Source: Ilumatobacteraceae bacterium | Lineage (GTDB): Bacteria > Actinomycetota > Acidimicrobiia > Acidimicrobiales > Ilumatobacteraceae | Direction of reading: 5' to 3' | DNA: 53,079 nt | Assembly: GCA_023262325.1 (NCBI GenBank) | Contig: JALRBS010000059.1 | Span: 1 to 53,079 of the forward strand | Shown here: positions 1-53,079 of the stretch, one piece after another | Layout of the letters: the number at the start of each line of letters is the position of its first letter | Position numbering within the stretch: position 1 is the stretch's first letter | The notes under the pieces: model-generated | Database searches by the model: none | The model's input: only the letters and a program-made list of their open reading frames with translations | Told to the model about the DNA's origin: nothing | Made by a program: the position numbers and the translations under genes

Positions 1-2
1 TT

Positions 3-1052
3 TTTGGTAGCGGGTACCGACCCGAGGAATATGTGGACCGCGCGATCGACAGCATGCTTGGGTACCTCACCGCGATCGGCGAATCATCATCGATCGATTT
101 CGAGCCGCTTAAAAATCTCAATCCTGCAGACTGGCCCAGCGACACTGCCGCATACGACGTCGTTCACCTCACCTTGAGCGAGCAGATCCTTGGGTCAGGC
201 AGGCGGATTCCCGCAGTCTCTTGCTCCGGCGTCGACCAGTGCGAAGACATCAAGGTCAAGATCTCCGAACTTCCCAACTTGCTTGCCGACCGAAGAGGAG
301 AGCGGGAATTCGTCGAAGTGACCATTGAAGACACCCCTGAAATCACGCTGCGCGATACCGACTTCGGTCTCTACACCATCGGTTCGGTCGGCTATGAGCG
401 AACCGGCAGGTCGTTGAACTTTGAATTACGCGACGAAAACGCCCGCGTCGTCTTCATGGGATCAAACCTCGACAACGTTGATATTCAGGTGCGATCGATG
501 GGTGGGCTCATGAAGAACCCTCCCGCTGAACATGAGATCAATCAGTTTGGACTCACCGGCTGCGTTGAGTTGCTGTTCAGCACAATCAACAACACGTCGA
601 TCAGTCTCGTTGGATCAACCTGTGAAGACGGAATACATATCGCAAACTCGACTGGCGAACACAACACGTTGAGCGTTGACCAGGCCCTTGCCGATGCCGT
701 TGATATCGACCGTTCAGAGATTCAGTTCGATACCGCCAGTGTGCACGTTGCCGCAAACGACTGCCTCGATTTCTCAGACAGCGTGATCAAAGTTGACATC
801 GCCTCACTCACGAATTGCGGCGACAAGATGGTCTCGATCGGTGAACGAGCAACTGTCGAGCTTCTTTTCGTCGAAGGAACCGGCAATCTCGGGCTCGTGG
901 CAAAAGACCTTGCCGATCTTCGCGTTGGTATTGCGCAAATCGCGACAGACTCACGGTGCACCGACACCTACCAAAAGAAAGAAATCTTCGGCCCCGGCAA
1001 CCTTGCGGTCGCCCGGCTGACTTGCGACGGAAACTCAGCGGCCTCCTCATGA
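3..1052 (+). CDS. C-terminal part of a secreted-type beta-helix protein (5' end outside window)
   Basis: The frame is open to the left edge, so this is the end of a longer protein; the GTG at 33 is only an internal candidate start. Short hydrophobic strands alternate with Asn/Asp/Gly turns, as in right-handed parallel beta-helices. Numbered from 33, Cys pairs occur at 64/70, 177/197 and 244/262. The segment with DCLDFS (243-248), CGDKMVSIGE (262-271), a LVAKD element (288-292) and YQKKEIFG (313-320) resembles, from memory, the C-terminal beta-helix of CotH-like proteins encoded beside VTC-domain genes. The ATGA overlap with the VTC gene downstream supports one operon. Function unknown; a role in envelope or polymer assembly is inference. 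Confidence 0.7.
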   Translation, partial: FGSGYRPEEYVDRAIDSMLGYLTAIGESSSIDFEPLKNLNPADWPSDTAAYDVVHLTLSEQILGSGRRIPAVSCSGVDQCEDIKVKISELPNLLADRRGEREFVEVTIEDTPEITLRDTDFGLYTIGSVGYERTGRSLNFELRDENARVVFMGSNLDNVDIQVRSMGGLMKNPPAEHEINQFGLTGCVELLFSTINNTSISLVGSTCEDGIHIANSTGEHNTLSVDQALADAVDIDRSEIQFDTASVHVAANDCLDFSDSVIKVDIASLTNCGDKMVSIGERATVELLFVEGTGNLGLVAKDLADLRVGIAQIATDSRCTDTYQKKEIFGPGNLAVARLTCDGNSAASS

Positions 1053-1672
1053 ACAGACTCGAGTGGATGACCAGCAACTCACGGCTTACCGAGATTGCTC
1101 CGATCTTTGATCGACGGCTGGAGCTGAAATTTGCAGCACCCCGTGTGGGTATCCCCGAACTTGAAGAAGCGCTGTCGACATCGTTCACTCGAGAATTTCC
1201 CACGAGAAGCGTGCACAGTATCTACTTCGACACACCGGGACTTCTGTTGTTTGAAGAAGCGGAAGAAGGCATCAACCCGCGCATGAAATACCGCGTCCGT
1301 TGGTACGACGACGCTAAGGATTCGTTAGCGATCGAGATCAAACAATCGGAATCACTTTCACGACTGAAGTCGGTGCATCATCTTCCCGTCGGCTCTGAAA
1401 TGCCGACCCACCTGCACACGCGGCGTGGGTTACTCGCCCCCGTCGCGCTGGTGAGTTACCGACGCGAATACTTCTCGAGTGAACGGGGTCGATTAACCAT
1501 CGACAACAACGTGACGACGACCGTCTTGCGCAACGGACGAACCCAGCACCATCGAATGTCGGTCGCCGAGTTCAAGACACCGTTTCACGCGGCAAGCGTC
1601 AACGCCGACTACGCACGAATCTTCACGACGGATCGATTTTCGAAATACTCCCTAGCGCTCTACACCGATTGA
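1049..1672 (+). CDS. VTC-domain protein, putative polyphosphate polymerase
   Basis: A 207-residue protein that is essentially one VTC domain (the tunnel-shaped polymerase domain of yeast Vtc4). Visible signatures are the basic N-terminal strand RRLELKF, YFDTPG, YRVRWY, AIEIKQ, SYRREYF, AEFKT and a final RFSKYS: charged residues that in this family line the tunnel and bind triphosphate and metal. The start at 1049 is chosen because its ATG overlaps the TGA of the upstream gene; an in-frame ATG at 956 would add 31 non-conserved residues. Bacterial VTC genes often sit with CotH-like and DUF4956 genes, which fits the upstream neighbour. Whether it makes polyphosphate here is untested. Confidence 0.85.
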   Translation: MNRLEWMTSNSRLTEIAPIFDRRLELKFAAPRVGIPELEEALSTSFTREFPTRSVHSIYFDTPGLLLFEEAEEGINPRMKYRVRWYDDAKDSLAIEIKQSESLSRLKSVHHLPVGSEMPTHLHTRRGLLAPVALVSYRREYFSSERGRLTIDNNVTTTVLRNGRTQHHRMSVAEFKTPFHAASVNADYARIFTTDRFSKYSLALYTD

Positions 1673-1755
1673 GTAGTGAGCGTTCGCAGGTGGCGGACTG
1701 ATTGCTGCGGCAATTCAACGCAACCGTGTTGAGCGCATCGCAACACGAAACTCCG

Positions 1756-1838
1756 TGGGCGAGGGGGGACTTGAACCCCCACGTCCTTGCGAACACTGGC
1801 ACCTGAAGCCAGCGCGTCTGCCATTCCGCCACTCGCCC
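1756..1838 (-). tRNA. tRNA-Leu (anticodon CAG)
   Basis: The reverse complement folds as a class II tRNA of 83 nt: acceptor GGGCGAG/CTCGCCC, anticodon stem CTGGC/GCCAG with loop TTCAGGT (anticodon CAG), a long variable arm and the T loop GGTTCAAGTC. The discriminator is A. The genome does not encode the CCA tail, so it depends on the CCA-adding enzyme, which is also in this window. Confidence 0.97.
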
Positions 1839-1911
1839 GAGTAGACACCGAGAATCTATCGGCGGTCATCGCGTCGCCGCACCGCCGCCGAACCGTCGAT
1901 AGGTTGATCGG

Positions 1912-3237
1912 GTGGGAGTGCTGCGGGTGCAACATTGGGCCGACATGAGTGAGTCAGCGCGGCAGGCGGTGCTTGATCGCGGTCTCAACGAGATCTTTGA
2001 CCCACAATTGCGTGCAGCAATTAGTGACCTCATTGATGATGTTCGCTTGCGGGGCGACGAGGCAATCTGCGACGCGTTACAAGCATTTGACGGCATCGAT
2101 CTCGCCCCGGACCAACTGCGGGTCAGCGACGACGAATACGAGTCAGCGTCGATCGACGCTGCGCTCGCCGACGCGATCGATGACGCAATCAGTCACCTGC
2201 GAATCTTCAATGAATCACAGATGGCGAACAGCGCAGGGTGGACAACCGAGTCTGAACCAGGGCTTATCGTCGGCGAAAAGATCACTCCGATCACCTCTTG
2301 TGGGCTTTTCACGCCATCTGGCAAAGCGTCGTACCCGAGCGTCACCTATCAACTCGCAGTCCCCGCCATCGTTGCCGGCGTTCCCGAAATCACCGTCGTT
2401 GTCCCGCCCGTGCCGGGCGGCTCAGGCGAGATTGATCCAGCGGTCATTCATATCTGCAGAACACTCGGCATTCGCAACATCTTCCGAGTCAACGGGCCTG
2501 CCGGCATCGCCGCCCTCGGATTTGGGACCGAACGAATCGATCGTGTCCGAAAGATCGTCGGACCTGGCTCACCGGCAGTGACGATCGCTCAGGTCGAAAT
2601 GCAACGTCATGGGGTGTCAACGATGATGCTGCTCGGGCCAACTGAATCTCTTGTCATCGCCGATGACTCAGCCGATCCGCACCGGCTCGCTGCGGATCTC
2701 CTTATCGAGGCAGAGCACGGCACCGACTCATCCGTGGTGTTACTCACGAACTCAACCGAGTTGGCGGCATCAACGGAACTTGCGCTCGGTGAACAGATTG
2801 CCGCGCTTCCTCCCGCACGTTCCGATGCGGCGCGCGCTGCGCTTGGACCAAACGGCGGGTGCATCATCGTCGCCTCCCTCGACGAGGCTTGCGAAATTGC
2901 CAACGACTACGCGCCAGAACATCTCCAAGTGGCGGTTGACGAACAGCGCTCCGACGATGTCGTTAGCCGACTGCAGCACGCCGGAGAAATTCTTGTCGGT
3001 CAGCACACGCCATTTAGCGCAGCCAATTTTGTCATCGGTTGCCCAGCGTCGCTTCCGACCTCAGGCTTTGCGCACGTGTCGTCAGGCATCACCGCCCAAG
3101 CATTTTTGAAACGAACTGCAATCGCCCGCGCCGATGAACGCGCGTTGCGGCGAATGTCATCATCGATCATCGCGCTCGCCGACCACGAAGGTTTTCCTGC
3201 ACACGCCGCAGCGATTCGACGCCGCACCGCTGACTGA
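1912..3237 (+). CDS. histidinol dehydrogenase-family protein with altered active-site residues
   Basis: Full-length HisD-fold protein (441 aa). The family frame is clear: GLFTPSGKASYP (131-142), NGPAGIAALGFGTE (194-207), VGPGS (216-220), GPTESLVIAD (242-251), APEH with Glu336/His337 matching the catalytic Glu/His pair, and a terminal His431. Against E. coli HisD from memory, the zinc ligand Gln259 is Glu266 here, zinc ligand Asp360 is Asn372, and substrate-contacting His367 is Ala379. No other his genes are nearby. It may be a paralogue acting on another amino alcohol, or a drifted HisD. GTG at 1912 (or 1918) is preferred over ATG 1945 because the family's N-terminal strand LRVQHW lies upstream of that ATG. 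Confidence 0.8.
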   Translation: MGVLRVQHWADMSESARQAVLDRGLNEIFDPQLRAAISDLIDDVRLRGDEAICDALQAFDGIDLAPDQLRVSDDEYESASIDAALADAIDDAISHLRIFNESQMANSAGWTTESEPGLIVGEKITPITSCGLFTPSGKASYPSVTYQLAVPAIVAGVPEITVVVPPVPGGSGEIDPAVIHICRTLGIRNIFRVNGPAGIAALGFGTERIDRVRKIVGPGSPAVTIAQVEMQRHGVSTMMLLGPTESLVIADDSADPHRLAADLLIEAEHGTDSSVVLLTNSTELAASTELALGEQIAALPPARSDAARAALGPNGGCIIVASLDEACEIANDYAPEHLQVAVDEQRSDDVVSRLQHAGEILVGQHTPFSAANFVIGCPASLPTSGFAHVSSGITAQAFLKRTAIARADERALRRMSSSIIALADHEGFPAHAAAIRRRTAD

Positions 3238-3242
3238 TCCAC

Positions 3243-4082
3243 ATGAAAACTCCGCCTTACGAACCGTGGACTGAGGTGAGTGGAGTCTTTCGTTGGCGTC
3301 TCGGCATCCGACCTCTCGATCTTGATCGGTGGATCGAGATCGATGAAGAGTTTGACGCCGAGGTCGCGGAGAAGCAGCACGTGATGGCGTCGAACCCTCA
3401 CACCGCTTTCTGCGCCCTCGACAACACCGAGGCTGAAGGTGCTGAAGTGGCTGAGGCGCTTCGAGACCATCTCATTCATCATTTTCCAGATCGATTCGCA
3501 GACCTCAGCTTCGACGATTCGCTGCATCCGCTTGATGCAGCGGGTCGTGTCATCCAAGAAGATCTCGTCGTCATGGTTGAACGCGAAGGTCAACTCGTGT
3601 TTGGTGCCGGAAGTGTGTGCTTTCCAAACCGCTGGGACCTTCGGTCCAAACTTGGTCAGACGATGGCCGAGGTTCACGAGCCGGTGTCATTGCTCAACGA
3701 CCAGTTGGGTCCGGTCGTTGACAATGTTCTTGCCCGCCTCACACCTGATCGACCAGTGTGGCGACTGGGCTGGGGCGTTATCGATACCGATGACCTCTAC
3801 CAGCCACTAGACGGCACCGCCTCCCCTCGACCCGTTGATGCCCCTCCGGCTGCGCACTATCTGCGGGTTGAGCGTGAAACGCTGCGGCGCTTTCCGAGGA
3901 CGAACTGTGTGCTGTTCACCATTCGCACACACCAACTTCCACTCACCGATCTCGTTGCGTTAAAGCCGGAATCGGCCCGAGCACTCGCCGCAGCAATCGA
4001 GTCGATGCCCGATCCGATCGCTGATTACAAGCAGTTGCGAATCACAGGAACGAACATCGCGAACTGGCTCCGGTCGGCGTAA
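3243..4082 (+). CDS. DUF3445 family, heme-dependent oxidative N-demethylase-like
   Basis: 279 aa; matches the DUF3445 family, whose characterised member is the heme-dependent oxidative N-demethylase acting on small methylated amines such as dimethylamine. Seen here: the entry segment RWRLGIRPLD (18-27), the central GAGSVCFPNRWDLRSKLG (121-138) and the family's clearest signature RETLRRFPRT (211-220) followed by VLFTIRTH. It begins 5 nt after the hisD-like gene, so both are probably cotranscribed. A marine-type methylamine diet would suit it, but the demethylase partner subunits are not in the window and the substrate is unknown. Confidence 0.82.
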   Translation: MKTPPYEPWTEVSGVFRWRLGIRPLDLDRWIEIDEEFDAEVAEKQHVMASNPHTAFCALDNTEAEGAEVAEALRDHLIHHFPDRFADLSFDDSLHPLDAAGRVIQEDLVVMVEREGQLVFGAGSVCFPNRWDLRSKLGQTMAEVHEPVSLLNDQLGPVVDNVLARLTPDRPVWRLGWGVIDTDDLYQPLDGTASPRPVDAPPAAHYLRVERETLRRFPRTNCVLFTIRTHQLPLTDLVALKPESARALAAAIESMPDPIADYKQLRITGTNIANWLRSA

Positions 4083-4105
4083 GCGCCGCTGTCTAGTCTT
4101 CGACT

Positions 4106-4576
4106 ATGACGAATTCCGATGCGCCGAACCCCGACGCGCTGATCCGCCGCCTGGTCACGTACGACAGCGTGTTCAAGATGCTCGGAATGGAAGTGGTCGA
4201 GATAACCGATGAACGCGCCGTCATCAGCATGACCGTCACCGACGCGATGACCAATGGGGCAAAGGTGTGTCAGGGCGGCATCATCTTTACGCTCGCCGAT
4301 ACTGCGATGGCGATGTCAGCAAGCACACATGACGAAATGGCACTTGCGACGACAGCGACAATCGAGTGGATGAAGTCAGCGGTCGCCGGGGACGTCATCA
4401 CCGCCGTCGGCACGACTCGATGGAAGGGCAACCGGCCGAGTCTTCACGATGCTGTCGTCACGAATCAGGACGGCGTCGTGATCGCACAGTTCTACGGACG
4501 GATGCAACGCGTCGGAGGAACGATCAGCGGCTTTCTTGATGAACTCGACGAGCCCACCAACGTGTCGCGCCCGTAA
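4106..4576 (+). CDS. PaaI-type hotdog-fold thioesterase
   Basis: 156 aa hotdog-fold acyl-CoA thioesterase. The active-site helix reads NGAKVCQGGIIFTLADTA: Asn50-Gly51 and Asp65 match the PaaI pattern, in which the Asp is the catalytic base. The usual His of CHGG is Gln56 here. The core strand TATIEWMKSA (108-117) is also family-typical. It lies between the demethylase-like gene and an acyl-CoA dehydrogenase, suggesting hydrolysis of an acyl-CoA in the same catabolic context; this is inference. The last residues (DEPTNVSRP) are a non-conserved tail. Confidence 0.82.
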   Translation: MTNSDAPNPDALIRRLVTYDSVFKMLGMEVVEITDERAVISMTVTDAMTNGAKVCQGGIIFTLADTAMAMSASTHDEMALATTATIEWMKSAVAGDVITAVGTTRWKGNRPSLHDAVVTNQDGVVIAQFYGRMQRVGGTISGFLDELDEPTNVSRP

Positions 4577-4586
4577 CGAACTCTGA

Positions 4587-4609
4587 GGCAGGCGTGCGAG
4601 ATGCCTGCC
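4587..4609 (+). other. 7-bp hairpin upstream of the acyl-CoA dehydrogenase gene
   Basis: GGCAGGC (4587-4593) and GCCTGCC (4603-4609) form a perfect 7-bp stem with a 9-nt loop between the thioesterase stop and the next start at 4622. No T-tract follows, so it is not a classical terminator; it could be an operator or mRNA-stability element. Confidence 0.35.
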
Positions 4610-4621
4610 AGAATATGAGGC

Positions 4622-6394
4622 ATGGCTGACTACAAGGCACCGATCGCCGACATCATGTACGCGCTCCGATACGCAGCAGGTATCGACCACGTACTGAGCA
4701 ACGAGATGTTCTCACACGTCGACACCGACACCGTTGAAGGGGTGCTCGAAGAAGTCGGCCGCTTTATGAGCGAGGTCGTTGCGCCGACAAATGTCGACGG
4801 CGACACGATCAAAGCACAATGGCATTCAGATCATTCGGTGACCACACCAGACTCGTTCAAACCTGCATATCGCCAATATGTCGAGTCAGGGTTTGGTGCA
4901 ATGCCGTTCGACCCTGAATACGGCGGCGCACACTTCCCATGGGTGACGGCGCTGGCCGTGCAGGAAATGTTGAACAGCGCAAACATGGCGATGGCGCTGT
5001 GCCCTTTGCTCACTCAGGGTGCGATCGACGCACTCGAAGCTCACGGATCGCAAGAGCAGAAGGACACCTACCTTCCAAAAATGCTGACCGGTGAGTGGGC
5101 CGGCACGATGAACCTCTCTGAACCGCAGGCGGGCAGCGACGTGGGCGCCGTGCGAACAAAAGCTGAACCGGTAGGCGATGGATCGTGGCGAATCACCGGA
5201 ACAAAAATTTGGATCACCTTCGGTGAACATGACATGACCGAACAGATCGTGCACCTCGTGCTGGCCCGCACCCCCGGCGCTCCCCCAGGTACCAAAGGCA
5301 TCTCGATGTTTCTCGTACCCAAGTTTCTGCTCAACGCAGATGGCTCGCTCGGCGCACGCAATGACGTCACATGTGTCTCGATCGAACACAAACTCGGCAT
5401 TCATGGCTCGCCAACCTGCGTGCTCTCGTACGGTGAAGGCACCGGCGCAATTGGTTGGCTGGTGGGCGAAGAAAACGAGGGCATGCGAAACATGTTCACG
5501 ATGATGAACAACGCTCGTCTCTCGGTCGGCCTCCAAGGTCTTGCGATCACTGAGCGGGCGTATCAAGACGCAGTGCTCTACGCGAACGAGCGTCGTCAGG
5601 GGCGTGCAATCGGAGCACCCGCTGGCGAGCAGAGTCCGATCATCGAACATCCCGATGTCCGCCGACTGCTCATGACCCAACGCGCCTGGATTGACGCAAT
5701 GCGCGCCCTTACTTACACGAATGGCGCGTTTCTCGACATGGCGAAGGCAGCGACTGATCCCGATGCCGCCCGTTCATGGCGCGAGAAGGCTGATCTCTAC
5801 ATTCCGATGTCGAAGTCACTGTGTACCGACGTTGCGCAAGAGTGCACGTCGGCGGCCGTTCAGGTGTTCGGTGGAATGGGATATGTCGAGGAGACCGGGG
5901 TTGCTCGCCATTATCGCGATGCTCGAATTCTTCCCATCTATGAGGGAACGAATGGCATCCAGGCGGCAGATCTCGCCGGTCGAAAGCTTGGCATGAGGGC
6001 CGGCGGCGTCATTTTCGACGAGCTCGATCGATTTGGTTCGATCGCCGAGAAACTCGCTGGCGAGCAAGGCATGGAAGTCGCGGCCAGCAATCTGCAGCGG
6101 GCAATCGAAACCTGCCGCACGGCGACTACCCATCTCGTTGGTGTCGCTGCTGAGGATCCATCTCGACTGCTCGCTGCGTCGACGCCATACCTCAAACTGC
6201 TCGGAACGACCGTTTGCGCGTCATTAGTTGCGGGGGCCAGCCTTCATGCCGGAACCGATACTCGCCATACGGCCGGGAAGCGCGCATCCGCACGGTTCTT
6301 CTGCGAACAAATTTTGCCAGCAGCCGAAGGCTGGTCGGGTGCGGTGCATGCGAGTGACGAGGATTTGTTTGCAATCGCCGCCGACGAGTTCTGA
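4622..6394 (+). CDS. acyl-CoA dehydrogenase, DmdC-like (3-methylmercaptopropionyl-CoA dehydrogenase type)
   Basis: 590 aa, about 200 longer than ordinary acyl-CoA dehydrogenases and the usual size for the DmdC branch. FAD and substrate motifs are present: TMNLSEPQAGSDVGAVRTKA, KIWITFGEHD, VQVFGGMGYVEETG, and RDARILPIYEGTNGIQ, in which Glu441 is the expected catalytic base; a C-terminal accessory domain follows. DmdC oxidises 3-methylmercaptopropionyl-CoA during DMSP demethylation, but close relatives take medium or branched acyl-CoAs, so the substrate is open. The weak link to an aquatic lifestyle comes from this family and the DUF3445 neighbour. Confidence 0.85.
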   Translation: MADYKAPIADIMYALRYAAGIDHVLSNEMFSHVDTDTVEGVLEEVGRFMSEVVAPTNVDGDTIKAQWHSDHSVTTPDSFKPAYRQYVESGFGAMPFDPEYGGAHFPWVTALAVQEMLNSANMAMALCPLLTQGAIDALEAHGSQEQKDTYLPKMLTGEWAGTMNLSEPQAGSDVGAVRTKAEPVGDGSWRITGTKIWITFGEHDMTEQIVHLVLARTPGAPPGTKGISMFLVPKFLLNADGSLGARNDVTCVSIEHKLGIHGSPTCVLSYGEGTGAIGWLVGEENEGMRNMFTMMNNARLSVGLQGLAITERAYQDAVLYANERRQGRAIGAPAGEQSPIIEHPDVRRLLMTQRAWIDAMRALTYTNGAFLDMAKAATDPDAARSWREKADLYIPMSKSLCTDVAQECTSAAVQVFGGMGYVEETGVARHYRDARILPIYEGTNGIQAADLAGRKLGMRAGGVIFDELDRFGSIAEKLAGEQGMEVAASNLQRAIETCRTATTHLVGVAAEDPSRLLAASTPYLKLLGTTVCASLVAGASLHAGTDTRHTAGKRASARFFCEQILPAAEGWSGAVHASDEDLFAIAADEF

Positions 6395-6450
6395 GCCGGA
6401 TCCGGAGTTTGGCAGCGGAGATACGATCCTTCTATAAGTATTTCATAAAT

Positions 6451-6471
6451 CTTTAGTCAAATCGACTCAGG
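6451..6471. promoter_or_regulatory. HAIR-like operator (HspR binding site) upstream of clpB
   Basis: CTTTAGT, 7 nt, ACTCAGG. This matches the HspR-associated inverted repeat CTTGAGT-N7-ACTCAAG with one mismatch per half-site and exact spacing. It lies 40 bp before the clpB start, where HspR operators sit in Streptomyces and mycobacteria. It implies that an HspR repressor controls clpB; the hspR gene is not in this window. Confidence 0.75.
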
Positions 6472-6510
6472 ATTTGTAGGAAGCCCTTCATTTGTCGATA
6501 GGTTCTCCAC

Positions 6511-9015
6511 ATGGCACTCGATCCCAAAAAGTGGACGACAAAGACCCAAGAGGCCGTTGCAGCCGCGGTCGATAGTGCTCGCCAGCGCGAAAACCCCCAG
6601 ATCACACCAGATCACCTGCTCGCCGCCCTAGCAGAGCAAGAAGGCACCGTCGCCATCGCCCTGCTGTCAAAACTCGGGCAACCGCCGCAGATGGTTCGAA
6701 ATCGGGCAATCGCCATCATTGACAAGCTCCCACGGGCTCACGGTGGCGACGAACCGCGCATGGATCGAGACCTCAACGCCATGTTTGGCGATGCCGATGG
6801 TCACCGCAGAGACCTCCACGACGAGTACCTCTCCGTGGAACACCTCTTGCTCGCGCTGCACGAACGACTCGGGGTTGAGGTCGAGGAGATGCTCCACGCA
6901 CTACGCGAGGTGCGTGGCAACCATCGCATCACGGACCCCGACCCAGAAGCAAAGTTCGCAGCTCTCGAAAAGTACGGGCAAGATCTCACGGCACGTGCTG
7001 CAGCCGGAAAGATCGACCCTGTCATCGGACGCGACGATGAAATTCGGCGGGTCATTCAGGTGCTCAGTCGCCGAACAAAGAACAATCCGGTGCTCATCGG
7101 CGAGCCAGGTGTCGGCAAGACCGCCATCGTTGAGGGACTCGCACGCCGGATCGCTGATGGCGACGTCCCTGAAGGGCTCAAGGGCAAACGGCTCATCGCT
7201 CTCGATGTGGCGTCGATGCTCGCAGGCGCAAAATACCGAGGCGAGTTTGAGGAGCGACTCAAGGCCGTGTTGAAAGAAATCGCGGACTCCGACGGCGAGG
7301 TCATCACCTTCATCGATGAACTTCACACCATCGTTGGTGCCGGGGCGTCAGAGGGAGCGATGGATGCCGGCAACATGATCAAGCCGATGCTCGCTCGCGG
7401 CGAACTTCACTTGGTTGGCGCAACCACACTCGATGAATACCGAAAATACGTGGAAAAGGACCCAGCCCTCGAACGTCGGTTCCAACAGGTGTACGTCGGT
7501 GAGCCAACGGTCGAGGACACCATCGGCATTCTGCGCGGACTGAAAGAACGCTACGAAGTACACCACGGAGTACGCATACAAGATTCGGCTCTCGTGTCCG
7601 CCGCCGTGCTGTCGAATCGGTACCTCACCAACCGCTTCCTTCCCGATAAAGCAATCGACCTTGTCGACGAGGCTGCATCGAAACTGCGCATCGAAATCGA
7701 CTCAATGCCGACAGAAATCGACATTGTTGAGCGACGCATTCTCCAACTTGAGATCGAGCAGGTTGCATTAGAGAAAGAAAGTGACGCAGCAAGCCGTGAA
7801 CGACTCGACACCTTGCATGACGAACTTGCGGGTCTCAATCTTGAACGCGCCGAGATGAAACAACGGTGGGAGTCAGAAAAGGCTGCCATCGAAGCGATTC
7901 GACATCTCAAAGAAGAACTTGAGCAACTGCGTAGCCAAGTCGAACGGGAAACTGACCTCAACCTTGCCGCAGAAATTCGTTATGGGCGAATACCCGAGTT
8001 GGAACGTCGCGTCAATGACGCAACTGCGCACCTTGACGAACTGCAGTCGCAACAACGAATGCTGAAAGAAGAGGTCGACGCCGAGGACATCGCAGAGGTT
8101 GTCGCCAAGTGGACCGGCGTGCCAATTACCAAGTTGCTCGAGAGCGAGATGGCAAAACTCGTTCATCTCGAAGACTCGTTGCACGAACGCGTGATCGGAC
8201 AAGACGACGCTGTCACGGCCGTCGCTAACGCAGTCCGGCGTAGTCGCGCTGGACTTTCTGACCCACACCGACCCGTCGGTTCGTTCATGTTCCTCGGGCC
8301 AACCGGTGTCGGAAAGACTGAACTCGCTCGAGCGCTTGCAGAGTTCCTCTTCGATGACGAACGGGCGATGGTGCGGATCGACATGGGCGAATACATGGAG
8401 AAGCACACCGTCAGTCGACTCATCGGCGCACCCCCCGGATACGTCGGATACGACGAGGGCGGACAACTCACCGAGGCAGTTCGGCGCCGACCCTACGCAG
8501 TCATTCTCCTCGACGAAATCGAGAAGGCGCACCCCGACGTGTACAACGTCTTACTCCAAGTGCTCGACGACGGTCGCCTCACCGATGGTCAAGGAAGAAC
8601 GGTCGACTTTACGAACGTCGTCCTCATCATGACCTCAAACCTGCCGGGTGACCCGAGCTCATACTTCAAGCCGGAGTTCATCAACCGAATCGATGACATC
8701 GTTCGTTTCAATGCGCTCGAGAGAGGCGATATTCGACGCATCGTCGATATTCAACTCGCCCACCTCGCAGCACGTGTGTTTTCGAATAAGCGCATCACGC
8801 TTCATGTCGACAACGCGGTGCTCGATCACCTCGCTGCGGTCGGTTACGACCCTGACTTCGGTGCACGACCGTTGAAGCGCCTCATTCAGCGTGAAATTGG
8901 CGACCGGCTCGCAGTCATGATTCTTGACGGCAACGTCAATGACGGCGGTTCAGTCACAATCGGTGTGCGCACCGATGACGGCGACACTCGCCTCACGATG
9001 ACAGCGTCGGAATAA
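6511..9015 (+). CDS. clpB: ClpB disaggregase (Hsp100 AAA+ chaperone)
   Basis: 834 aa hexameric disaggregase that works with DnaK. Order: Clp_N repeats (about 10-140), first AAA+ with Walker A GEPGVGKT (197-204) and Walker B VITFIDE (264-270), the coiled-coil M domain (about 400-520) that distinguishes ClpB from ClpA/C, second AAA+ with Walker A GPTGVGKT (596-603), then the D2-small domain. After sensor 1 (MTSN, 707-710) only about eight residues precede FKPEFINR, roughly ten fewer than I recall for mycobacterial ClpB, so a helix appears to be missing. A HAIR operator upstream predicts HspR control. The 3' end overlaps the convergent ligase gene by 23 bp. Confidence 0.97.
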
Positions 9016-10753
9016 GCCGTTCTTTCAGTTCACGTTTCACGAACTTGCCATTTGCGTTTCGTGGCAACGGTTCATCAAGGAACCACAAGTAACGCGGCAC
9101 TTTGTGCTTCGCAATGGATGCGGCAAGGAACTCTTGGAGCGCTGCGGCGTCGAGGGTTTCCCCAGCTCGAAGATGAATCGCGACGCCAACCTCCTCGCCG
9201 AGGCGGTCGTCGGGTACTCCGAAGACTGCTGCCTCCGCAACGGCCGGGTGGTTGTAGATCGCGGATTCAACTTCTGCGGAGTACACGTTCTCACCGCCGC
9301 GCAACACCATGTCCTTCGCGCGATCAACAATGTGAATAAAGCCGTCCTCGTCAATGACTGCGATGTCACCGGTGCGGAACCAGCCGTTGACAATCGCGTC
9401 CGCTGTCGCTTCCTGACGATTGAGATAGCCCTTCACAACGATCGGACCACGCACGCAGAGTTCACCGCGTGCTTCCGGGCCTGGTGTCACGTCGTTGCCC
9501 TCGTCGTCGATGAGCTTCACATCGCATACCGGCACCGCCCGTCCGCACGAGGTGGGTTTCTCGACGAAGAACTTCGACGCGTTTGCCGTAACGATGCCAT
9601 GTGTTTCGGTCAGGCCGTAGCCCGTTGAAGGTGCGCCCCTGGAAAGGCTCTTGTCAATTTTCTCGACGAGGTCTGGTTGTAGGGCGGCACCGCCGCCTCC
9701 CATTCCTTGGATCGAACTCGTGTCGCGTCGCTCCCAATCAGGATGCGAAATGAGTTCGCGACTCATCGTTGGTACACCAGAGAAGTTCGTCACACGTTCG
9801 CGTTCGATGAGTTCGAGTGCTCGGCCTGGATCCCATTTGTACGTGAGCACGATTCGTCCGCCAACAAGCGTGCATGGCTGCAACAAACAATTGTTTGCCG
9901 TGACATGAAAGAGCGGTGTTGGTGCCATGTACACCGGCTGTGCCGGTGCGGCATCGTCGGCCGCGGTTTGTTTGGCGACGAGGTCACCAGCCGCCACCGC
10001 CTTTCCTTCAGCGGTTGCTGCGGTCAAACTCATGAAGACGAGGTTCATCACGTTGTGCACTGAACCGCGGTGGGTCAACTGGGCGCCCTTTGGAAATCCC
10101 GTTGTTCCAGAGGTGTAGAAAATGCACGCGTCATCGTCTGGGTCGATGTCGGCGGCTGGCAAGGACTCCGGAGCGTTCCCGGCGTTCACGACGTCGCTCC
10201 AACGAGAGCAGTCATCGACGAGTTGACGATCGGTACGAACGGCGATGAGATGCATCGGACCCGCGCTGCGAAGCCCTTCGAGAACCGGCAGCACGCGTTC
10301 CACGCGTTCGTCGTCGGCAACGATGACCTTCGGGCGAGAGTCGGACAGCCCGTACTCCATTTCTTCAGTTGTCCACCAGGCATTCATGCCGACAACAGCC
10401 GCACCGATCGAGACCGTGGCCCAATACGTGATAATCCACTCGGGGTAGTTACGCATCGCGATCGCGACACGATCGCCTAAGCCCACACCATGTGTGTCGC
10501 GCAAGAGATGTGCAAGTGCTCGTACCTGTGCGGCGACCTCTCCGTAGGTGTAACGCTCATCCTCGTAGACGATGTAATCGCGATCGGCGTATCCGGCGGT
10601 GAGTTCCCAGAAGGCTCGCATTGTCGGCGGGGCATTCTTAAACACACGCATGGGAATTCCGCGAACAGTGATGTCGGTCATCTCGAACTGTCCGCCGGCC
10701 GCGGCCATTTCATTCCAGGTTGACAAATAATGCTGCATGAGCGTGGAGGACAT
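8993..10753 (-). CDS. AMP-forming acyl-CoA synthetase (fatty-acid-CoA ligase-like)
   Basis: 586 aa member of the ANL superfamily. It has the P-loop signature [17 protein letters not shown], the adenine motif YGLTETHG, the hinge region [11 protein letters not shown] followed by [13 protein letters not shown], the phosphopantetheine-tunnel region [11 protein letters not shown] and the catalytic Lys in NANGKFVK. It activates a carboxylic acid to acyl-AMP and then acyl-CoA. Central insertions (about 250-270) follow the class I acyl-CoA synthetase pattern. The chain length cannot be read from sequence. It is transcribed convergently with clpB, and the two coding regions overlap. Confidence 0.9.
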
Positions 10754-10800
10754 CCCTCCATCATGGCTGGTCGATTGAGCCCCTGCAGTATTGGCGATGA

Positions 10801-11388
10801 TTACTGCGCGAGGTGCACGCGAACGAGATCTCGTAAACGATCGATGCCATCGCCCTTGGCGGCCGACACCCAGACAATGTCGCCAGTTTCAAGCATGCAA
10901 CCCTCCGCAAGATCGCGCTTTCGACGCTGGCGCTTTGACGATTTCACCTTGTCCGATTTCGTTGCAACAACGGTGTGCGGCACGTCGTTATAACGCAGCC
11001 ACTCAAGCATTTGAACATCGAGGGGGGTCGGGCCAATCTCGCCATCGACGAGCACAAACACCATCACCAGGGTTTCGCGGTCAAGCAAATACCCCTCGAT
11101 CATCTCAGGCCAGTCCTTGCGAACTCTGCCAGGCACCTTCGCGTATCCATATCCAGGAAGATCGACAACCGCACCACCATCGCTGTGCGAAAACACATTG
11201 ATGAGCTGGGTTCGTCCCGGTGTGTTTGACACTCGAGCGAGTTGCCGCTGCCGCGCAAGCGCATTAATCAGAGAGCTCTTCCCAACGTTCGAGCGACCAA
11301 CGAAGGAAACCTCGGGGCCAAGTTCAGGCAGGTCACGCGTGCGAGTTGCAGATTGCACGAACGTAAGTCGAAGCGGGTCAGATGCCAT
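10801..11388 (-). CDS. engB: EngB/YsxC ribosome-biogenesis GTPase
   Basis: 195 aa TrmE-Era-EngA-EngB-type GTPase needed for large-subunit assembly. G-motifs: G1 GRSNVGKSS, G2 in SNTPGRTQ, G3 DLPGYG, G4 TKSD, G5 SAAKGDG. YGYAKVP after G3 is the EngB-specific segment. Full length for the family. It follows a small two-helix membrane protein by 6 nt on the same strand. Confidence 0.95.
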   Translation of the reverse strand: MASDPLRLTFVQSATRTRDLPELGPEVSFVGRSNVGKSSLINALARQRQLARVSNTPGRTQLINVFSHSDGGAVVDLPGYGYAKVPGRVRKDWPEMIEGYLLDRETLVMVFVLVDGEIGPTPLDVQMLEWLRYNDVPHTVVATKSDKVKSSKRQRRKRDLAEGCMLETGDIVWVSAAKGDGIDRLRDLVRVHLAQ

Positions 11389-11394
11389 CGTCTC

Positions 11395-11625
11395 TCATTT
11401 CGCAATAAGCGTCGCGAGCGACCAGACCGACGCAATGAGTCCAAGCGCTGCGTAGGTGAGACTTCGAACAAGTGGAGGTCGCGGCATCGGGCCTTCAACA
11501 GCCGCCTCGACCGAACCTGCCGGCGGGGTCGGAGGGCGAACGAGCGCGAGCACATTGCCGACAAACAGCGCTCCGCCGAGCGCGAGCAACAGCCACGCGA
11601 TGAGATCCTCTCCGAGGAACATCAC
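11395..11625 (-). CDS. small two-helix membrane protein
   Basis: 76 aa with two hydrophobic segments (about 8-29 and 52-74) separated by a Pro-rich loop (PPTPPAGSVE). The first codon is GTG, directly followed by ATG. No family recognised. It is probably real because it sits 6 nt upstream of engB on the same strand and fills the gap to the divergent ligase gene, but no conserved motif supports it and no clear Shine-Dalgarno was found. Confidence 0.55.
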   Translation of the reverse strand: MMFLGEDLIAWLLLALGGALFVGNVLALVRPPTPPAGSVEAAVEGPMPRPPLVRSLTYAALGLIASVWSLATLIAK

Positions 11626-11652
11626 ACCAGTCTGCCGTGCGACACTGGAGAA

Positions 11653-13068
11653 ATGGGTTACATGGGCGTGATCGACCTCTTCGCACGGTCATCAGCAACA
11701 GTTGTATTCGATGACGGCGTTGAACGATCGACGCATGACCTCATCGATGGTGCACGTCAGGTGCTTGCGCAGCTTCGAAACCAAGGCATCCAGCAAGGTG
11801 ATCGCGTCGCACTCCATCGTGCAAACGATCGCACGGCGGTCGAGTTACTTCTTGCGGCATCGCTCGGGTCATTCGTCGCCGTCGCAGTCAATACTCGCTA
11901 TTCGACGCGCGAGGTCGACGATCTCGTCACTCGATCCGGCGCACGCCACCCCGAACTCGACACCACTACCGAACGACGTGCAGATGACGATGTCTCCCAC
12001 GACCGACGTGATGATCCGTTTGTCATTTTCACGACGTCAGGTACGACGTCAAAACCAAAGATGGTGCTCCACCGGCAACGCTCGATCGTCGACCACGCAG
12101 AGGACGTCGTCCGTCAATTTGGATACCGCTCTGACGACACGATCGTCGTGGCATTACCACTCTGCGGCACGTTCGGTCTCGCCTCGCTGATCGCGGCCGT
12201 TGCGGCCGATGCTCGGGTGATCGTGCACAACTTCACCGTTGATGGAACGACATCGCTCAGCCATCGTGAGCACATCACTGCGATGAACGGAAGCGATGAC
12301 ATGTTCCACCGGCTGCTCGGGGCGCAGGCGGACCTCTCGCACATTCGAATCGGTGGATTCGCTCAATTCAATGCATCGCTCACCGACATCTGTCAGCGTG
12401 TTGACGCAGTCGGCGGAAAAATTACCGGTCTGTATGGCATGAGTGAGGTACAAGCATTGTTTTCACTTCGCGACCCTTCCGCCGAACCCTCGAACCGCGC
12501 CCGCGCCGGAGGAACGCTCGTATCTTCGGCGGCTGGCGCATGTGTCGTCGACGGCGAATTGTGGCTACGCGGTCCGAGTCTGTTCGATGGCTACCTGCAT
12601 GAGGGCGGGGACTCGATCGACCCGGAACTCACCGGACGCCATTTCGTAACCGACGACAACGGTGTTGCGTGGTTTCGCACCGGCGATCTCGCCGAAATGG
12701 ATGACAGCGACACGTTTCATTACATTTCGCGGCTCGGTGATGTCCTGCGCCTCGGCGGATTTCTCGTCGCGCCTGCCGAGATCACCGAAGTGTTGTGTTC
12801 TGCACCGAATGTTTCCGACGCACAGGTCGTGTCAGTCGAACTTCCGACTGGGTCTCGTCCGGTCGCCTTTGTCATCACCGAGAACGGCACCGTGGCCGAC
12901 GAAGAAGCGGTCATCCAGCATTGCAGCGAACGCCTCGCTAAGTTCAAAGTTCCAATTCGCGTCGTGACCATCAACGAATTTCCAATTACTGATGGCCCAA
13001 ACGGCGTCAAAATTCGTTTGACCGAGTTGCGCGATCGCGCAAAAACCATCGTTGCCCCGACCGCGTAA
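11653..13068 (+). CDS. short AMP-forming ligase (ANL superfamily, acyl-CoA synthetase-like)
   Basis: 471 aa from the ATG at 11653; GGAG at 11647-11650 would be better spaced for the ATG at 11662. The in-frame extension to 11242 overlaps two minus-strand genes and lacks conserved sequence, so it is rejected. ANL motifs: FTTSGTTSKPKMVLH (P-loop), LYGMSEVQ (adenine), WFRTGDLAEMD, ISRLGDVLRLGGFLV (hinge and CoA loop) and a final GPNGVKIR in place of the usual GKxxK region. It is shorter than usual because the region between the N-terminal fold and the P-loop is trimmed. Substrate unknown. It is divergent from the small membrane protein gene and ends 4 nt before the convergent monooxygenase. Confidence 0.85.
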   Translation: MGYMGVIDLFARSSATVVFDDGVERSTHDLIDGARQVLAQLRNQGIQQGDRVALHRANDRTAVELLLAASLGSFVAVAVNTRYSTREVDDLVTRSGARHPELDTTTERRADDDVSHDRRDDPFVIFTTSGTTSKPKMVLHRQRSIVDHAEDVVRQFGYRSDDTIVVALPLCGTFGLASLIAAVAADARVIVHNFTVDGTTSLSHREHITAMNGSDDMFHRLLGAQADLSHIRIGGFAQFNASLTDICQRVDAVGGKITGLYGMSEVQALFSLRDPSAEPSNRARAGGTLVSSAAGACVVDGELWLRGPSLFDGYLHEGGDSIDPELTGRHFVTDDNGVAWFRTGDLAEMDDSDTFHYISRLGDVLRLGGFLVAPAEITEVLCSAPNVSDAQVVSVELPTGSRPVAFVITENGTVADEEAVIQHCSERLAKFKVPIRVVTINEFPITDGPNGVKIRLTELRDRAKTIVAPTA

Positions 13069-13072
13069 CCCT

Positions 13073-14899
13073 CTAGCGCAATACGAGACCGGGAAGCTCT
13101 CCGGTCGCCCGCCAATCATCAAGCAATTTGAAGAATCGGATGGGGCCCCCGCCATAGAGTCCGGACGCAAAGCCGGTGCCGTCGGTGACATGACCCTCGT
13201 TGTTGTAGTACCCAGGTGTGCATTCTTCGTAGAACTTGCGCGCCATGACAGCACTCTGAGCAATAACCTCCTGCCATTCATCTTCGGCCTGCTGGGAAGC
13301 TTCAACGACCGAAAATCCGCGTTCGCGCGTCGTCTGCAGCACATGCGCAAGGTGTGAGGCCTGCTCGGCAAGCGCGTGGGGAATGTTCACTGTTGTCGCC
13401 GTCTGAAGAAACCCGATGAACGCCATATTCGGAAACCCGTGAGAATGCATTCCGTGAAAGGTTCGCGCACCCATCGACCACTTGTCGCCAAGGCGGATGC
13501 CGTCTCGTCCCGTGACGTCAAATCCGGCGCGCCGTGTGTATGCGGTGCCAACTTCAAACCCGGTTGAGAAGATCAAACAATCGAGCTCATATTCGCGACC
13601 GTCGACGACGACGCCTTTCGGCGTGATTCGCTCGACCCCGCGCCCGTCGGTGTCGACGAGCGTCACGGTCGGTCGATTGAAAGCTGGCAAGTATGAATCG
13701 TGAAAGCACGGTCGCTTGCAGAACTGTCGGTACCACGGTTTAAGGAGATCGGCGGTGTGGTCGTCGTCGACGGTTTGATCGACGCGCGACCGCACGCCGT
13801 TCATCTTTCGATAGTCGAGCACCTCCATAAGGTCCTCTTTCTCGTCTGGGAGCAGCCGACGACCGAGTTGTTCGGAGGCATGTCGTGCAGCGATACCAGT
13901 GAGGCCTCGGAAAATCTCGGTCCAGCCATCGCCGACGAGGTCCTCGGGTTCGTCGTAGCCCGACACGAGCGCAGTGAAGTTGTCCATATACCGCTTTTGC
14001 CAACCTGGCTCAAGCGATCCGAACCAATCGGTGTCGGTCGGAGCGTTATCGCGTACATCGACCGATGAGGGTGTGCGCTGGAAGACGACAAGTTCCTTCG
14101 ACCATTCAGCGAGATGAGGGATGCATTGCACGGCGGTTGCACCTGTGCCGATGATTCCGACGCGTTTGTCGGCCAGACCGGTCAACCCACCGTAGGTATC
14201 GCCGCCGGTGTAGTCGTAATCCCATCGGCTCGTATGAAACGTATGTCCTTCAAAGTCATTGATGCCAGCGATACCAGGCAGCTTCGGACGGTTCAGCGGG
14301 CCAGTCGCAAGCACAACGAACTGCGCTCGCATTTCATCGCCGCGGTCGGTGTAAATCGTCCATCGTTGCAACTGTTCGGACCACGACATCGAGGTCACCG
14401 AGGTCTGAAAGCATGCGTCGTCGTAAAGTCGGTAGTGCTCAGCAATACGGCGCGAGTGCCCCATGATTTCTGGTGCAAATGAGTACTTATGCTCGGGCAT
14501 GTACGCAAGTTCTTCGAGCAGCGGTAGGTAGACATACGACTGCACATCGCAGGCCGCTCCGGGGTAACGATTCCAGTACCAAGTGCCGCCGACATCTCCG
14601 GCAGCATCGATAAGACGAATCCTGTTAAAGCCAGCATCACGTAGACGTGCGCCAGCGAGCAGTCCACCGAATCCGGCACCAACAATGACAACTTCAACCT
14701 CATCACTCAGCGGCGCACGTGTGAAGGTGCGGTCAGCCCACGGGTCCTCACCGAAATGCGCGAAACGGTCGCTGATCTCGACGTACTGATCGTTGCCGTC
14801 GGGTCGCACGCGCTTATCGCGTTCTGCGAGGTAGCGCTCTTTTAACGCGGCCGGGTCAAAGTCAATCTCGCCGAGGAGATCCCGTGCGGTCATTTCCAT
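13073..14899 (-). CDS. Baeyer-Villiger-type flavin monooxygenase
   Basis: 608 aa class B flavoprotein monooxygenase. Seen: FAD Rossmann motif GAGFGG (74-79), the Baeyer-Villiger fingerprint FEGHTFHTSRW (216-226), second Rossmann motif GTGATA (251-256, NADPH), and the late STGFEVG segment. About 70 residues precede the FAD domain, as in long-type BVMOs such as phenylacetone and steroid monooxygenase relatives. It inserts oxygen beside a ketone; the substrate is not predictable. The ATG at 14899 is chosen; the frame extends to a TTG at 14941, and the ATG at 14893 is also possible. Confidence 0.9.
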   Translation of the reverse strand: MEMTARDLLGEIDFDPAALKERYLAERDKRVRPDGNDQYVEISDRFAHFGEDPWADRTFTRAPLSDEVEVVIVGAGFGGLLAGARLRDAGFNRIRLIDAAGDVGGTWYWNRYPGAACDVQSYVYLPLLEELAYMPEHKYSFAPEIMGHSRRIAEHYRLYDDACFQTSVTSMSWSEQLQRWTIYTDRGDEMRAQFVVLATGPLNRPKLPGIAGINDFEGHTFHTSRWDYDYTGGDTYGGLTGLADKRVGIIGTGATAVQCIPHLAEWSKELVVFQRTPSSVDVRDNAPTDTDWFGSLEPGWQKRYMDNFTALVSGYDEPEDLVGDGWTEIFRGLTGIAARHASEQLGRRLLPDEKEDLMEVLDYRKMNGVRSRVDQTVDDDHTADLLKPWYRQFCKRPCFHDSYLPAFNRPTVTLVDTDGRGVERITPKGVVVDGREYELDCLIFSTGFEVGTAYTRRAGFDVTGRDGIRLGDKWSMGARTFHGMHSHGFPNMAFIGFLQTATTVNIPHALAEQASHLAHVLQTTRERGFSVVEASQQAEDEWQEVIAQSAVMARKFYEECTPGYYNNEGHVTDGTGFASGLYGGGPIRFFKLLDDWRATGELPGLVLR

Positions 14900-14983
14900 G
14901 AACGCACCGTACTTGTTGCCGTCAATAGGCGATCGACCCAAGAAGCACTCGACACCGTTCGCTCGACTTTGCGACAGGACGAC

Positions 14984-15763
14984 TTAGCGCGAGGTCGACT
15001 TCGAGAACTTACGTGTCGCAAGCGACGAAAAGACGGTGATGAGCCCAATCGACCAAGCGAGTGACCACCAGGCGTTGTTCCCGACTGGCAACCCGTTGTA
15101 CAAGGCACGAGCGGCATTCGTCACGACAGTGAACGGGTTCGCGTTCGCAACCGCCTCGAGCCAACTCGGCATCGTGGACGGGTCGACAAACGCCGACGAC
15201 ACGAAGGTCAGTGGGAACATCCAAATGAAGCCTGCTGAGTTCGCCGCTTCGACCGATGAGACCCCGAGACCAATCACTGCCTGCACCCAACTCAACGCGT
15301 ACGAAAAGAGCACCAAGAGAGCTGTCGCAATCACACCATCAAGGATTGATCCCTTGAACCGGAATCCAAGGAGCAAGGCAACGGTCAACATGACCGCAAA
15401 GGTGAACAAGTTGCGAACGAGGTCGCTCACCGTGCGACCGATAATCACCGCAGATCGACTCATCGGTAGCGAACGCAAGCGATCAACGAGACCTTTCGAC
15501 AGGTCTTCGGCGAGACCAATCGAGGTAAACGCTGAACCAAAGACGAGCGACTGACTAAAAATTCCCGGCATCAAAAACTGGTTGTAGTCAGCGAATCCTG
15601 GAATTGAGATCGAACCGCCAAACACGTACGCGAACAGCGCGAGAAACATGATCGGCTGAATGGTTGCGAAAATGAGCAGTTCGATATTTCGGGGAATGAT
15701 CCGAAGGTGGCGCTCTGCCTCAACCCACGAATCGTGAATCGTTAACCGTAAACGGGCAATCAT
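14984..15763 (-). CDS. ABC-2 type exporter permease (DrrB-like)
   Basis: 259 aa with six predicted membrane segments (about 28-48, 60-80, 108-135, 140-165, 172-190, 230-248). It carries the DrrB-type motif LSKGLVDRLRSLPMSR in the cytoplasmic loop, and NPFTVVTNAAR near the end. It pairs with the ATPase upstream through a 4-nt ATGA overlap. The family exports hydrophobic compounds or lipids; the substrate is unknown. Confidence 0.92.
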   Translation of the reverse strand: MIARLRLTIHDSWVEAERHLRIIPRNIELLIFATIQPIMFLALFAYVFGGSISIPGFADYNQFLMPGIFSQSLVFGSAFTSIGLAEDLSKGLVDRLRSLPMSRSAVIIGRTVSDLVRNLFTFAVMLTVALLLGFRFKGSILDGVIATALLVLFSYALSWVQAVIGLGVSSVEAANSAGFIWMFPLTFVSSAFVDPSTMPSWLEAVANANPFTVVTNAARALYNGLPVGNNAWWSLAWSIGLITVFSSLATRKFSKSTSR

Positions 15764-16728
15764 GACGCCACTTCCTCTTCAACAGTTGCGGCATGACCGG
15801 TCAGCGCAAGGAACACATCGTCGAGTGACGGGCGACGAACAACAACATCGAGCACATCGATACCGGCATCGTCGAGGGCACGAATCACACCGGGCACGAC
15901 TCGGTCGCCAGCGATGATCGGCGCACTAAACGAGCGACTGTCGTCGCCTACGTCAACTCGCCCCGAGCACAGTGGCTCGAGCACTGCCAACGCCCGGTCG
16001 CGATTTTCGACCTTTGCAATCGCCACATTGAGTAGCGCCCCACCCGTGCGGGACTTCAATTCATCGGGCGAACCCTCAGCGATAACGTGCCCATGATCGA
16101 TGACGACGATCCGTTCGGCAAGACGGTCGGCCTCCTCGAGATATTGCGTTGTCAACAACACCGTCGTTCCGTCCGCCGCGAGATCAGCAATGACGTCCCA
16201 CATTGCGAGCCGGCTACGAGGATCGAGCCCCGTCGTTGGCTCGTCGAGAAACAGCACCGACGGCTGCGCAATGAGGCTCATTGCAATGTCGAGTCGACGA
16301 CGCATCCCGCCGGAGAAGCCTTTGACGACACGATCGGCTGCCTCGACGAGATCGAAGCGGTCGAGTAGTGACGCTGCTCTTGCGCGTGACTCGGAAGTGC
16401 CGAGCCGAAAGAGACGACCGACATAAACGAGATTCTCACGAGCCGTGAGGCGTTCATCCACCGCTGCGTACTGTCCGGTCAACCCAATTCGACTGCGCAC
16501 GGCGTTCGGATCGGCGACGACATCGATGCCGTCGATGTGCGCACTCCCGGCATCCGGACGAATGAGCGTGGTGAGGACTTTGACTGATGTCGTCTTTCCG
16601 GCGCCGTTTGGACCAAGCAGGCCGAACACCGCGCCACGGGGCACCGCGAGGCTCACTCCGTCAAGCGCAACAGTGTCACCGAAGCGCTTCGCGACGCCAT
16701 CCATTTCGATGGCAAGGGGGGAATTCAC
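15760..16728 (-). CDS. ABC exporter ATPase (DrrA-like)
   Basis: 322 aa. Walker A GPNGAGKTT, Q-loop LTGQYAAVDE, signature FSGGMRRRLDIA, Walker B VLFLDEPTTGLDP and H-loop TTQYLEEAD identify the DrrA daunorubicin-resistance type. A C-terminal domain of about 90 residues is typical of DrrA and helps couple to the DrrB partner. GTG start, no strong Shine-Dalgarno. It precedes and overlaps the permease gene, so the two form one exporter. Confidence 0.93.
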   Translation of the reverse strand: MNSPLAIEMDGVAKRFGDTVALDGVSLAVPRGAVFGLLGPNGAGKTTSVKVLTTLIRPDAGSAHIDGIDVVADPNAVRSRIGLTGQYAAVDERLTARENLVYVGRLFRLGTSESRARAASLLDRFDLVEAADRVVKGFSGGMRRRLDIAMSLIAQPSVLFLDEPTTGLDPRSRLAMWDVIADLAADGTTVLLTTQYLEEADRLAERIVVIDHGHVIAEGSPDELKSRTGGALLNVAIAKVENRDRALAVLEPLCSGRVDVGDDSRSFSAPIIAGDRVVPGVIRALDDAGIDVLDVVVRRPSLDDVFLALTGHAATVEEEVAS

Positions 16729-16755
16729 GACAGGAGTATGCCCGTCTACTGCGGG

Positions 16756-18213
16756 CTACACACCACCACGTGCTGCGTTCTCAAACCTCGTGAACTGTCC
16801 GAGGAAGACAAGTTTCTTTGTGCCGATCGGCCCGGCGCGGTGCTTCGCAATGATGACTTCGGCGCTCGCCCGGTCGTTTGTTTCGGGGTGATACACCTCG
16901 TCCCGGTACAAGAACATGACGACGTCAGCGTCCTGTTCGAGCGAACCTGATTCACGGAGATCCGACAACATCGGTCGCTTGTCTGCACGTTCTTCTAGTC
17001 GACGGCTCAACTGGCTAAGAGCAATGATCGGCACTTCGAGTTCTCTCGCGAGAATCTTGAGGTTTCGGCTGATCTCCGACACTTCGAGTTGCCGGTTCTC
17101 GGCATATCCACCCGAGGTCATGAGTTGGAGATAGTCGATCACAATGAGGCCAAGCCCACCGTAGCGAGCCTTAATGCGTCGTGCCTTCGCTCGAATTTCC
17201 ATGACGGTGACCCGTGGATTGTCATCGAGGAACATGGGCACCTCGAGTCGACCGATCGCCTTACCGATCTTCGTCCAGTCACTGTCTTGCAACTTTCCAT
17301 TTCGAAGTTTGACCGAGTCAACCCGAGCCTCCGCCGAAAGAATTCGCTGTGAGAGTTCTTTGTGACCCATCTCGAGCGAGAAGAACAAGACCGGTGAACC
17401 TGACGTCATCGCAACATGCGAGGCAATGTTTAACCCAAACGCACTCTTGCCCATCGCTGGGCGAGCGCCGACGATATAGAGCGCACTTGGCTGCAGACCA
17501 GAAAGCAACTCGTCAAGATCGGTGAAGCCTGTTGGTGTACCGGTAACGATGTCGCCTCGATGGAAGGTGTCCTCGAGTTGCTGAAAAAGTTCAGGTAGAA
17601 GATCTTCGAGGTTTCGAGTGGTGTCCGCAACACGATCTTCAGCAATCGCGAACACCTTCGACTCAGCGACGTCGAGTGCTTTTGTGACGTCATCAGGTTC
17701 GCCGTATGCGAGCTCGGCGATATCGCCAGCAACAAAGATGAGCCGTCGAAGCAGCGAGGTGTCTTGCACGATTTTTGCGTAGTGGCCGACGCTTGACACA
17801 GCCGGCGTCATGTTCTGCAGTTCGTGGAGTGTCTCGGAACCTCCGATTTCATCGAGGAGTCCTGCGCGCCTCAATTCGTCAGCGACAGTGACGACATCAA
17901 CCGGACCAGCGCTCGTGTAGAGCAATCGAATTGCTTCGTAGATGTGTCGGTGGGACGGACGATAAAAGTCGTCAGGCACGAGGCTCATTTCCGAGACTGT
18001 GCCGATTGCGTCTCGGGAGAGAAGAAGTGCTCCGAGCACCGACTCCTCGGCCTCGAGGTTGTGAGGTGGAACGCGACCGGCCGAGCCTTGACGCCGCCTG
18101 CCGTCGCCTTGATCCCGCCGACCTCGTGAGCCGCGCGATGGTTGCCCCGAAAACGCCCCCTCTGGGGCTAACTCGTCTGGCGGGAGTGGGGGGAACGGGG
18201 ACGCGTCACTCAT
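16756..18213 (-). CDS. dnaB: replicative DNA helicase DnaB
   Basis: 485 aa. N-terminal DnaB domain (about 48-150), linker, then a RecA-like motor with Walker A GARPAMGKS (249-257), FSLEMG, Walker B IVIDYLQLM, and DLRESGSLEQDADVVMFLYR with the arginine-finger region. It is uninterrupted: no intein, although dnaB is a frequent intein host in actinobacteria. The first 45 residues are a low-complexity basic/Gly tail. It is the last gene of the rpsF-ssb-rpsR-rplI-dnaB group, the order known from mycobacteria. Two DnaA-box-like sequences lie in its upstream gap. Confidence 0.97.
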   Translation of the reverse strand: MSDASPFPPLPPDELAPEGAFSGQPSRGSRGRRDQGDGRRRQGSAGRVPPHNLEAEESVLGALLLSRDAIGTVSEMSLVPDDFYRPSHRHIYEAIRLLYTSAGPVDVVTVADELRRAGLLDEIGGSETLHELQNMTPAVSSVGHYAKIVQDTSLLRRLIFVAGDIAELAYGEPDDVTKALDVAESKVFAIAEDRVADTTRNLEDLLPELFQQLEDTFHRGDIVTGTPTGFTDLDELLSGLQPSALYIVGARPAMGKSAFGLNIASHVAMTSGSPVLFFSLEMGHKELSQRILSAEARVDSVKLRNGKLQDSDWTKIGKAIGRLEVPMFLDDNPRVTVMEIRAKARRIKARYGGLGLIVIDYLQLMTSGGYAENRQLEVSEISRNLKILARELEVPIIALSQLSRRLEERADKRPMLSDLRESGSLEQDADVVMFLYRDEVYHPETNDRASAEVIIAKHRAGPIGTKKLVFLGQFTRFENAARGGV

Positions 18214-18263
18214 AAACCATTACTTTCCCATGATTTCCCTGTGGGTAGGAAGAGGGACAACTC

Positions 18264-18296
18264 TGTGGAAAACCTTGTGAATTGCCCTGTGAATAA
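18264..18296. promoter_or_regulatory. two DnaA-box-like sequences upstream of dnaB
   Basis: TGTGGAAAA (18264-18272) and TGTGAATAA (18288-18296) each differ at one position from the DnaA box TGTGGATAA. They lie in the same orientation, 15 bp apart, in the dnaB upstream region. This suggests, but does not prove, DnaA control of dnaB. Confidence 0.4.
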
Positions 18297-18334
18297 CATT
18301 GGGGACAACGATGTCGCAACGCCACACGCGAAAC

Positions 18335-18362
18335 GGCCGACCCAGCAAGAGCCGGGTCGGCC
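18335..18362 (-). terminator. hairpin after rplI, probable terminator
   Basis: GGCCGACCC (18335-18343) and GGGTCGGCC (18354-18362) form a perfect 9-bp GC-rich stem with a 10-nt loop, 32 nt past the rplI stop. On the minus strand it is followed only by GTTTCG, so the T-tract is weak; attenuation or read-through into dnaB is possible. Confidence 0.6.
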
Positions 18363-18393
18363 ATTCGAATACTCTGCGTCGACGCGCAACACG

Positions 18394-18840
18394 TCAGGAT
18401 GCAACAACCTCAATGGTGATCGGGAACGACACCTCGGGGTGAAGCGTCGCAGTGACCACATGCTGGCCCGACGTCTTGATCTGCTCCGCGACGTCAATCT
18501 TTCGTCGATCGATGACGATTGATGTCTGCGCCTCAACCGCATCTGCGATGTCTGCCGCCGTGACCGAACCAAAGAGACGGCCTTCAGCGCCAACACGTGC
18601 AGCCACCTGAATGACCTTTGGCACGAGCGCCGACGCGACCGTTGACGCTGCATCTCGGTCGCTCGCATCACGAAGATCACGTGCTCGACGCATCTTTGCG
18701 GCCTGATCGACCGCTCCGTCAGTTGCGATGATCGCCTTACCTTTGGGAAGAAGAAAGTTGCGGGCGTAGCCATCGGCAACATCGACAATGTCGCCTCGTT
18801 TGCCAAGACCCTGCAAGTCGTTACGAAGAATGACCTTCAT
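18394..18840 (-). CDS. rplI: 50S ribosomal protein L9
   Basis: 148 aa. N-terminal [17 protein letters not shown] and [17 protein letters not shown] are the L9 RNA-binding domain, followed by the connecting helix and the C-terminal domain ending ITIEVVAS. The start at 18840 gives the canonical MKVIL; the longer frame to 18936 overlaps rpsR and is not L9-like. One nucleotide separates it from the rpsR stop, so the two are translationally coupled. Confidence 0.97.
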
Positions 18841-18841
18841 C

Positions 18842-19267
18842 TCAGTCCTCCTCGCCGTCATCTGCTGACTCAATGGTGACGCCGTCCATCTCCTCGATGT
18901 CGTCGGCATCGACGTCATCGTTCTCGAAGTCAGCACTTTCCATCACCTTTTCGTCACCTCGTGGGCGACCACCGTCTCGTGACGGGCGACCTCGAGATGC
19001 TGAGGCGACGCGCCGGGCATACGGCAACAGGCCCATCTCCCGAGCGATCTTGATGGCGTTCGCGACCTCGCGCTGCTGCTGGACGTCGTTTCCGTTCAGA
19101 CGCTGGCCGCGGATTTTGCCTCGATCGCTAATGAACCGGGTGAGAAGGTCGACGTCTTTGTAGTCAACGTAATCAACCTTGTCGATGATGAGCGGGCTCG
19201 TCTTCTTCTTAAATTTACGTGGTGCGGCGTCACGTGTACGCGGGCCGCGGGCTGGGCTCTTCGCCAT
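18842..19267 (-). CDS. rpsR: 30S ribosomal protein S18 with acidic C-terminal extension
   Basis: 141 aa, against about 75-85 for typical S18. The S18 core is intact (IDYKD-like [46 protein letters not shown], to about residue 85). It is followed by a basic linker [16 protein letters not shown] and a strongly acidic tail (about 105-141, rich in Asp and Glu). It partners S6 in the 30S platform; both genes are in this operon. The tail has no motif I recognise. Confidence 0.95.
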
Positions 19268-19320
19268 ATTGTGTGGTCCTCCTGGACGAAATTTCGAACG
19301 TTAAGTGTTGGTCAGTGGCG

Positions 19321-19764
19321 TCAGAATGGTTCTTCGTCGCCATAAATGGGATCGGATGCGGCCTGTCCACCTGATCGCGCCGGCGCTCCTCCACCGAAGC
19401 CGCCGTCCGAGCGCTCGGTGCGCTCGACCTGCGCGGTTGCCCAGCGAAGACTCGGTCCGATTTCGTCGGCGACAACCTCAAAGACGGTGCGCTTCTCGCC
19501 GTTGTTCGTTTCGTAGTCGCGCTGTTCCATGCGACCAGTGACGATGCAGCGGTTTCCCTTCGTGAGCGTCGCGGCGGCATTTTCACCAAGGTCGCCCCAA
19601 CACACAACGTTGAAGTACGACACTTGCTCTTGCCACTCGCCGTTCACTTGGTAACGACGATTCACGGCGAGCCCAAAACTTGCAACGCCACGACCGCCGG
19701 TCGTGTAGCGCAACTCTGGATCTCGAGTGAGGTTTCCGATGAGGGTGATGGTGTTTGTTGCCAT
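19321..19764 (-). CDS. ssb: single-stranded DNA-binding protein
   Basis: 147 aa. OB-fold with MATNTITLIGNLTRDPELRY, FGLAVNRR, YFNVVCWGDLGENA and GRMEQRDYE; then a Gly-rich linker and the acidic tip DEEPF, the docking site for SSB partners (the usual form is DDDIPF). It lies between rpsF and rpsR, the standard bacterial order. Confidence 0.97.
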   Translation of the reverse strand: MATNTITLIGNLTRDPELRYTTGGRGVASFGLAVNRRYQVNGEWQEQVSYFNVVCWGDLGENAAATLTKGNRCIVTGRMEQRDYETNNGEKRTVFEVVADEIGPSLRWATAQVERTERSDGGFGGGAPARSGGQAASDPIYGDEEPF

Positions 19765-19789
19765 CTGGCACTCCCTTCGTCAACTGCCC

Positions 19790-20122
19790 TCAGGCAGCCG
19801 CGCCTGCCATACCGCGGCGCTCGGCCTCGGCGTGTGGAAGGCGGATGAGTTTGTGGCGAACGATGTCGTCCGCGAGACGCAGGGTGCGCTCGAGTTCATC
19901 GAGCGAGCCCGATGGAGCAACACACTCGACGACGAGGTAGTACCCCGATTCCTTCTTGTGGATCGGGTAGGCGAATGCTCGCTTCCCCCACCAATCAGGC
20001 TTGCCGTGGATTGTTCCACCAGCAGATGCGATGCCTTCAGACACCGTCTTTACCCAGGATTGGGCCTTTGGGTCCTCGACGTCACCGTCGATGATCACCA
20101 TGAGTTCATAGGCACGATTCAT
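19790..20122 (-). CDS. rpsF: 30S ribosomal protein S6
   Basis: 110 aa. MNRAYELMVIIDGDV, the central GKPDWWGKRAFAYPIHKKESGYYLVVE and DELERTLRLADDIVRHKLIRL are S6 hallmarks. GGGAG 11-15 nt before the ATG serves as Shine-Dalgarno. It opens the ribosomal-protein/ssb/dnaB group. S6-S18 complexes often autoregulate via an rpsF leader hairpin; a candidate hairpin is annotated just upstream. Confidence 0.97.
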   Translation of the reverse strand: MNRAYELMVIIDGDVEDPKAQSWVKTVSEGIASAGGTIHGKPDWWGKRAFAYPIHKKESGYYLVVECVAPSGSLDELERTLRLADDIVRHKLIRLPHAEAERRGMAGAAA

Positions 20123-20147
20123 GTGCTATTTGACTCCCTTCGGACGT

Positions 20148-20163
20148 GGTCACCTTCGTGACC
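20148..20163 (-). promoter_or_regulatory. rpsF leader hairpin
   Basis: A perfect 6-bp stem GGTCAC/GTGACC with a 4-nt loop lies 25 nt upstream of the rpsF start, within the expected leader. It could take part in S6:S18 feedback, but I did not identify the diagnostic conserved loop of that RNA motif. Confidence 0.3.
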
Positions 20164-20284
20164 GTGGCCCCTCTGCCTTGGTCGAAACCAACAGCATTGG
20201 AGCAGGGTGGATATGGAGAGGTGGAGGCTAGCGGTATTCGTGTGAACTTATGCACGGGCCTCATGATGTCCGAGGGGTGTCACA

Positions 20285-20851
20285 TCAATTGTGAGTCGCC
20301 GCCAAACAGGACCTGTTGGTGACCTTGAAGGTCGAGCCAGCAACAAACCCGAGTTCGCCAAGCGCACCGCTCGGCGTTTCTACGGCGATGAGGTACGACG
20401 ATGGGGTCGGGTAACGCGTGCATGCCGACGAGTCAGCCGACGTACACACGGTCATGTCATACGAATCAAGAAATAGACCGGTGTCGCCATAGAAGACGAT
20501 CGAAAGATCGAGGAGTGTGTCCTTCATCCAAAATTGGCCTGTCGTCGGTCCTTTCTGGACAAACGCCATCCCATCTGCGTTGCCGAATGTGTCTGCGCCC
20601 ATCATGCCGATCATTCGCAGGTCGGTCGTGTCGGCGATCCATAGACAACGTTCGACAACGTCGCCACTCGGTGAAGTGAGGAGTCCAATTCTTCGATCAA
20701 ACCCTGCTGGTGCTCGCTCGCCCTCCGGCAGATCAGCAATCGACGAGGTGGACGTCGCTGTCGTACACGCAGTTACGCAGCCGGCGGCGAGCAACGCAAC
20801 AAATGCCCGACGAGGAGTCACACCGGGACAACACGAAGGAGGTGGTGCCAT
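20285..20851 (-). CDS. DUF192 family lipoprotein with Tat-like signal
   Basis: 188 aa from the ATG at 20851 (an in-frame GTG at 20866 is possible). The N-terminus TPRRAFVALLAAG carries a twin-arginine-like motif, followed by lipobox VTAC. The DUF192 core is visible: MMGADTFGNADGMAFVQ, then QFWMKDTLLDLSIVFYGDTG, the hallmark W-M-K-D-T stretch. DUF192 proteins are small beta-rich exported proteins of poorly defined role. The start overlaps the upstream DUF5318 gene. Two Cys near the middle (CTSADSSAC) could form a disulfide. Confidence 0.85.
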   Translation of the reverse strand: MAPPPSCCPGVTPRRAFVALLAAGCVTACTTATSTSSIADLPEGERAPAGFDRRIGLLTSPSGDVVERCLWIADTTDLRMIGMMGADTFGNADGMAFVQKGPTTGQFWMKDTLLDLSIVFYGDTGLFLDSYDMTVCTSADSSACTRYPTPSSYLIAVETPSGALGELGFVAGSTFKVTNRSCLAATHN

Positions 20852-21213
20852 CGACACGTGCAGCACGCCTCAACGACATAGGCCCGCAATTCACGACCAA
20901 GTGCAGACAACTCCCGAAGTTCTTTTGCTGACGACACACACCTGCCATGCGAAGGAAGCCGGTGTCCAAACACGTAAGTCACAAGGCGAAGATTGTCCTC
21001 TTCGCAAATTGGACAGCGCGCCTCAGTCTGAGTGCCCACGTGCGACGCCGCACGTATGAGTTCCGGATGTGCATCGCACACCTCGTCTCTTCGCAATCTT
21101 CCGATACGGACCTGATTGATCAGCATTCGTCGGGCGAGTCGATGATCAACAATGCCACCCTGCCCAGCATCGCCGCGTATCGCTCCAACCGAAAAGGAGC
21201 CCGTCATCGACAT
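20818..21213 (-). CDS. DUF5318 zinc-ribbon-like protein
   Basis: 131 aa; matches the actinobacterial DUF5318 family. Seen: VDHRLARRMLINQVRIGRL, then EVCDAHPELIRAASHVG, CPIC, LRLVTYVFG, and a C-terminal CCTCRWHHLL, so two Cys pairs could bind zinc. In mycobacteria the family member is encoded near rpsF, and the same proximity holds here. Function unknown. The 3' end overlaps the DUF192 gene start, indicating coupling. Confidence 0.8.
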   Translation of the reverse strand: MSMTGSFSVGAIRGDAGQGGIVDHRLARRMLINQVRIGRLRRDEVCDAHPELIRAASHVGTQTEARCPICEEDNLRLVTYVFGHRLPSHGRCVSSAKELRELSALGRELRAYVVEACCTCRWHHLLRVVPV

Positions 21214-21252
21214 GGGATGACACTAGCGGTCTTACGGACAAGGCCGCCAAGG

Positions 21253-23406
21253 TCAGTTGCGTTGGTCAGCCAATTCTGACTCGATGAGATTTGCTGGTCG
21301 AGGACGACCAAAGAGATACCCCTGGCCACGATCACACCTGAGATCTCGAAGCTTTTGCAATTGCAGTGGGGTCTCGACGCCTTCAGCAACGACGGTAAGT
21401 CCGAGTGCTCGACCAAGTTGAATGACCGCTTCAACAATGGTCGAATCTTCGTCTTCGATGCCGAGACCCTTCACAAAACTGCGATCAATCTTGATCGCCT
21501 CAACTGGAAAACGTTTGAGATAGGTCAGTGACGAGTATCCAGTTCCAAAGTCATCAACAGAGAGATGAATGCCGAGACCTCGCACCTCGCGAAGCGTCGA
21601 GTTCGCCGCACGGGCGTCAGCAAGCAACGCAGACTCAGTGATTTCGAACCACACCGAATCCGGATCGATGCCCGTTTCGTCAAGCACTTCGATCACCGTG
21701 GGCAAAAACGATGGGTCGACAAGCTGGCGGCTCCCAACGTTGACGGCGACCGAGCCATCAGCAAATGCATGACCCGCCGCTCGCCAACGTGCCATCTGTG
21801 AGAGCGAATTCCGCATCATTGATGCACCCAACGCAACGAGCAGCCCCGACTCTTCAGCAAAGGGCAAAAACTCCCCCGGGGCCAACAGTCCTCGATCCGG
21901 ATGCAGCCATCGGGCAACGACTTCGAACCCGAGCACGCGACCTGAACCAAGATCGACGATCGGCTGAAAATACGGCACAATTTCGCCGCGGTCGACACCT
22001 CGGCGCAGCTCGCCCACCGTCCGAAGGGCTTGCATTCCCGACTCGTGACTACCAACCTGAAATGCTTCAACGCAGTCACGTCCACGGCTCTTTGCGCGAT
22101 ACATCGCTGCGTCTGCATCGCGCAACATTTCGTCGGGCGACATGCCCGCATCATGATTAGTTGACCAACCGATACTCACGGTGACAAAAAATTCGTGGTC
22201 CTCAACCGTCACCGGAGGGTGAACTGCCGTGCGAAGGCGCTCTGCAGCGGTTGCTGCATCAACCGGCCCGCCTCGACCATCAAGAACGACGACAAATTCA
22301 TCGCCGCCAAAGCGTGCGAGAACATCACCCTCGCGAACCGCGCCCGCCAAACGTTGAGCAACCTGCCGCAAGAGATCATCACCGCGGGCGTGACCGAGCG
22401 AGTCGTTCACCACTTTGAAGTGATCGAGATCAATGAAGAGCAAGCCCACGAGACCAGGACGGGAACCCGTGAGCCGCTGTTCGAGTACCTGCATGAGGTA
22501 CGAGCGATTCGCAAGTCCAGTGAGTTCATCATGACGAGCAGCGTGAGTGAGCAACTCCGCCGTTCGTCGCTGTTCAGTGACATCTTCGATGTGATGAATG
22601 GCGAGCAAAATTCCATCATCTTCTGAGACCGCGACTCGCGTTCGAGTCATGACATATGAGCCATCGCGCCGCCGATAGCGCTGATCGATGAGATACGAAT
22701 CGACCACTCCGAGTTCGAGTTGGGCACGGTTTGTCTGTGCCGCGCGCACATCCTCCGGATGAGTGATCTCACGAAGCGTCCGCCCAACCATCTCATCGGG
22801 TGATCGCTGCAACATTGCGGCGAGGGCTCCGTTGGCATCGACGATGCGACCGTCATCGAGTCGCACGAGCACCATGCCGGTTGGTGCCGACTGAAAGGCC
22901 TGATGAAACCGACGGCGCGCCTGATCGAGCGCGCGGCGTTGGTCGGCAACTCGATCTCGGTCAATGAGTCGTAACAAAATAGGTCCGGTGTCGTCGGGGC
23001 GTTGCACCGTGACTTCGACCGGGAGCACCCGCCCATCAGCAGTCGTCACCGACGCATCGACAGAGGCGTGGGCACCGCCGTGAACCTCGTCCGCGCGACG
23101 ATCGATCCACGGCCGAAGCACACCCTGGTCGGCGTCATGAAACCAACCGTCAATCGATGTGCCGACGACGTCGACAACATTCACACCGAAGAGATCTGCT
23201 GTCGACCGATTGACATCAAGAATTCGACCCTCGTGATCGACATGTACGAGAGCATCCTCGATGGCATCGAGTAGCGCCCGCGACGCCGGGGCGTCGCCCT
23301 GTCGAACCTTTCCATGATCGCGACGAACAATGAGCACGCCAACCGAAATGGCTGCGACCGCAATGAGGATCGGCATGAGCATGTCCGATGGCGTCATGGA
23401 ACCCAC
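21253..23406 (-). CDS. PAS-PAS-GGDEF-EAL cyclic-di-GMP protein
   Basis: 717 aa. One N-terminal membrane helix (about 10-27), PAS 1 (about 43-150), PAS 2 (about 165-280), GGDEF (285-448) and EAL (460-710). The GGDEF motif is intact at 367-371 with an upstream inhibitory RxxD (358-361), so a feedback-inhibited diguanylate cyclase is expected. In the EAL domain the motif reads EVV (495-497) but keeps Glu; FEITES, DDFGTGYSSL, KIDRSF and AEGVET are present, so phosphodiesterase activity is also plausible. It sits between the CCA-adding enzyme and DUF5318 genes on the same strand; the signal is unknown. Confidence 0.95.
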   Translation of the reverse strand: MGSMTPSDMLMPILIAVAAISVGVLIVRRDHGKVRQGDAPASRALLDAIEDALVHVDHEGRILDVNRSTADLFGVNVVDVVGTSIDGWFHDADQGVLRPWIDRRADEVHGGAHASVDASVTTADGRVLPVEVTVQRPDDTGPILLRLIDRDRVADQRRALDQARRRFHQAFQSAPTGMVLVRLDDGRIVDANGALAAMLQRSPDEMVGRTLREITHPEDVRAAQTNRAQLELGVVDSYLIDQRYRRRDGSYVMTRTRVAVSEDDGILLAIHHIEDVTEQRRTAELLTHAARHDELTGLANRSYLMQVLEQRLTGSRPGLVGLLFIDLDHFKVVNDSLGHARGDDLLRQVAQRLAGAVREGDVLARFGGDEFVVVLDGRGGPVDAATAAERLRTAVHPPVTVEDHEFFVTVSIGWSTNHDAGMSPDEMLRDADAAMYRAKSRGRDCVEAFQVGSHESGMQALRTVGELRRGVDRGEIVPYFQPIVDLGSGRVLGFEVVARWLHPDRGLLAPGEFLPFAEESGLLVALGASMMRNSLSQMARWRAAGHAFADGSVAVNVGSRQLVDPSFLPTVIEVLDETGIDPDSVWFEITESALLADARAANSTLREVRGLGIHLSVDDFGTGYSSLTYLKRFPVEAIKIDRSFVKGLGIEDEDSTIVEAVIQLGRALGLTVVAEGVETPLQLQKLRDLRCDRGQGYLFGRPRPANLIESELADQRN

Positions 23407-23438
23407 GTATCGACGCTATCGACTCTCACACGACGAGT

Positions 23439-24869
23439 TCAGGACTCTTGCTCTCCCCGAAACCACTCGTCGAGACGTGCACGAGCCGCCTCTTCGCCGA
23501 TGAGTCCCTCCTCGAGCCGAATTTCCATAAGAAATGCGAGTGCTCGACCGATTTCCGGTCCGGGACGCAGACCCAAATGCTCCATGACCTGAGAGCCATC
23601 GAGTTCAGGACGAAGCGCGGCGAGTTCTTCGGCTGCAGCAAGTTCAGCGATTCTCTCTTCGAGTTCATCCATGCGGCGCGACAACGTTCGAGCCTTCTTC
23701 TCGTTGCGTGTCGTGCAGTCACAGCGGGTCAACACGTTGAGCTCCGAAAGAAGGTCTCCGGCGTCGCGCACGTACCGACGAACCGCCGAGTCACTCCATC
23801 CGAGTCGATAGGTGTGAAAGCGCAGGTGCAACGCAACGAGTTCGGTAATTGATGAAACGTCGTCGCTGGAAAAGCGCAATTCCGTGAGCCGGCGTCGGGT
23901 CATCTTTGCGCCAACAACGTCGTGATGGTGAAACGTTGTGCCCTTGCCCTTCTGGAATCCGCGCGTGCGCGGCTTTCCAACGTCATGGAAGAGCGCTGCG
24001 AGTCGCACCGTTCGAAAATCAAAGTTTCGGTGATCCTCATCGAGTTCGTCATGTGGGCGAACGTTGTCCACCACTGCAAACGTGTGTGTCAATACGTCTT
24101 TGTGGCGATGAATTGGGTCGTGTTCGAGTCTCATCGCAGGGAGTTCGGGCAGAAACTGGTCAGCGAGTCCAGTTTCGACAAGGAACCACAATCCATTCGT
24201 TGGGTGTCGCGTGCAGATGAGTTTTTCAAACTCATCGCGAATGCGCTCGGCCGAAACGATCTCGAGCCGACCTGCCATCTGCTGCACTGCTGCTACAAGT
24301 TCAGGAACGGGAACGAGGTCGAGAGAGGTGATGAATCGTGCCGCTCGCAACATTCGCAGCGGGTCGTCACTAAAACTCTCCTCGGCGGATAGTGGAGTCC
24401 TCAGCACCCGTTGCACGAGATCGACTGCACCACTATGCGGATCGACGAGCGTCGGGCTGTCACTTGTGAGCTCAAGCGCCATGGCGTTAATCGTGAAGTC
24501 GCGACGAGCGAGGTCGGTTTCGACATCGTCAGCGAAGACGACATGCGGCTTACGTGAGTCATCGGTGTATGACTCCGCGCGAAACGTCGTAATTTCGAGG
24601 ATTCGCTCACCAATACGCGCACCCACCGTGCCGAATCGTTCACCCTGATTCCACACGGCATCGGCAAGGTCGCGCACGCACTCGTGAATGTCTTCCGGGC
24701 GAGCCGAGGTCGTGAGGTCAATGTCGTCGGCAGTCCCAAAGGACCCATCGCCGATGAGAAGATCACGAACCGTTCCACCGACGACGTAGAGCCGGTGACC
24801 CGCGGCGGCGAACCGATTCGCGAGGGGTGCAAGTTCCTCGAGCACGGGTCCAAATCGAGCGGGTATCAC
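23439..24869 (-). CDS. CCA-adding tRNA nucleotidyltransferase
   Basis: 476 aa. Nucleotidyltransferase head YVVGGTVRDLLIG with catalytic DDIDLTTSA, RRDFTINAMAL, DPLRMLRAARF, and an HD domain (ALFHDVGKP) typical of actinobacterial PcnA-type CCA enzymes. It completes tRNA 3' ends; both tRNAs in the window lack encoded CCA. GTG at 24869 is chosen because it gives a family-like N-terminus (VIPARFGPVLEELAPLA). The longer frame to 24959 overlaps the divergent GNAT gene. In mycobacteria pcnA occupies the same place beside this block. Confidence 0.93.
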   Translation of the reverse strand: MIPARFGPVLEELAPLANRFAAAGHRLYVVGGTVRDLLIGDGSFGTADDIDLTTSARPEDIHECVRDLADAVWNQGERFGTVGARIGERILEITTFRAESYTDDSRKPHVVFADDVETDLARRDFTINAMALELTSDSPTLVDPHSGAVDLVQRVLRTPLSAEESFSDDPLRMLRAARFITSLDLVPVPELVAAVQQMAGRLEIVSAERIRDEFEKLICTRHPTNGLWFLVETGLADQFLPELPAMRLEHDPIHRHKDVLTHTFAVVDNVRPHDELDEDHRNFDFRTVRLAALFHDVGKPRTRGFQKGKGTTFHHHDVVGAKMTRRRLTELRFSSDDVSSITELVALHLRFHTYRLGWSDSAVRRYVRDAGDLLSELNVLTRCDCTTRNEKKARTLSRRMDELEERIAELAAAEELAALRPELDGSQVMEHLGLRPGPEIGRALAFLMEIRLEEGLIGEEAARARLDEWFRGEQES

Positions 24870-24898
24870 GAGGGCGAGGTTACCGGTGACCGTCAGAC

Positions 24899-25690
24899 AT
24901 GAAGGGCACGGCGCGGCTACCGTCTTCGCCGGTGCTGACGAAACGAAAGAGTGGAGCACGTGTCGATCGACACGATGGCGCCTCGACGCGCGCGCATCTG
25001 TTGCTGCCAGACAGTATTCGTCTCACCAAATGGCCATATGACCAATCGATCGCACTGTTGTATGCCACTGACTACAACACCGATTTCAGCGAAACCGACG
25101 TGAACAAGGCGATTGACGTCGCACGATCGATGGGCTTTCGTCGAGTTCGGACGGGCGCTCTTCGATCGCGATCTGCCACAGTCGTTGCACATCTCGAGTT
25201 TCACGTCATCGATGAGCTTGAGTTACTCGGGGTTGATCCGCGTCGCGTCGCACCAACAGGCGCTCGACATCGAACCCGCCGCCTCGCTGCGCGCCACCTC
25301 ACCGACGCAGCAACTGTCGACCTCGCAGCGTTTGGACCCCTGTGGAGTCATGACGAAGCCTCCCTTCTTCGAGCGCAATCAGCGACGATCGTCTCGCGTT
25401 CGCGTCGTGTCGCCGCCAACGGCGAGCGTGTCTGCGCATACGCAATCTCAGGACTCTCGAACGGTTCGGGGTACATCCAACGACTCGCAGTGTCGCCACC
25501 CCGTCAGCGTTGCGGCCACGCCCGCCTGCTCATCGTCGATGCCTTGCGATGGATGGCAAGGACGGGCGCCACACGAGCGCTCGTCAATACGTCGGTGACA
25601 AATGAGCCGGCCCTGGCGCTCTACACCTCTCTCGGATTTACACGACTCGGCGAGTATCTCGTTGTTGCAGAACGCGAGCTCGACACATGA
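24899..25690 (+). CDS. GNAT-family N-acetyltransferase
   Basis: 263 aa. The C-terminal half holds the acetyl-CoA motif, a degenerate RLAVSPPRQRCGHARLL (about 204-220), and the motif-B end NEPALALYTSLGFTRLGEY, both typical of RimI-like GNATs. The N-terminal 100 residues form a second, degenerate domain. It is divergent from the CCA gene (29-bp gap) and its TGA overlaps the ATG of the DUF6049 gene. Mycobacteria have mutT4 at this position. Acceptor substrate unknown. Confidence 0.85.
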   Translation: MKGTARLPSSPVLTKRKSGARVDRHDGASTRAHLLLPDSIRLTKWPYDQSIALLYATDYNTDFSETDVNKAIDVARSMGFRRVRTGALRSRSATVVAHLEFHVIDELELLGVDPRRVAPTGARHRTRRLAARHLTDAATVDLAAFGPLWSHDEASLLRAQSATIVSRSRRVAANGERVCAYAISGLSNGSGYIQRLAVSPPRQRCGHARLLIVDALRWMARTGATRALVNTSVTNEPALALYTSLGFTRLGEYLVVAERELDT

Positions 25691-27855
25691 TGAGTCGTCG
25701 TTGGCGGCTCGTGATCTGTGGCGTTGTCGCCACCGCATCGGTCGTCGTGCTGCGAGCACCGGTTTCTCCTCCACCGGTGTACGCCGCATCACCAAACAAC
25801 GGACTCACGCTTGTTGCCGCCGAGTTCTTCGTCGACACCTCAATTGACCTGAGTTATGTGCTCACGTCTGACGCCCCAGAAATCACCGAGCCGACGCCCG
25901 TCACAACCACGACGACAACCACGACGACAGTGCCGGACGATACCGATACATCAGTAACACCGACCCCAAGCGCAAATGGCGCAACGTCAACTACGTCGAC
26001 ACCAACAACGCTGCCACTACCGAGTCCACTCAACGATGATCTCGTTGTCCGCGTTGCCCTCCATCGGCCGCTTGGCGCGACAACGCCGCAGACAGCCCTC
26101 GGCGGTGAGGCCGGCGTCATCATCGACGTGGTCCTACGCCCCCTCGCAGAAGTTTCGCGGCGCGACCCTGATACGAATCGCGTCGAAATCGATCTCGCAA
26201 CACCGCTCATGCGTCGCACAAGTCTTCGAGCGAGGCGAGATGATGTTCTTGAATGGGTCAACCCTGGACTTACGCCGGTGTCCGTGAGCGTCGTTCGATC
26301 TGGTGTCGAAATCGCGAGCCATGTGACCCTCGTCGATATTGGATTCAACGAACTCGACGTCGCACCGCTACATGTCAGTGTCCTCGCCGCCATCGGTCGT
26401 TCAACACCAGTTTCCATCGTCGGCGACTCAACGCTTTCAGGTGACGAAAGCCTTCGAATTCGAAATGAGCTCGGACAACTCACCTCACTCCTCGCCGAAT
26501 CAGCAATACCAGCGACAATCGCGATTGACCCACAACTTGCCGCAGGTATCTCCGACGGCACGCTCACCGAGGGGCTCGCAGATCCAGATTTCGATCGTCT
26601 CGTCACATCAAACGGTGGTGAGCTAATTGCGTTGCCGAATCGAAGAATTGATCCATCCGCCGCTGCCGAGGCAGGACTTGAAACGCTCTTCAACGAGGAG
26701 CGCGCATCAGGCGCAGAACACCTCAACTCGATCGCTCCAAGTACAACCCCCACCGCATCGGTCTGGTTGCTCGACGACACGGTCGCCCAGTCGTCGTTAT
26801 CTCCCGATGGTCTCACCCTGCTCACACGTGAAGGACTTTCGGCACTCATCACGTCTGAATCGACATACATGGGCTTTGACGGCGCCACCTCCAACGTCGA
26901 CAGCACCCAACTTGGGATGTACGACGTCGACGGGACGATATTGCCGGTCGTCATCACCGGGCCCATCTCTCGGGTGAACGATGACAGCGAGGCTGCGCCA
27001 ACCGAACGAGCCGTCGAGATGCTCTCAGCGATCACGCACCTGCGGCGACAGTCCCCTGCACTCACCCGCTGGTTCGTCATGAGTGACGAGTGGCTCGGGG
27101 TTCCTGATGCCGCCACTGTGCGTGCCTTCGAACGAATGATCGAACGCGACCCCACGACGGAGACGAACAGGATCTCTGATGTCACGCTCGTCGAGACATC
27201 GAATCGATCGATCGCAACGCCGATGCCGGCAGCAACAGAGTTGATCATTCGACAGCTCGCAATTGCCGAGCTTCATGCAGTCGTCGATGACACGGCATCG
27301 ATGCTTCCCATCAACGATGCACGGGTTGGTGAATGGAGTGCCGCAATCGATGACCTCTACGACAGTCGCACCACCGCTGTGCACATCGCTGAGGTCACCG
27401 CCTGGATCAACGATGCGACATCGGCACCACGAGAGGTCATCTCACTTCCTGCAAGCGGCACCGTCAACCTCACCGGGCGCGACACACCACTGCCGTTACT
27501 TATCGAAAACGCTGGATCGATACCACTCAATGTGCTCGTGTCAATTGACGCGCCGCGACTTATCGTTCCTGAGGCACCGATACCTGTCACCCTTCGACCG
27601 GGCACAACAACCGTTCGCATTCCTGTCGAGCCACGTTCGAATGGCACATTCGATGTGACGGTCGAAGTTCTCTCCCCGAAAGGAACCGTCGTTGTCGAAG
27701 CGGTCTCGATACGAGCAAAGTCGATGACCTTGTCGGGCTTCGGTCGTCTTGTTGGTGTCGGACTCATACTCGTGTTGTTGAGTTGGTGGTATAGCCACAT
27801 TCGTCAAACTCGAAAACCGAAGCCCGACGAAGAACGACCCGCCGCTCTCGGCTGA
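25687..27855 (+). CDS. DUF6049 family secreted, membrane-anchored protein
   Basis: 722 aa. Signal segment (about 8-33), a Thr/Pro-rich low-complexity linker (about 69-110), a long ectodomain with beta-rich and alpha/beta parts, and a C-terminal membrane helix (about 685-708) with a short charged tail. It matches the DUF6049/Rv3909 family by length, architecture and position between the CCA-adding gene and the MviN-type locus. Function unknown; its location beside cell-wall regulators suggests an envelope role. GC-biased composition yields a long antisense frame (25854-27248) that is not a gene. Confidence 0.85.
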   Translation: MMSRRWRLVICGVVATASVVVLRAPVSPPPVYAASPNNGLTLVAAEFFVDTSIDLSYVLTSDAPEITEPTPVTTTTTTTTTVPDDTDTSVTPTPSANGATSTTSTPTTLPLPSPLNDDLVVRVALHRPLGATTPQTALGGEAGVIIDVVLRPLAEVSRRDPDTNRVEIDLATPLMRRTSLRARRDDVLEWVNPGLTPVSVSVVRSGVEIASHVTLVDIGFNELDVAPLHVSVLAAIGRSTPVSIVGDSTLSGDESLRIRNELGQLTSLLAESAIPATIAIDPQLAAGISDGTLTEGLADPDFDRLVTSNGGELIALPNRRIDPSAAAEAGLETLFNEERASGAEHLNSIAPSTTPTASVWLLDDTVAQSSLSPDGLTLLTREGLSALITSESTYMGFDGATSNVDSTQLGMYDVDGTILPVVITGPISRVNDDSEAAPTERAVEMLSAITHLRRQSPALTRWFVMSDEWLGVPDAATVRAFERMIERDPTTETNRISDVTLVETSNRSIATPMPAATELIIRQLAIAELHAVVDDTASMLPINDARVGEWSAAIDDLYDSRTTAVHIAEVTAWINDATSAPREVISLPASGTVNLTGRDTPLPLLIENAGSIPLNVLVSIDAPRLIVPEAPIPVTLRPGTTTVRIPVEPRSNGTFDVTVEVLSPKGTVVVEAVSIRAKSMTLSGFGRLVGVGLILVLLSWWYSHIRQTRKPKPDEERPAALG

Positions 27856-27927
27856 CGACACACGCATTCGCCCGGCGAGTGAATGCCTCACTCCGACCAG
27901 TGAACGCAACTAGGTTTCGTTACGTCC

Positions 27928-29625
27928 ATGACCTCATTTGACGACACCCGAGCCGCTTCCGGACGCGTCGATGACGCGCCGTTGCTTGTTGGCCGCTACC
28001 GACTTGAACGTCGCATTGGTCAGGGTGGAATGGCCGAAGTCTGGGTTGCAGTTGATGAACAACTGGACCGCAGAGTTGCGGTGAAATGGCTCAAACCGAA
28101 TCTTGCAACCGATGCTGTCGTCGCCGAACGTTTCCGACGTGAAGCGATCGCCGTCGCCGGCTTGAATCACCCAAACATTGTTTCGGTGCACGATGTGTTC
28201 GAGCACGATGGTCGACAAGCTGTCGTCATGCAACTCGTTGAAGGCCGAAGCCTTCGACAGGTTCTCGATAGCCAGAAACGTCTCGGTCCAGAACTCACCA
28301 TTCACGTCGGAGCGTCAGTTGCGGCGGCACTCGATGCTGCACATGGCGCCGGGTTTGTTCACCGCGATGTGAAACCGGGCAACATTCTCGTAACCGAAGA
28401 CGGCCGGGTGCTGCTCACCGATTTCGGTATCGCAAAAGGTCTTGATGGGCTCGAAGCGGACCTCACCAGCGACAACGTGATGATGGGAACCGCAAAGTAC
28501 CTGTCACCCGAGCAGGTTCGCGGCAACAAACTTGATGGTCGTGCCGACCTGTATTCCCTTGCGCTTGTCCTCTACGAATGTCTTGCAGGTCGTGTGCCGT
28601 TCCTTGGTCAATCCGATGCGGACACCGCCCTCGCTCGACTACAGCGCGACCCAACAGATCTCGCTCACCTTCGTCCAACGTTGCCGATCAGTCTCGTGAA
28701 CCTCATTCACCGCACCCTCGCGCGAAACCCTGCTCACCGGCCTGCGACCGGCGCCGAACTTCGACGCGAACTCATGAACGTCGATACCACGCCCCCGCAC
28801 ATTGACGGAACGCCAATCGAACCGCCAACTCCGCGGGAACGTCCGGTACGGGCCGGCGAATCGGGTCGACTTGCTCGACCAGAAACGATCGCACCGTCAC
28901 CGAGTCCTGAGCTTTTTGATAACCCCTCAGCCGCAATTCCTCGACGGTCAACTCGGCCATGGGTCGCCGTTGGACTTGCCGCGACCTTGATCGCAATCAC
29001 CGTGCTCGGCATCATTCTTTCGACGCAACAAGACGATCCGGCAGGCTCGGTCCAACCACTTCCTGAGGTGACTGCCGCGCCAATCATCGACCGTAATGTC
29101 ACCGACCCGATCATCCTCGATGACGTTGAAGACGTGCTCACAACGCCTGAGGAACCGATCGTCAGTGAAGGATCTGTGAGTGTGGCTGCGTGGGACCCCC
29201 GTGGCGACAACGGTTCCGAGAACGATGCTCAAGCACCGCTCGCTCTCGCTGATGGAAGTCGGGATACGGCGTGGTCGACCGAGTGTTACAGCGACAAATA
29301 TCTCGGGGCGAAGGGCGGAGTTGGACTCGTCATCACACTTCCAGCCGCAAGCACTGGCCGACTAAATTTTGAGAGTCTCAATGGTCCGTTCGGACTTGAG
29401 GTGCTCGCCACTGATGGAGCCGAGCCACCTGCCGATCCAAGCGGTTGGACGAAACTTGGTAACACCACCTACAACAGCGAACCGGGCGCAGTCTCCGTAC
29501 CGGTGACAACTGCGGCAACATACGTCGCCATTTGGATCACCGAACTCGGCCCTGACGACGCATGCTCCTCAGCGAATCCCTATCGCGGACGAATCGGTGA
29601 GTTGCAGTGGATTCCGAGCAGTTAA
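27928..29625 (+). CDS. membrane Ser/Thr protein kinase with MviN-type ectodomain
   Basis: 565 aa. Kinase domain 23-280 with IGQGGMAEVW, catalytic Lys53 (VAVK), HRDVKPGN (Asp147), DFG 165-167, MGTAKYLSPEQ and DLYSLALVLYE: all catalytic residues are kept, so it should be active. A Pro-rich juxtamembrane segment, one membrane helix (344-364) and an ectodomain (about 405-565) follow. In the ectodomain, LADGSRDTAWSTECY and KGGVGLVITL recall the galactose-binding-like domain at the C-terminus of mycobacterial MviN. In mycobacteria this locus encodes MurJ fused to a pseudokinase plus that ectodomain; here MurJ is absent. The 3' end overlaps the sigma-factor gene by 19 bp. Confidence 0.93.
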   Translation: MTSFDDTRAASGRVDDAPLLVGRYRLERRIGQGGMAEVWVAVDEQLDRRVAVKWLKPNLATDAVVAERFRREAIAVAGLNHPNIVSVHDVFEHDGRQAVVMQLVEGRSLRQVLDSQKRLGPELTIHVGASVAAALDAAHGAGFVHRDVKPGNILVTEDGRVLLTDFGIAKGLDGLEADLTSDNVMMGTAKYLSPEQVRGNKLDGRADLYSLALVLYECLAGRVPFLGQSDADTALARLQRDPTDLAHLRPTLPISLVNLIHRTLARNPAHRPATGAELRRELMNVDTTPPHIDGTPIEPPTPRERPVRAGESGRLARPETIAPSPSPELFDNPSAAIPRRSTRPWVAVGLAATLIAITVLGIILSTQQDDPAGSVQPLPEVTAAPIIDRNVTDPIILDDVEDVLTTPEEPIVSEGSVSVAAWDPRGDNGSENDAQAPLALADGSRDTAWSTECYSDKYLGAKGGVGLVITLPAASTGRLNFESLNGPFGLEVLATDGAEPPADPSGWTKLGNTTYNSEPGAVSVPVTTAATYVAIWITELGPDDACSSANPYRGRIGELQWIPSS

Positions 29626-30215
29626 GCGAACAAGAACTTGTTGCAGCCGCACAGAGCGGCGACCGAGCAGCGCTCAGCGCGCTTCTTGAAGCCCAGTACA
29701 ACCGGGTGTTTGCGGTGTGCGTTCGCATGATGGGCGACCGCCATACGGCGGAAGATCAGGCCCAAGAAACACTCATTCGCATCACGCGCTCGTTGAGCAC
29801 CTTTGACGGCAGGGCATCGCTCTCAACCTGGTGCCACCGCGTCGCAACGACGACATGCCTCGATGAAATGCGAAGACGTCGACGTCGGCCAGCCACCTCA
29901 CCGCTCGTGAATGACGAGGGCGTTTCAGTGGATCCAGAGCAGCCTCACTCCACCGAGGCATTCGCCGGAATCGAGTGGTCAGATGTTCGTTCCGATATCG
30001 CCGACGCGCTCAACGCAATTCCTCGCGAGTTTGCAGAGGCTGTCGTCCTCAGAGATGTGCTTGACCTCGAGTACAACGAAATCGCAGAACTCATGAGCGT
30101 CGCGTCCGGAACAGTGAAATCACGTATCGCCCGCGGGCGCGGGATGCTTGCCGAGCGTCTGCGTGGGAACCAAACGCCGGGCGATGAACGTCCAACCGGT
30201 GGAGAAAACCCATGA
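29607..30215 (+). CDS. ECF sigma factor (SigM-like by position)
   Basis: 202 aa. Region 2 (about 20-95): YNRVFAVCVRMMGDRHTAEDQAQETLIRI and STWCHRVATTTCLDEMRRRRRR. Region 4 (about 130-185): ALNAIPREFAEAVVLRDVLDLEY, then VASGTVKSRIARGRGML. The position before an anti-sigma-like gene and trxB/trxA matches mycobacterial sigM. GTG start inside the kinase gene; its stop overlaps the next ATG, so kinase, sigma and anti-sigma are coupled. Target promoters unknown. Confidence 0.93.
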   Translation: MDSEQLSEQELVAAAQSGDRAALSALLEAQYNRVFAVCVRMMGDRHTAEDQAQETLIRITRSLSTFDGRASLSTWCHRVATTTCLDEMRRRRRRPATSPLVNDEGVSVDPEQPHSTEAFAGIEWSDVRSDIADALNAIPREFAEAVVLRDVLDLEYNEIAELMSVASGTVKSRIARGRGMLAERLRGNQTPGDERPTGGENP

Positions 30216-30985
30216 CCGATCACACCGACGACCTCGGGCGTGCAGACGGCGACGAGCCACTGGACGACCTCACGCGTGTGCTCAAAGTCGCGTTTCTTGA
30301 CGACGTGCAGGTTGCAGCATCGGCGCGACAACGCGCCATTCAGGCCGCTCTTGCCGAGCGTGACACTCTGACGCATCGCGATGTCGTTGACCTCAGTTCG
30401 GTTCGTACACGTCGATGGGCCCGATCAACGCTCTCCATCGCCGCCGGACTTCTGCTTGTCGTCGCAGGTGCAAGCCTGTTCGTCAATCGTCAAGGTTCAT
30501 CATTCGACTCGGCGGCGACCGAGTCGATGGTTGCGGAGGACAGTGCAGAACTGCGCGTGAAAGGCGACCTCCCTGCAGCTGATGCTGCTGGTTCGTCACA
30601 CGAGTCGCTTGACAGCGCTGCAGACGAGGAGGTTGTTTCGGCGCAAAGCGAGATGATGGTCGCCGATGCCGCCGCGCCGGCAATCGCTGAGATGTCTGAC
30701 GTCGCTGAGATGGAGGAAGCCGCATCGGAGCCCACCGAGTTGCTCGATGTCACCTCGGACGATGACCTTGTCTCGGTAGCGAGGGAGACGCAATCGTCAA
30801 TTCAACGAGGGGATGTATCTCCACCAGCCGTCGACTGTGTGTTGGTCGGTGGGCTTGTGCCAGTAGCGGTGGTGGGGTACTTCGGTCAAGAGGTTGCGGT
30901 GTACGTCGACGATGTCGCTTCGACCGTGGTCGCCGTGACCACGGCAGACTGCGCGGTTGTTGCGACGGTTCCGTTCAACAAGTAG
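30212..30985 (+). CDS. putative single-pass anti-sigma factor
   Basis: 257 aa. Cytoplasmic segment 1-70, one membrane helix (about 71-91), then an acidic, Ala/Ser-rich external part with two late Cys residues. ATGA overlap with the ECF sigma gene gives strong context for an anti-sigma role. It lacks the HxxxCxxC zinc-binding motif of common anti-sigma factors, like the short Rv3912-type proteins at the same position in mycobacteria. The assignment rests on context and topology. Confidence 0.65.
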   Translation: MTDHTDDLGRADGDEPLDDLTRVLKVAFLDDVQVAASARQRAIQAALAERDTLTHRDVVDLSSVRTRRWARSTLSIAAGLLLVVAGASLFVNRQGSSFDSAATESMVAEDSAELRVKGDLPAADAAGSSHESLDSAADEEVVSAQSEMMVADAAAPAIAEMSDVAEMEEAASEPTELLDVTSDDDLVSVARETQSSIQRGDVSPPAVDCVLVGGLVPVAVVGYFGQEVAVYVDDVASTVVAVTTADCAVVATVPFNK

Positions 30986-31025
30986 CACGGTGTACGTCAC
31001 CTGATCAGCCACTACAGTCCGTTGC

Positions 31026-31373
31026 ATGATCGGGAATCCGTTCACCAACGACGACTGGGCGGCGGAGACTGCCGACCAGATTGATCGTGTTGTTGGCGCC
31101 GTCCGCGATCGGGTCACGAATAACGCAGTACGAGCGGTTCGTGCACTTGTGTTTGGGACAATCGGTCTCATCCTCGGCATCGTTGTCGCCATCCTCGGAG
31201 TCATTCTCGTTACTCGTGGTGTTCAGTCACTCATCAGCCTCGGAACGGGCAATACAGGGGTCGGGCATGGGCGATCGGTGTATCTCGGGTACCTCGCACT
31301 TGGAGCGATCCTCGTTGTCGCCGGGGCGCTGTGCATGAAGCGCCGTGGCCGCTCCGACGATTCCGCTGCCTAA
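31026..31373 (+). CDS. small two-helix membrane protein between anti-sigma and trxB
   Basis: 115 aa. An N-terminal soluble part (about 1-40) is followed by a hydrophobic segment at about 43-65, a GNTGVGHGRS loop and a second segment at about 84-105, ending with a basic tail. No family recognised. It lies 40 nt after the anti-sigma gene and 19 nt before trxB on the same strand; the compact spacing supports a real gene in this operon. Confidence 0.7.
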   Translation: MIGNPFTNDDWAAETADQIDRVVGAVRDRVTNNAVRAVRALVFGTIGLILGIVVAILGVILVTRGVQSLISLGTGNTGVGHGRSVYLGYLALGAILVVAGALCMKRRGRSDDSAA

Positions 31374-31392
31374 GCAATTATTTGGAGTCACC

Positions 31393-32340
31393 ATGAATAC
31401 GCAACATGAACACGTCATCATCATCGGCTCGGGTCCCGCCGGGTTAACGGCTGCGATCTACACGGCGCGAGCGAGTCTGGCCCCGTTCGTTATCGAAGGT
31501 GAGCCGTCGTCAACGAGTGATCAGCCTGGCGGTCAATTGATGCTCACGACTGAGGTCGAGAACTTTCCTGGTTTCCCTTCGGGGGTCATGGGTCCCGAAC
31601 TCATGGCAAATTTCCGAGCGCAGGCGGAACGATTTGGAGCCCGTTTCTTGACCGAGAAAGTAACCAGGGTCGACTTTTCGCAACGACCGTTCCGCGTGTG
31701 GGTTCGCGACACTGAATACACCGCAGACACCATCATCGTTTCGACCGGTGCTCGCTCACTCATGCTTGGTCTTCCCGAAGAGTCCCGTCTCATTGGTCAC
31801 GGCTTGTCAACTTGCGCGACCTGCGACGGCTTTTTCTTCCGTGACCATCACATTGCAGTCGTCGGTGGCGGCGACTCAGCGATTGAGGAAGCAACCTTCC
31901 TTACAAAGTTCGCGTCAAAAGTGACGCTCATTCACCGACGCGATGAGTTCAGGGCGTCGAAAATTATGCAGGAACGAGCGTTTTCAAATCCGAAGATCGA
32001 AGTGTTGTGGAACCACACCGTTACCGCGATTCATGGTGACACTGCGGTGACTGGTATCGAGGTGACGAACACCGTCGATGGCGCAACTTCTGAGTTGCCG
32101 GTCACCGGTGTATTTATTGCGATCGGGCACCGTCCCAACACCGATCTCTTTCACGGCACCCTCGACTGTGATGAAAACGGATACCTCGTCACTGAACCAA
32201 ATTCGTCGCGAACGAATATCGAGGGGGTCTTCGCCTGCGGTGATGTTCAGGATCACACCTACCGCCAGGCGATTACTGCGGCAGGCTCGGGTTGCATGGC
32301 CGCGATCGACGCCGAACGTTGGCTCGAATCACAGCACTAA
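31393..32340 (+). CDS. trxB: thioredoxin reductase
   Basis: 315 aa, full length. FAD motif GSGPAGLTAAIYTARA, FPGFPSG, redox pair CATC, NADPH motif GGGDSAIEEA, and the C-terminal FACGDVQDHTYRQAITAAGSG. ATG 31393 with GGAG 5-8 nt upstream is preferred over an in-frame ATG at 31345 inside the preceding gene. It reduces TrxA, encoded 109 bp downstream. Confidence 0.97.
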   Translation: MNTQHEHVIIIGSGPAGLTAAIYTARASLAPFVIEGEPSSTSDQPGGQLMLTTEVENFPGFPSGVMGPELMANFRAQAERFGARFLTEKVTRVDFSQRPFRVWVRDTEYTADTIIVSTGARSLMLGLPEESRLIGHGLSTCATCDGFFFRDHHIAVVGGGDSAIEEATFLTKFASKVTLIHRRDEFRASKIMQERAFSNPKIEVLWNHTVTAIHGDTAVTGIEVTNTVDGATSELPVTGVFIAIGHRPNTDLFHGTLDCDENGYLVTEPNSSRTNIEGVFACGDVQDHTYRQAITAAGSGCMAAIDAERWLESQH

Positions 32341-32449
32341 CTTGTGCCAACGACCTCGCTGATTGCTCTTCGTCCGCGTGTTGCGACGGTAGTGTCAGGT
32401 TGCACGTGAAGATGTAATCGCAATATGACCGCGGCCAAGGAGGATCAAG

Positions 32450-32782
32450 ATGGCATCGATCAATCTGACAACGAGCACCTTTGATGAAACGATTGGCGCA
32501 TCGGGTGTTCCGGTCGTTGTTGATTTCTGGGCTGAGTGGTGCGGACCGTGCAAGATGGTCGCTCCAATTCTCGACGAGATTGCGACCGAATGTCAGGGTG
32601 AAATGACGATTGCAAAACTCAATGTCGATGAGAATCCTGACATCGCAATGCGCTACCAGGTCATGAGCATTCCAACAATGATCGTGTTTAACGGAGGCGA
32701 GGCCGTGCATCGCATTGTTGGAGCGAAGAGCAAGTCCGCTCTCCTTGAGGAGTTCGGAACATTTCTGGGCAATTCCCACTGA
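32450..32782 (+). CDS. trxA: thioredoxin
   Basis: 110 aa. FWAEWCGPCKMVAPIL carries the WCGPC active site, followed by KLNVDENP and the cis-Pro SIPTM. A strong Shine-Dalgarno AAGGAGG lies 8 nt upstream. The 3' end overlaps the cwlM-like frame. Pairing with trxB just upstream is the usual actinobacterial arrangement. Confidence 0.97.
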   Translation: MASINLTTSTFDETIGASGVPVVVDFWAEWCGPCKMVAPILDEIATECQGEMTIAKLNVDENPDIAMRYQVMSIPTMIVFNGGEAVHRIVGAKSKSALLEEFGTFLGNSH

Positions 32783-33747
32783 AATCTGGCCAACGCGGCG
32801 AAGCTGTTCGCGATTTACAGCGACGCCTCGTTCACGCCAATTTCTCGATTCGCGCCACCGAGAACGGTTGGTTCGGCGAGACAACTGCTGCTGCGGTGCT
32901 CGATTTCCAGCAGCAACATGGCCTTCCAGCAACGGGTAGTTGCGACGAGGTCACCTGGTCGACACTCATCGAAGCAGGATGGACGCTCGGTGACCGTCTT
33001 CTCATGGTGACGGCGCCAAATGTTCGTGGCGAGGACGTCGCTGAACTTCAACGACTGCTGGCGAGACTCGGATTTGATTGTGGTCGCGTCGACGGCATCT
33101 TCGGACCCGATACCGCAACGGCCTTATGCGATTTTCAACGGAATGCCGGCCTCCCCGATGATGGTGTGTGTGGAAGCGACACCGTTGCTGCCTTAGAAAT
33201 TTTCAGAAGGCAGACCGGCGCAGGTCCCGGAGTTGTCATGGTTCGAGAGTCATCTGGGCTCACCACGGGTCGGCGAACACTTGGCCATCTGAGAATCGTC
33301 ATCGGTGAATTTGGCGGCCTCGGTGCACTCGCGCGACAGATCACGACCGCATTGCGACAGCATTCGGCAGCGGCAACGAGTGTCGGGGGTCCTGACCCAT
33401 ACGCGCATGCTCAACTCGCGAATCGCTACCGAGCCGACGTGTACATCGGTTTCGAAGCGTCTGCTGAAGATATTTCGCACCTTCACCACTATTCAGTACC
33501 AGGATTTGAGTCACAGCTCGGACGAGCACTATCGGATGAACTCGTCGCATCGTCGATCTATCCGTGGAATCAACGTGCGACGAGTCAAATCGGCACGCGG
33601 CTACCAATTCTTCGTGAAACGCGCATGCCGGCAGTGCTGTGGAAGGTTGGACCGACGAGCGATGTCGTTTCACTTACGCCGACGATCGTCCGTGGGGTGA
33701 TCATTGGCGTCGAACGTTGGGTGCAGTCGCCTCACGTGTCCCGATAG
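32761..33747 (+). CDS. CwlM-like protein: two peptidoglycan-binding domains plus degenerate amidase_3, apparent AUU start
   Basis: The first standard start (GTG 32896) would cut the first PG-binding domain in half; coding similarity continues upstream as PLKSGQRGEAVRDLQRRL and GWFGETTAAAVLDF. The frame is closed by TGA at 32746 and has no ATG, GTG or TTG before 32896. An ATT at 32761 has GAGGAG exactly 8 nt upstream; CTG 32779 is the alternative. From 32761: 328 aa, PG-binding domains about 10-75 and 78-145, amidase_3-like fold 160-328. The zinc ligands are gone: the PGHGG site reads EFGG, the SxHxN site reads GFEAS, and the late Glu site reads LWKVG. Mycobacterial CwlM at this position is a regulator, not a hydrolase. 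Confidence 0.85.
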   Translation: MSGQFPLKSGQRGEAVRDLQRRLVHANFSIRATENGWFGETTAAAVLDFQQQHGLPATGSCDEVTWSTLIEAGWTLGDRLLMVTAPNVRGEDVAELQRLLARLGFDCGRVDGIFGPDTATALCDFQRNAGLPDDGVCGSDTVAALEIFRRQTGAGPGVVMVRESSGLTTGRRTLGHLRIVIGEFGGLGALARQITTALRQHSAAATSVGGPDPYAHAQLANRYRADVYIGFEASAEDISHLHHYSVPGFESQLGRALSDELVASSIYPWNQRATSQIGTRLPILRETRMPAVLWKVGPTSDVVSLTPTIVRGVIIGVERWVQSPHVSR

Positions 33748-33892
33748 TTCGCTCACAGCGCAACTTCTACATTTTATGCAGTTTTTTCGACCAATATGGG
33801 ATATTTATGCATTATTTGTGTATTATCCACAGGGTTATCCCTGAGGTGTGCATAGGTATCAACCTCAACCTATGAATGACGTGTGGTGTCGC
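33748..33892. promoter_or_regulatory. AT-rich convergent gap with a perfect DnaA box
   Basis: Between the stops of the cwlM-like and parB genes lies an AT-rich stretch (33765-33827, several TTTAT/ATTAT runs) followed by a perfect DnaA box TTATCCACA at 33823-33831 and a TTATCC repeat at 33835-33840. Two genes end here, so a promoter role is unlikely; an auxiliary DnaA-binding site or unwinding element is possible. Confidence 0.5.
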
Positions 33893-33907
33893 TCAGGTTG
33901 AGGTTGA
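33859..33907 (-). terminator. 13-bp inverted repeat across the parB stop
   Basis: TCAACCTCAACCT (33859-33871) and AGGTTGAGGTTGA (33895-33907) are perfect 13-nt inverted repeats around a 23-nt loop; the second arm encodes the last parB codons. No T-tract follows, so it may act as a bidirectional stop or stability hairpin for the convergent transcripts. Confidence 0.5.
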
Positions 33908-34828
33908 GGGTATGTCGACCTCGGATCGATGAACGTCGGCAAGTGCGTCAAAGATTCGGTGGAGGTCTGCCCGATCAGCAAATTCAATGCTGATACGCCC
34001 TTTGGTGGCGCCCAGTGCGACTCGAACCCGCGTCGAGAGTTGCTCGCTGAGTAGTCGCTCGAGTTCCAACACTCCTGCATCTCGAAGGCGGGTGCCTTCA
34101 ACAAGCCCCGCACCGTCAATGAGTTCTCTTTCGCGTTCAGGTACATCTGGTGTCTGCGGTGGTGCGATCAGCGCTTCAAGTTGACGAACGGTGAGGTCAT
34201 TGCGCACCGCCACCACCGCAAGCTGCTCTTGTTGTAACGCATTGTCGACGGACAACAACGCTCGAGCGTGGCGAGCAGTCAGTTGGCCCTCGTCGACGAA
34301 CGCCTGAACTGAGGTGGGGAGGCCGAGGAGACGAAGACTGTTCGTGATCGCTGAGCGGCTCTTTCCCACGCGTTCCGCGACTTGTTCGTGGGTCAGTCCA
34401 AAGTCGTCAATGAGTTGGTTGTATGCAGCAGCTTCTTCAAGAGGCGTGAGATCTGCACGATGGAGATTCTCAACAAGCGCCTGCTCCATCGATGACATGT
34501 CATCGGTTGTTCGAATCACCGCTGGAATCAGCACAAGCCCGGCACGAGTCGCCGCTCGCCACCGACGCTCGCCCGCAATGAGTTCAAAGCCATCGTTTAC
34601 TGGGCGAACAAGAATTGGCTGCAGCACCCCAAGTTGACGAATTGACGCAGAGAGATCGTTAAGGCCATCCTCGTCAAAATGACGTCGCGGTTGATGTGGA
34701 TTCGGTGTAATTGAGTTGATCGGGATTTCTCGAAGCGATGGACCGGCGTCTGCACGGCCAAAGACTTCGTCCATCCCTGTGGGAATAAGTGAACTTAAAC
34801 CCCTACCTGGTCGTTGGCTGCGAGCCAT
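33893..34828 (-). CDS. parB: chromosome-partitioning protein ParB
   Basis: 311 aa CTPase clamp. N-terminal GRGLSSLIPTG, CTP-binding GERRWRA (87-93) and ENLHRADLTPLEEA, helix-turn-helix LTHEQVAERVGKSRSAITNSLRL, then the dimerisation domain. ATG 34828 with AGGAGG upstream is preferred over 34870; the parA stop lies 26 nt inside. By my alignment from memory, the four residues that separate ParB from Noc site choice (173/179/184/201 in the published numbering) are Arg158, Ser164, Gly169 and Arg186 here. The last is basic, as in Noc, while the first is ParB-like. A parS-like site with a Noc-type core is at 35692. Confidence 0.95.
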   Translation of the reverse strand: MARSQRPGRGLSSLIPTGMDEVFGRADAGPSLREIPINSITPNPHQPRRHFDEDGLNDLSASIRQLGVLQPILVRPVNDGFELIAGERRWRAATRAGLVLIPAVIRTTDDMSSMEQALVENLHRADLTPLEEAAAYNQLIDDFGLTHEQVAERVGKSRSAITNSLRLLGLPTSVQAFVDEGQLTARHARALLSVDNALQQEQLAVVAVRNDLTVRQLEALIAPPQTPDVPERERELIDGAGLVEGTRLRDAGVLELERLLSEQLSTRVRVALGATKGRISIEFADRADLHRIFDALADVHRSEVDIPSTST

Positions 34829-35639
34829 CGTGCACCTCCTGTGCGATATCAAGGTATGCAATCGCCCCACGAGAGGTTGGGTCGTAGGTAATGATTGGCA
34901 TCCCGTATTTCGGTGCCTCTGACAAGCGGATGTTTCGAGGCACGACAGTCTTCAATACGGTGGAACCGAAGTGCTGTCGAATTTCTGTCACTACCTCCTC
35001 AGCGAGGTTTGTGCGTCCGTCATACATGACGCAGACAATTGATGACACTTCAAGGTGTGGATTCAGGCCACTCCGCCGAATCCGAAGCACATTCTCGAGA
35101 AGTTGACCAACCCCCTCAAGGGCAAAGTATTCACACTGGATAGGAATAAGTACCTCTTGGGCGGCACAGAGCGCGTTCAGTGTCAACAGTCCAAGCGACG
35201 GGGGACAGTCAATAATGATGTAGTCGAAGTTGTGTCGTACCTGGTCAACGGCGTTTTTCAGGCGTGTTTCACGGGCCAACATCGAGTACATCGACATTTC
35301 AGCGTCGGCTAGCCGAAGATTCGACGCTGCGACGCTGAGACCTGGAATTTCAGTCGGTGTGATTGCATCAGTGAGTGGCAACTCATCGATGAGCACGTCA
35401 AGAATTGTGTTCTCGAGGCTTCGCACGTCGAGGCCGAGTCCACTCGAGGCGTTTGCTTGTGGGTCAAGATCGATAAGGAGTACCCGTTGATGCAAGGTTG
35501 CGAGGGCTGCCGCGGTGTTGATCGAGGTCGTTGTCTTGCCCACTCCACCTTTTTGATTCGCAACGGCGATGACACGCGGCAACGTACGTCCTGTTACAGG
35601 AGGCAACGTTGTTGGTTGATGCTCAAAATCAGCACTCAT
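34803..35639 (-). CDS. parA: chromosome-partitioning ATPase ParA
   Basis: 278 aa deviant Walker ATPase: KGGVGKTTTS with signature Lys, LIDLDPQANASSGLG, IIIDCPPSLGLLTLNA, and the C-terminal VPRNIRLSEAPKYGMPI typical of chromosomal ParA/Soj. An N-terminal extension of about 20 residues precedes the ATPase. Operon with parB through overlapping frames; a parS-like palindrome lies 53 bp upstream. Confidence 0.97.
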   Translation of the reverse strand: MSADFEHQPTTLPPVTGRTLPRVIAVANQKGGVGKTTTSINTAAALATLHQRVLLIDLDPQANASSGLGLDVRSLENTILDVLIDELPLTDAITPTEIPGLSVAASNLRLADAEMSMYSMLARETRLKNAVDQVRHNFDYIIIDCPPSLGLLTLNALCAAQEVLIPIQCEYFALEGVGQLLENVLRIRRSGLNPHLEVSSIVCVMYDGRTNLAEEVVTEIRQHFGSTVLKTVVPRNIRLSEAPKYGMPIITYDPTSRGAIAYLDIAQEVHDGSQPTTR

Positions 35640-35691
35640 TCCTCATACTCTGCCGCGCGGAGCGCCCGAAGCGCAACTCAAATTTGTGAAA

Positions 35692-35707
35692 TGTTTCCCG
35701 GGAAACA
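35692..35707. promoter_or_regulatory. parS-like palindrome with a Noc-type core
   Basis: TGTTTCCCGGGAAACA is a perfect 16-bp palindrome. The outer positions match parS (TGTTTCACGTGAAACA); the central CCCGGG matches the Noc site (ATTTCCCGGGAAAT). It sits directly upstream of parA, where origin-proximal parS sites are found. A degenerate copy with the same left half lies at 35790-35805. Confidence 0.75.
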
Positions 35708-35712
35708 CTGAG

Positions 35713-35784
35713 TTATCCACAAACTCTGACTCTCAACTTGAGGCGCGCAGTTACATTTGTGGAATTTCACCCATGTTATCCACA
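35713..35784. promoter_or_regulatory. two perfect DnaA boxes beside the parS-like site
   Basis: TTATCCACA occurs at 35713-35721 and 35776-35784, same orientation, in the 166-bp parA-rsmG gap. Both are exact matches to the strong DnaA box, better than any box in the dnaA-dnaN gap. Confidence 0.75.
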
Positions 35785-35789
35785 GTATA

Positions 35790-35805
35790 TGTTTCCTGGG
35801 AATCC
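35790..35805. promoter_or_regulatory. degenerate parS-like half site
   Basis: TGTTTCCTGGGAATCC keeps the left half and core of the upstream palindrome but loses the right end. It abuts the rsmG stop and may be a weak ParB site or chance. Confidence 0.3.
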
Positions 35806-36381
35806 CTACGAAACCCCTTGTAACACGGTGATCGATCCGGAGGTGTCCGAAATACGTTGCTGTGTTGCACCCGGAATATCGCGGAGGAGGGGCTCCCACC
35901 GGGAAATGCGGGGAGTCGGAGGCTCCGCAACGAGGAGTAGACCACCGGGTCGAAGTTGCGTACGTGTCGCACGAAGCACGGCCTCGGGAGGTCCAAAGCT
36001 TCTCGCTGTTACGGCATCAAATCGGTGATGTGAAGGGACGTATCCGTATACATCGCCGCAAACAACATGCGTTGATTCCCCAGGTCGCTCCAGCATTAAG
36101 CGATGAAACTGTCTTTTCAATAGGTCGGTGCGCTTCTCCCGGCGATCAATGCACGTCAGACGAAGATCGCGACGATCATGCGCAATGACAAGGGCTGGAA
36201 GTCCACCACCCGAACCAAGGTCAAGCACGTGTGAACCTGCTGGAACGGCGCCGAGACCAGTGACGAAAAGGCGTGCTCGCTGAATTTCTTCATAGAGGTC
36301 CGTCGGACCAATAATCCCGTGATCCTGTGCAAGTTGCAGCAACGAAACAAGAAGTTCGTCGTTCTGCTCGTCGGCAGCCAT
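35806..36381 (-). CDS. rsmG: 16S rRNA (guanine-N7) methyltransferase RsmG
   Basis: 191 aa. SAM-binding HVLDLGSGGGLPALVIA, TCIDRREKRTDLLKR, VCGDVYG and DAVTARSFGPPE are GidB/RsmG hallmarks; it methylates G527 of 16S rRNA. Slightly shorter than the usual 205-240 aa at the C-terminus. It lies between jag and parA in the normal origin order. Confidence 0.95.
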   Translation of the reverse strand: MAADEQNDELLVSLLQLAQDHGIIGPTDLYEEIQRARLFVTGLGAVPAGSHVLDLGSGGGLPALVIAHDRRDLRLTCIDRREKRTDLLKRQFHRLMLERPGESTHVVCGDVYGYVPSHHRFDAVTARSFGPPEAVLRATRTQLRPGGLLLVAEPPTPRISRWEPLLRDIPGATQQRISDTSGSITVLQGVS

Positions 36382-36398
36382 TGCCGGCCGTGATGTGC

Positions 36399-37226
36399 TT
36401 AGGCCGGCGACACGATGACGCGGCGATTCGGATCTTCACCTTGAGAGGCAGTCGACACGCCGTCCTCGTTCGCAAGCACATCATGAATGACTTTGCGGTC
36501 GGGTGATGCCATCGGCTCAATCGCAAGTGCCTTACCGGACTCACGAACCTGGTTCGCAATCTTCTTCGCGAATGCCTCAAGCGATGCTTTTCGCCGCTCG
36601 CGGTACCCGGCAATGTCAACCCGAAGATGGGTGTCGTGGTCACCAAGACGGCGTTGTGCCGCAACTCGGGCAAGATCCTGGACTGCGGTGAGTGTCCGTC
36701 CGCCCGGACCAACGAGAAGTCCGAGGTCTTCGCCGTTAACCGACAACTCAAGTTCGGTGTCATCTCGTTGTAAATCAACGGTTGCAGCCACTCCGAAGGC
36801 AGCGGAGAGTCCGGTAAGGAACTCGATTGCCGCCTCGCCTACTCGAGCCGGATCGATGGATTCTCGCGGTACATCGTTTGACACGTCAACTCCCCCTGCA
36901 TTTTGCTTGTCGCGCTGACCATTGCCATTCTGCCGTTTTCGCGGCGCGCTGTCACGGTTGGCTGCTGGTTTGCGGGGACCTCGATCGCGTTGACCATTTG
37001 ATGAATTCGGACGCCGATCTCTCCTGCGTGAATCTCGCTTTGCACGAACCTCGGTCGGCCGAACCCGTGCACGAACCTTTGCCTCACTGCGTACACGGCC
37101 AAATAAGCCATTTTTTGCGTCTTCAACAACTTCAATGTCGGCCTCATCGGCGGCAACGCCGAGTTGGTCGAGTGCTCGTTCGGTCGCCTCTTCGATGGTT
37201 CGACCCGTTGTTACTACCCATTCCAT
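36399..37226 (-). CDS. jag: Jag/KhpB RNA-binding protein
   Basis: 275 aa. Jag-N domain (about 3-55, WVVTTGRTIEEATERALDQLG and KNGLFG), a long basic low-complexity linker rich in Arg, Asn and Gly (about 60-110), a KH domain with GLLVGPGGRTLTAVQ, and R3H ending with RKVIHDVLAN. It binds RNA and influences division and the envelope in other bacteria. Directly downstream of yidC. Confidence 0.95.
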   Translation of the reverse strand: MEWVVTTGRTIEEATERALDQLGVAADEADIEVVEDAKNGLFGRVRSEAKVRARVRPTEVRAKRDSRRRDRRPNSSNGQRDRGPRKPAANRDSAPRKRQNGNGQRDKQNAGGVDVSNDVPRESIDPARVGEAAIEFLTGLSAAFGVAATVDLQRDDTELELSVNGEDLGLLVGPGGRTLTAVQDLARVAAQRRLGDHDTHLRVDIAGYRERRKASLEAFAKKIANQVRESGKALAIEPMASPDRKVIHDVLANEDGVSTASQGEDPNRRVIVSPA

Positions 37227-37255
37227 GAGTTCAGTCCTGTTCTTGGATGTCGTCG

Positions 37256-38362
37256 TTATCCCTTGCGGCGGCCGCCCGGCCGTCGAAGGTCGTCTTTTCG
37301 TGCATTCTTCGATGGTTGAGGCCTGCCCTTCGGGCCTGACGAACCACCACCGCCAGTGCGCGAGTTCGATCCCTTTGGCGAAGGTCTCGACTCTTGAGGT
37401 GATCGTTCGGTGCGCTTCTTCGCTGGAGCCTCACCTGATGTCGCACCTTCTAGTTCTCGTTTTGCTCGAGCGAGGAACCCCCCGCCTTCACCATCGGACA
37501 GTTCACGAGCCTTCGCGCTTGCGGCCTGAGCCTGACGGCCGAGCGACTCGTCACCAGCGTAAAAACGGCGTGTGATATAGACCTGAACGAGAATTCGGAT
37601 GATCGATTGAATGATGTAATAGATCACCAATCCGACCAGGAAGAAGATTTGGAACACCGCAAAGACCACCGGCAGGTATTGCATGAGTTTCTGTTGCGAC
37701 TCCGACATTGTCGGGCTAATCGAGGCGCGTGCAGCAACCATTCGCTGCTGAAACAAGTACAGAAGTCCAAGCACAACAACTAGCCCGGCGTAAATGAGTC
37801 CACGTCCAAACTCGCTGCCAAGCATCTCGGCGGGCGATTTTGAGAGATCAAGACCCCAGGACGGCATCGATGTTTGTCGGACCAATGTCGTGTACATCGA
37901 CGATGATTGCGACAAGTAGCGGGGGAGGAACCCGATGGTTTCGTCAGCTCGACCAACTGAGGTAAGGACAGCGCGGGCAATTGCCGCATTTGGACCAGTC
38001 GGTTCGTAGGTTGCATCGTGCAAGATGCGGAACATGACGATGAACACCGGCGTCTGTGCCACCAGTGGCAGGCATGAGGCCATCGGGTTGACTTTGTGCG
38101 CCTGATACAGCTTCATCATCTCTTCGTTGAGCTTCTGGCGATCGTTCTTGTAATCCTGTTGCAAGCGGCGCATTTCGGGCGCTAACCGTTGCATTTCAAG
38201 CATTCCCTTGGTGCTCTTCAGGGTGAGAGGAGTCACCAGCGCCATCACAACGAAGGCAGCGAGCGAAATGGCAACCGTGAAACTTCCCGTGACTTCGTAA
38301 AGCCAGTTAAGTACCGAGGCTGGAACCTCAAATACGCCTGCAATCAGGGCTGTAGATGTCAT
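37256..38362 (-). CDS. yidC: membrane protein insertase YidC
   Basis: 368 aa, Gram-positive type without the large periplasmic domain. Core: [21 protein letters not shown]..., [17 protein letters not shown] (cytoplasmic hairpin), [23 protein letters not shown], and later helices with [13 protein letters not shown]. It ends in a long basic, Gly/Ser-rich tail (about 300-368) that probably contacts ribosomes. A 4-nt overlap with yidD. Confidence 0.96.
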
Positions 38363-38622
38363 GTCTGGCTCAGAGCTCCGTCATGGTGTTGTTCACGAAT
38401 TTCAGAAAGTGGGACTGGGTCAAAACCGGAGGGTCCGAATGGTCGACAACGCAACAATCTGCGAATTGTCAACCACATCCCGCGGCGCGAACCAAACAAA
38501 AGGATTGATTCTTGGGCATAACACGAACACGTTGGCGTGAATCGACACGGTGAAGGCCGCCATTGAAAGGCTCGTTGGTACCAATCGATCGCAGCGAGCA
38601 TCCGCATCTGCGTTCGGGTCAC
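38359..38622 (-). CDS. yidD: membrane protein insertion factor YidD
   Basis: 87 aa from GTG 38622, which overlaps the rnpA TGA by four nt. Signature: [52 protein letters not shown]. The longer frame to 38886 runs antiparallel to no homologue and overlaps rnpA, so it is rejected. Membrane-associated helper of YidC. Confidence 0.95.
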
Positions 38623-38963
38623 GTTGAACCGCTCACCTGATCGAGAATATGTGCCACTTCGAGTTTCAACTGTGTGTGTTGCACGGTTCGCAACATTTCG
38701 CTCCGAGCCTGAACCGGGCCGAAGAGAAAGTGTCCGGTCAGATCCGACGCGTTGCTGTGGGTTGAAAGAATCGACCGAAGTTGCCGTTTGAGACGGTTGC
38801 GTTGCACCGCTGAACCGTAGGCGCGACCTATCGAGAACCCGATTCGAGCGGGCGATACTGATTGATCCGAAAGGTGGGTGCACCACAACAGTTCACTCCG
38901 TACACGTCGTCCCTGCGCCTGAAGGCGAGCGAATTCTTCGTGGGTACGGATTCGGTGGATCAA
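38619..38963 (-). CDS. rnpA: RNase P protein component
   Basis: 114 aa. [42 protein letters not shown] contains the RNR motif. TTG start at 38963 overlapping the rpmH stop; no better start gives the conserved N-terminus. It pairs with RNase P RNA (not in the window) for tRNA 5' processing. Confidence 0.95.
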
Positions 38964-39094
38964 GCTGAAAGTCGGGCGCGACCCTTTGCGCGCCGGGCTT
39001 TGAGCACGGCGCGTCCAGCGCGAGTGCTCATACGGGCACGGAAGCCATGCTTCTTTGCACGTCGATGTTGGTTTGGCTGAAACGTTCGCTTCAC
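38960..39094 (-). CDS. rpmH: 50S ribosomal protein L34
   Basis: 44 aa: from GTG 39094, [20 protein letters not shown], then [20 protein letters not shown], the standard L34 sequence. AGGAG lies 10-14 nt upstream of the start. Its TGA overlaps the rnpA TTG. Confidence 0.97.
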
Positions 39095-39424
39095 GTCGTC
39101 ACTCCTGGGTGTCTCCAGCCCTTCGCATGCTCGTTACGGGCTGGATGTAAATTCGTCGTACGCAGGTTGTCATCAAACAACAGACCTGACCTCGCAAGGC
39201 TACGCCGCGAAGACCCGCGCGCCAACACGACGGGATTGATGTCATTTGATTGTCGGGGTTTTCCACAGGGGGACGCGCGTGGTAGTGTTGTCTCTCTGCT
39301 TCGCGCGGGGAAACCCTCAGAATTAGTACGAAATACCGTTGTCCACAGATGTGGATAAGGGTGTGGGTAATTACATTGATGTAACGCACAAACGAACTTC
39401 GTTGTCCCATAGGAAGGAAACGGC
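39095..39424. promoter_or_regulatory. rpmH-dnaA divergent intergenic region with DnaA boxes
   Basis: 330 bp without a gene. Contains a 7-bp hairpin (CCAGCCC/GGGCTGG) in the rpmH leader; a DnaA-box-like TTTTCCACA (39259-39267); TTGTCCACA (39339-39347) next to a perfect TGTGGATAA (39350-39358). A possible dnaA promoter is TTTCCA (39260-39265), 17 nt, TAGTGT (39283-39288), with the first box over the -35, which would suit DnaA autorepression. AGGAAGGAAA precedes the dnaA ATG as Shine-Dalgarno. Confidence 0.65.
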
Positions 39425-40792
39425 ATGTCAGAGACAGGAACCACGACTGACCTGTGGGAAACCATCGTTCCAATCTTGCGCGATCAACTCACCGAATCAG
39501 TCTGGTTTTCAACCTTCAACGACGTCACGAATATCGGCACCGCCGGCGCGCTCGTCCTTGAAGTACCCAACAACGTCGCAGGGGAACGCATTACTTCCCG
39601 ATACCGATCGATGATTGATGACGCACTTGTCGAGGTCGGTCATCCAGGTCTCGTCTTTGATGTAAAGGTCGCTCCTTCGATCGATGACATCCCCTCCGCA
39701 TACGTTGAGGTACTTGCGCCTGCGAGCTCCACCGAGACTCAACCCGCATCAACCGAGGTGCTGTCGGACGGTCGCGGCCTCAATCCGAAGTACACATTCG
39801 ACACATTTGTTCGTGGGGCCTCGAACCAGTTCGCTCTCGCCGCAGCACAGCGAGTCGCAGAGACACCCGCCCGGTCGTACAACCCGCTCTTTGTGTATGG
39901 ATCTGCTGGACTCGGCAAGACGCACCTACTCCACGCGATTGGTCATTACGTCGAGTCGCACTATCGCCATCACGTCGTTCGCTATGTCTCAACCGAGTCC
40001 TTCATGAACGAATACGTCGATGCCATTCGATCGAACTCCATGGCTGGTCTGCGACGCCGATACCGAGAAGTTGATGTTCTGCTCATCGACGACGTTCAAT
40101 TTCTTGAGGGCAAAGAAGGTCTCCAAGAGGAGTTCTTTCACACCTTCAACGCGCTTCACGGAGCAAACAAGCAAATCGTGCTGTCGAGCGACCGCATGCC
40201 AGATGCAATTCCGACCCTCGAGGAGCGACTGCGTGGGCGATTTAAATGGGGTCTGATCACCGACATTCAGCCGCCAGATTTGGAAACCCGACTTGCAATT
40301 CTGCGAAATAAGAGCGAGCGCGACCGGGTTGAAGTGCCGGCTGAAACCCTTGAATTCATTGCCTCGAATATCACTTCGAACATCCGTGAACTCGAAGGGG
40401 CCCTCATTCGGGTGACCGCGTACGCGAGCCTGAATGGCGTCCCCATTACGACCGAACTTGCCCAATCGCAACTGTCAGATCTTCTTACGGAGACATCGGT
40501 GAAGCCGCGCACCGACATGGAATTGCTCGTCGAAATGGCGGACATTCTTGGTCACGACGTCGATGCTCTTCGTGGGAAGAGTCGTCAGCGGCCACTCGTG
40601 ACCTCACGTCAGATCGCGATGTATGTCTTCCGTGAACTCACCGATTTGAGTTACCCGAGCATCGCTCGTTTGTTTGGTGGACGCGATCACACGACGGTCA
40701 TTCATGCGGTAGAGAAGATCCAACGGCAGATGGGCGAGCGAAAACAGATCTATGAGCAGGTGACCGATCTGCTGCAACGGTTGAAGGCGTGA
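39425..40792 (+). CDS. dnaA: chromosomal replication initiator DnaA
   Basis: 455 aa. Domain I (1-85), a short linker, AAA+ domain with Walker A GSAGLGKTH and Walker B LLIDDVQFL, IRELEGALIRV, and domain IV with the DNA-binding signature GGRDHTTVIHA. NPKYTFDTFV marks the start of domain III. Domain II is short, unlike the long one of Streptomyces. Confidence 0.98.
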   Translation: MSETGTTTDLWETIVPILRDQLTESVWFSTFNDVTNIGTAGALVLEVPNNVAGERITSRYRSMIDDALVEVGHPGLVFDVKVAPSIDDIPSAYVEVLAPASSTETQPASTEVLSDGRGLNPKYTFDTFVRGASNQFALAAAQRVAETPARSYNPLFVYGSAGLGKTHLLHAIGHYVESHYRHHVVRYVSTESFMNEYVDAIRSNSMAGLRRRYREVDVLLIDDVQFLEGKEGLQEEFFHTFNALHGANKQIVLSSDRMPDAIPTLEERLRGRFKWGLITDIQPPDLETRLAILRNKSERDRVEVPAETLEFIASNITSNIRELEGALIRVTAYASLNGVPITTELAQSQLSDLLTETSVKPRTDMELLVEMADILGHDVDALRGKSRQRPLVTSRQIAMYVFRELTDLSYPSIARLFGGRDHTTVIHAVEKIQRQMGERKQIYEQVTDLLQRLKA

Positions 40793-40796
40793 GACC

Positions 40797-41010
40797 TGTG
40801 GATCACGCCGTGGATCAGATGTGTTCAACCGGTGGACATCGTTGCTTGTCTCGCGCGTTGTCCACCGAATCACACCGATGTCATCGTCGAACGGTGGACG
40901 CGAGTGGAGAACGATGTGTGCGCAGAAATCACATCTGTGCTGGGGTGATGAGCAGTTTTCCCCAATCCACAGCACCTACTATCGCTATTGATCTCTATAT
41001 GTCCCATCAG
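40797..41010. other. probable origin of replication (oriC), dnaA-dnaN gap
   Basis: About six DnaA-box-like 9-mers in 175 bp: TGTGGATCA (40797), CGTGGATCA (40809), GGTGGACAT (40831), TTGTCCACC (40858), GGTGGACGC (40893), CAATCCACA (40963). They match the actinobacterial form TTGTCCACA/TTATCCACA with one or two changes. The only AT-rich part is 40979-41001. Position between dnaA and dnaN is the standard actinobacterial oriC. Confidence 0.8.
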
Positions 41011-41027
41011 GGGAAAAGGATGCACCT

Positions 41028-42125
41028 GTGAAATTTCGTTGTGAACGAGAAATTCTGGCGAACGCCCTCGCCATTGCCGGTCGCGGCGCGACAAGTTCAA
41101 CCGGTACGTCACCGGTGTTGTCGGGAGTCCGACTCGATGTCGCTGAAGGCGAACTCACCATCACTGGCACTGACCTTGAATTGACGATTAAGGCGAGTGT
41201 TCCAGTTGGCATGGACGCGGCCGGATCGACGGTTGTTCCCGCTCGACTGACGGCTGACATTGTGAAGTCCCTTCCGGCGGGAAGCGTCGACGTCACTGCG
41301 ACCGCCGACCAGGTCTCAATCTCGGCGCAGCGGAGCCAGTTCAGTGTCCGACCGATGGCAGTCGCTGACTTTCCGTCCATCGGATCGCCGTCGAGTGAGC
41401 CGTTCACTCTGGCGGCCTCGACGATGGCTGAATCTCTCCGCCAAGTCGTCCGAGCCGCCAGCACCGATGAGGCCCGTCAACAACTGACCGGTGTTCTCAT
41501 CGTGTCTGAAGACGATGCGGTTCGCATGGTGGCGACCGACTCGTACCGGCTAGCAGTGCGCGATATTGAAGGTGGAGCCCTCCTGCAGACGGGCCAGCAG
41601 GTTCTCGTTCCTGCGCGTGCGCTGAACGAAGTGCAACGACTCGTTGGCAGCGAAACCGATCTCAAGGTCTACCTCGGAGAACACGACGCGGTGTTCGAAA
41701 TCGGCGATGTACAGCTCACCACCAGGCTCATTGCTGCCGACTACCCCAACTACCGGAACCTCTTGCCGAGTTCGTATCCCAACGTTGCCACTGTCGGTCG
41801 CGAAGCACTTCTTGATGCGCTGCGACGTGTACGCCTGCTTGCTCAAGGTGGTGCAACCCCCGTTCGGTTGCAACTTGAAGCCGATCACATTGTGCTCTCG
41901 GCGATTACGACTGACGTTGGAGAAGCCTCTGAACAAGTCGACGCGTCGTATGAGGGTGAACCGATGACCGTCGCATTTAACCCTGACTATCTGGCGGCCG
42001 GCGCCGACGCGATCGAGGGCGACGAAATTCGACTTGCCGTCGTCGACCCGATGAAACCTGCTGTCCTGCGCGGCGTCGGACACGACGAGTACCTCTACTT
42101 ACTCATGCCAGTCCGGGTCCCCTGA
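41028..42125 (+). CDS. dnaN: DNA polymerase III beta sliding clamp
   Basis: 365 aa. Three clamp domains; MKFRCEREILANALAIAGRG, LTGVLIVSEDDAVRMVATDSYRLA, and the end DEYLYLLMPVRV match the family. GTG start with AAGGA about 8 nt upstream. Next after oriC, as usual. Confidence 0.97.
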   Translation: MKFRCEREILANALAIAGRGATSSTGTSPVLSGVRLDVAEGELTITGTDLELTIKASVPVGMDAAGSTVVPARLTADIVKSLPAGSVDVTATADQVSISAQRSQFSVRPMAVADFPSIGSPSSEPFTLAASTMAESLRQVVRAASTDEARQQLTGVLIVSEDDAVRMVATDSYRLAVRDIEGGALLQTGQQVLVPARALNEVQRLVGSETDLKVYLGEHDAVFEIGDVQLTTRLIAADYPNYRNLLPSSYPNVATVGREALLDALRRVRLLAQGGATPVRLQLEADHIVLSAITTDVGEASEQVDASYEGEPMTVAFNPDYLAAGADAIEGDEIRLAVVDPMKPAVLRGVGHDEYLYLLMPVRVP

Positions 42126-42135
42126 TCCGGAACCC

Positions 42136-43218
42136 ATGCTCGTCGAGCGTCTCGAACTCATCGATTTTCGCAATTACGCACGCGCCTCGTTCGAACTCAC
42201 CGCTGGCGTCACCTGCGTAGTCGGCAAGAACGGTCAGGGCAAGACCAACCTCGCGGAGTCGTTGGCTTTTTTGTCCTCGCTCACATCGTTTCGACAGGTA
42301 CCGAATGACGCGCTTATCCGTGTCGGAGCCGACGTCGCGATCATCCGGGCACACGTCATTGACGATGGCGGGAGGTCCTCACTGATCGAAGCTGAAATTC
42401 CTCGTGTTGGTCGCGGCCGAGTGCAAGTAAACCGACAGCGGCTCCAACGAACGCGCGACTTGCTTGGAACCGTCCGAACCTCGGTGTTTTCTCCAGACGA
42501 TCTCATTTTGGTGAAGGGTGGCCCAGGTGAACGGCGTCGGTTTCTTGACGAGACGCTCGTCGCACTTGCGCTCAAAAACGACGCGTTGCGACTTGAGGTC
42601 GATCGAATTCTTCGCCAACGAAACACGCTGCTTCGCCAGATTGGTGGCCGTCTCGACGGCGACGCGATCGTCACCCTTGATGTGTGGGATGAACGTCTTG
42701 CACAGGTTGGCGAACAGCTCGGTCATGCGCGTCAGGTGCTCGTCGAGAACGTAACTCCATACGTCCGCACTGCGTATGCGCATCTCGCGGGTGAAATGAC
42801 CGACATCGGTCTCTCGTACACGCCGTCATGGCGAACAATTGGACTTGCCGAGGCGTTACGTGCTGCTCGCAACGATGACGTCCGACGCGGTGTCTCAACC
42901 GTCGGCCCGCACCGAGACGAGTTGGAATTATCGATCGATGGACTGCCGGCTCGTACTCACGCGTCCCAAGGCGAACAGCGAACGCTCGCCCTGGGTTTAC
43001 GACTCGGCGCACATCGTCTTGTGAGCGAACGCGCCGAATCAAGTCCTGTTCTCATTCTTGATGATGTGTTGTCAGAACTCGACGAAGAACGAGCAACAGC
43101 ACTACTCAACGACATTCCGGCCGGTCAGGTCATCATCACGACCGCATCGGCGCTGCCGGCGGCTGCTCAACCCGACCGAATCTTGTACATCAGCAACGGT
43201 ACGGTGGCACCGAAATGA
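42136..43218 (+). CDS. recF: recombination protein RecF
   Basis: 360 aa SMC-like ATPase: LIDFRNYARASFEL, Walker A GKNGQGKT (30-37), signature ASQGEQRTLALGLRL, Walker B LILDDVLSELDE. Loads RecA at gapped DNA. Follows dnaN by 10 nt; 4-nt overlap with the DciA gene. Confidence 0.97.
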   Translation: MLVERLELIDFRNYARASFELTAGVTCVVGKNGQGKTNLAESLAFLSSLTSFRQVPNDALIRVGADVAIIRAHVIDDGGRSSLIEAEIPRVGRGRVQVNRQRLQRTRDLLGTVRTSVFSPDDLILVKGGPGERRRFLDETLVALALKNDALRLEVDRILRQRNTLLRQIGGRLDGDAIVTLDVWDERLAQVGEQLGHARQVLVENVTPYVRTAYAHLAGEMTDIGLSYTPSWRTIGLAEALRAARNDDVRRGVSTVGPHRDELELSIDGLPARTHASQGEQRTLALGLRLGAHRLVSERAESSPVLILDDVLSELDEERATALLNDIPAGQVIITTASALPAAAQPDRILYISNGTVAPK

Positions 43219-43517
43219 CCAACCATGAACCGGTACCGCTCTCAGAATCGATTGATGATGTTGTCCGTGCACTTCGTGGTCCAAGTAAGGCGGTCGTTGC
43301 CGGAGTCTTTGGACAGTGGGAAGACTCGGTTGGCGAGTACGTCGCCCGCAACGCCCGTCCGTTGCGATTCGACGATGGCGTGCTCACCGTCGAAGTTGAC
43401 GAACCAGCCTGGGTGACCCAAGTGCAATTTATGAGTGGCGAGATCATTCGACGCCTCGCTGAGGTTGCCGGAGTCGATGTCAGAGAATTGGTTGTGCGTG
43501 TCGCCCGGCGTCGCTGA
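43215..43517 (+). CDS. DUF721/DciA-like helicase-loading protein
   Basis: 100 aa: a KH-like DUF721 domain (GQWEDSVGEYVARNARPLRFDDGVLTV with EPAWVTQVQFM). DciA is the ancestral DnaB loader in bacteria without DnaC/DnaI. ATGA overlap with recF, the classic recF-DUF721-gyrB order of actinobacteria. It would act on the DnaB encoded in this window. Confidence 0.9.
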   Translation: MTNHEPVPLSESIDDVVRALRGPSKAVVAGVFGQWEDSVGEYVARNARPLRFDDGVLTVEVDEPAWVTQVQFMSGEIIRRLAEVAGVDVRELVVRVARRR

Positions 43518-43536
43518 ACACACGGCATGATGTGAC

Positions 43537-44004
43537 ATGGCCTCGGAACTCCTCGACAACCTCAAGCGCGATCTCAGCATCGCAATGAAACAGCGCGATG
43601 CGGTTACCACTTCAACAATTCGAATGGTGCTCGCAGCGGTTCAAGTCGCGTCAGTCGCAGGAAAAGAGGCTGTGGAACCTTCCGACAGCGATGTCGTCGG
43701 TGTGCTTCGATCGGAAGCGAAACGTCGTGTGGAAGCCGCCGAGTTATACGACCAAGCCGGACGTACAGAAAAGGCTGCTGCCGAGCGATCCGAACTCGGG
43801 GTCATCGAGCGTTATCTTCCGGCGGCGATGGATGACGCTGCCCTTGAGGCAGTGGTGCGCGAGGAAGTTTCGGTGGCACAGGCTGCCGGTCATGACGGTC
43901 CGAAGGCGATGGGAGTCGTCATTGCCGCGGTGCGGTCGAGGGTGGGCGACGCTGCGGACGGGTCACGAATCGCGGCCACGGTGAAGCGCGTCCTCAACCC
44001 CTGA
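43537..44004 (+). CDS. GatB/YqeY domain protein
   Basis: 155 aa. LKRDLSIAMKQRDAVTTSTIRMVLAAVQ, EAKRRVEAAELYDQAGRTEKAAAE and the C-terminal GPKAMGVVIAAVRSRVGDAADGSRIAATVKR match YqeY, the GatB C-terminal-like stand-alone protein linked to tRNA amidotransferase. Its place between dciA and gyrB is not the mycobacterial arrangement. Exact role unknown. Confidence 0.92.
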   Translation: MASELLDNLKRDLSIAMKQRDAVTTSTIRMVLAAVQVASVAGKEAVEPSDSDVVGVLRSEAKRRVEAAELYDQAGRTEKAAAERSELGVIERYLPAAMDDAALEAVVREEVSVAQAAGHDGPKAMGVVIAAVRSRVGDAADGSRIAATVKRVLNP

Positions 44005-44085
44005 TTCCGACCGCTTTGGGCGGGCGTGAACGAGGTGAACGGGGGCGATCCGATGGGGGTGTGACCCTTGACGCACAAGCCCGAA

Positions 44086-44119
44086 TTGACCCTTCCGCGC
44101 AACACCCGTTTGGTACGAT
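44086..44119 (+). promoter_or_regulatory. weak promoter candidate for gyrB
   Basis: An extended -10 TGGTACGAT (core 44114-44119) lies 95 bp before gyrB. TTGACC at 44086-44091 is 22 nt away, too far for a standard -35, so the -10 may act alone. The rest of the 210-bp gap shows nothing else clear. Confidence 0.3.
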
Positions 44120-44214
44120 TAGCAGGTGCTTTTCGGGTCGTATTGGCCCCTTTCGCGCACGCACAACAGCCTTGGCAGGCGCCATGAGGCACGACGAAAC
44201 GAACGAGGTACTGA

Positions 44215-46169
<1,955 letters not shown>

Positions 46170-46170
<1 letters not shown>

Positions 46171-48623
46171 TGAGTGACGACACGACGAACGAACACGACG
46201 ACGCACGAGACCCCGTGCAACCGATTGCGCTCCAAGATGAAATGGAGAACTCATTCCTCGAGTACGCGATGTCGGTCATCATGTCCCGAGCGCTGCCCGA
46301 CGTGCGCGACGGCCTCAAGCCAGTGCACCGTCGCATCATCTGGGACATGGAGCAACAGGGATTTCGCCCCGACCGTCCGTTTGTGAAATGCGCACGTGTT
46401 TCGGGTGACACGATGGCTCGCTACCACCCGCATGGCGACGGAGCGATCTACGACGCACTCGTGCGCATGGCCCAGCCGTTCTCACTGCGGCACCCACTCA
46501 TCGATTTTCACGGGAACTACGGGTCGCCCGACTTCGGTCCGGCTGCGAGCCGATACACCGAATGCCGGTTGCATCCACTCGCCATGCAGTTACTCGCCGA
46601 CATCGATGAGAACACCGTCGACATGTTGCCGAACTACGACGGCACAACCGAGCAACCTGCAGTTCTTCCGGCGCGATTCCCGAACTTGTTGGTGAACGGT
46701 TCGCAAGGAATTGCGGTTGGCATGGCAACGAATATTCCGCCACATAACCTCGGCGAAGTCATCGACGCCACGATGTACCTCGTTGACAATCCAGATGCGA
46801 CGACTGACGATCTCATGGAGTTCGTCAAGGGGCCAGACTTCCCAACTGGTGGAGCCATTCTCGGTCGAGCCGGCATCATCGACGCATACCGCACCGGGCG
46901 CGGCTCGGTGAAGATGCGAGCAACCGCCGCGATCGACGAAGGTAAATCGGGGCGAATGGAAATTGTCGTCACCGAGTTGCCATATCAGACGAGTTGTTCG
47001 GCGATTGCCGCTCGCATCACCGAGCTCGTCGAGGCTGGTGACATCGATGGCATCGCCGACATCAATGACGGATCGTCGGGTGGTGAGACATCACTCGTCA
47101 TCACGTTGAAGCGCGACGCGAATGCGAATGTCGTGTTGAACAACCTGTTCAAGCTCACCCAACTTCAGACGAACTTCTCAATCAACATGGTTGCGCTCGT
47201 TGATGGAGTTCCGCGAACCCTCACGCTTCGTGATGCAATCGTCGGATACGTCCGTCACCAAATTGAAGTCATCACACGTCGTTCAAACTTCCGACTCGAA
47301 AAAGCACGCCGCCGCGAACACATCCTCGACGGGCGCATCAAGGCACTTAACGTCATCGATGAGATCATCGCTCTCATTCGAGGCAGCGAGGACGCTCCTG
47401 CAGCGAAAGCAGCGCTCATGGAGAAGCCGTACGAGTTTTCAGAACCGCAGGCGGTTGACATTCTCGACATGCAACTTCGCCAACTCACCCGGCTGAGTCG
47501 CATCGATATCGAAAGTGAACTTGAAACCATTCGCGCCAATATCACCGAACTTGAAGGCATTCTCGCTGATGACGCGAAACTGCGAGCGGTGATCAAGGCT
47601 GAACTCTCCGAAGTGCGAGATGAGTTCGCAACGGACCGTGTGTGCAAGATCACCTTCGACGAAGGCGAGATGAGCATTGAGGATCTCGTCGAGGACAAAG
47701 AACTTGTCGTCGTCATGACTGAAGCCCAGTACGTCAAGGCCGTTCCCGCATCATCATTTAAGACTCAGGGCCGAGGTGGTCGCGGAGTCTCGGGCGGCAA
47801 ACTCAAACAAGACGACATCATCCGACATGTCATCTTCACCACAGCCCACGCACATCTCTTGTTCTTCTCGAATCGCGGCAAGGTGTATCGACTACGCGCG
47901 CTTGATATTCCAGAACGAGAGCGCACAGCGAAAGGCATGCCAATTGTCAACCTGCTCCCACTGCAGGCGGACGAGAACATTCAGGCGATTATCGATACCC
48001 GAGACTTCGCCGGAGAGCGATTCTTGTTCTTCGCAACCCGCAAGGGCACAGTGAAGAAGACGGCGTTTGACGCGTATAACTCGAGCCGTCGAGATGGACT
48101 CATCGCAATCAACCTCAATGACGACGATGAACTCGTGCGCGTCATTGAGACGACAGGAACCGATGACATTCTCATGGTCGCTCGGTCAGGCATGACCATT
48201 CGCTTCAACGAGGGTGACGTGCGCCCCATGGGTCGGTCTGCCGCTGGTGTGCGTGGCATGAAATTGAAGTCCACTGACGACGCGGTTGTGTCGTGTGACG
48301 TCGCACGTGACGATACGGCAGTGCTCATCATGACCGAGGCAGGTTTTGGCAAGCGCACCCAACTCGACAAGTTCAATACCCAGGGTCGCGGTGGGCAGGG
48401 CGTGCGTGGCATCAAGCTCACCGGCAAGAAAGGCGAGGTTGTCGCCGCATTCATGGTGGGTATCGAGGACGAGATCGTCGCAGTTTCATCAGGTGGTGTC
48501 ACCATCCGCATGGAAGTGCGCGAAATCTCCTCCCAAGGGCGCGATGCGACGGGCGTTCGCATCATGAACTTGGACGAGGGACAGCACGTTGCCTCTGTCG
48601 CACCCATCATTGCTGGCGATTAA
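46170..48623 (+). CDS. gyrA: DNA gyrase subunit A
   Basis: 817 aa. Catalytic Tyr129 in AASRYTECRL; GyrA box QGRGGRG (533-539) and a degenerate QGRGGQG near the end, so it is gyrase and not topoisomerase IV. In the quinolone region the sequence is HPHGDGAIYD: the position equal to E. coli Ser83 is Gly91, while Asp95 (E. coli Asp87) is kept. No intein. The 3' end overlaps the TadE-like frame. Confidence 0.98.
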
Positions 48624-48963
48624 CCAGACTGAGCGCCGCGTCACTACCGATCGAGACCAGGGCGGTGGGACCATTCTCACCGCCCTGCTGTCACTGGCGC
48701 TTATCTCGCTTGTGTCGGTCTGGTTGTCGGGTCCGGTTTCACTCATCATCAATCGACAACGCGCAACCTCGACCGCTGACGCGACATCCCTTGCGTTGAT
48801 GTGGTGGGGGCAGGCGGTCGCAACACAGCTCGCAAAGATGAACAGCGCCGAACTTGTCGATCTCGCTATCGAAAAGTTCTCAGATGGTACGACGGTGACG
48901 GTGACGGTCGCAGTGGCGGGTGTTGCTGCCGACTCGATGGCGAGCGATCGACCGCACCCGTGA
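48589..48963 (+). CDS. TadE/pilus-like small membrane protein
   Basis: 124 aa. TTDRDQGGGTILTALLSLALISLV, split by one membrane helix (about 27-50), then RQRATSTADATSLALMW resembles the TadE/TadG-like pattern (GxGT before the helix, then Ala-rich QRAxxxADxxAL). TTG at 48589 with GAGGGA 8 nt upstream overlaps gyrA; TTG 48610 is the alternative. No other pilus genes are nearby, so the role is unclear. Confidence 0.6.
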   Translation: MPLSHPSLLAINQTERRVTTDRDQGGGTILTALLSLALISLVSVWLSGPVSLIINRQRATSTADATSLALMWWGQAVATQLAKMNSAELVDLAIEKFSDGTTVTVTVAVAGVAADSMASDRPHP

Positions 48964-49000
48964 ACTCTGTGAGCAAAGTTCGTTGCCTACACTCGGAAGG

Positions 49001-49660
49001 GTGAGCGAACGCGGCGATGTCAGCAGTCGAGCAGACCGTGCGTCAACGCGAACCACGCCGATTACGGTGCCCGATGAGGCGGAAGGCGGTGGCCCTCAGA
49101 CCGAGGAATTCATCATTCCGAGCATCGTGCAAGGCGCGCCGTCCGGTGAAGTGCCGACGGTACGGAGTAACCAGGCTCCCAGCGAGCCGAACGCGCTCAA
49201 CATGGCGTTTGAGGGGGTCCGTCGGCAGGTCGTGCTTCGTCGTCCGCGCGGTCGACAGCGCGTTCGACGAGTTTCGCGGGTGCTTCGTCACATTGACCCG
49301 TGGTCGACGTTCAAAGTGGCAGCCTTATTCTCGGTCGTGACCTACGCGGTGTTGCTCACCGCCGGTGTGATGATGTGGCGCGTCGCTGATTCGACGGGAA
49401 CCCTCAGCAATATCGAACGTTGGTTCACACAGTTCGGCTGGGAGACCTTCGAACTCAAAGGCGACGAGATTTTCTCCGCTGCGTGGGTCATCGGGCTATT
49501 TCTCGCAGTTGGCGTAACAGGCGGAGCAGTGTTGGTTGTGACGATCTTTAATCTCATCAGCGATGTGGTTGGGGGAGTGCGGGTGAGCGTGCTCGAGGAA
49601 GAGGTCGTCGAGCGCACTCATGACCCAATCGACGCGTTCGAGCGTCGACGCGCTGAATAA
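49001..49660 (+). CDS. DUF3566 transmembrane protein
   Basis: 219 aa from GTG 49001 with GGAAGG immediately upstream. An acidic/Pro-rich cytoplasmic N-terminus (to about 90), basic RRPRGRQRVRRVSR, then the DUF3566 domain with two helices (about 105-126 and 160-185): IDPWSTFKVAALFSVV and GWETFELKGDEIFSAAWVIG. Encoded after gyrA, as in mycobacteria and Streptomyces. Function unknown. Confidence 0.88.
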   Translation: MSERGDVSSRADRASTRTTPITVPDEAEGGGPQTEEFIIPSIVQGAPSGEVPTVRSNQAPSEPNALNMAFEGVRRQVVLRRPRGRQRVRRVSRVLRHIDPWSTFKVAALFSVVTYAVLLTAGVMMWRVADSTGTLSNIERWFTQFGWETFELKGDEIFSAAWVIGLFLAVGVTGGAVLVVTIFNLISDVVGGVRVSVLEEEVVERTHDPIDAFERRRAE

Positions 49661-49708
49661 GTCGGGTTGAGGTTCGGCAACCATCGCCGATAGCGTTTCG
49701 AGTCTGCC

Positions 49709-49782
49709 GGGGCTATAGCTCAGTCGGTTAGAGCGCATCCCTGATAAGGATGAGGTCGATGGTTCGATTCCATCTAGCCCCA
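49709..49782 (+). tRNA. tRNA-Ile (anticodon GAT)
   Basis: 74 nt cloverleaf: acceptor GGGGCTA/TAGCCCC, D arm TAGCTCAGTCGGTTAGAGC, anticodon loop CTGATAA (GAT), T loop GGTTCGATTCC, discriminator A. CCA not encoded. It follows the gyrA region as the tRNA-Ile of many actinobacteria does. Confidence 0.98.
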
Positions 49783-49786
49783 CTGG

Positions 49787-49812
49787 AACCCCTGCTTCGG
49801 CGGGGGTTTTGT
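49787..49812 (+). terminator. intrinsic terminator of tRNA-Ile
   Basis: AACCCCTGC, TTCG loop, GCGGGGGTT pair over 9 bp with one G-T wobble, followed by TTTTGTTG: a strong UUCG-capped terminator 4 nt after the tRNA. Confidence 0.92.
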
Positions 49813-49823
49813 TGTTTCTGTGG

Positions 49824-49850
49824 GGTTTCCGTTGTGTTGCAACGGAAACC
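49824..49850. repeat. perfect 11-bp inverted repeat past tRNA-Ile
   Basis: GGTTTCCGTTG, TGTTG, CAACGGAAACC. It has no T-tract, so it is not an obvious terminator. Two 11-bp arms around a 5-bp centre resemble a tyrosine-recombinase core. The rest of 49851-49970 shows nothing. Confidence 0.5.
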
Positions 49851-49970
49851 TGCTTGTCCTGGTTGCTCGTTTGCTATGTCGCTTCTGACTTTAGCTAGCA
49901 CAGCGACGTTCTGTGGTTTGGGCCGAGGGAATCGGTCAAAATCGGGTGAGTTCGTTTCTTAGGGCTTCAA

Positions 49971-50843
49971 ATGCGGGGACTGCTGCTGACTATGTTCAGG
50001 GTTATGCGTCGATTGAAAGTTCGTTCCCGCGTTGGCCTGGTGGTCATGGCATTGCTGTTATCAGGATGCACAGACAGTTGCTTCGGCCTTGGATCATCAC
50101 AGGTATTGTTTCCCGAATGGCGTTTCGCGGAAGGGTCTCCCGAGAACATTTGTCAGCAATTTATTGACATCACAGTTAAAGATGGATACCTACTCCCTGA
50201 TTTTAAAATCGAGTTAGCTCTTGATGTCTATAACTCGACATTTTTTAAACGAATCGATCCCCCAATTAAGTACGTCAAGACAGGACCGAACAATGGATAC
50301 TTCGAGGTGACCGTGGGGGACACCCTCCCGAGCGATGCAGTTCCCAATGGTTTCTACAGAATGAGGGCAGAAATCTTTGAAACCTATCAGCGTTCAATAA
50401 CCTGGATTGATGATGGCCCGATTCAGGTGAGTGACTGCGACAAAGAGCCAGACATATCGTCTTCGGCAGCACCAGAGACCAATGCTGCAACGTCAGAAGA
50501 GCCATCAACGGACGATCAGCAGCCTGTTTCGAATCTGAAAGCGGAATTCCACCGTTCTAACACTCTCGGGTGTCCGTTCGTGCAAGCAGTTGACGTCGCT
50601 GGCGTCGTTGACGATGTGAATGTCAGGTTGAAGTTGTCTATTGACGGCGCACCAGTCGACAATACTGCCGAGTTCATCACCGAAGGCGAATATGTCGAAG
50701 AAGGCTTCGACGGATATTTCGATCTCGTCGCGGGCGACGATTTCGATGCAACACTTGAGGGGCAACACGTCTTCGAGGTCGAGGTGTCTGACGGCACCAG
50801 TGCAGTCACGATTGAAGGCACATTCACCGCCGACTCCTGCTAG
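49971..50843 (+). CDS. hypothetical lipoprotein (accessory)
   Basis: 290 aa; signal peptide ending in lipobox LSGC (Cys33). ATG 49971 has AGGG 9 nt upstream; ATG 50004 (MRRLKVRSR) would give a more normal signal peptide. A first beta-rich domain (about 40-160), a Ser/Thr/Glu linker (about 163-185) and a second beta-rich domain (190-290) each contain two Cys, suggesting disulfides in two Ig-like modules. No family recognised. Codons are visibly AT-richer than the core genes (for example 50151-50260), consistent with transfer. Confidence 0.75.
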   Translation: MRGLLLTMFRVMRRLKVRSRVGLVVMALLLSGCTDSCFGLGSSQVLFPEWRFAEGSPENICQQFIDITVKDGYLLPDFKIELALDVYNSTFFKRIDPPIKYVKTGPNNGYFEVTVGDTLPSDAVPNGFYRMRAEIFETYQRSITWIDDGPIQVSDCDKEPDISSSAAPETNAATSEEPSTDDQQPVSNLKAEFHRSNTLGCPFVQAVDVAGVVDDVNVRLKLSIDGAPVDNTAEFITEGEYVEEGFDGYFDLVAGDDFDATLEGQHVFEVEVSDGTSAVTIEGTFTADSC

Positions 50844-50861
50844 CCACCACGTCCTCAATCA

Positions 50862-50903
50862 ATTGCACCCGACGACCAACCCGCAGCAGTCTGAACAGAC
50901 ACT
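50862..50903 (-). pseudogene. 42-bp remnant of a tyrosine recombinase gene
   Basis: 39 of 42 bases match 52747-52788, inside the recombinase gene, and all three differences fall at third codon positions. The minus strand reads VSVQTAAGWSSGAI, the catalytic GW-S box. Both sides lose similarity, so it is a fragment left by recombination or decay of a related gene. Confidence 0.75.
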
Positions 50904-50917
50904 GATGCCCGAAATAT

Positions 50918-51577
50918 CTACTTGCGAGAGATTTCGAGTTCCAGACCATCGATCAGCGTGAAACTCCAGGTGGCCAAAAATTCATCAGTTTCAGCGGTTT
51001 GCTCGCGACCGCCAGGTTGTTCGACAAGTAACTCAGCAAAAATGTCCTCGGTAAAACCAAGTCCGCGAAAAGCCTCTCGGAAAGTTCGAGCTCCCATGCA
51101 CGCCAGGTAATCGGATTCTGTTGGGCCATTTTCCACGCCTAACAGATCTCCAAGCCCATCTAACGCACCATCTGAGTAGCGCACCTTTAAATAAGCCGAA
51201 TCTGCCCCGCCTCCAATAAACCTTTGAGTCCCACCGAATAAACCGTCGCCACGACAATTACGACGGCCAATTACGTCGACGAGATAGTTCCGTAGGTTGT
51301 CAGAGGAAGGGGAAGCAACGGTCGTGGTTGTCGACTCAAGAATTGGTATCACCGATGTCGACGAAATGACCACAGTCGTCGACGTGACATCGGTAGCTTG
51401 TTCCAGCGGGGAACTGGAAGCCTTCAATTGCTCGATTTCGGCCTGGAGTGCCTCGATCTCTTTTGATTGGTCACTTGCACAGCCACTTGAAATTAGAACT
51501 AGCGCAGCAAGCCAGACGGACTTACCCACGAAGATCACGGGGAGTGTTTCTCTGGAACGGTCAACGAGATTCTTCAC
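50918..51577 (-). CDS. hypothetical lipoprotein, operon with the Ltp-repeat protein
   Basis: 219 aa, GTG start overlapping the upstream TGA. Signal peptide with lipobox SSGC (Cys33), a short coiled coil (about 39-55, KEIEALQAEIEQLK), a Ser/Thr/Val-rich linker (about 57-90) that spans the wall, and a C-terminal domain with two Cys (RRNC, LACM). No family recognised. Coil plus linker suggests an oligomeric surface protein. Co-encoded with the DUF2510-Ltp protein, so the two may cooperate. Confidence 0.78.
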   Translation of the reverse strand: MKNLVDRSRETLPVIFVGKSVWLAALVLISSGCASDQSKEIEALQAEIEQLKASSSPLEQATDVTSTTVVISSTSVIPILESTTTTVASPSSDNLRNYLVDVIGRRNCRGDGLFGGTQRFIGGGADSAYLKVRYSDGALDGLGDLLGVENGPTESDYLACMGARTFREAFRGLGFTEDIFAELLVEQPGGREQTAETDEFLATWSFTLIDGLELEISRK

Positions 51578-52608
51578 AATCCAACACGGTCGGCGGCGTA
51601 GGTGGCCTCACTACTCGAGAATCCTTCAAATATGAGTTGGTCGATGAGACCTGACCGCGAGAACGCCATCATGTCAAGATACGACTCGGCTGATTTCACA
51701 GCTTGTTCATTCCAGTTGACATTTAAGGAGTCCACGGCATAAGTCGCATCGGCGTTTGAGTAGCCCTCGTATTCGAGTTGGTCGATGAGACCTGGCTTGG
51801 AGAATGCCATGAAATCGAGGTAAGACTCCGCTGACCTTATGGCGTTTTCTTGACCTGCGGTAGCTCCCGAGCTCGAGCTGCTGGATGATCCGCCCAGTGC
51901 CTGATCTGCTCCATAGGTTGCGTCTGAGGTAGAAAATCCCTCGAACTCGAGTTGGTCAATGAGACCTGATCGGGAGAATGCCATTGAATCTAGGTAAGAC
52001 TCTGCGGATTTGACGGCTTGTTCACGCCAGTCGACATCCACGGCATCAACTGCGTAGGTGGCATCCGCAGTCGAGTAGCCCTCGAACTCGAGCTGGTCGA
52101 TGAGGCCTGATCGAGAGAATGCCATGAAATCGAGATATGACTCGGCTGAGCGCCGAGCATTTTTCTGGCTCGTCGTCTCTGACTCATTTGTGCTCGATGA
52201 GTCGGATTGGTTTGACCCATTCGAGGACTCATTCGCAGTAGAGCTGTCGCTGCTGCTCGCAGGTTCTTCATCTGTCTTCGTGGCCTCTGTAGACGACTCG
52301 TTCGTATTTGAACTCGAGTCGTTTGCGGCGCCTGCTATTCCAGCGATGATGAGAACGCCTACTCCAACCCCGATCCACAGTTTCTTTTTGCTCTTCTTTG
52401 CAGGAGTGGATGATATTCCTCCGCCTGCTGGTGCCCCTTGAGGTGGCGGGAGGACAGGTGTGTCGGATTGTGGTGGCTGAGCCACTCCAGGAGTCGTTTC
52501 TGTGAGTACCTCACCAGCAGATGTCTGGACTTGACTGGTCCAATCTGTTCCGTCGAAATACCGCCGCAGGTAGCGGCCGTGGGGGTCGTTGTACCAACCT
52601 TTTTCCAT
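51574..52608 (-). CDS. DUF2510 membrane protein with four Ltp-like repeats
   Basis: 344 aa. DUF2510 at 4-27 (GWYNDPHGRYLRRYFDGTDWT), Pro-rich region, basic KKSKKK before one membrane helix (76-95), a long Ser/Thr/Asn/Glu stalk (96-148), then four copies of a roughly 42-residue helix-turn-helix unit at 149-193, 197-238, 256-300 and 304-344 with core SAESYLDxMAFS, GLIDQLEFEG and DATYA. The unit matches the Ltp/host-cell-surface-exposed lipoprotein repeat; phage TP-J34 Ltp blocks DNA injection by other phages. Repeats 1-2 and 3-4 form two similar pairs, so the array probably grew by duplication. Phage exclusion here is inference. Confidence 0.85.
   Translation of the reverse strand: MEKGWYNDPHGRYLRRYFDGTDWTSQVQTSAGEVLTETTPGVAQPPQSDTPVLPPPQGAPAGGGISSTPAKKSKKKLWIGVGVGVLIIAGIAGAANDSSSNTNESSTEATKTDEEPASSSDSSTANESSNGSNQSDSSSTNESETTSQKNARRSAESYLDFMAFSRSGLIDQLEFEGYSTADATYAVDAVDVDWREQAVKSAESYLDSMAFSRSGLIDQLEFEGFSTSDATYGADQALGGSSSSSSSGATAGQENAIRSAESYLDFMAFSKPGLIDQLEYEGYSNADATYAVDSLNVNWNEQAVKSAESYLDMMAFSRSGLIDQLIFEGFSSSEATYAADRVGL
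51577..52164 (-). repeat. four tandem Ltp-unit repeats at DNA level
   Basis: Repeat units at 52164-52030, 52020-51895, 51843-51709 and 51699-51577 (minus strand). Units 1 and 3, and 2 and 4, are the closest pairs, with a Ser-rich spacer at 51894-51844 between pairs. Confidence 0.85.
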
Positions 52609-52673
52609 GAGGGCTCCGATCGGTGGATAGTCGTCTGAAGCTGTTTTAGCTCACCAATGAGCGGTCTCAATGC

Positions 52674-53079
52674 TCACAGACCTGTCAGTCTGCTGAACTC
52701 GTTCATGGCGAGTTCTGCTGACATTGCCGATGTATAACGCGCGACCATTGCGCCTGATGACCAACCCGCAGCAGTCTGAACAGACACTTGGCTGATCCCG
52801 CGTTTCAACGCGTGTACAGCCCAACCCCGCCTCCACGCGTGAGGAGACGGCGCATCCAACCGTTTCATTAACTGTTGGATCGCGTTCGACGACATCCCCA
52901 CCAGGCTTCCGTCGGGCTGTGTTTGGTGTCGTCGGATCAGACGACACGCCTGATCTGACAACGGAGCCAACCGTGGTTTACCCGTCTTCGAAGTTCTGAC
53001 AACAACGAACCTGTCGGACAGGTTCACATCATCTCTAGAGAGCCGCGCAATCTCAGAAACCCTTAGTCCTGTACTCCAC
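52674..53079 (-). CDS. tyrosine recombinase/integrase, 5' end beyond window
   Basis: The frame is open to the right edge (minus strand); GTG 53027 is internal. Box I reads STGLRVSEIARL with the catalytic Arg, followed by the beta-strand Lys (TSKTGKPR), box II HAWRRGWA (His and Arg), GWSSGAM where Trp replaces the usual His, and the nucleophile Tyr in VARYTS. About 134 residues are visible; the N-terminal DNA-binding part is outside. It lies upstream of the Ltp operon on the same strand and about 2.9 kb from tRNA-Ile, suggesting a mobile-element integrase or XerC-like resident recombinase. A catalytic-box fragment recurs at 50862. Confidence 0.9.
   Translation of the reverse strand, partial: WSTGLRVSEIARLSRDDVNLSDRFVVVRTSKTGKPRLAPLSDQACRLIRRHQTQPDGSLVGMSSNAIQQLMKRLDAPSPHAWRRGWAVHALKRGISQVSVQTAAGWSSGAMVARYTSAMSAELAMNEFSRLTGL
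52747..52788. repeat. 42-bp direct repeat copy inside the recombinase gene
   Basis: Partner of 50862-50903 in the same orientation; the last 30 bp (52759-52788 and 50874-50903) are identical. The pair brackets the two-gene lipoprotein/Ltp operon. Confidence 0.8.

Follow-up and report, generated by a model that had tools for sequence, protein, structure and literature searches.

The DNA from a tRNA-Ile gene to the contig end, in the stretch of 53,079 nucleotides analysed here as a whole (the window), is probably the end region of one small tRNA-targeted integrative element, or of several such elements in a decayed tandem, in which the left copy of a 42-bp direct repeat is a relic scar. This copy most plausibly derives from a sister integrase, of which it would be a recently truncated remnant. 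On its right side, the window carries genes which, recognized from their translations, we take to be dnaA-dnaN-recF-gyrB-gyrA, and to the right of gyrA a membrane protein gene and then tRNA-Ile follow. The order 3′ of the tRNA is terminator, strong hairpin, lipoprotein A on the plus strand, the left repeat copy and, on the minus strand, lipoprotein B, an Ltp gene and the integrase:

49709-49783, plus strand: tRNA-Ile(GAT), intact, the presumed attL (ARAGORN; Rfam tRNA, 77.9 bits)
49784-49811, plus strand: strong terminator directly 3′ of tRNA-Ile (terminator scan, fold)
49825-49922, plus strand: left-end (LE) block of 98 bp, opening with a strong hairpin (GGTTTCCGTTG...CAACGGAAACC) (LE consensus matches in congeners)
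49971-50843, plus strand: cargo gene A, putative lipoprotein of 290 aa (homologues in G014 and G015)
50862-50903, minus strand: left 42-bp copy, candidate remnant of another integrase gene (SVQTAAGWSSGA) (39 of 42 positions shared with the intact gene, third-position mismatches)
50918-51577, minus strand: cargo gene B, putative lipoprotein of 219 aa (open reading frame, overlapping the end of the Ltp gene)
51574-52608, minus strand: cargo gene for a DUF2510 and Ltp-repeat protein of the superinfection-exclusion family (PF07553, E 3.5e-65; PF10708)
52674-53078, minus strand: C-terminal 134 aa of a tyrosine integrase truncated at the contig end (PF00589, 70.8 bits)
52747-52788, minus strand: right 42-bp copy, inside the integrase gene (repeat comparison)

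Cargo gene A, which matches no Pfam or PHROG family, has homologues in the congeners G014 (47% identical, located immediately 3′ of an LE block at tRNA-Ala) and G015 (57%), while family searches with cargo gene B gave no match. The Ltp protein matches PHROG 4980 'superinfection exclusion' (E 3.5e-77) and, judged by its family membership, is probably cargo that protects the host from other phages. PADLOC matched only PD-T4-6 and JetA; these weak matches overlap the low-complexity linker and the Ltp repeats and are therefore discounted as evidence. The visible part of the integrase contains all of R, K, HxxR, W and Y, with the N-terminal half lying outside the window, and its best full-length homologue, a protein of 267 aa in the Actinomycetota MAG casp15-mb.155 (L082; 71-72% identical), also adjoins a tRNA-Val-like sequence. 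A 41%-identical integrase starts some 110 bp behind a tRNA-Ala in another genus of the family (L116:4151-4558), where the contig ends inside the gene. A second lipoprotein family, 54% identical, is found in the tRNA-Ile flank of G014 (L068:3686-4495) and, within the genome of the window itself, close to tRNA-Ala (L076:2969-3853).

The two 42-bp copies, in direct orientation and spaced by 1,885 bp, are identical at 39 of 42 positions and share an exact core of 30 bp starting at 50874 and 52759, the sole exact repeat of at least 25 bp within the window. As the longest exact repeats in 20 windows simulated with a first-order Markov model were 14-17 bp, the recurrence reported by the initial annotation holds and exceeds chance repeats. 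The 30-mer occurs no more than twice in the host genome, and a 24-nt degenerate version (at most 3 mismatches) recovered one further copy among 60 relatives, in G014. The right copy spans SVQTAAGWSSGA between the H-x-x-R box and the catalytic Tyr of an open tyrosine-recombinase frame, and the left copy occupies 42 bp of the 74-bp gap on which lipoproteins A and B converge. No integrase homology flanks the left copy on either side and its borders are sharp. The three mismatches (50873/52758, 50870/52755 and 50867/52752) do all fall on third codon positions in the integrase frame, which suggests that the copies diverged as working genes, while the lack of any other change between them suggests that the truncation is recent. 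Together with integrase relics in congeners, these third-position changes support the earlier proposal of a related recombinase gene as the source of the left copy; as the probable remnant of a second integrase, this copy would make the direct repeat a scar rather than a functional recombination site.

The sharp borders without flanking homology, as well as the location of both copies on one contig in the same orientation, would be expected if 42 bp of the resident integrase had been copied into the intergenic gap by template switching or repair, with no second integrase ever present. Such local copying is nevertheless unlikely, as the restriction of all three differences to third positions, which has a chance of about 1 in 27, points to divergence under coding selection, and as the independent integrase relics of congeners make a second integrase plausible. 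A chimeric join of two elements during metagenome assembly might be considered, since the host is a MAG of 221 contigs and the window and a G007 contig both stop within the integrase at the 12-mer GTGGAGTACAGG; however, the relic is internal to its contig, where it lies in the short gap on which two intact open reading frames converge, and a 30-bp repeat is short for a misassembly, which renders an artefact highly improbable.

The reading as the end of an element whose left copy derives from a sister integrase builds on element ends that recur in congeners. The LE block is found 3′ of tRNA-Ile in G014, of tRNA-Ala in G014 and G012 and of tRNA-Val in G015 with about 86-98% identity (L066:6839-6936, L071:2616-2712, L072:3462-3535 and L067:171-268), with shorter remnants in G006 and G004, and neighbouring chromosomal DNA compared with LE-bearing or sister species is mostly only about 68-78% identical. 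At tRNA-Ile loci the block is present in the window and in G014 and absent from those of G004, G005, G007 and G008, which are empty sites. The region 49784-49870 folds with z = -4.3, and the LE block may be an arm-site of the integrase or a regulatory RNA; the tRNA is the only match in an Rfam scan. The 5′ part of the window's tRNA-Ile is presumably chromosomal and its 3′ part possibly element-borne. The T-stem, GATGG/CCATC in the window and ACAAG/CTTGT in all eight congeners with the locus read, was considered as a possible proof that the element had brought a tRNA end with it and is not diagnostic, because the T-stem of the window also resembles the order-level form GCTGG/CCAGC.

The right end (RE) was recovered in two congeners as a stretch of 53 bp, 96-98% alike, of which 28 bp are identical in G007 and G012. 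In G007, GCGGGTTTGCGTCAGCGAACCCGCC directly joins a tRNA-Val that lacks its 5′ part, with the start of the integrase about 100 bp farther inside; in G012, the identical 28 bp are fused to a tRNA-Ile that is also missing its 5′ part and behind which the native tRNA-Ile terminator GGCGGCCC/GGGCCGCC lies. Both junctions between RE and tRNA lie at the D-loop (TAGTYGGYTAGAGCGC). These right ends show the anatomy customary for elements that recombine within a tRNA and place the integrase at the right end of the element facing inward, matching the layout of the window. The host genome itself yielded neither a right end nor a truncated tRNA, and the contig stops inside the integrase; both points weigh against the element reading. 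The contig ends within the integrase at GTGGAGTACAGG are those of the window (53068-53079) and of G007:C17 (L084:1875-1886), one of the two contigs carrying the 3′ half of the gene and the other the 5′ half. Outside the cellular genomes, the viral contigs searched contained no exact core, LE, RE or relative of the integrase, phage records matched only through generic 31% integrases and terminator-like sequences, and the plasmid matches were confined to Ltp genes and generic recombinases.

Based on these arrangements, the tyrosine integrase at the far end, facing inward, would recombine a site on the element with the region of tRNA-Ile, -Ala or -Val that runs from the D-loop to the anticodon. 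Integration would leave the tRNA complete at the left end and 5′-truncated at the right end. Elements would then have accumulated in tandem, with the left 42-bp copy as what a recent deletion may have spared of a second, closely related integrase. That related elements accrete at a single site is documented (PMC5704250; PMC3146451). Around such elements, decayed integrases are common in congeners: in G006, residues 207-255 with one stop codon remain at the tRNA-Ile locus, and in G014 the box plus VAHYATAG and a stop codon follows another, unrelated lipoprotein gene at a distance of 58 bp in the right flank of the tRNA-Ile locus. In G004 the relic MVASYTKAMSAELAINEF directly abuts a decayed tRNA-Val-like end and an LE remnant, an arrangement which would be expected as what two tandem elements leave behind. 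Between the two 42-bp copies, no LE, RE or tRNA remnant scored above shuffles, which counts against a tandem at the window locus itself; that tandem, like the deletion, is inferred.

A point against the relic reading is that the breakpoints of these relics agree more closely than expected, at 291/294 and 328/333 in the coordinates of the integrase fragment: the relics of the window and G014 start at most 3 bp apart, and the end of the window relic falls together with the start of the G004 relic (shared ATTGCAC). Because the relics are so few, this coincidence is suggestive only. Conceivably, the 42-bp box, perhaps along with GTGGAGTACAGG upstream, is a secondary hot spot which exchanges element modules, such that the 3′ ends of integrases are shuffled among tRNA islands. 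The coincident breakpoints in three relics and the two contigs ending at GTGGAGTACAGG fit such an exchange, the numbers being small, and we regard it as a long shot.

The initial annotation had described the copies as enclosing exactly the two-gene lipoprotein/Ltp operon and as possible borders of a cassette gained or lost by recombination. The interval is less exact than described, as it also contains 52674-52746, the 3′-terminal 73 bp of the integrase gene, in which the codon of the catalytic tyrosine lies. That the 42-mer or its 30-bp core serves as a recombination site between whose copies the lipoprotein/Ltp pair is excised or inserted is suggested by the exact direct repeat, by the coincident breakpoints of the three relics and by the Dehalococcoides ssrA islands as a precedent for an att sequence embedded in an integrase gene (PMC3146451). 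Excision would, however, leave a joined product encoding an integrase that ends in ...GWSSGAID (VSVQTAAGWSSGAID) followed by a stop, devoid of the catalytic Tyr nucleophile, while the circle would carry the integrase tail. As a candidate att site the 42-mer was rejected: it shows neither an att-like inverted repeat (6-8 bp spacer) beyond shuffles nor similarity to tRNA-Ile or other tRNA nor a stable fold, and the 74-nt gap likewise has no stable fold (z 0.67 and -0.47). An integron cassette system was also dismissed, as the recombinase reaches 28.1 bits against a cut-off of 265 for TIGR02249, with only its C-terminal half in the window, and no attC-like folding site is present at the borders.

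The search for the core beside other cargo, proposed along with the cassette, had a divided outcome. On the one hand, the same box does stand behind the unrelated lipoprotein gene of G014; on the other hand, it is a single copy there (96% over 27 bp) with homology extending past the end of the window relic, and Ltp homologues elsewhere (L114, L115 and L117; congeners G014, G015 and G006) are accompanied by neither the core nor an integrase relic. Ltp-repeat genes adjoin tRNA-Glu/tRNA-Gln in two congeners (L115:7638-8776 and L117:5-1401) without integrase or core, and in G014 the start of an Ltp-like gene is found immediately 3′ of LE. Ltp genes thus do travel along with tRNA loci, only not via the 42-bp repeat. 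With the ends of the element located elsewhere, namely at tRNA-Ile plus LE block and at the right end plus truncated tRNA, the copies are not supported as cassette borders, and we consider this role very unlikely.

As the end of an integrative element, the region resembles the tRNA-targeted tyrosine-integrase islands and integrative and mobilizable elements (PMC5704250) in its tRNA site, with the whole tRNA at one end and, as seen in congeners, a repeat at the other, in the tyrosine integrase at one end and in the presumed accretion of related elements at one site. It differs from them in that no relaxase or transfer gene is visible in the window element, of which one end is visible, and in that one conserved end block is used at three different tRNAs. 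Tycheposons, described for Methylophilaceae after Prochlorococcus (PMC10872708), share the bordering tRNA, a tyrosine recombinase (XerD-like in tycheposons) and variable cargo when compared by the layout of the visible end, whereas the window element, known from one end, belongs to a different phylum, has an integrase only distantly Xer-like and carries lipoproteins and Ltp as cargo. The Dehalococcoides ssrA islands (PMC3146451) correspond to the proposed layout in their tandem arrangement at one RNA gene, the repeat of the RNA gene end at their borders and the integrase at the edge; theirs is, however, a serine recombinase, and the repeat in their integrase gene is an att site, which is not so here. 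With the Ltp superinfection-exclusion proteins, whose prototype is that of phage TP-J34 (PMC3952083), the window protein shares Ltp repeats (PF07553) and an expected surface exposure, but it adds an N-terminal DUF2510 and a membrane segment.

The papers that an open-access library listed included no description matching the element family. The element is of an ordinary kind, and its family seems undescribed. The repeat thereby becomes a marker for a small mobile-element family which inserts in tRNA genes, here near gyrA, of uncultured Actinomycetota. The conserved ends, 98 bp on the left and 53 bp on the right, provide handles for locating complete elements of a family that would employ a single conserved end at several tRNAs and whose predicted cargo consists of surface lipoproteins including a probable phage-exclusion gene.
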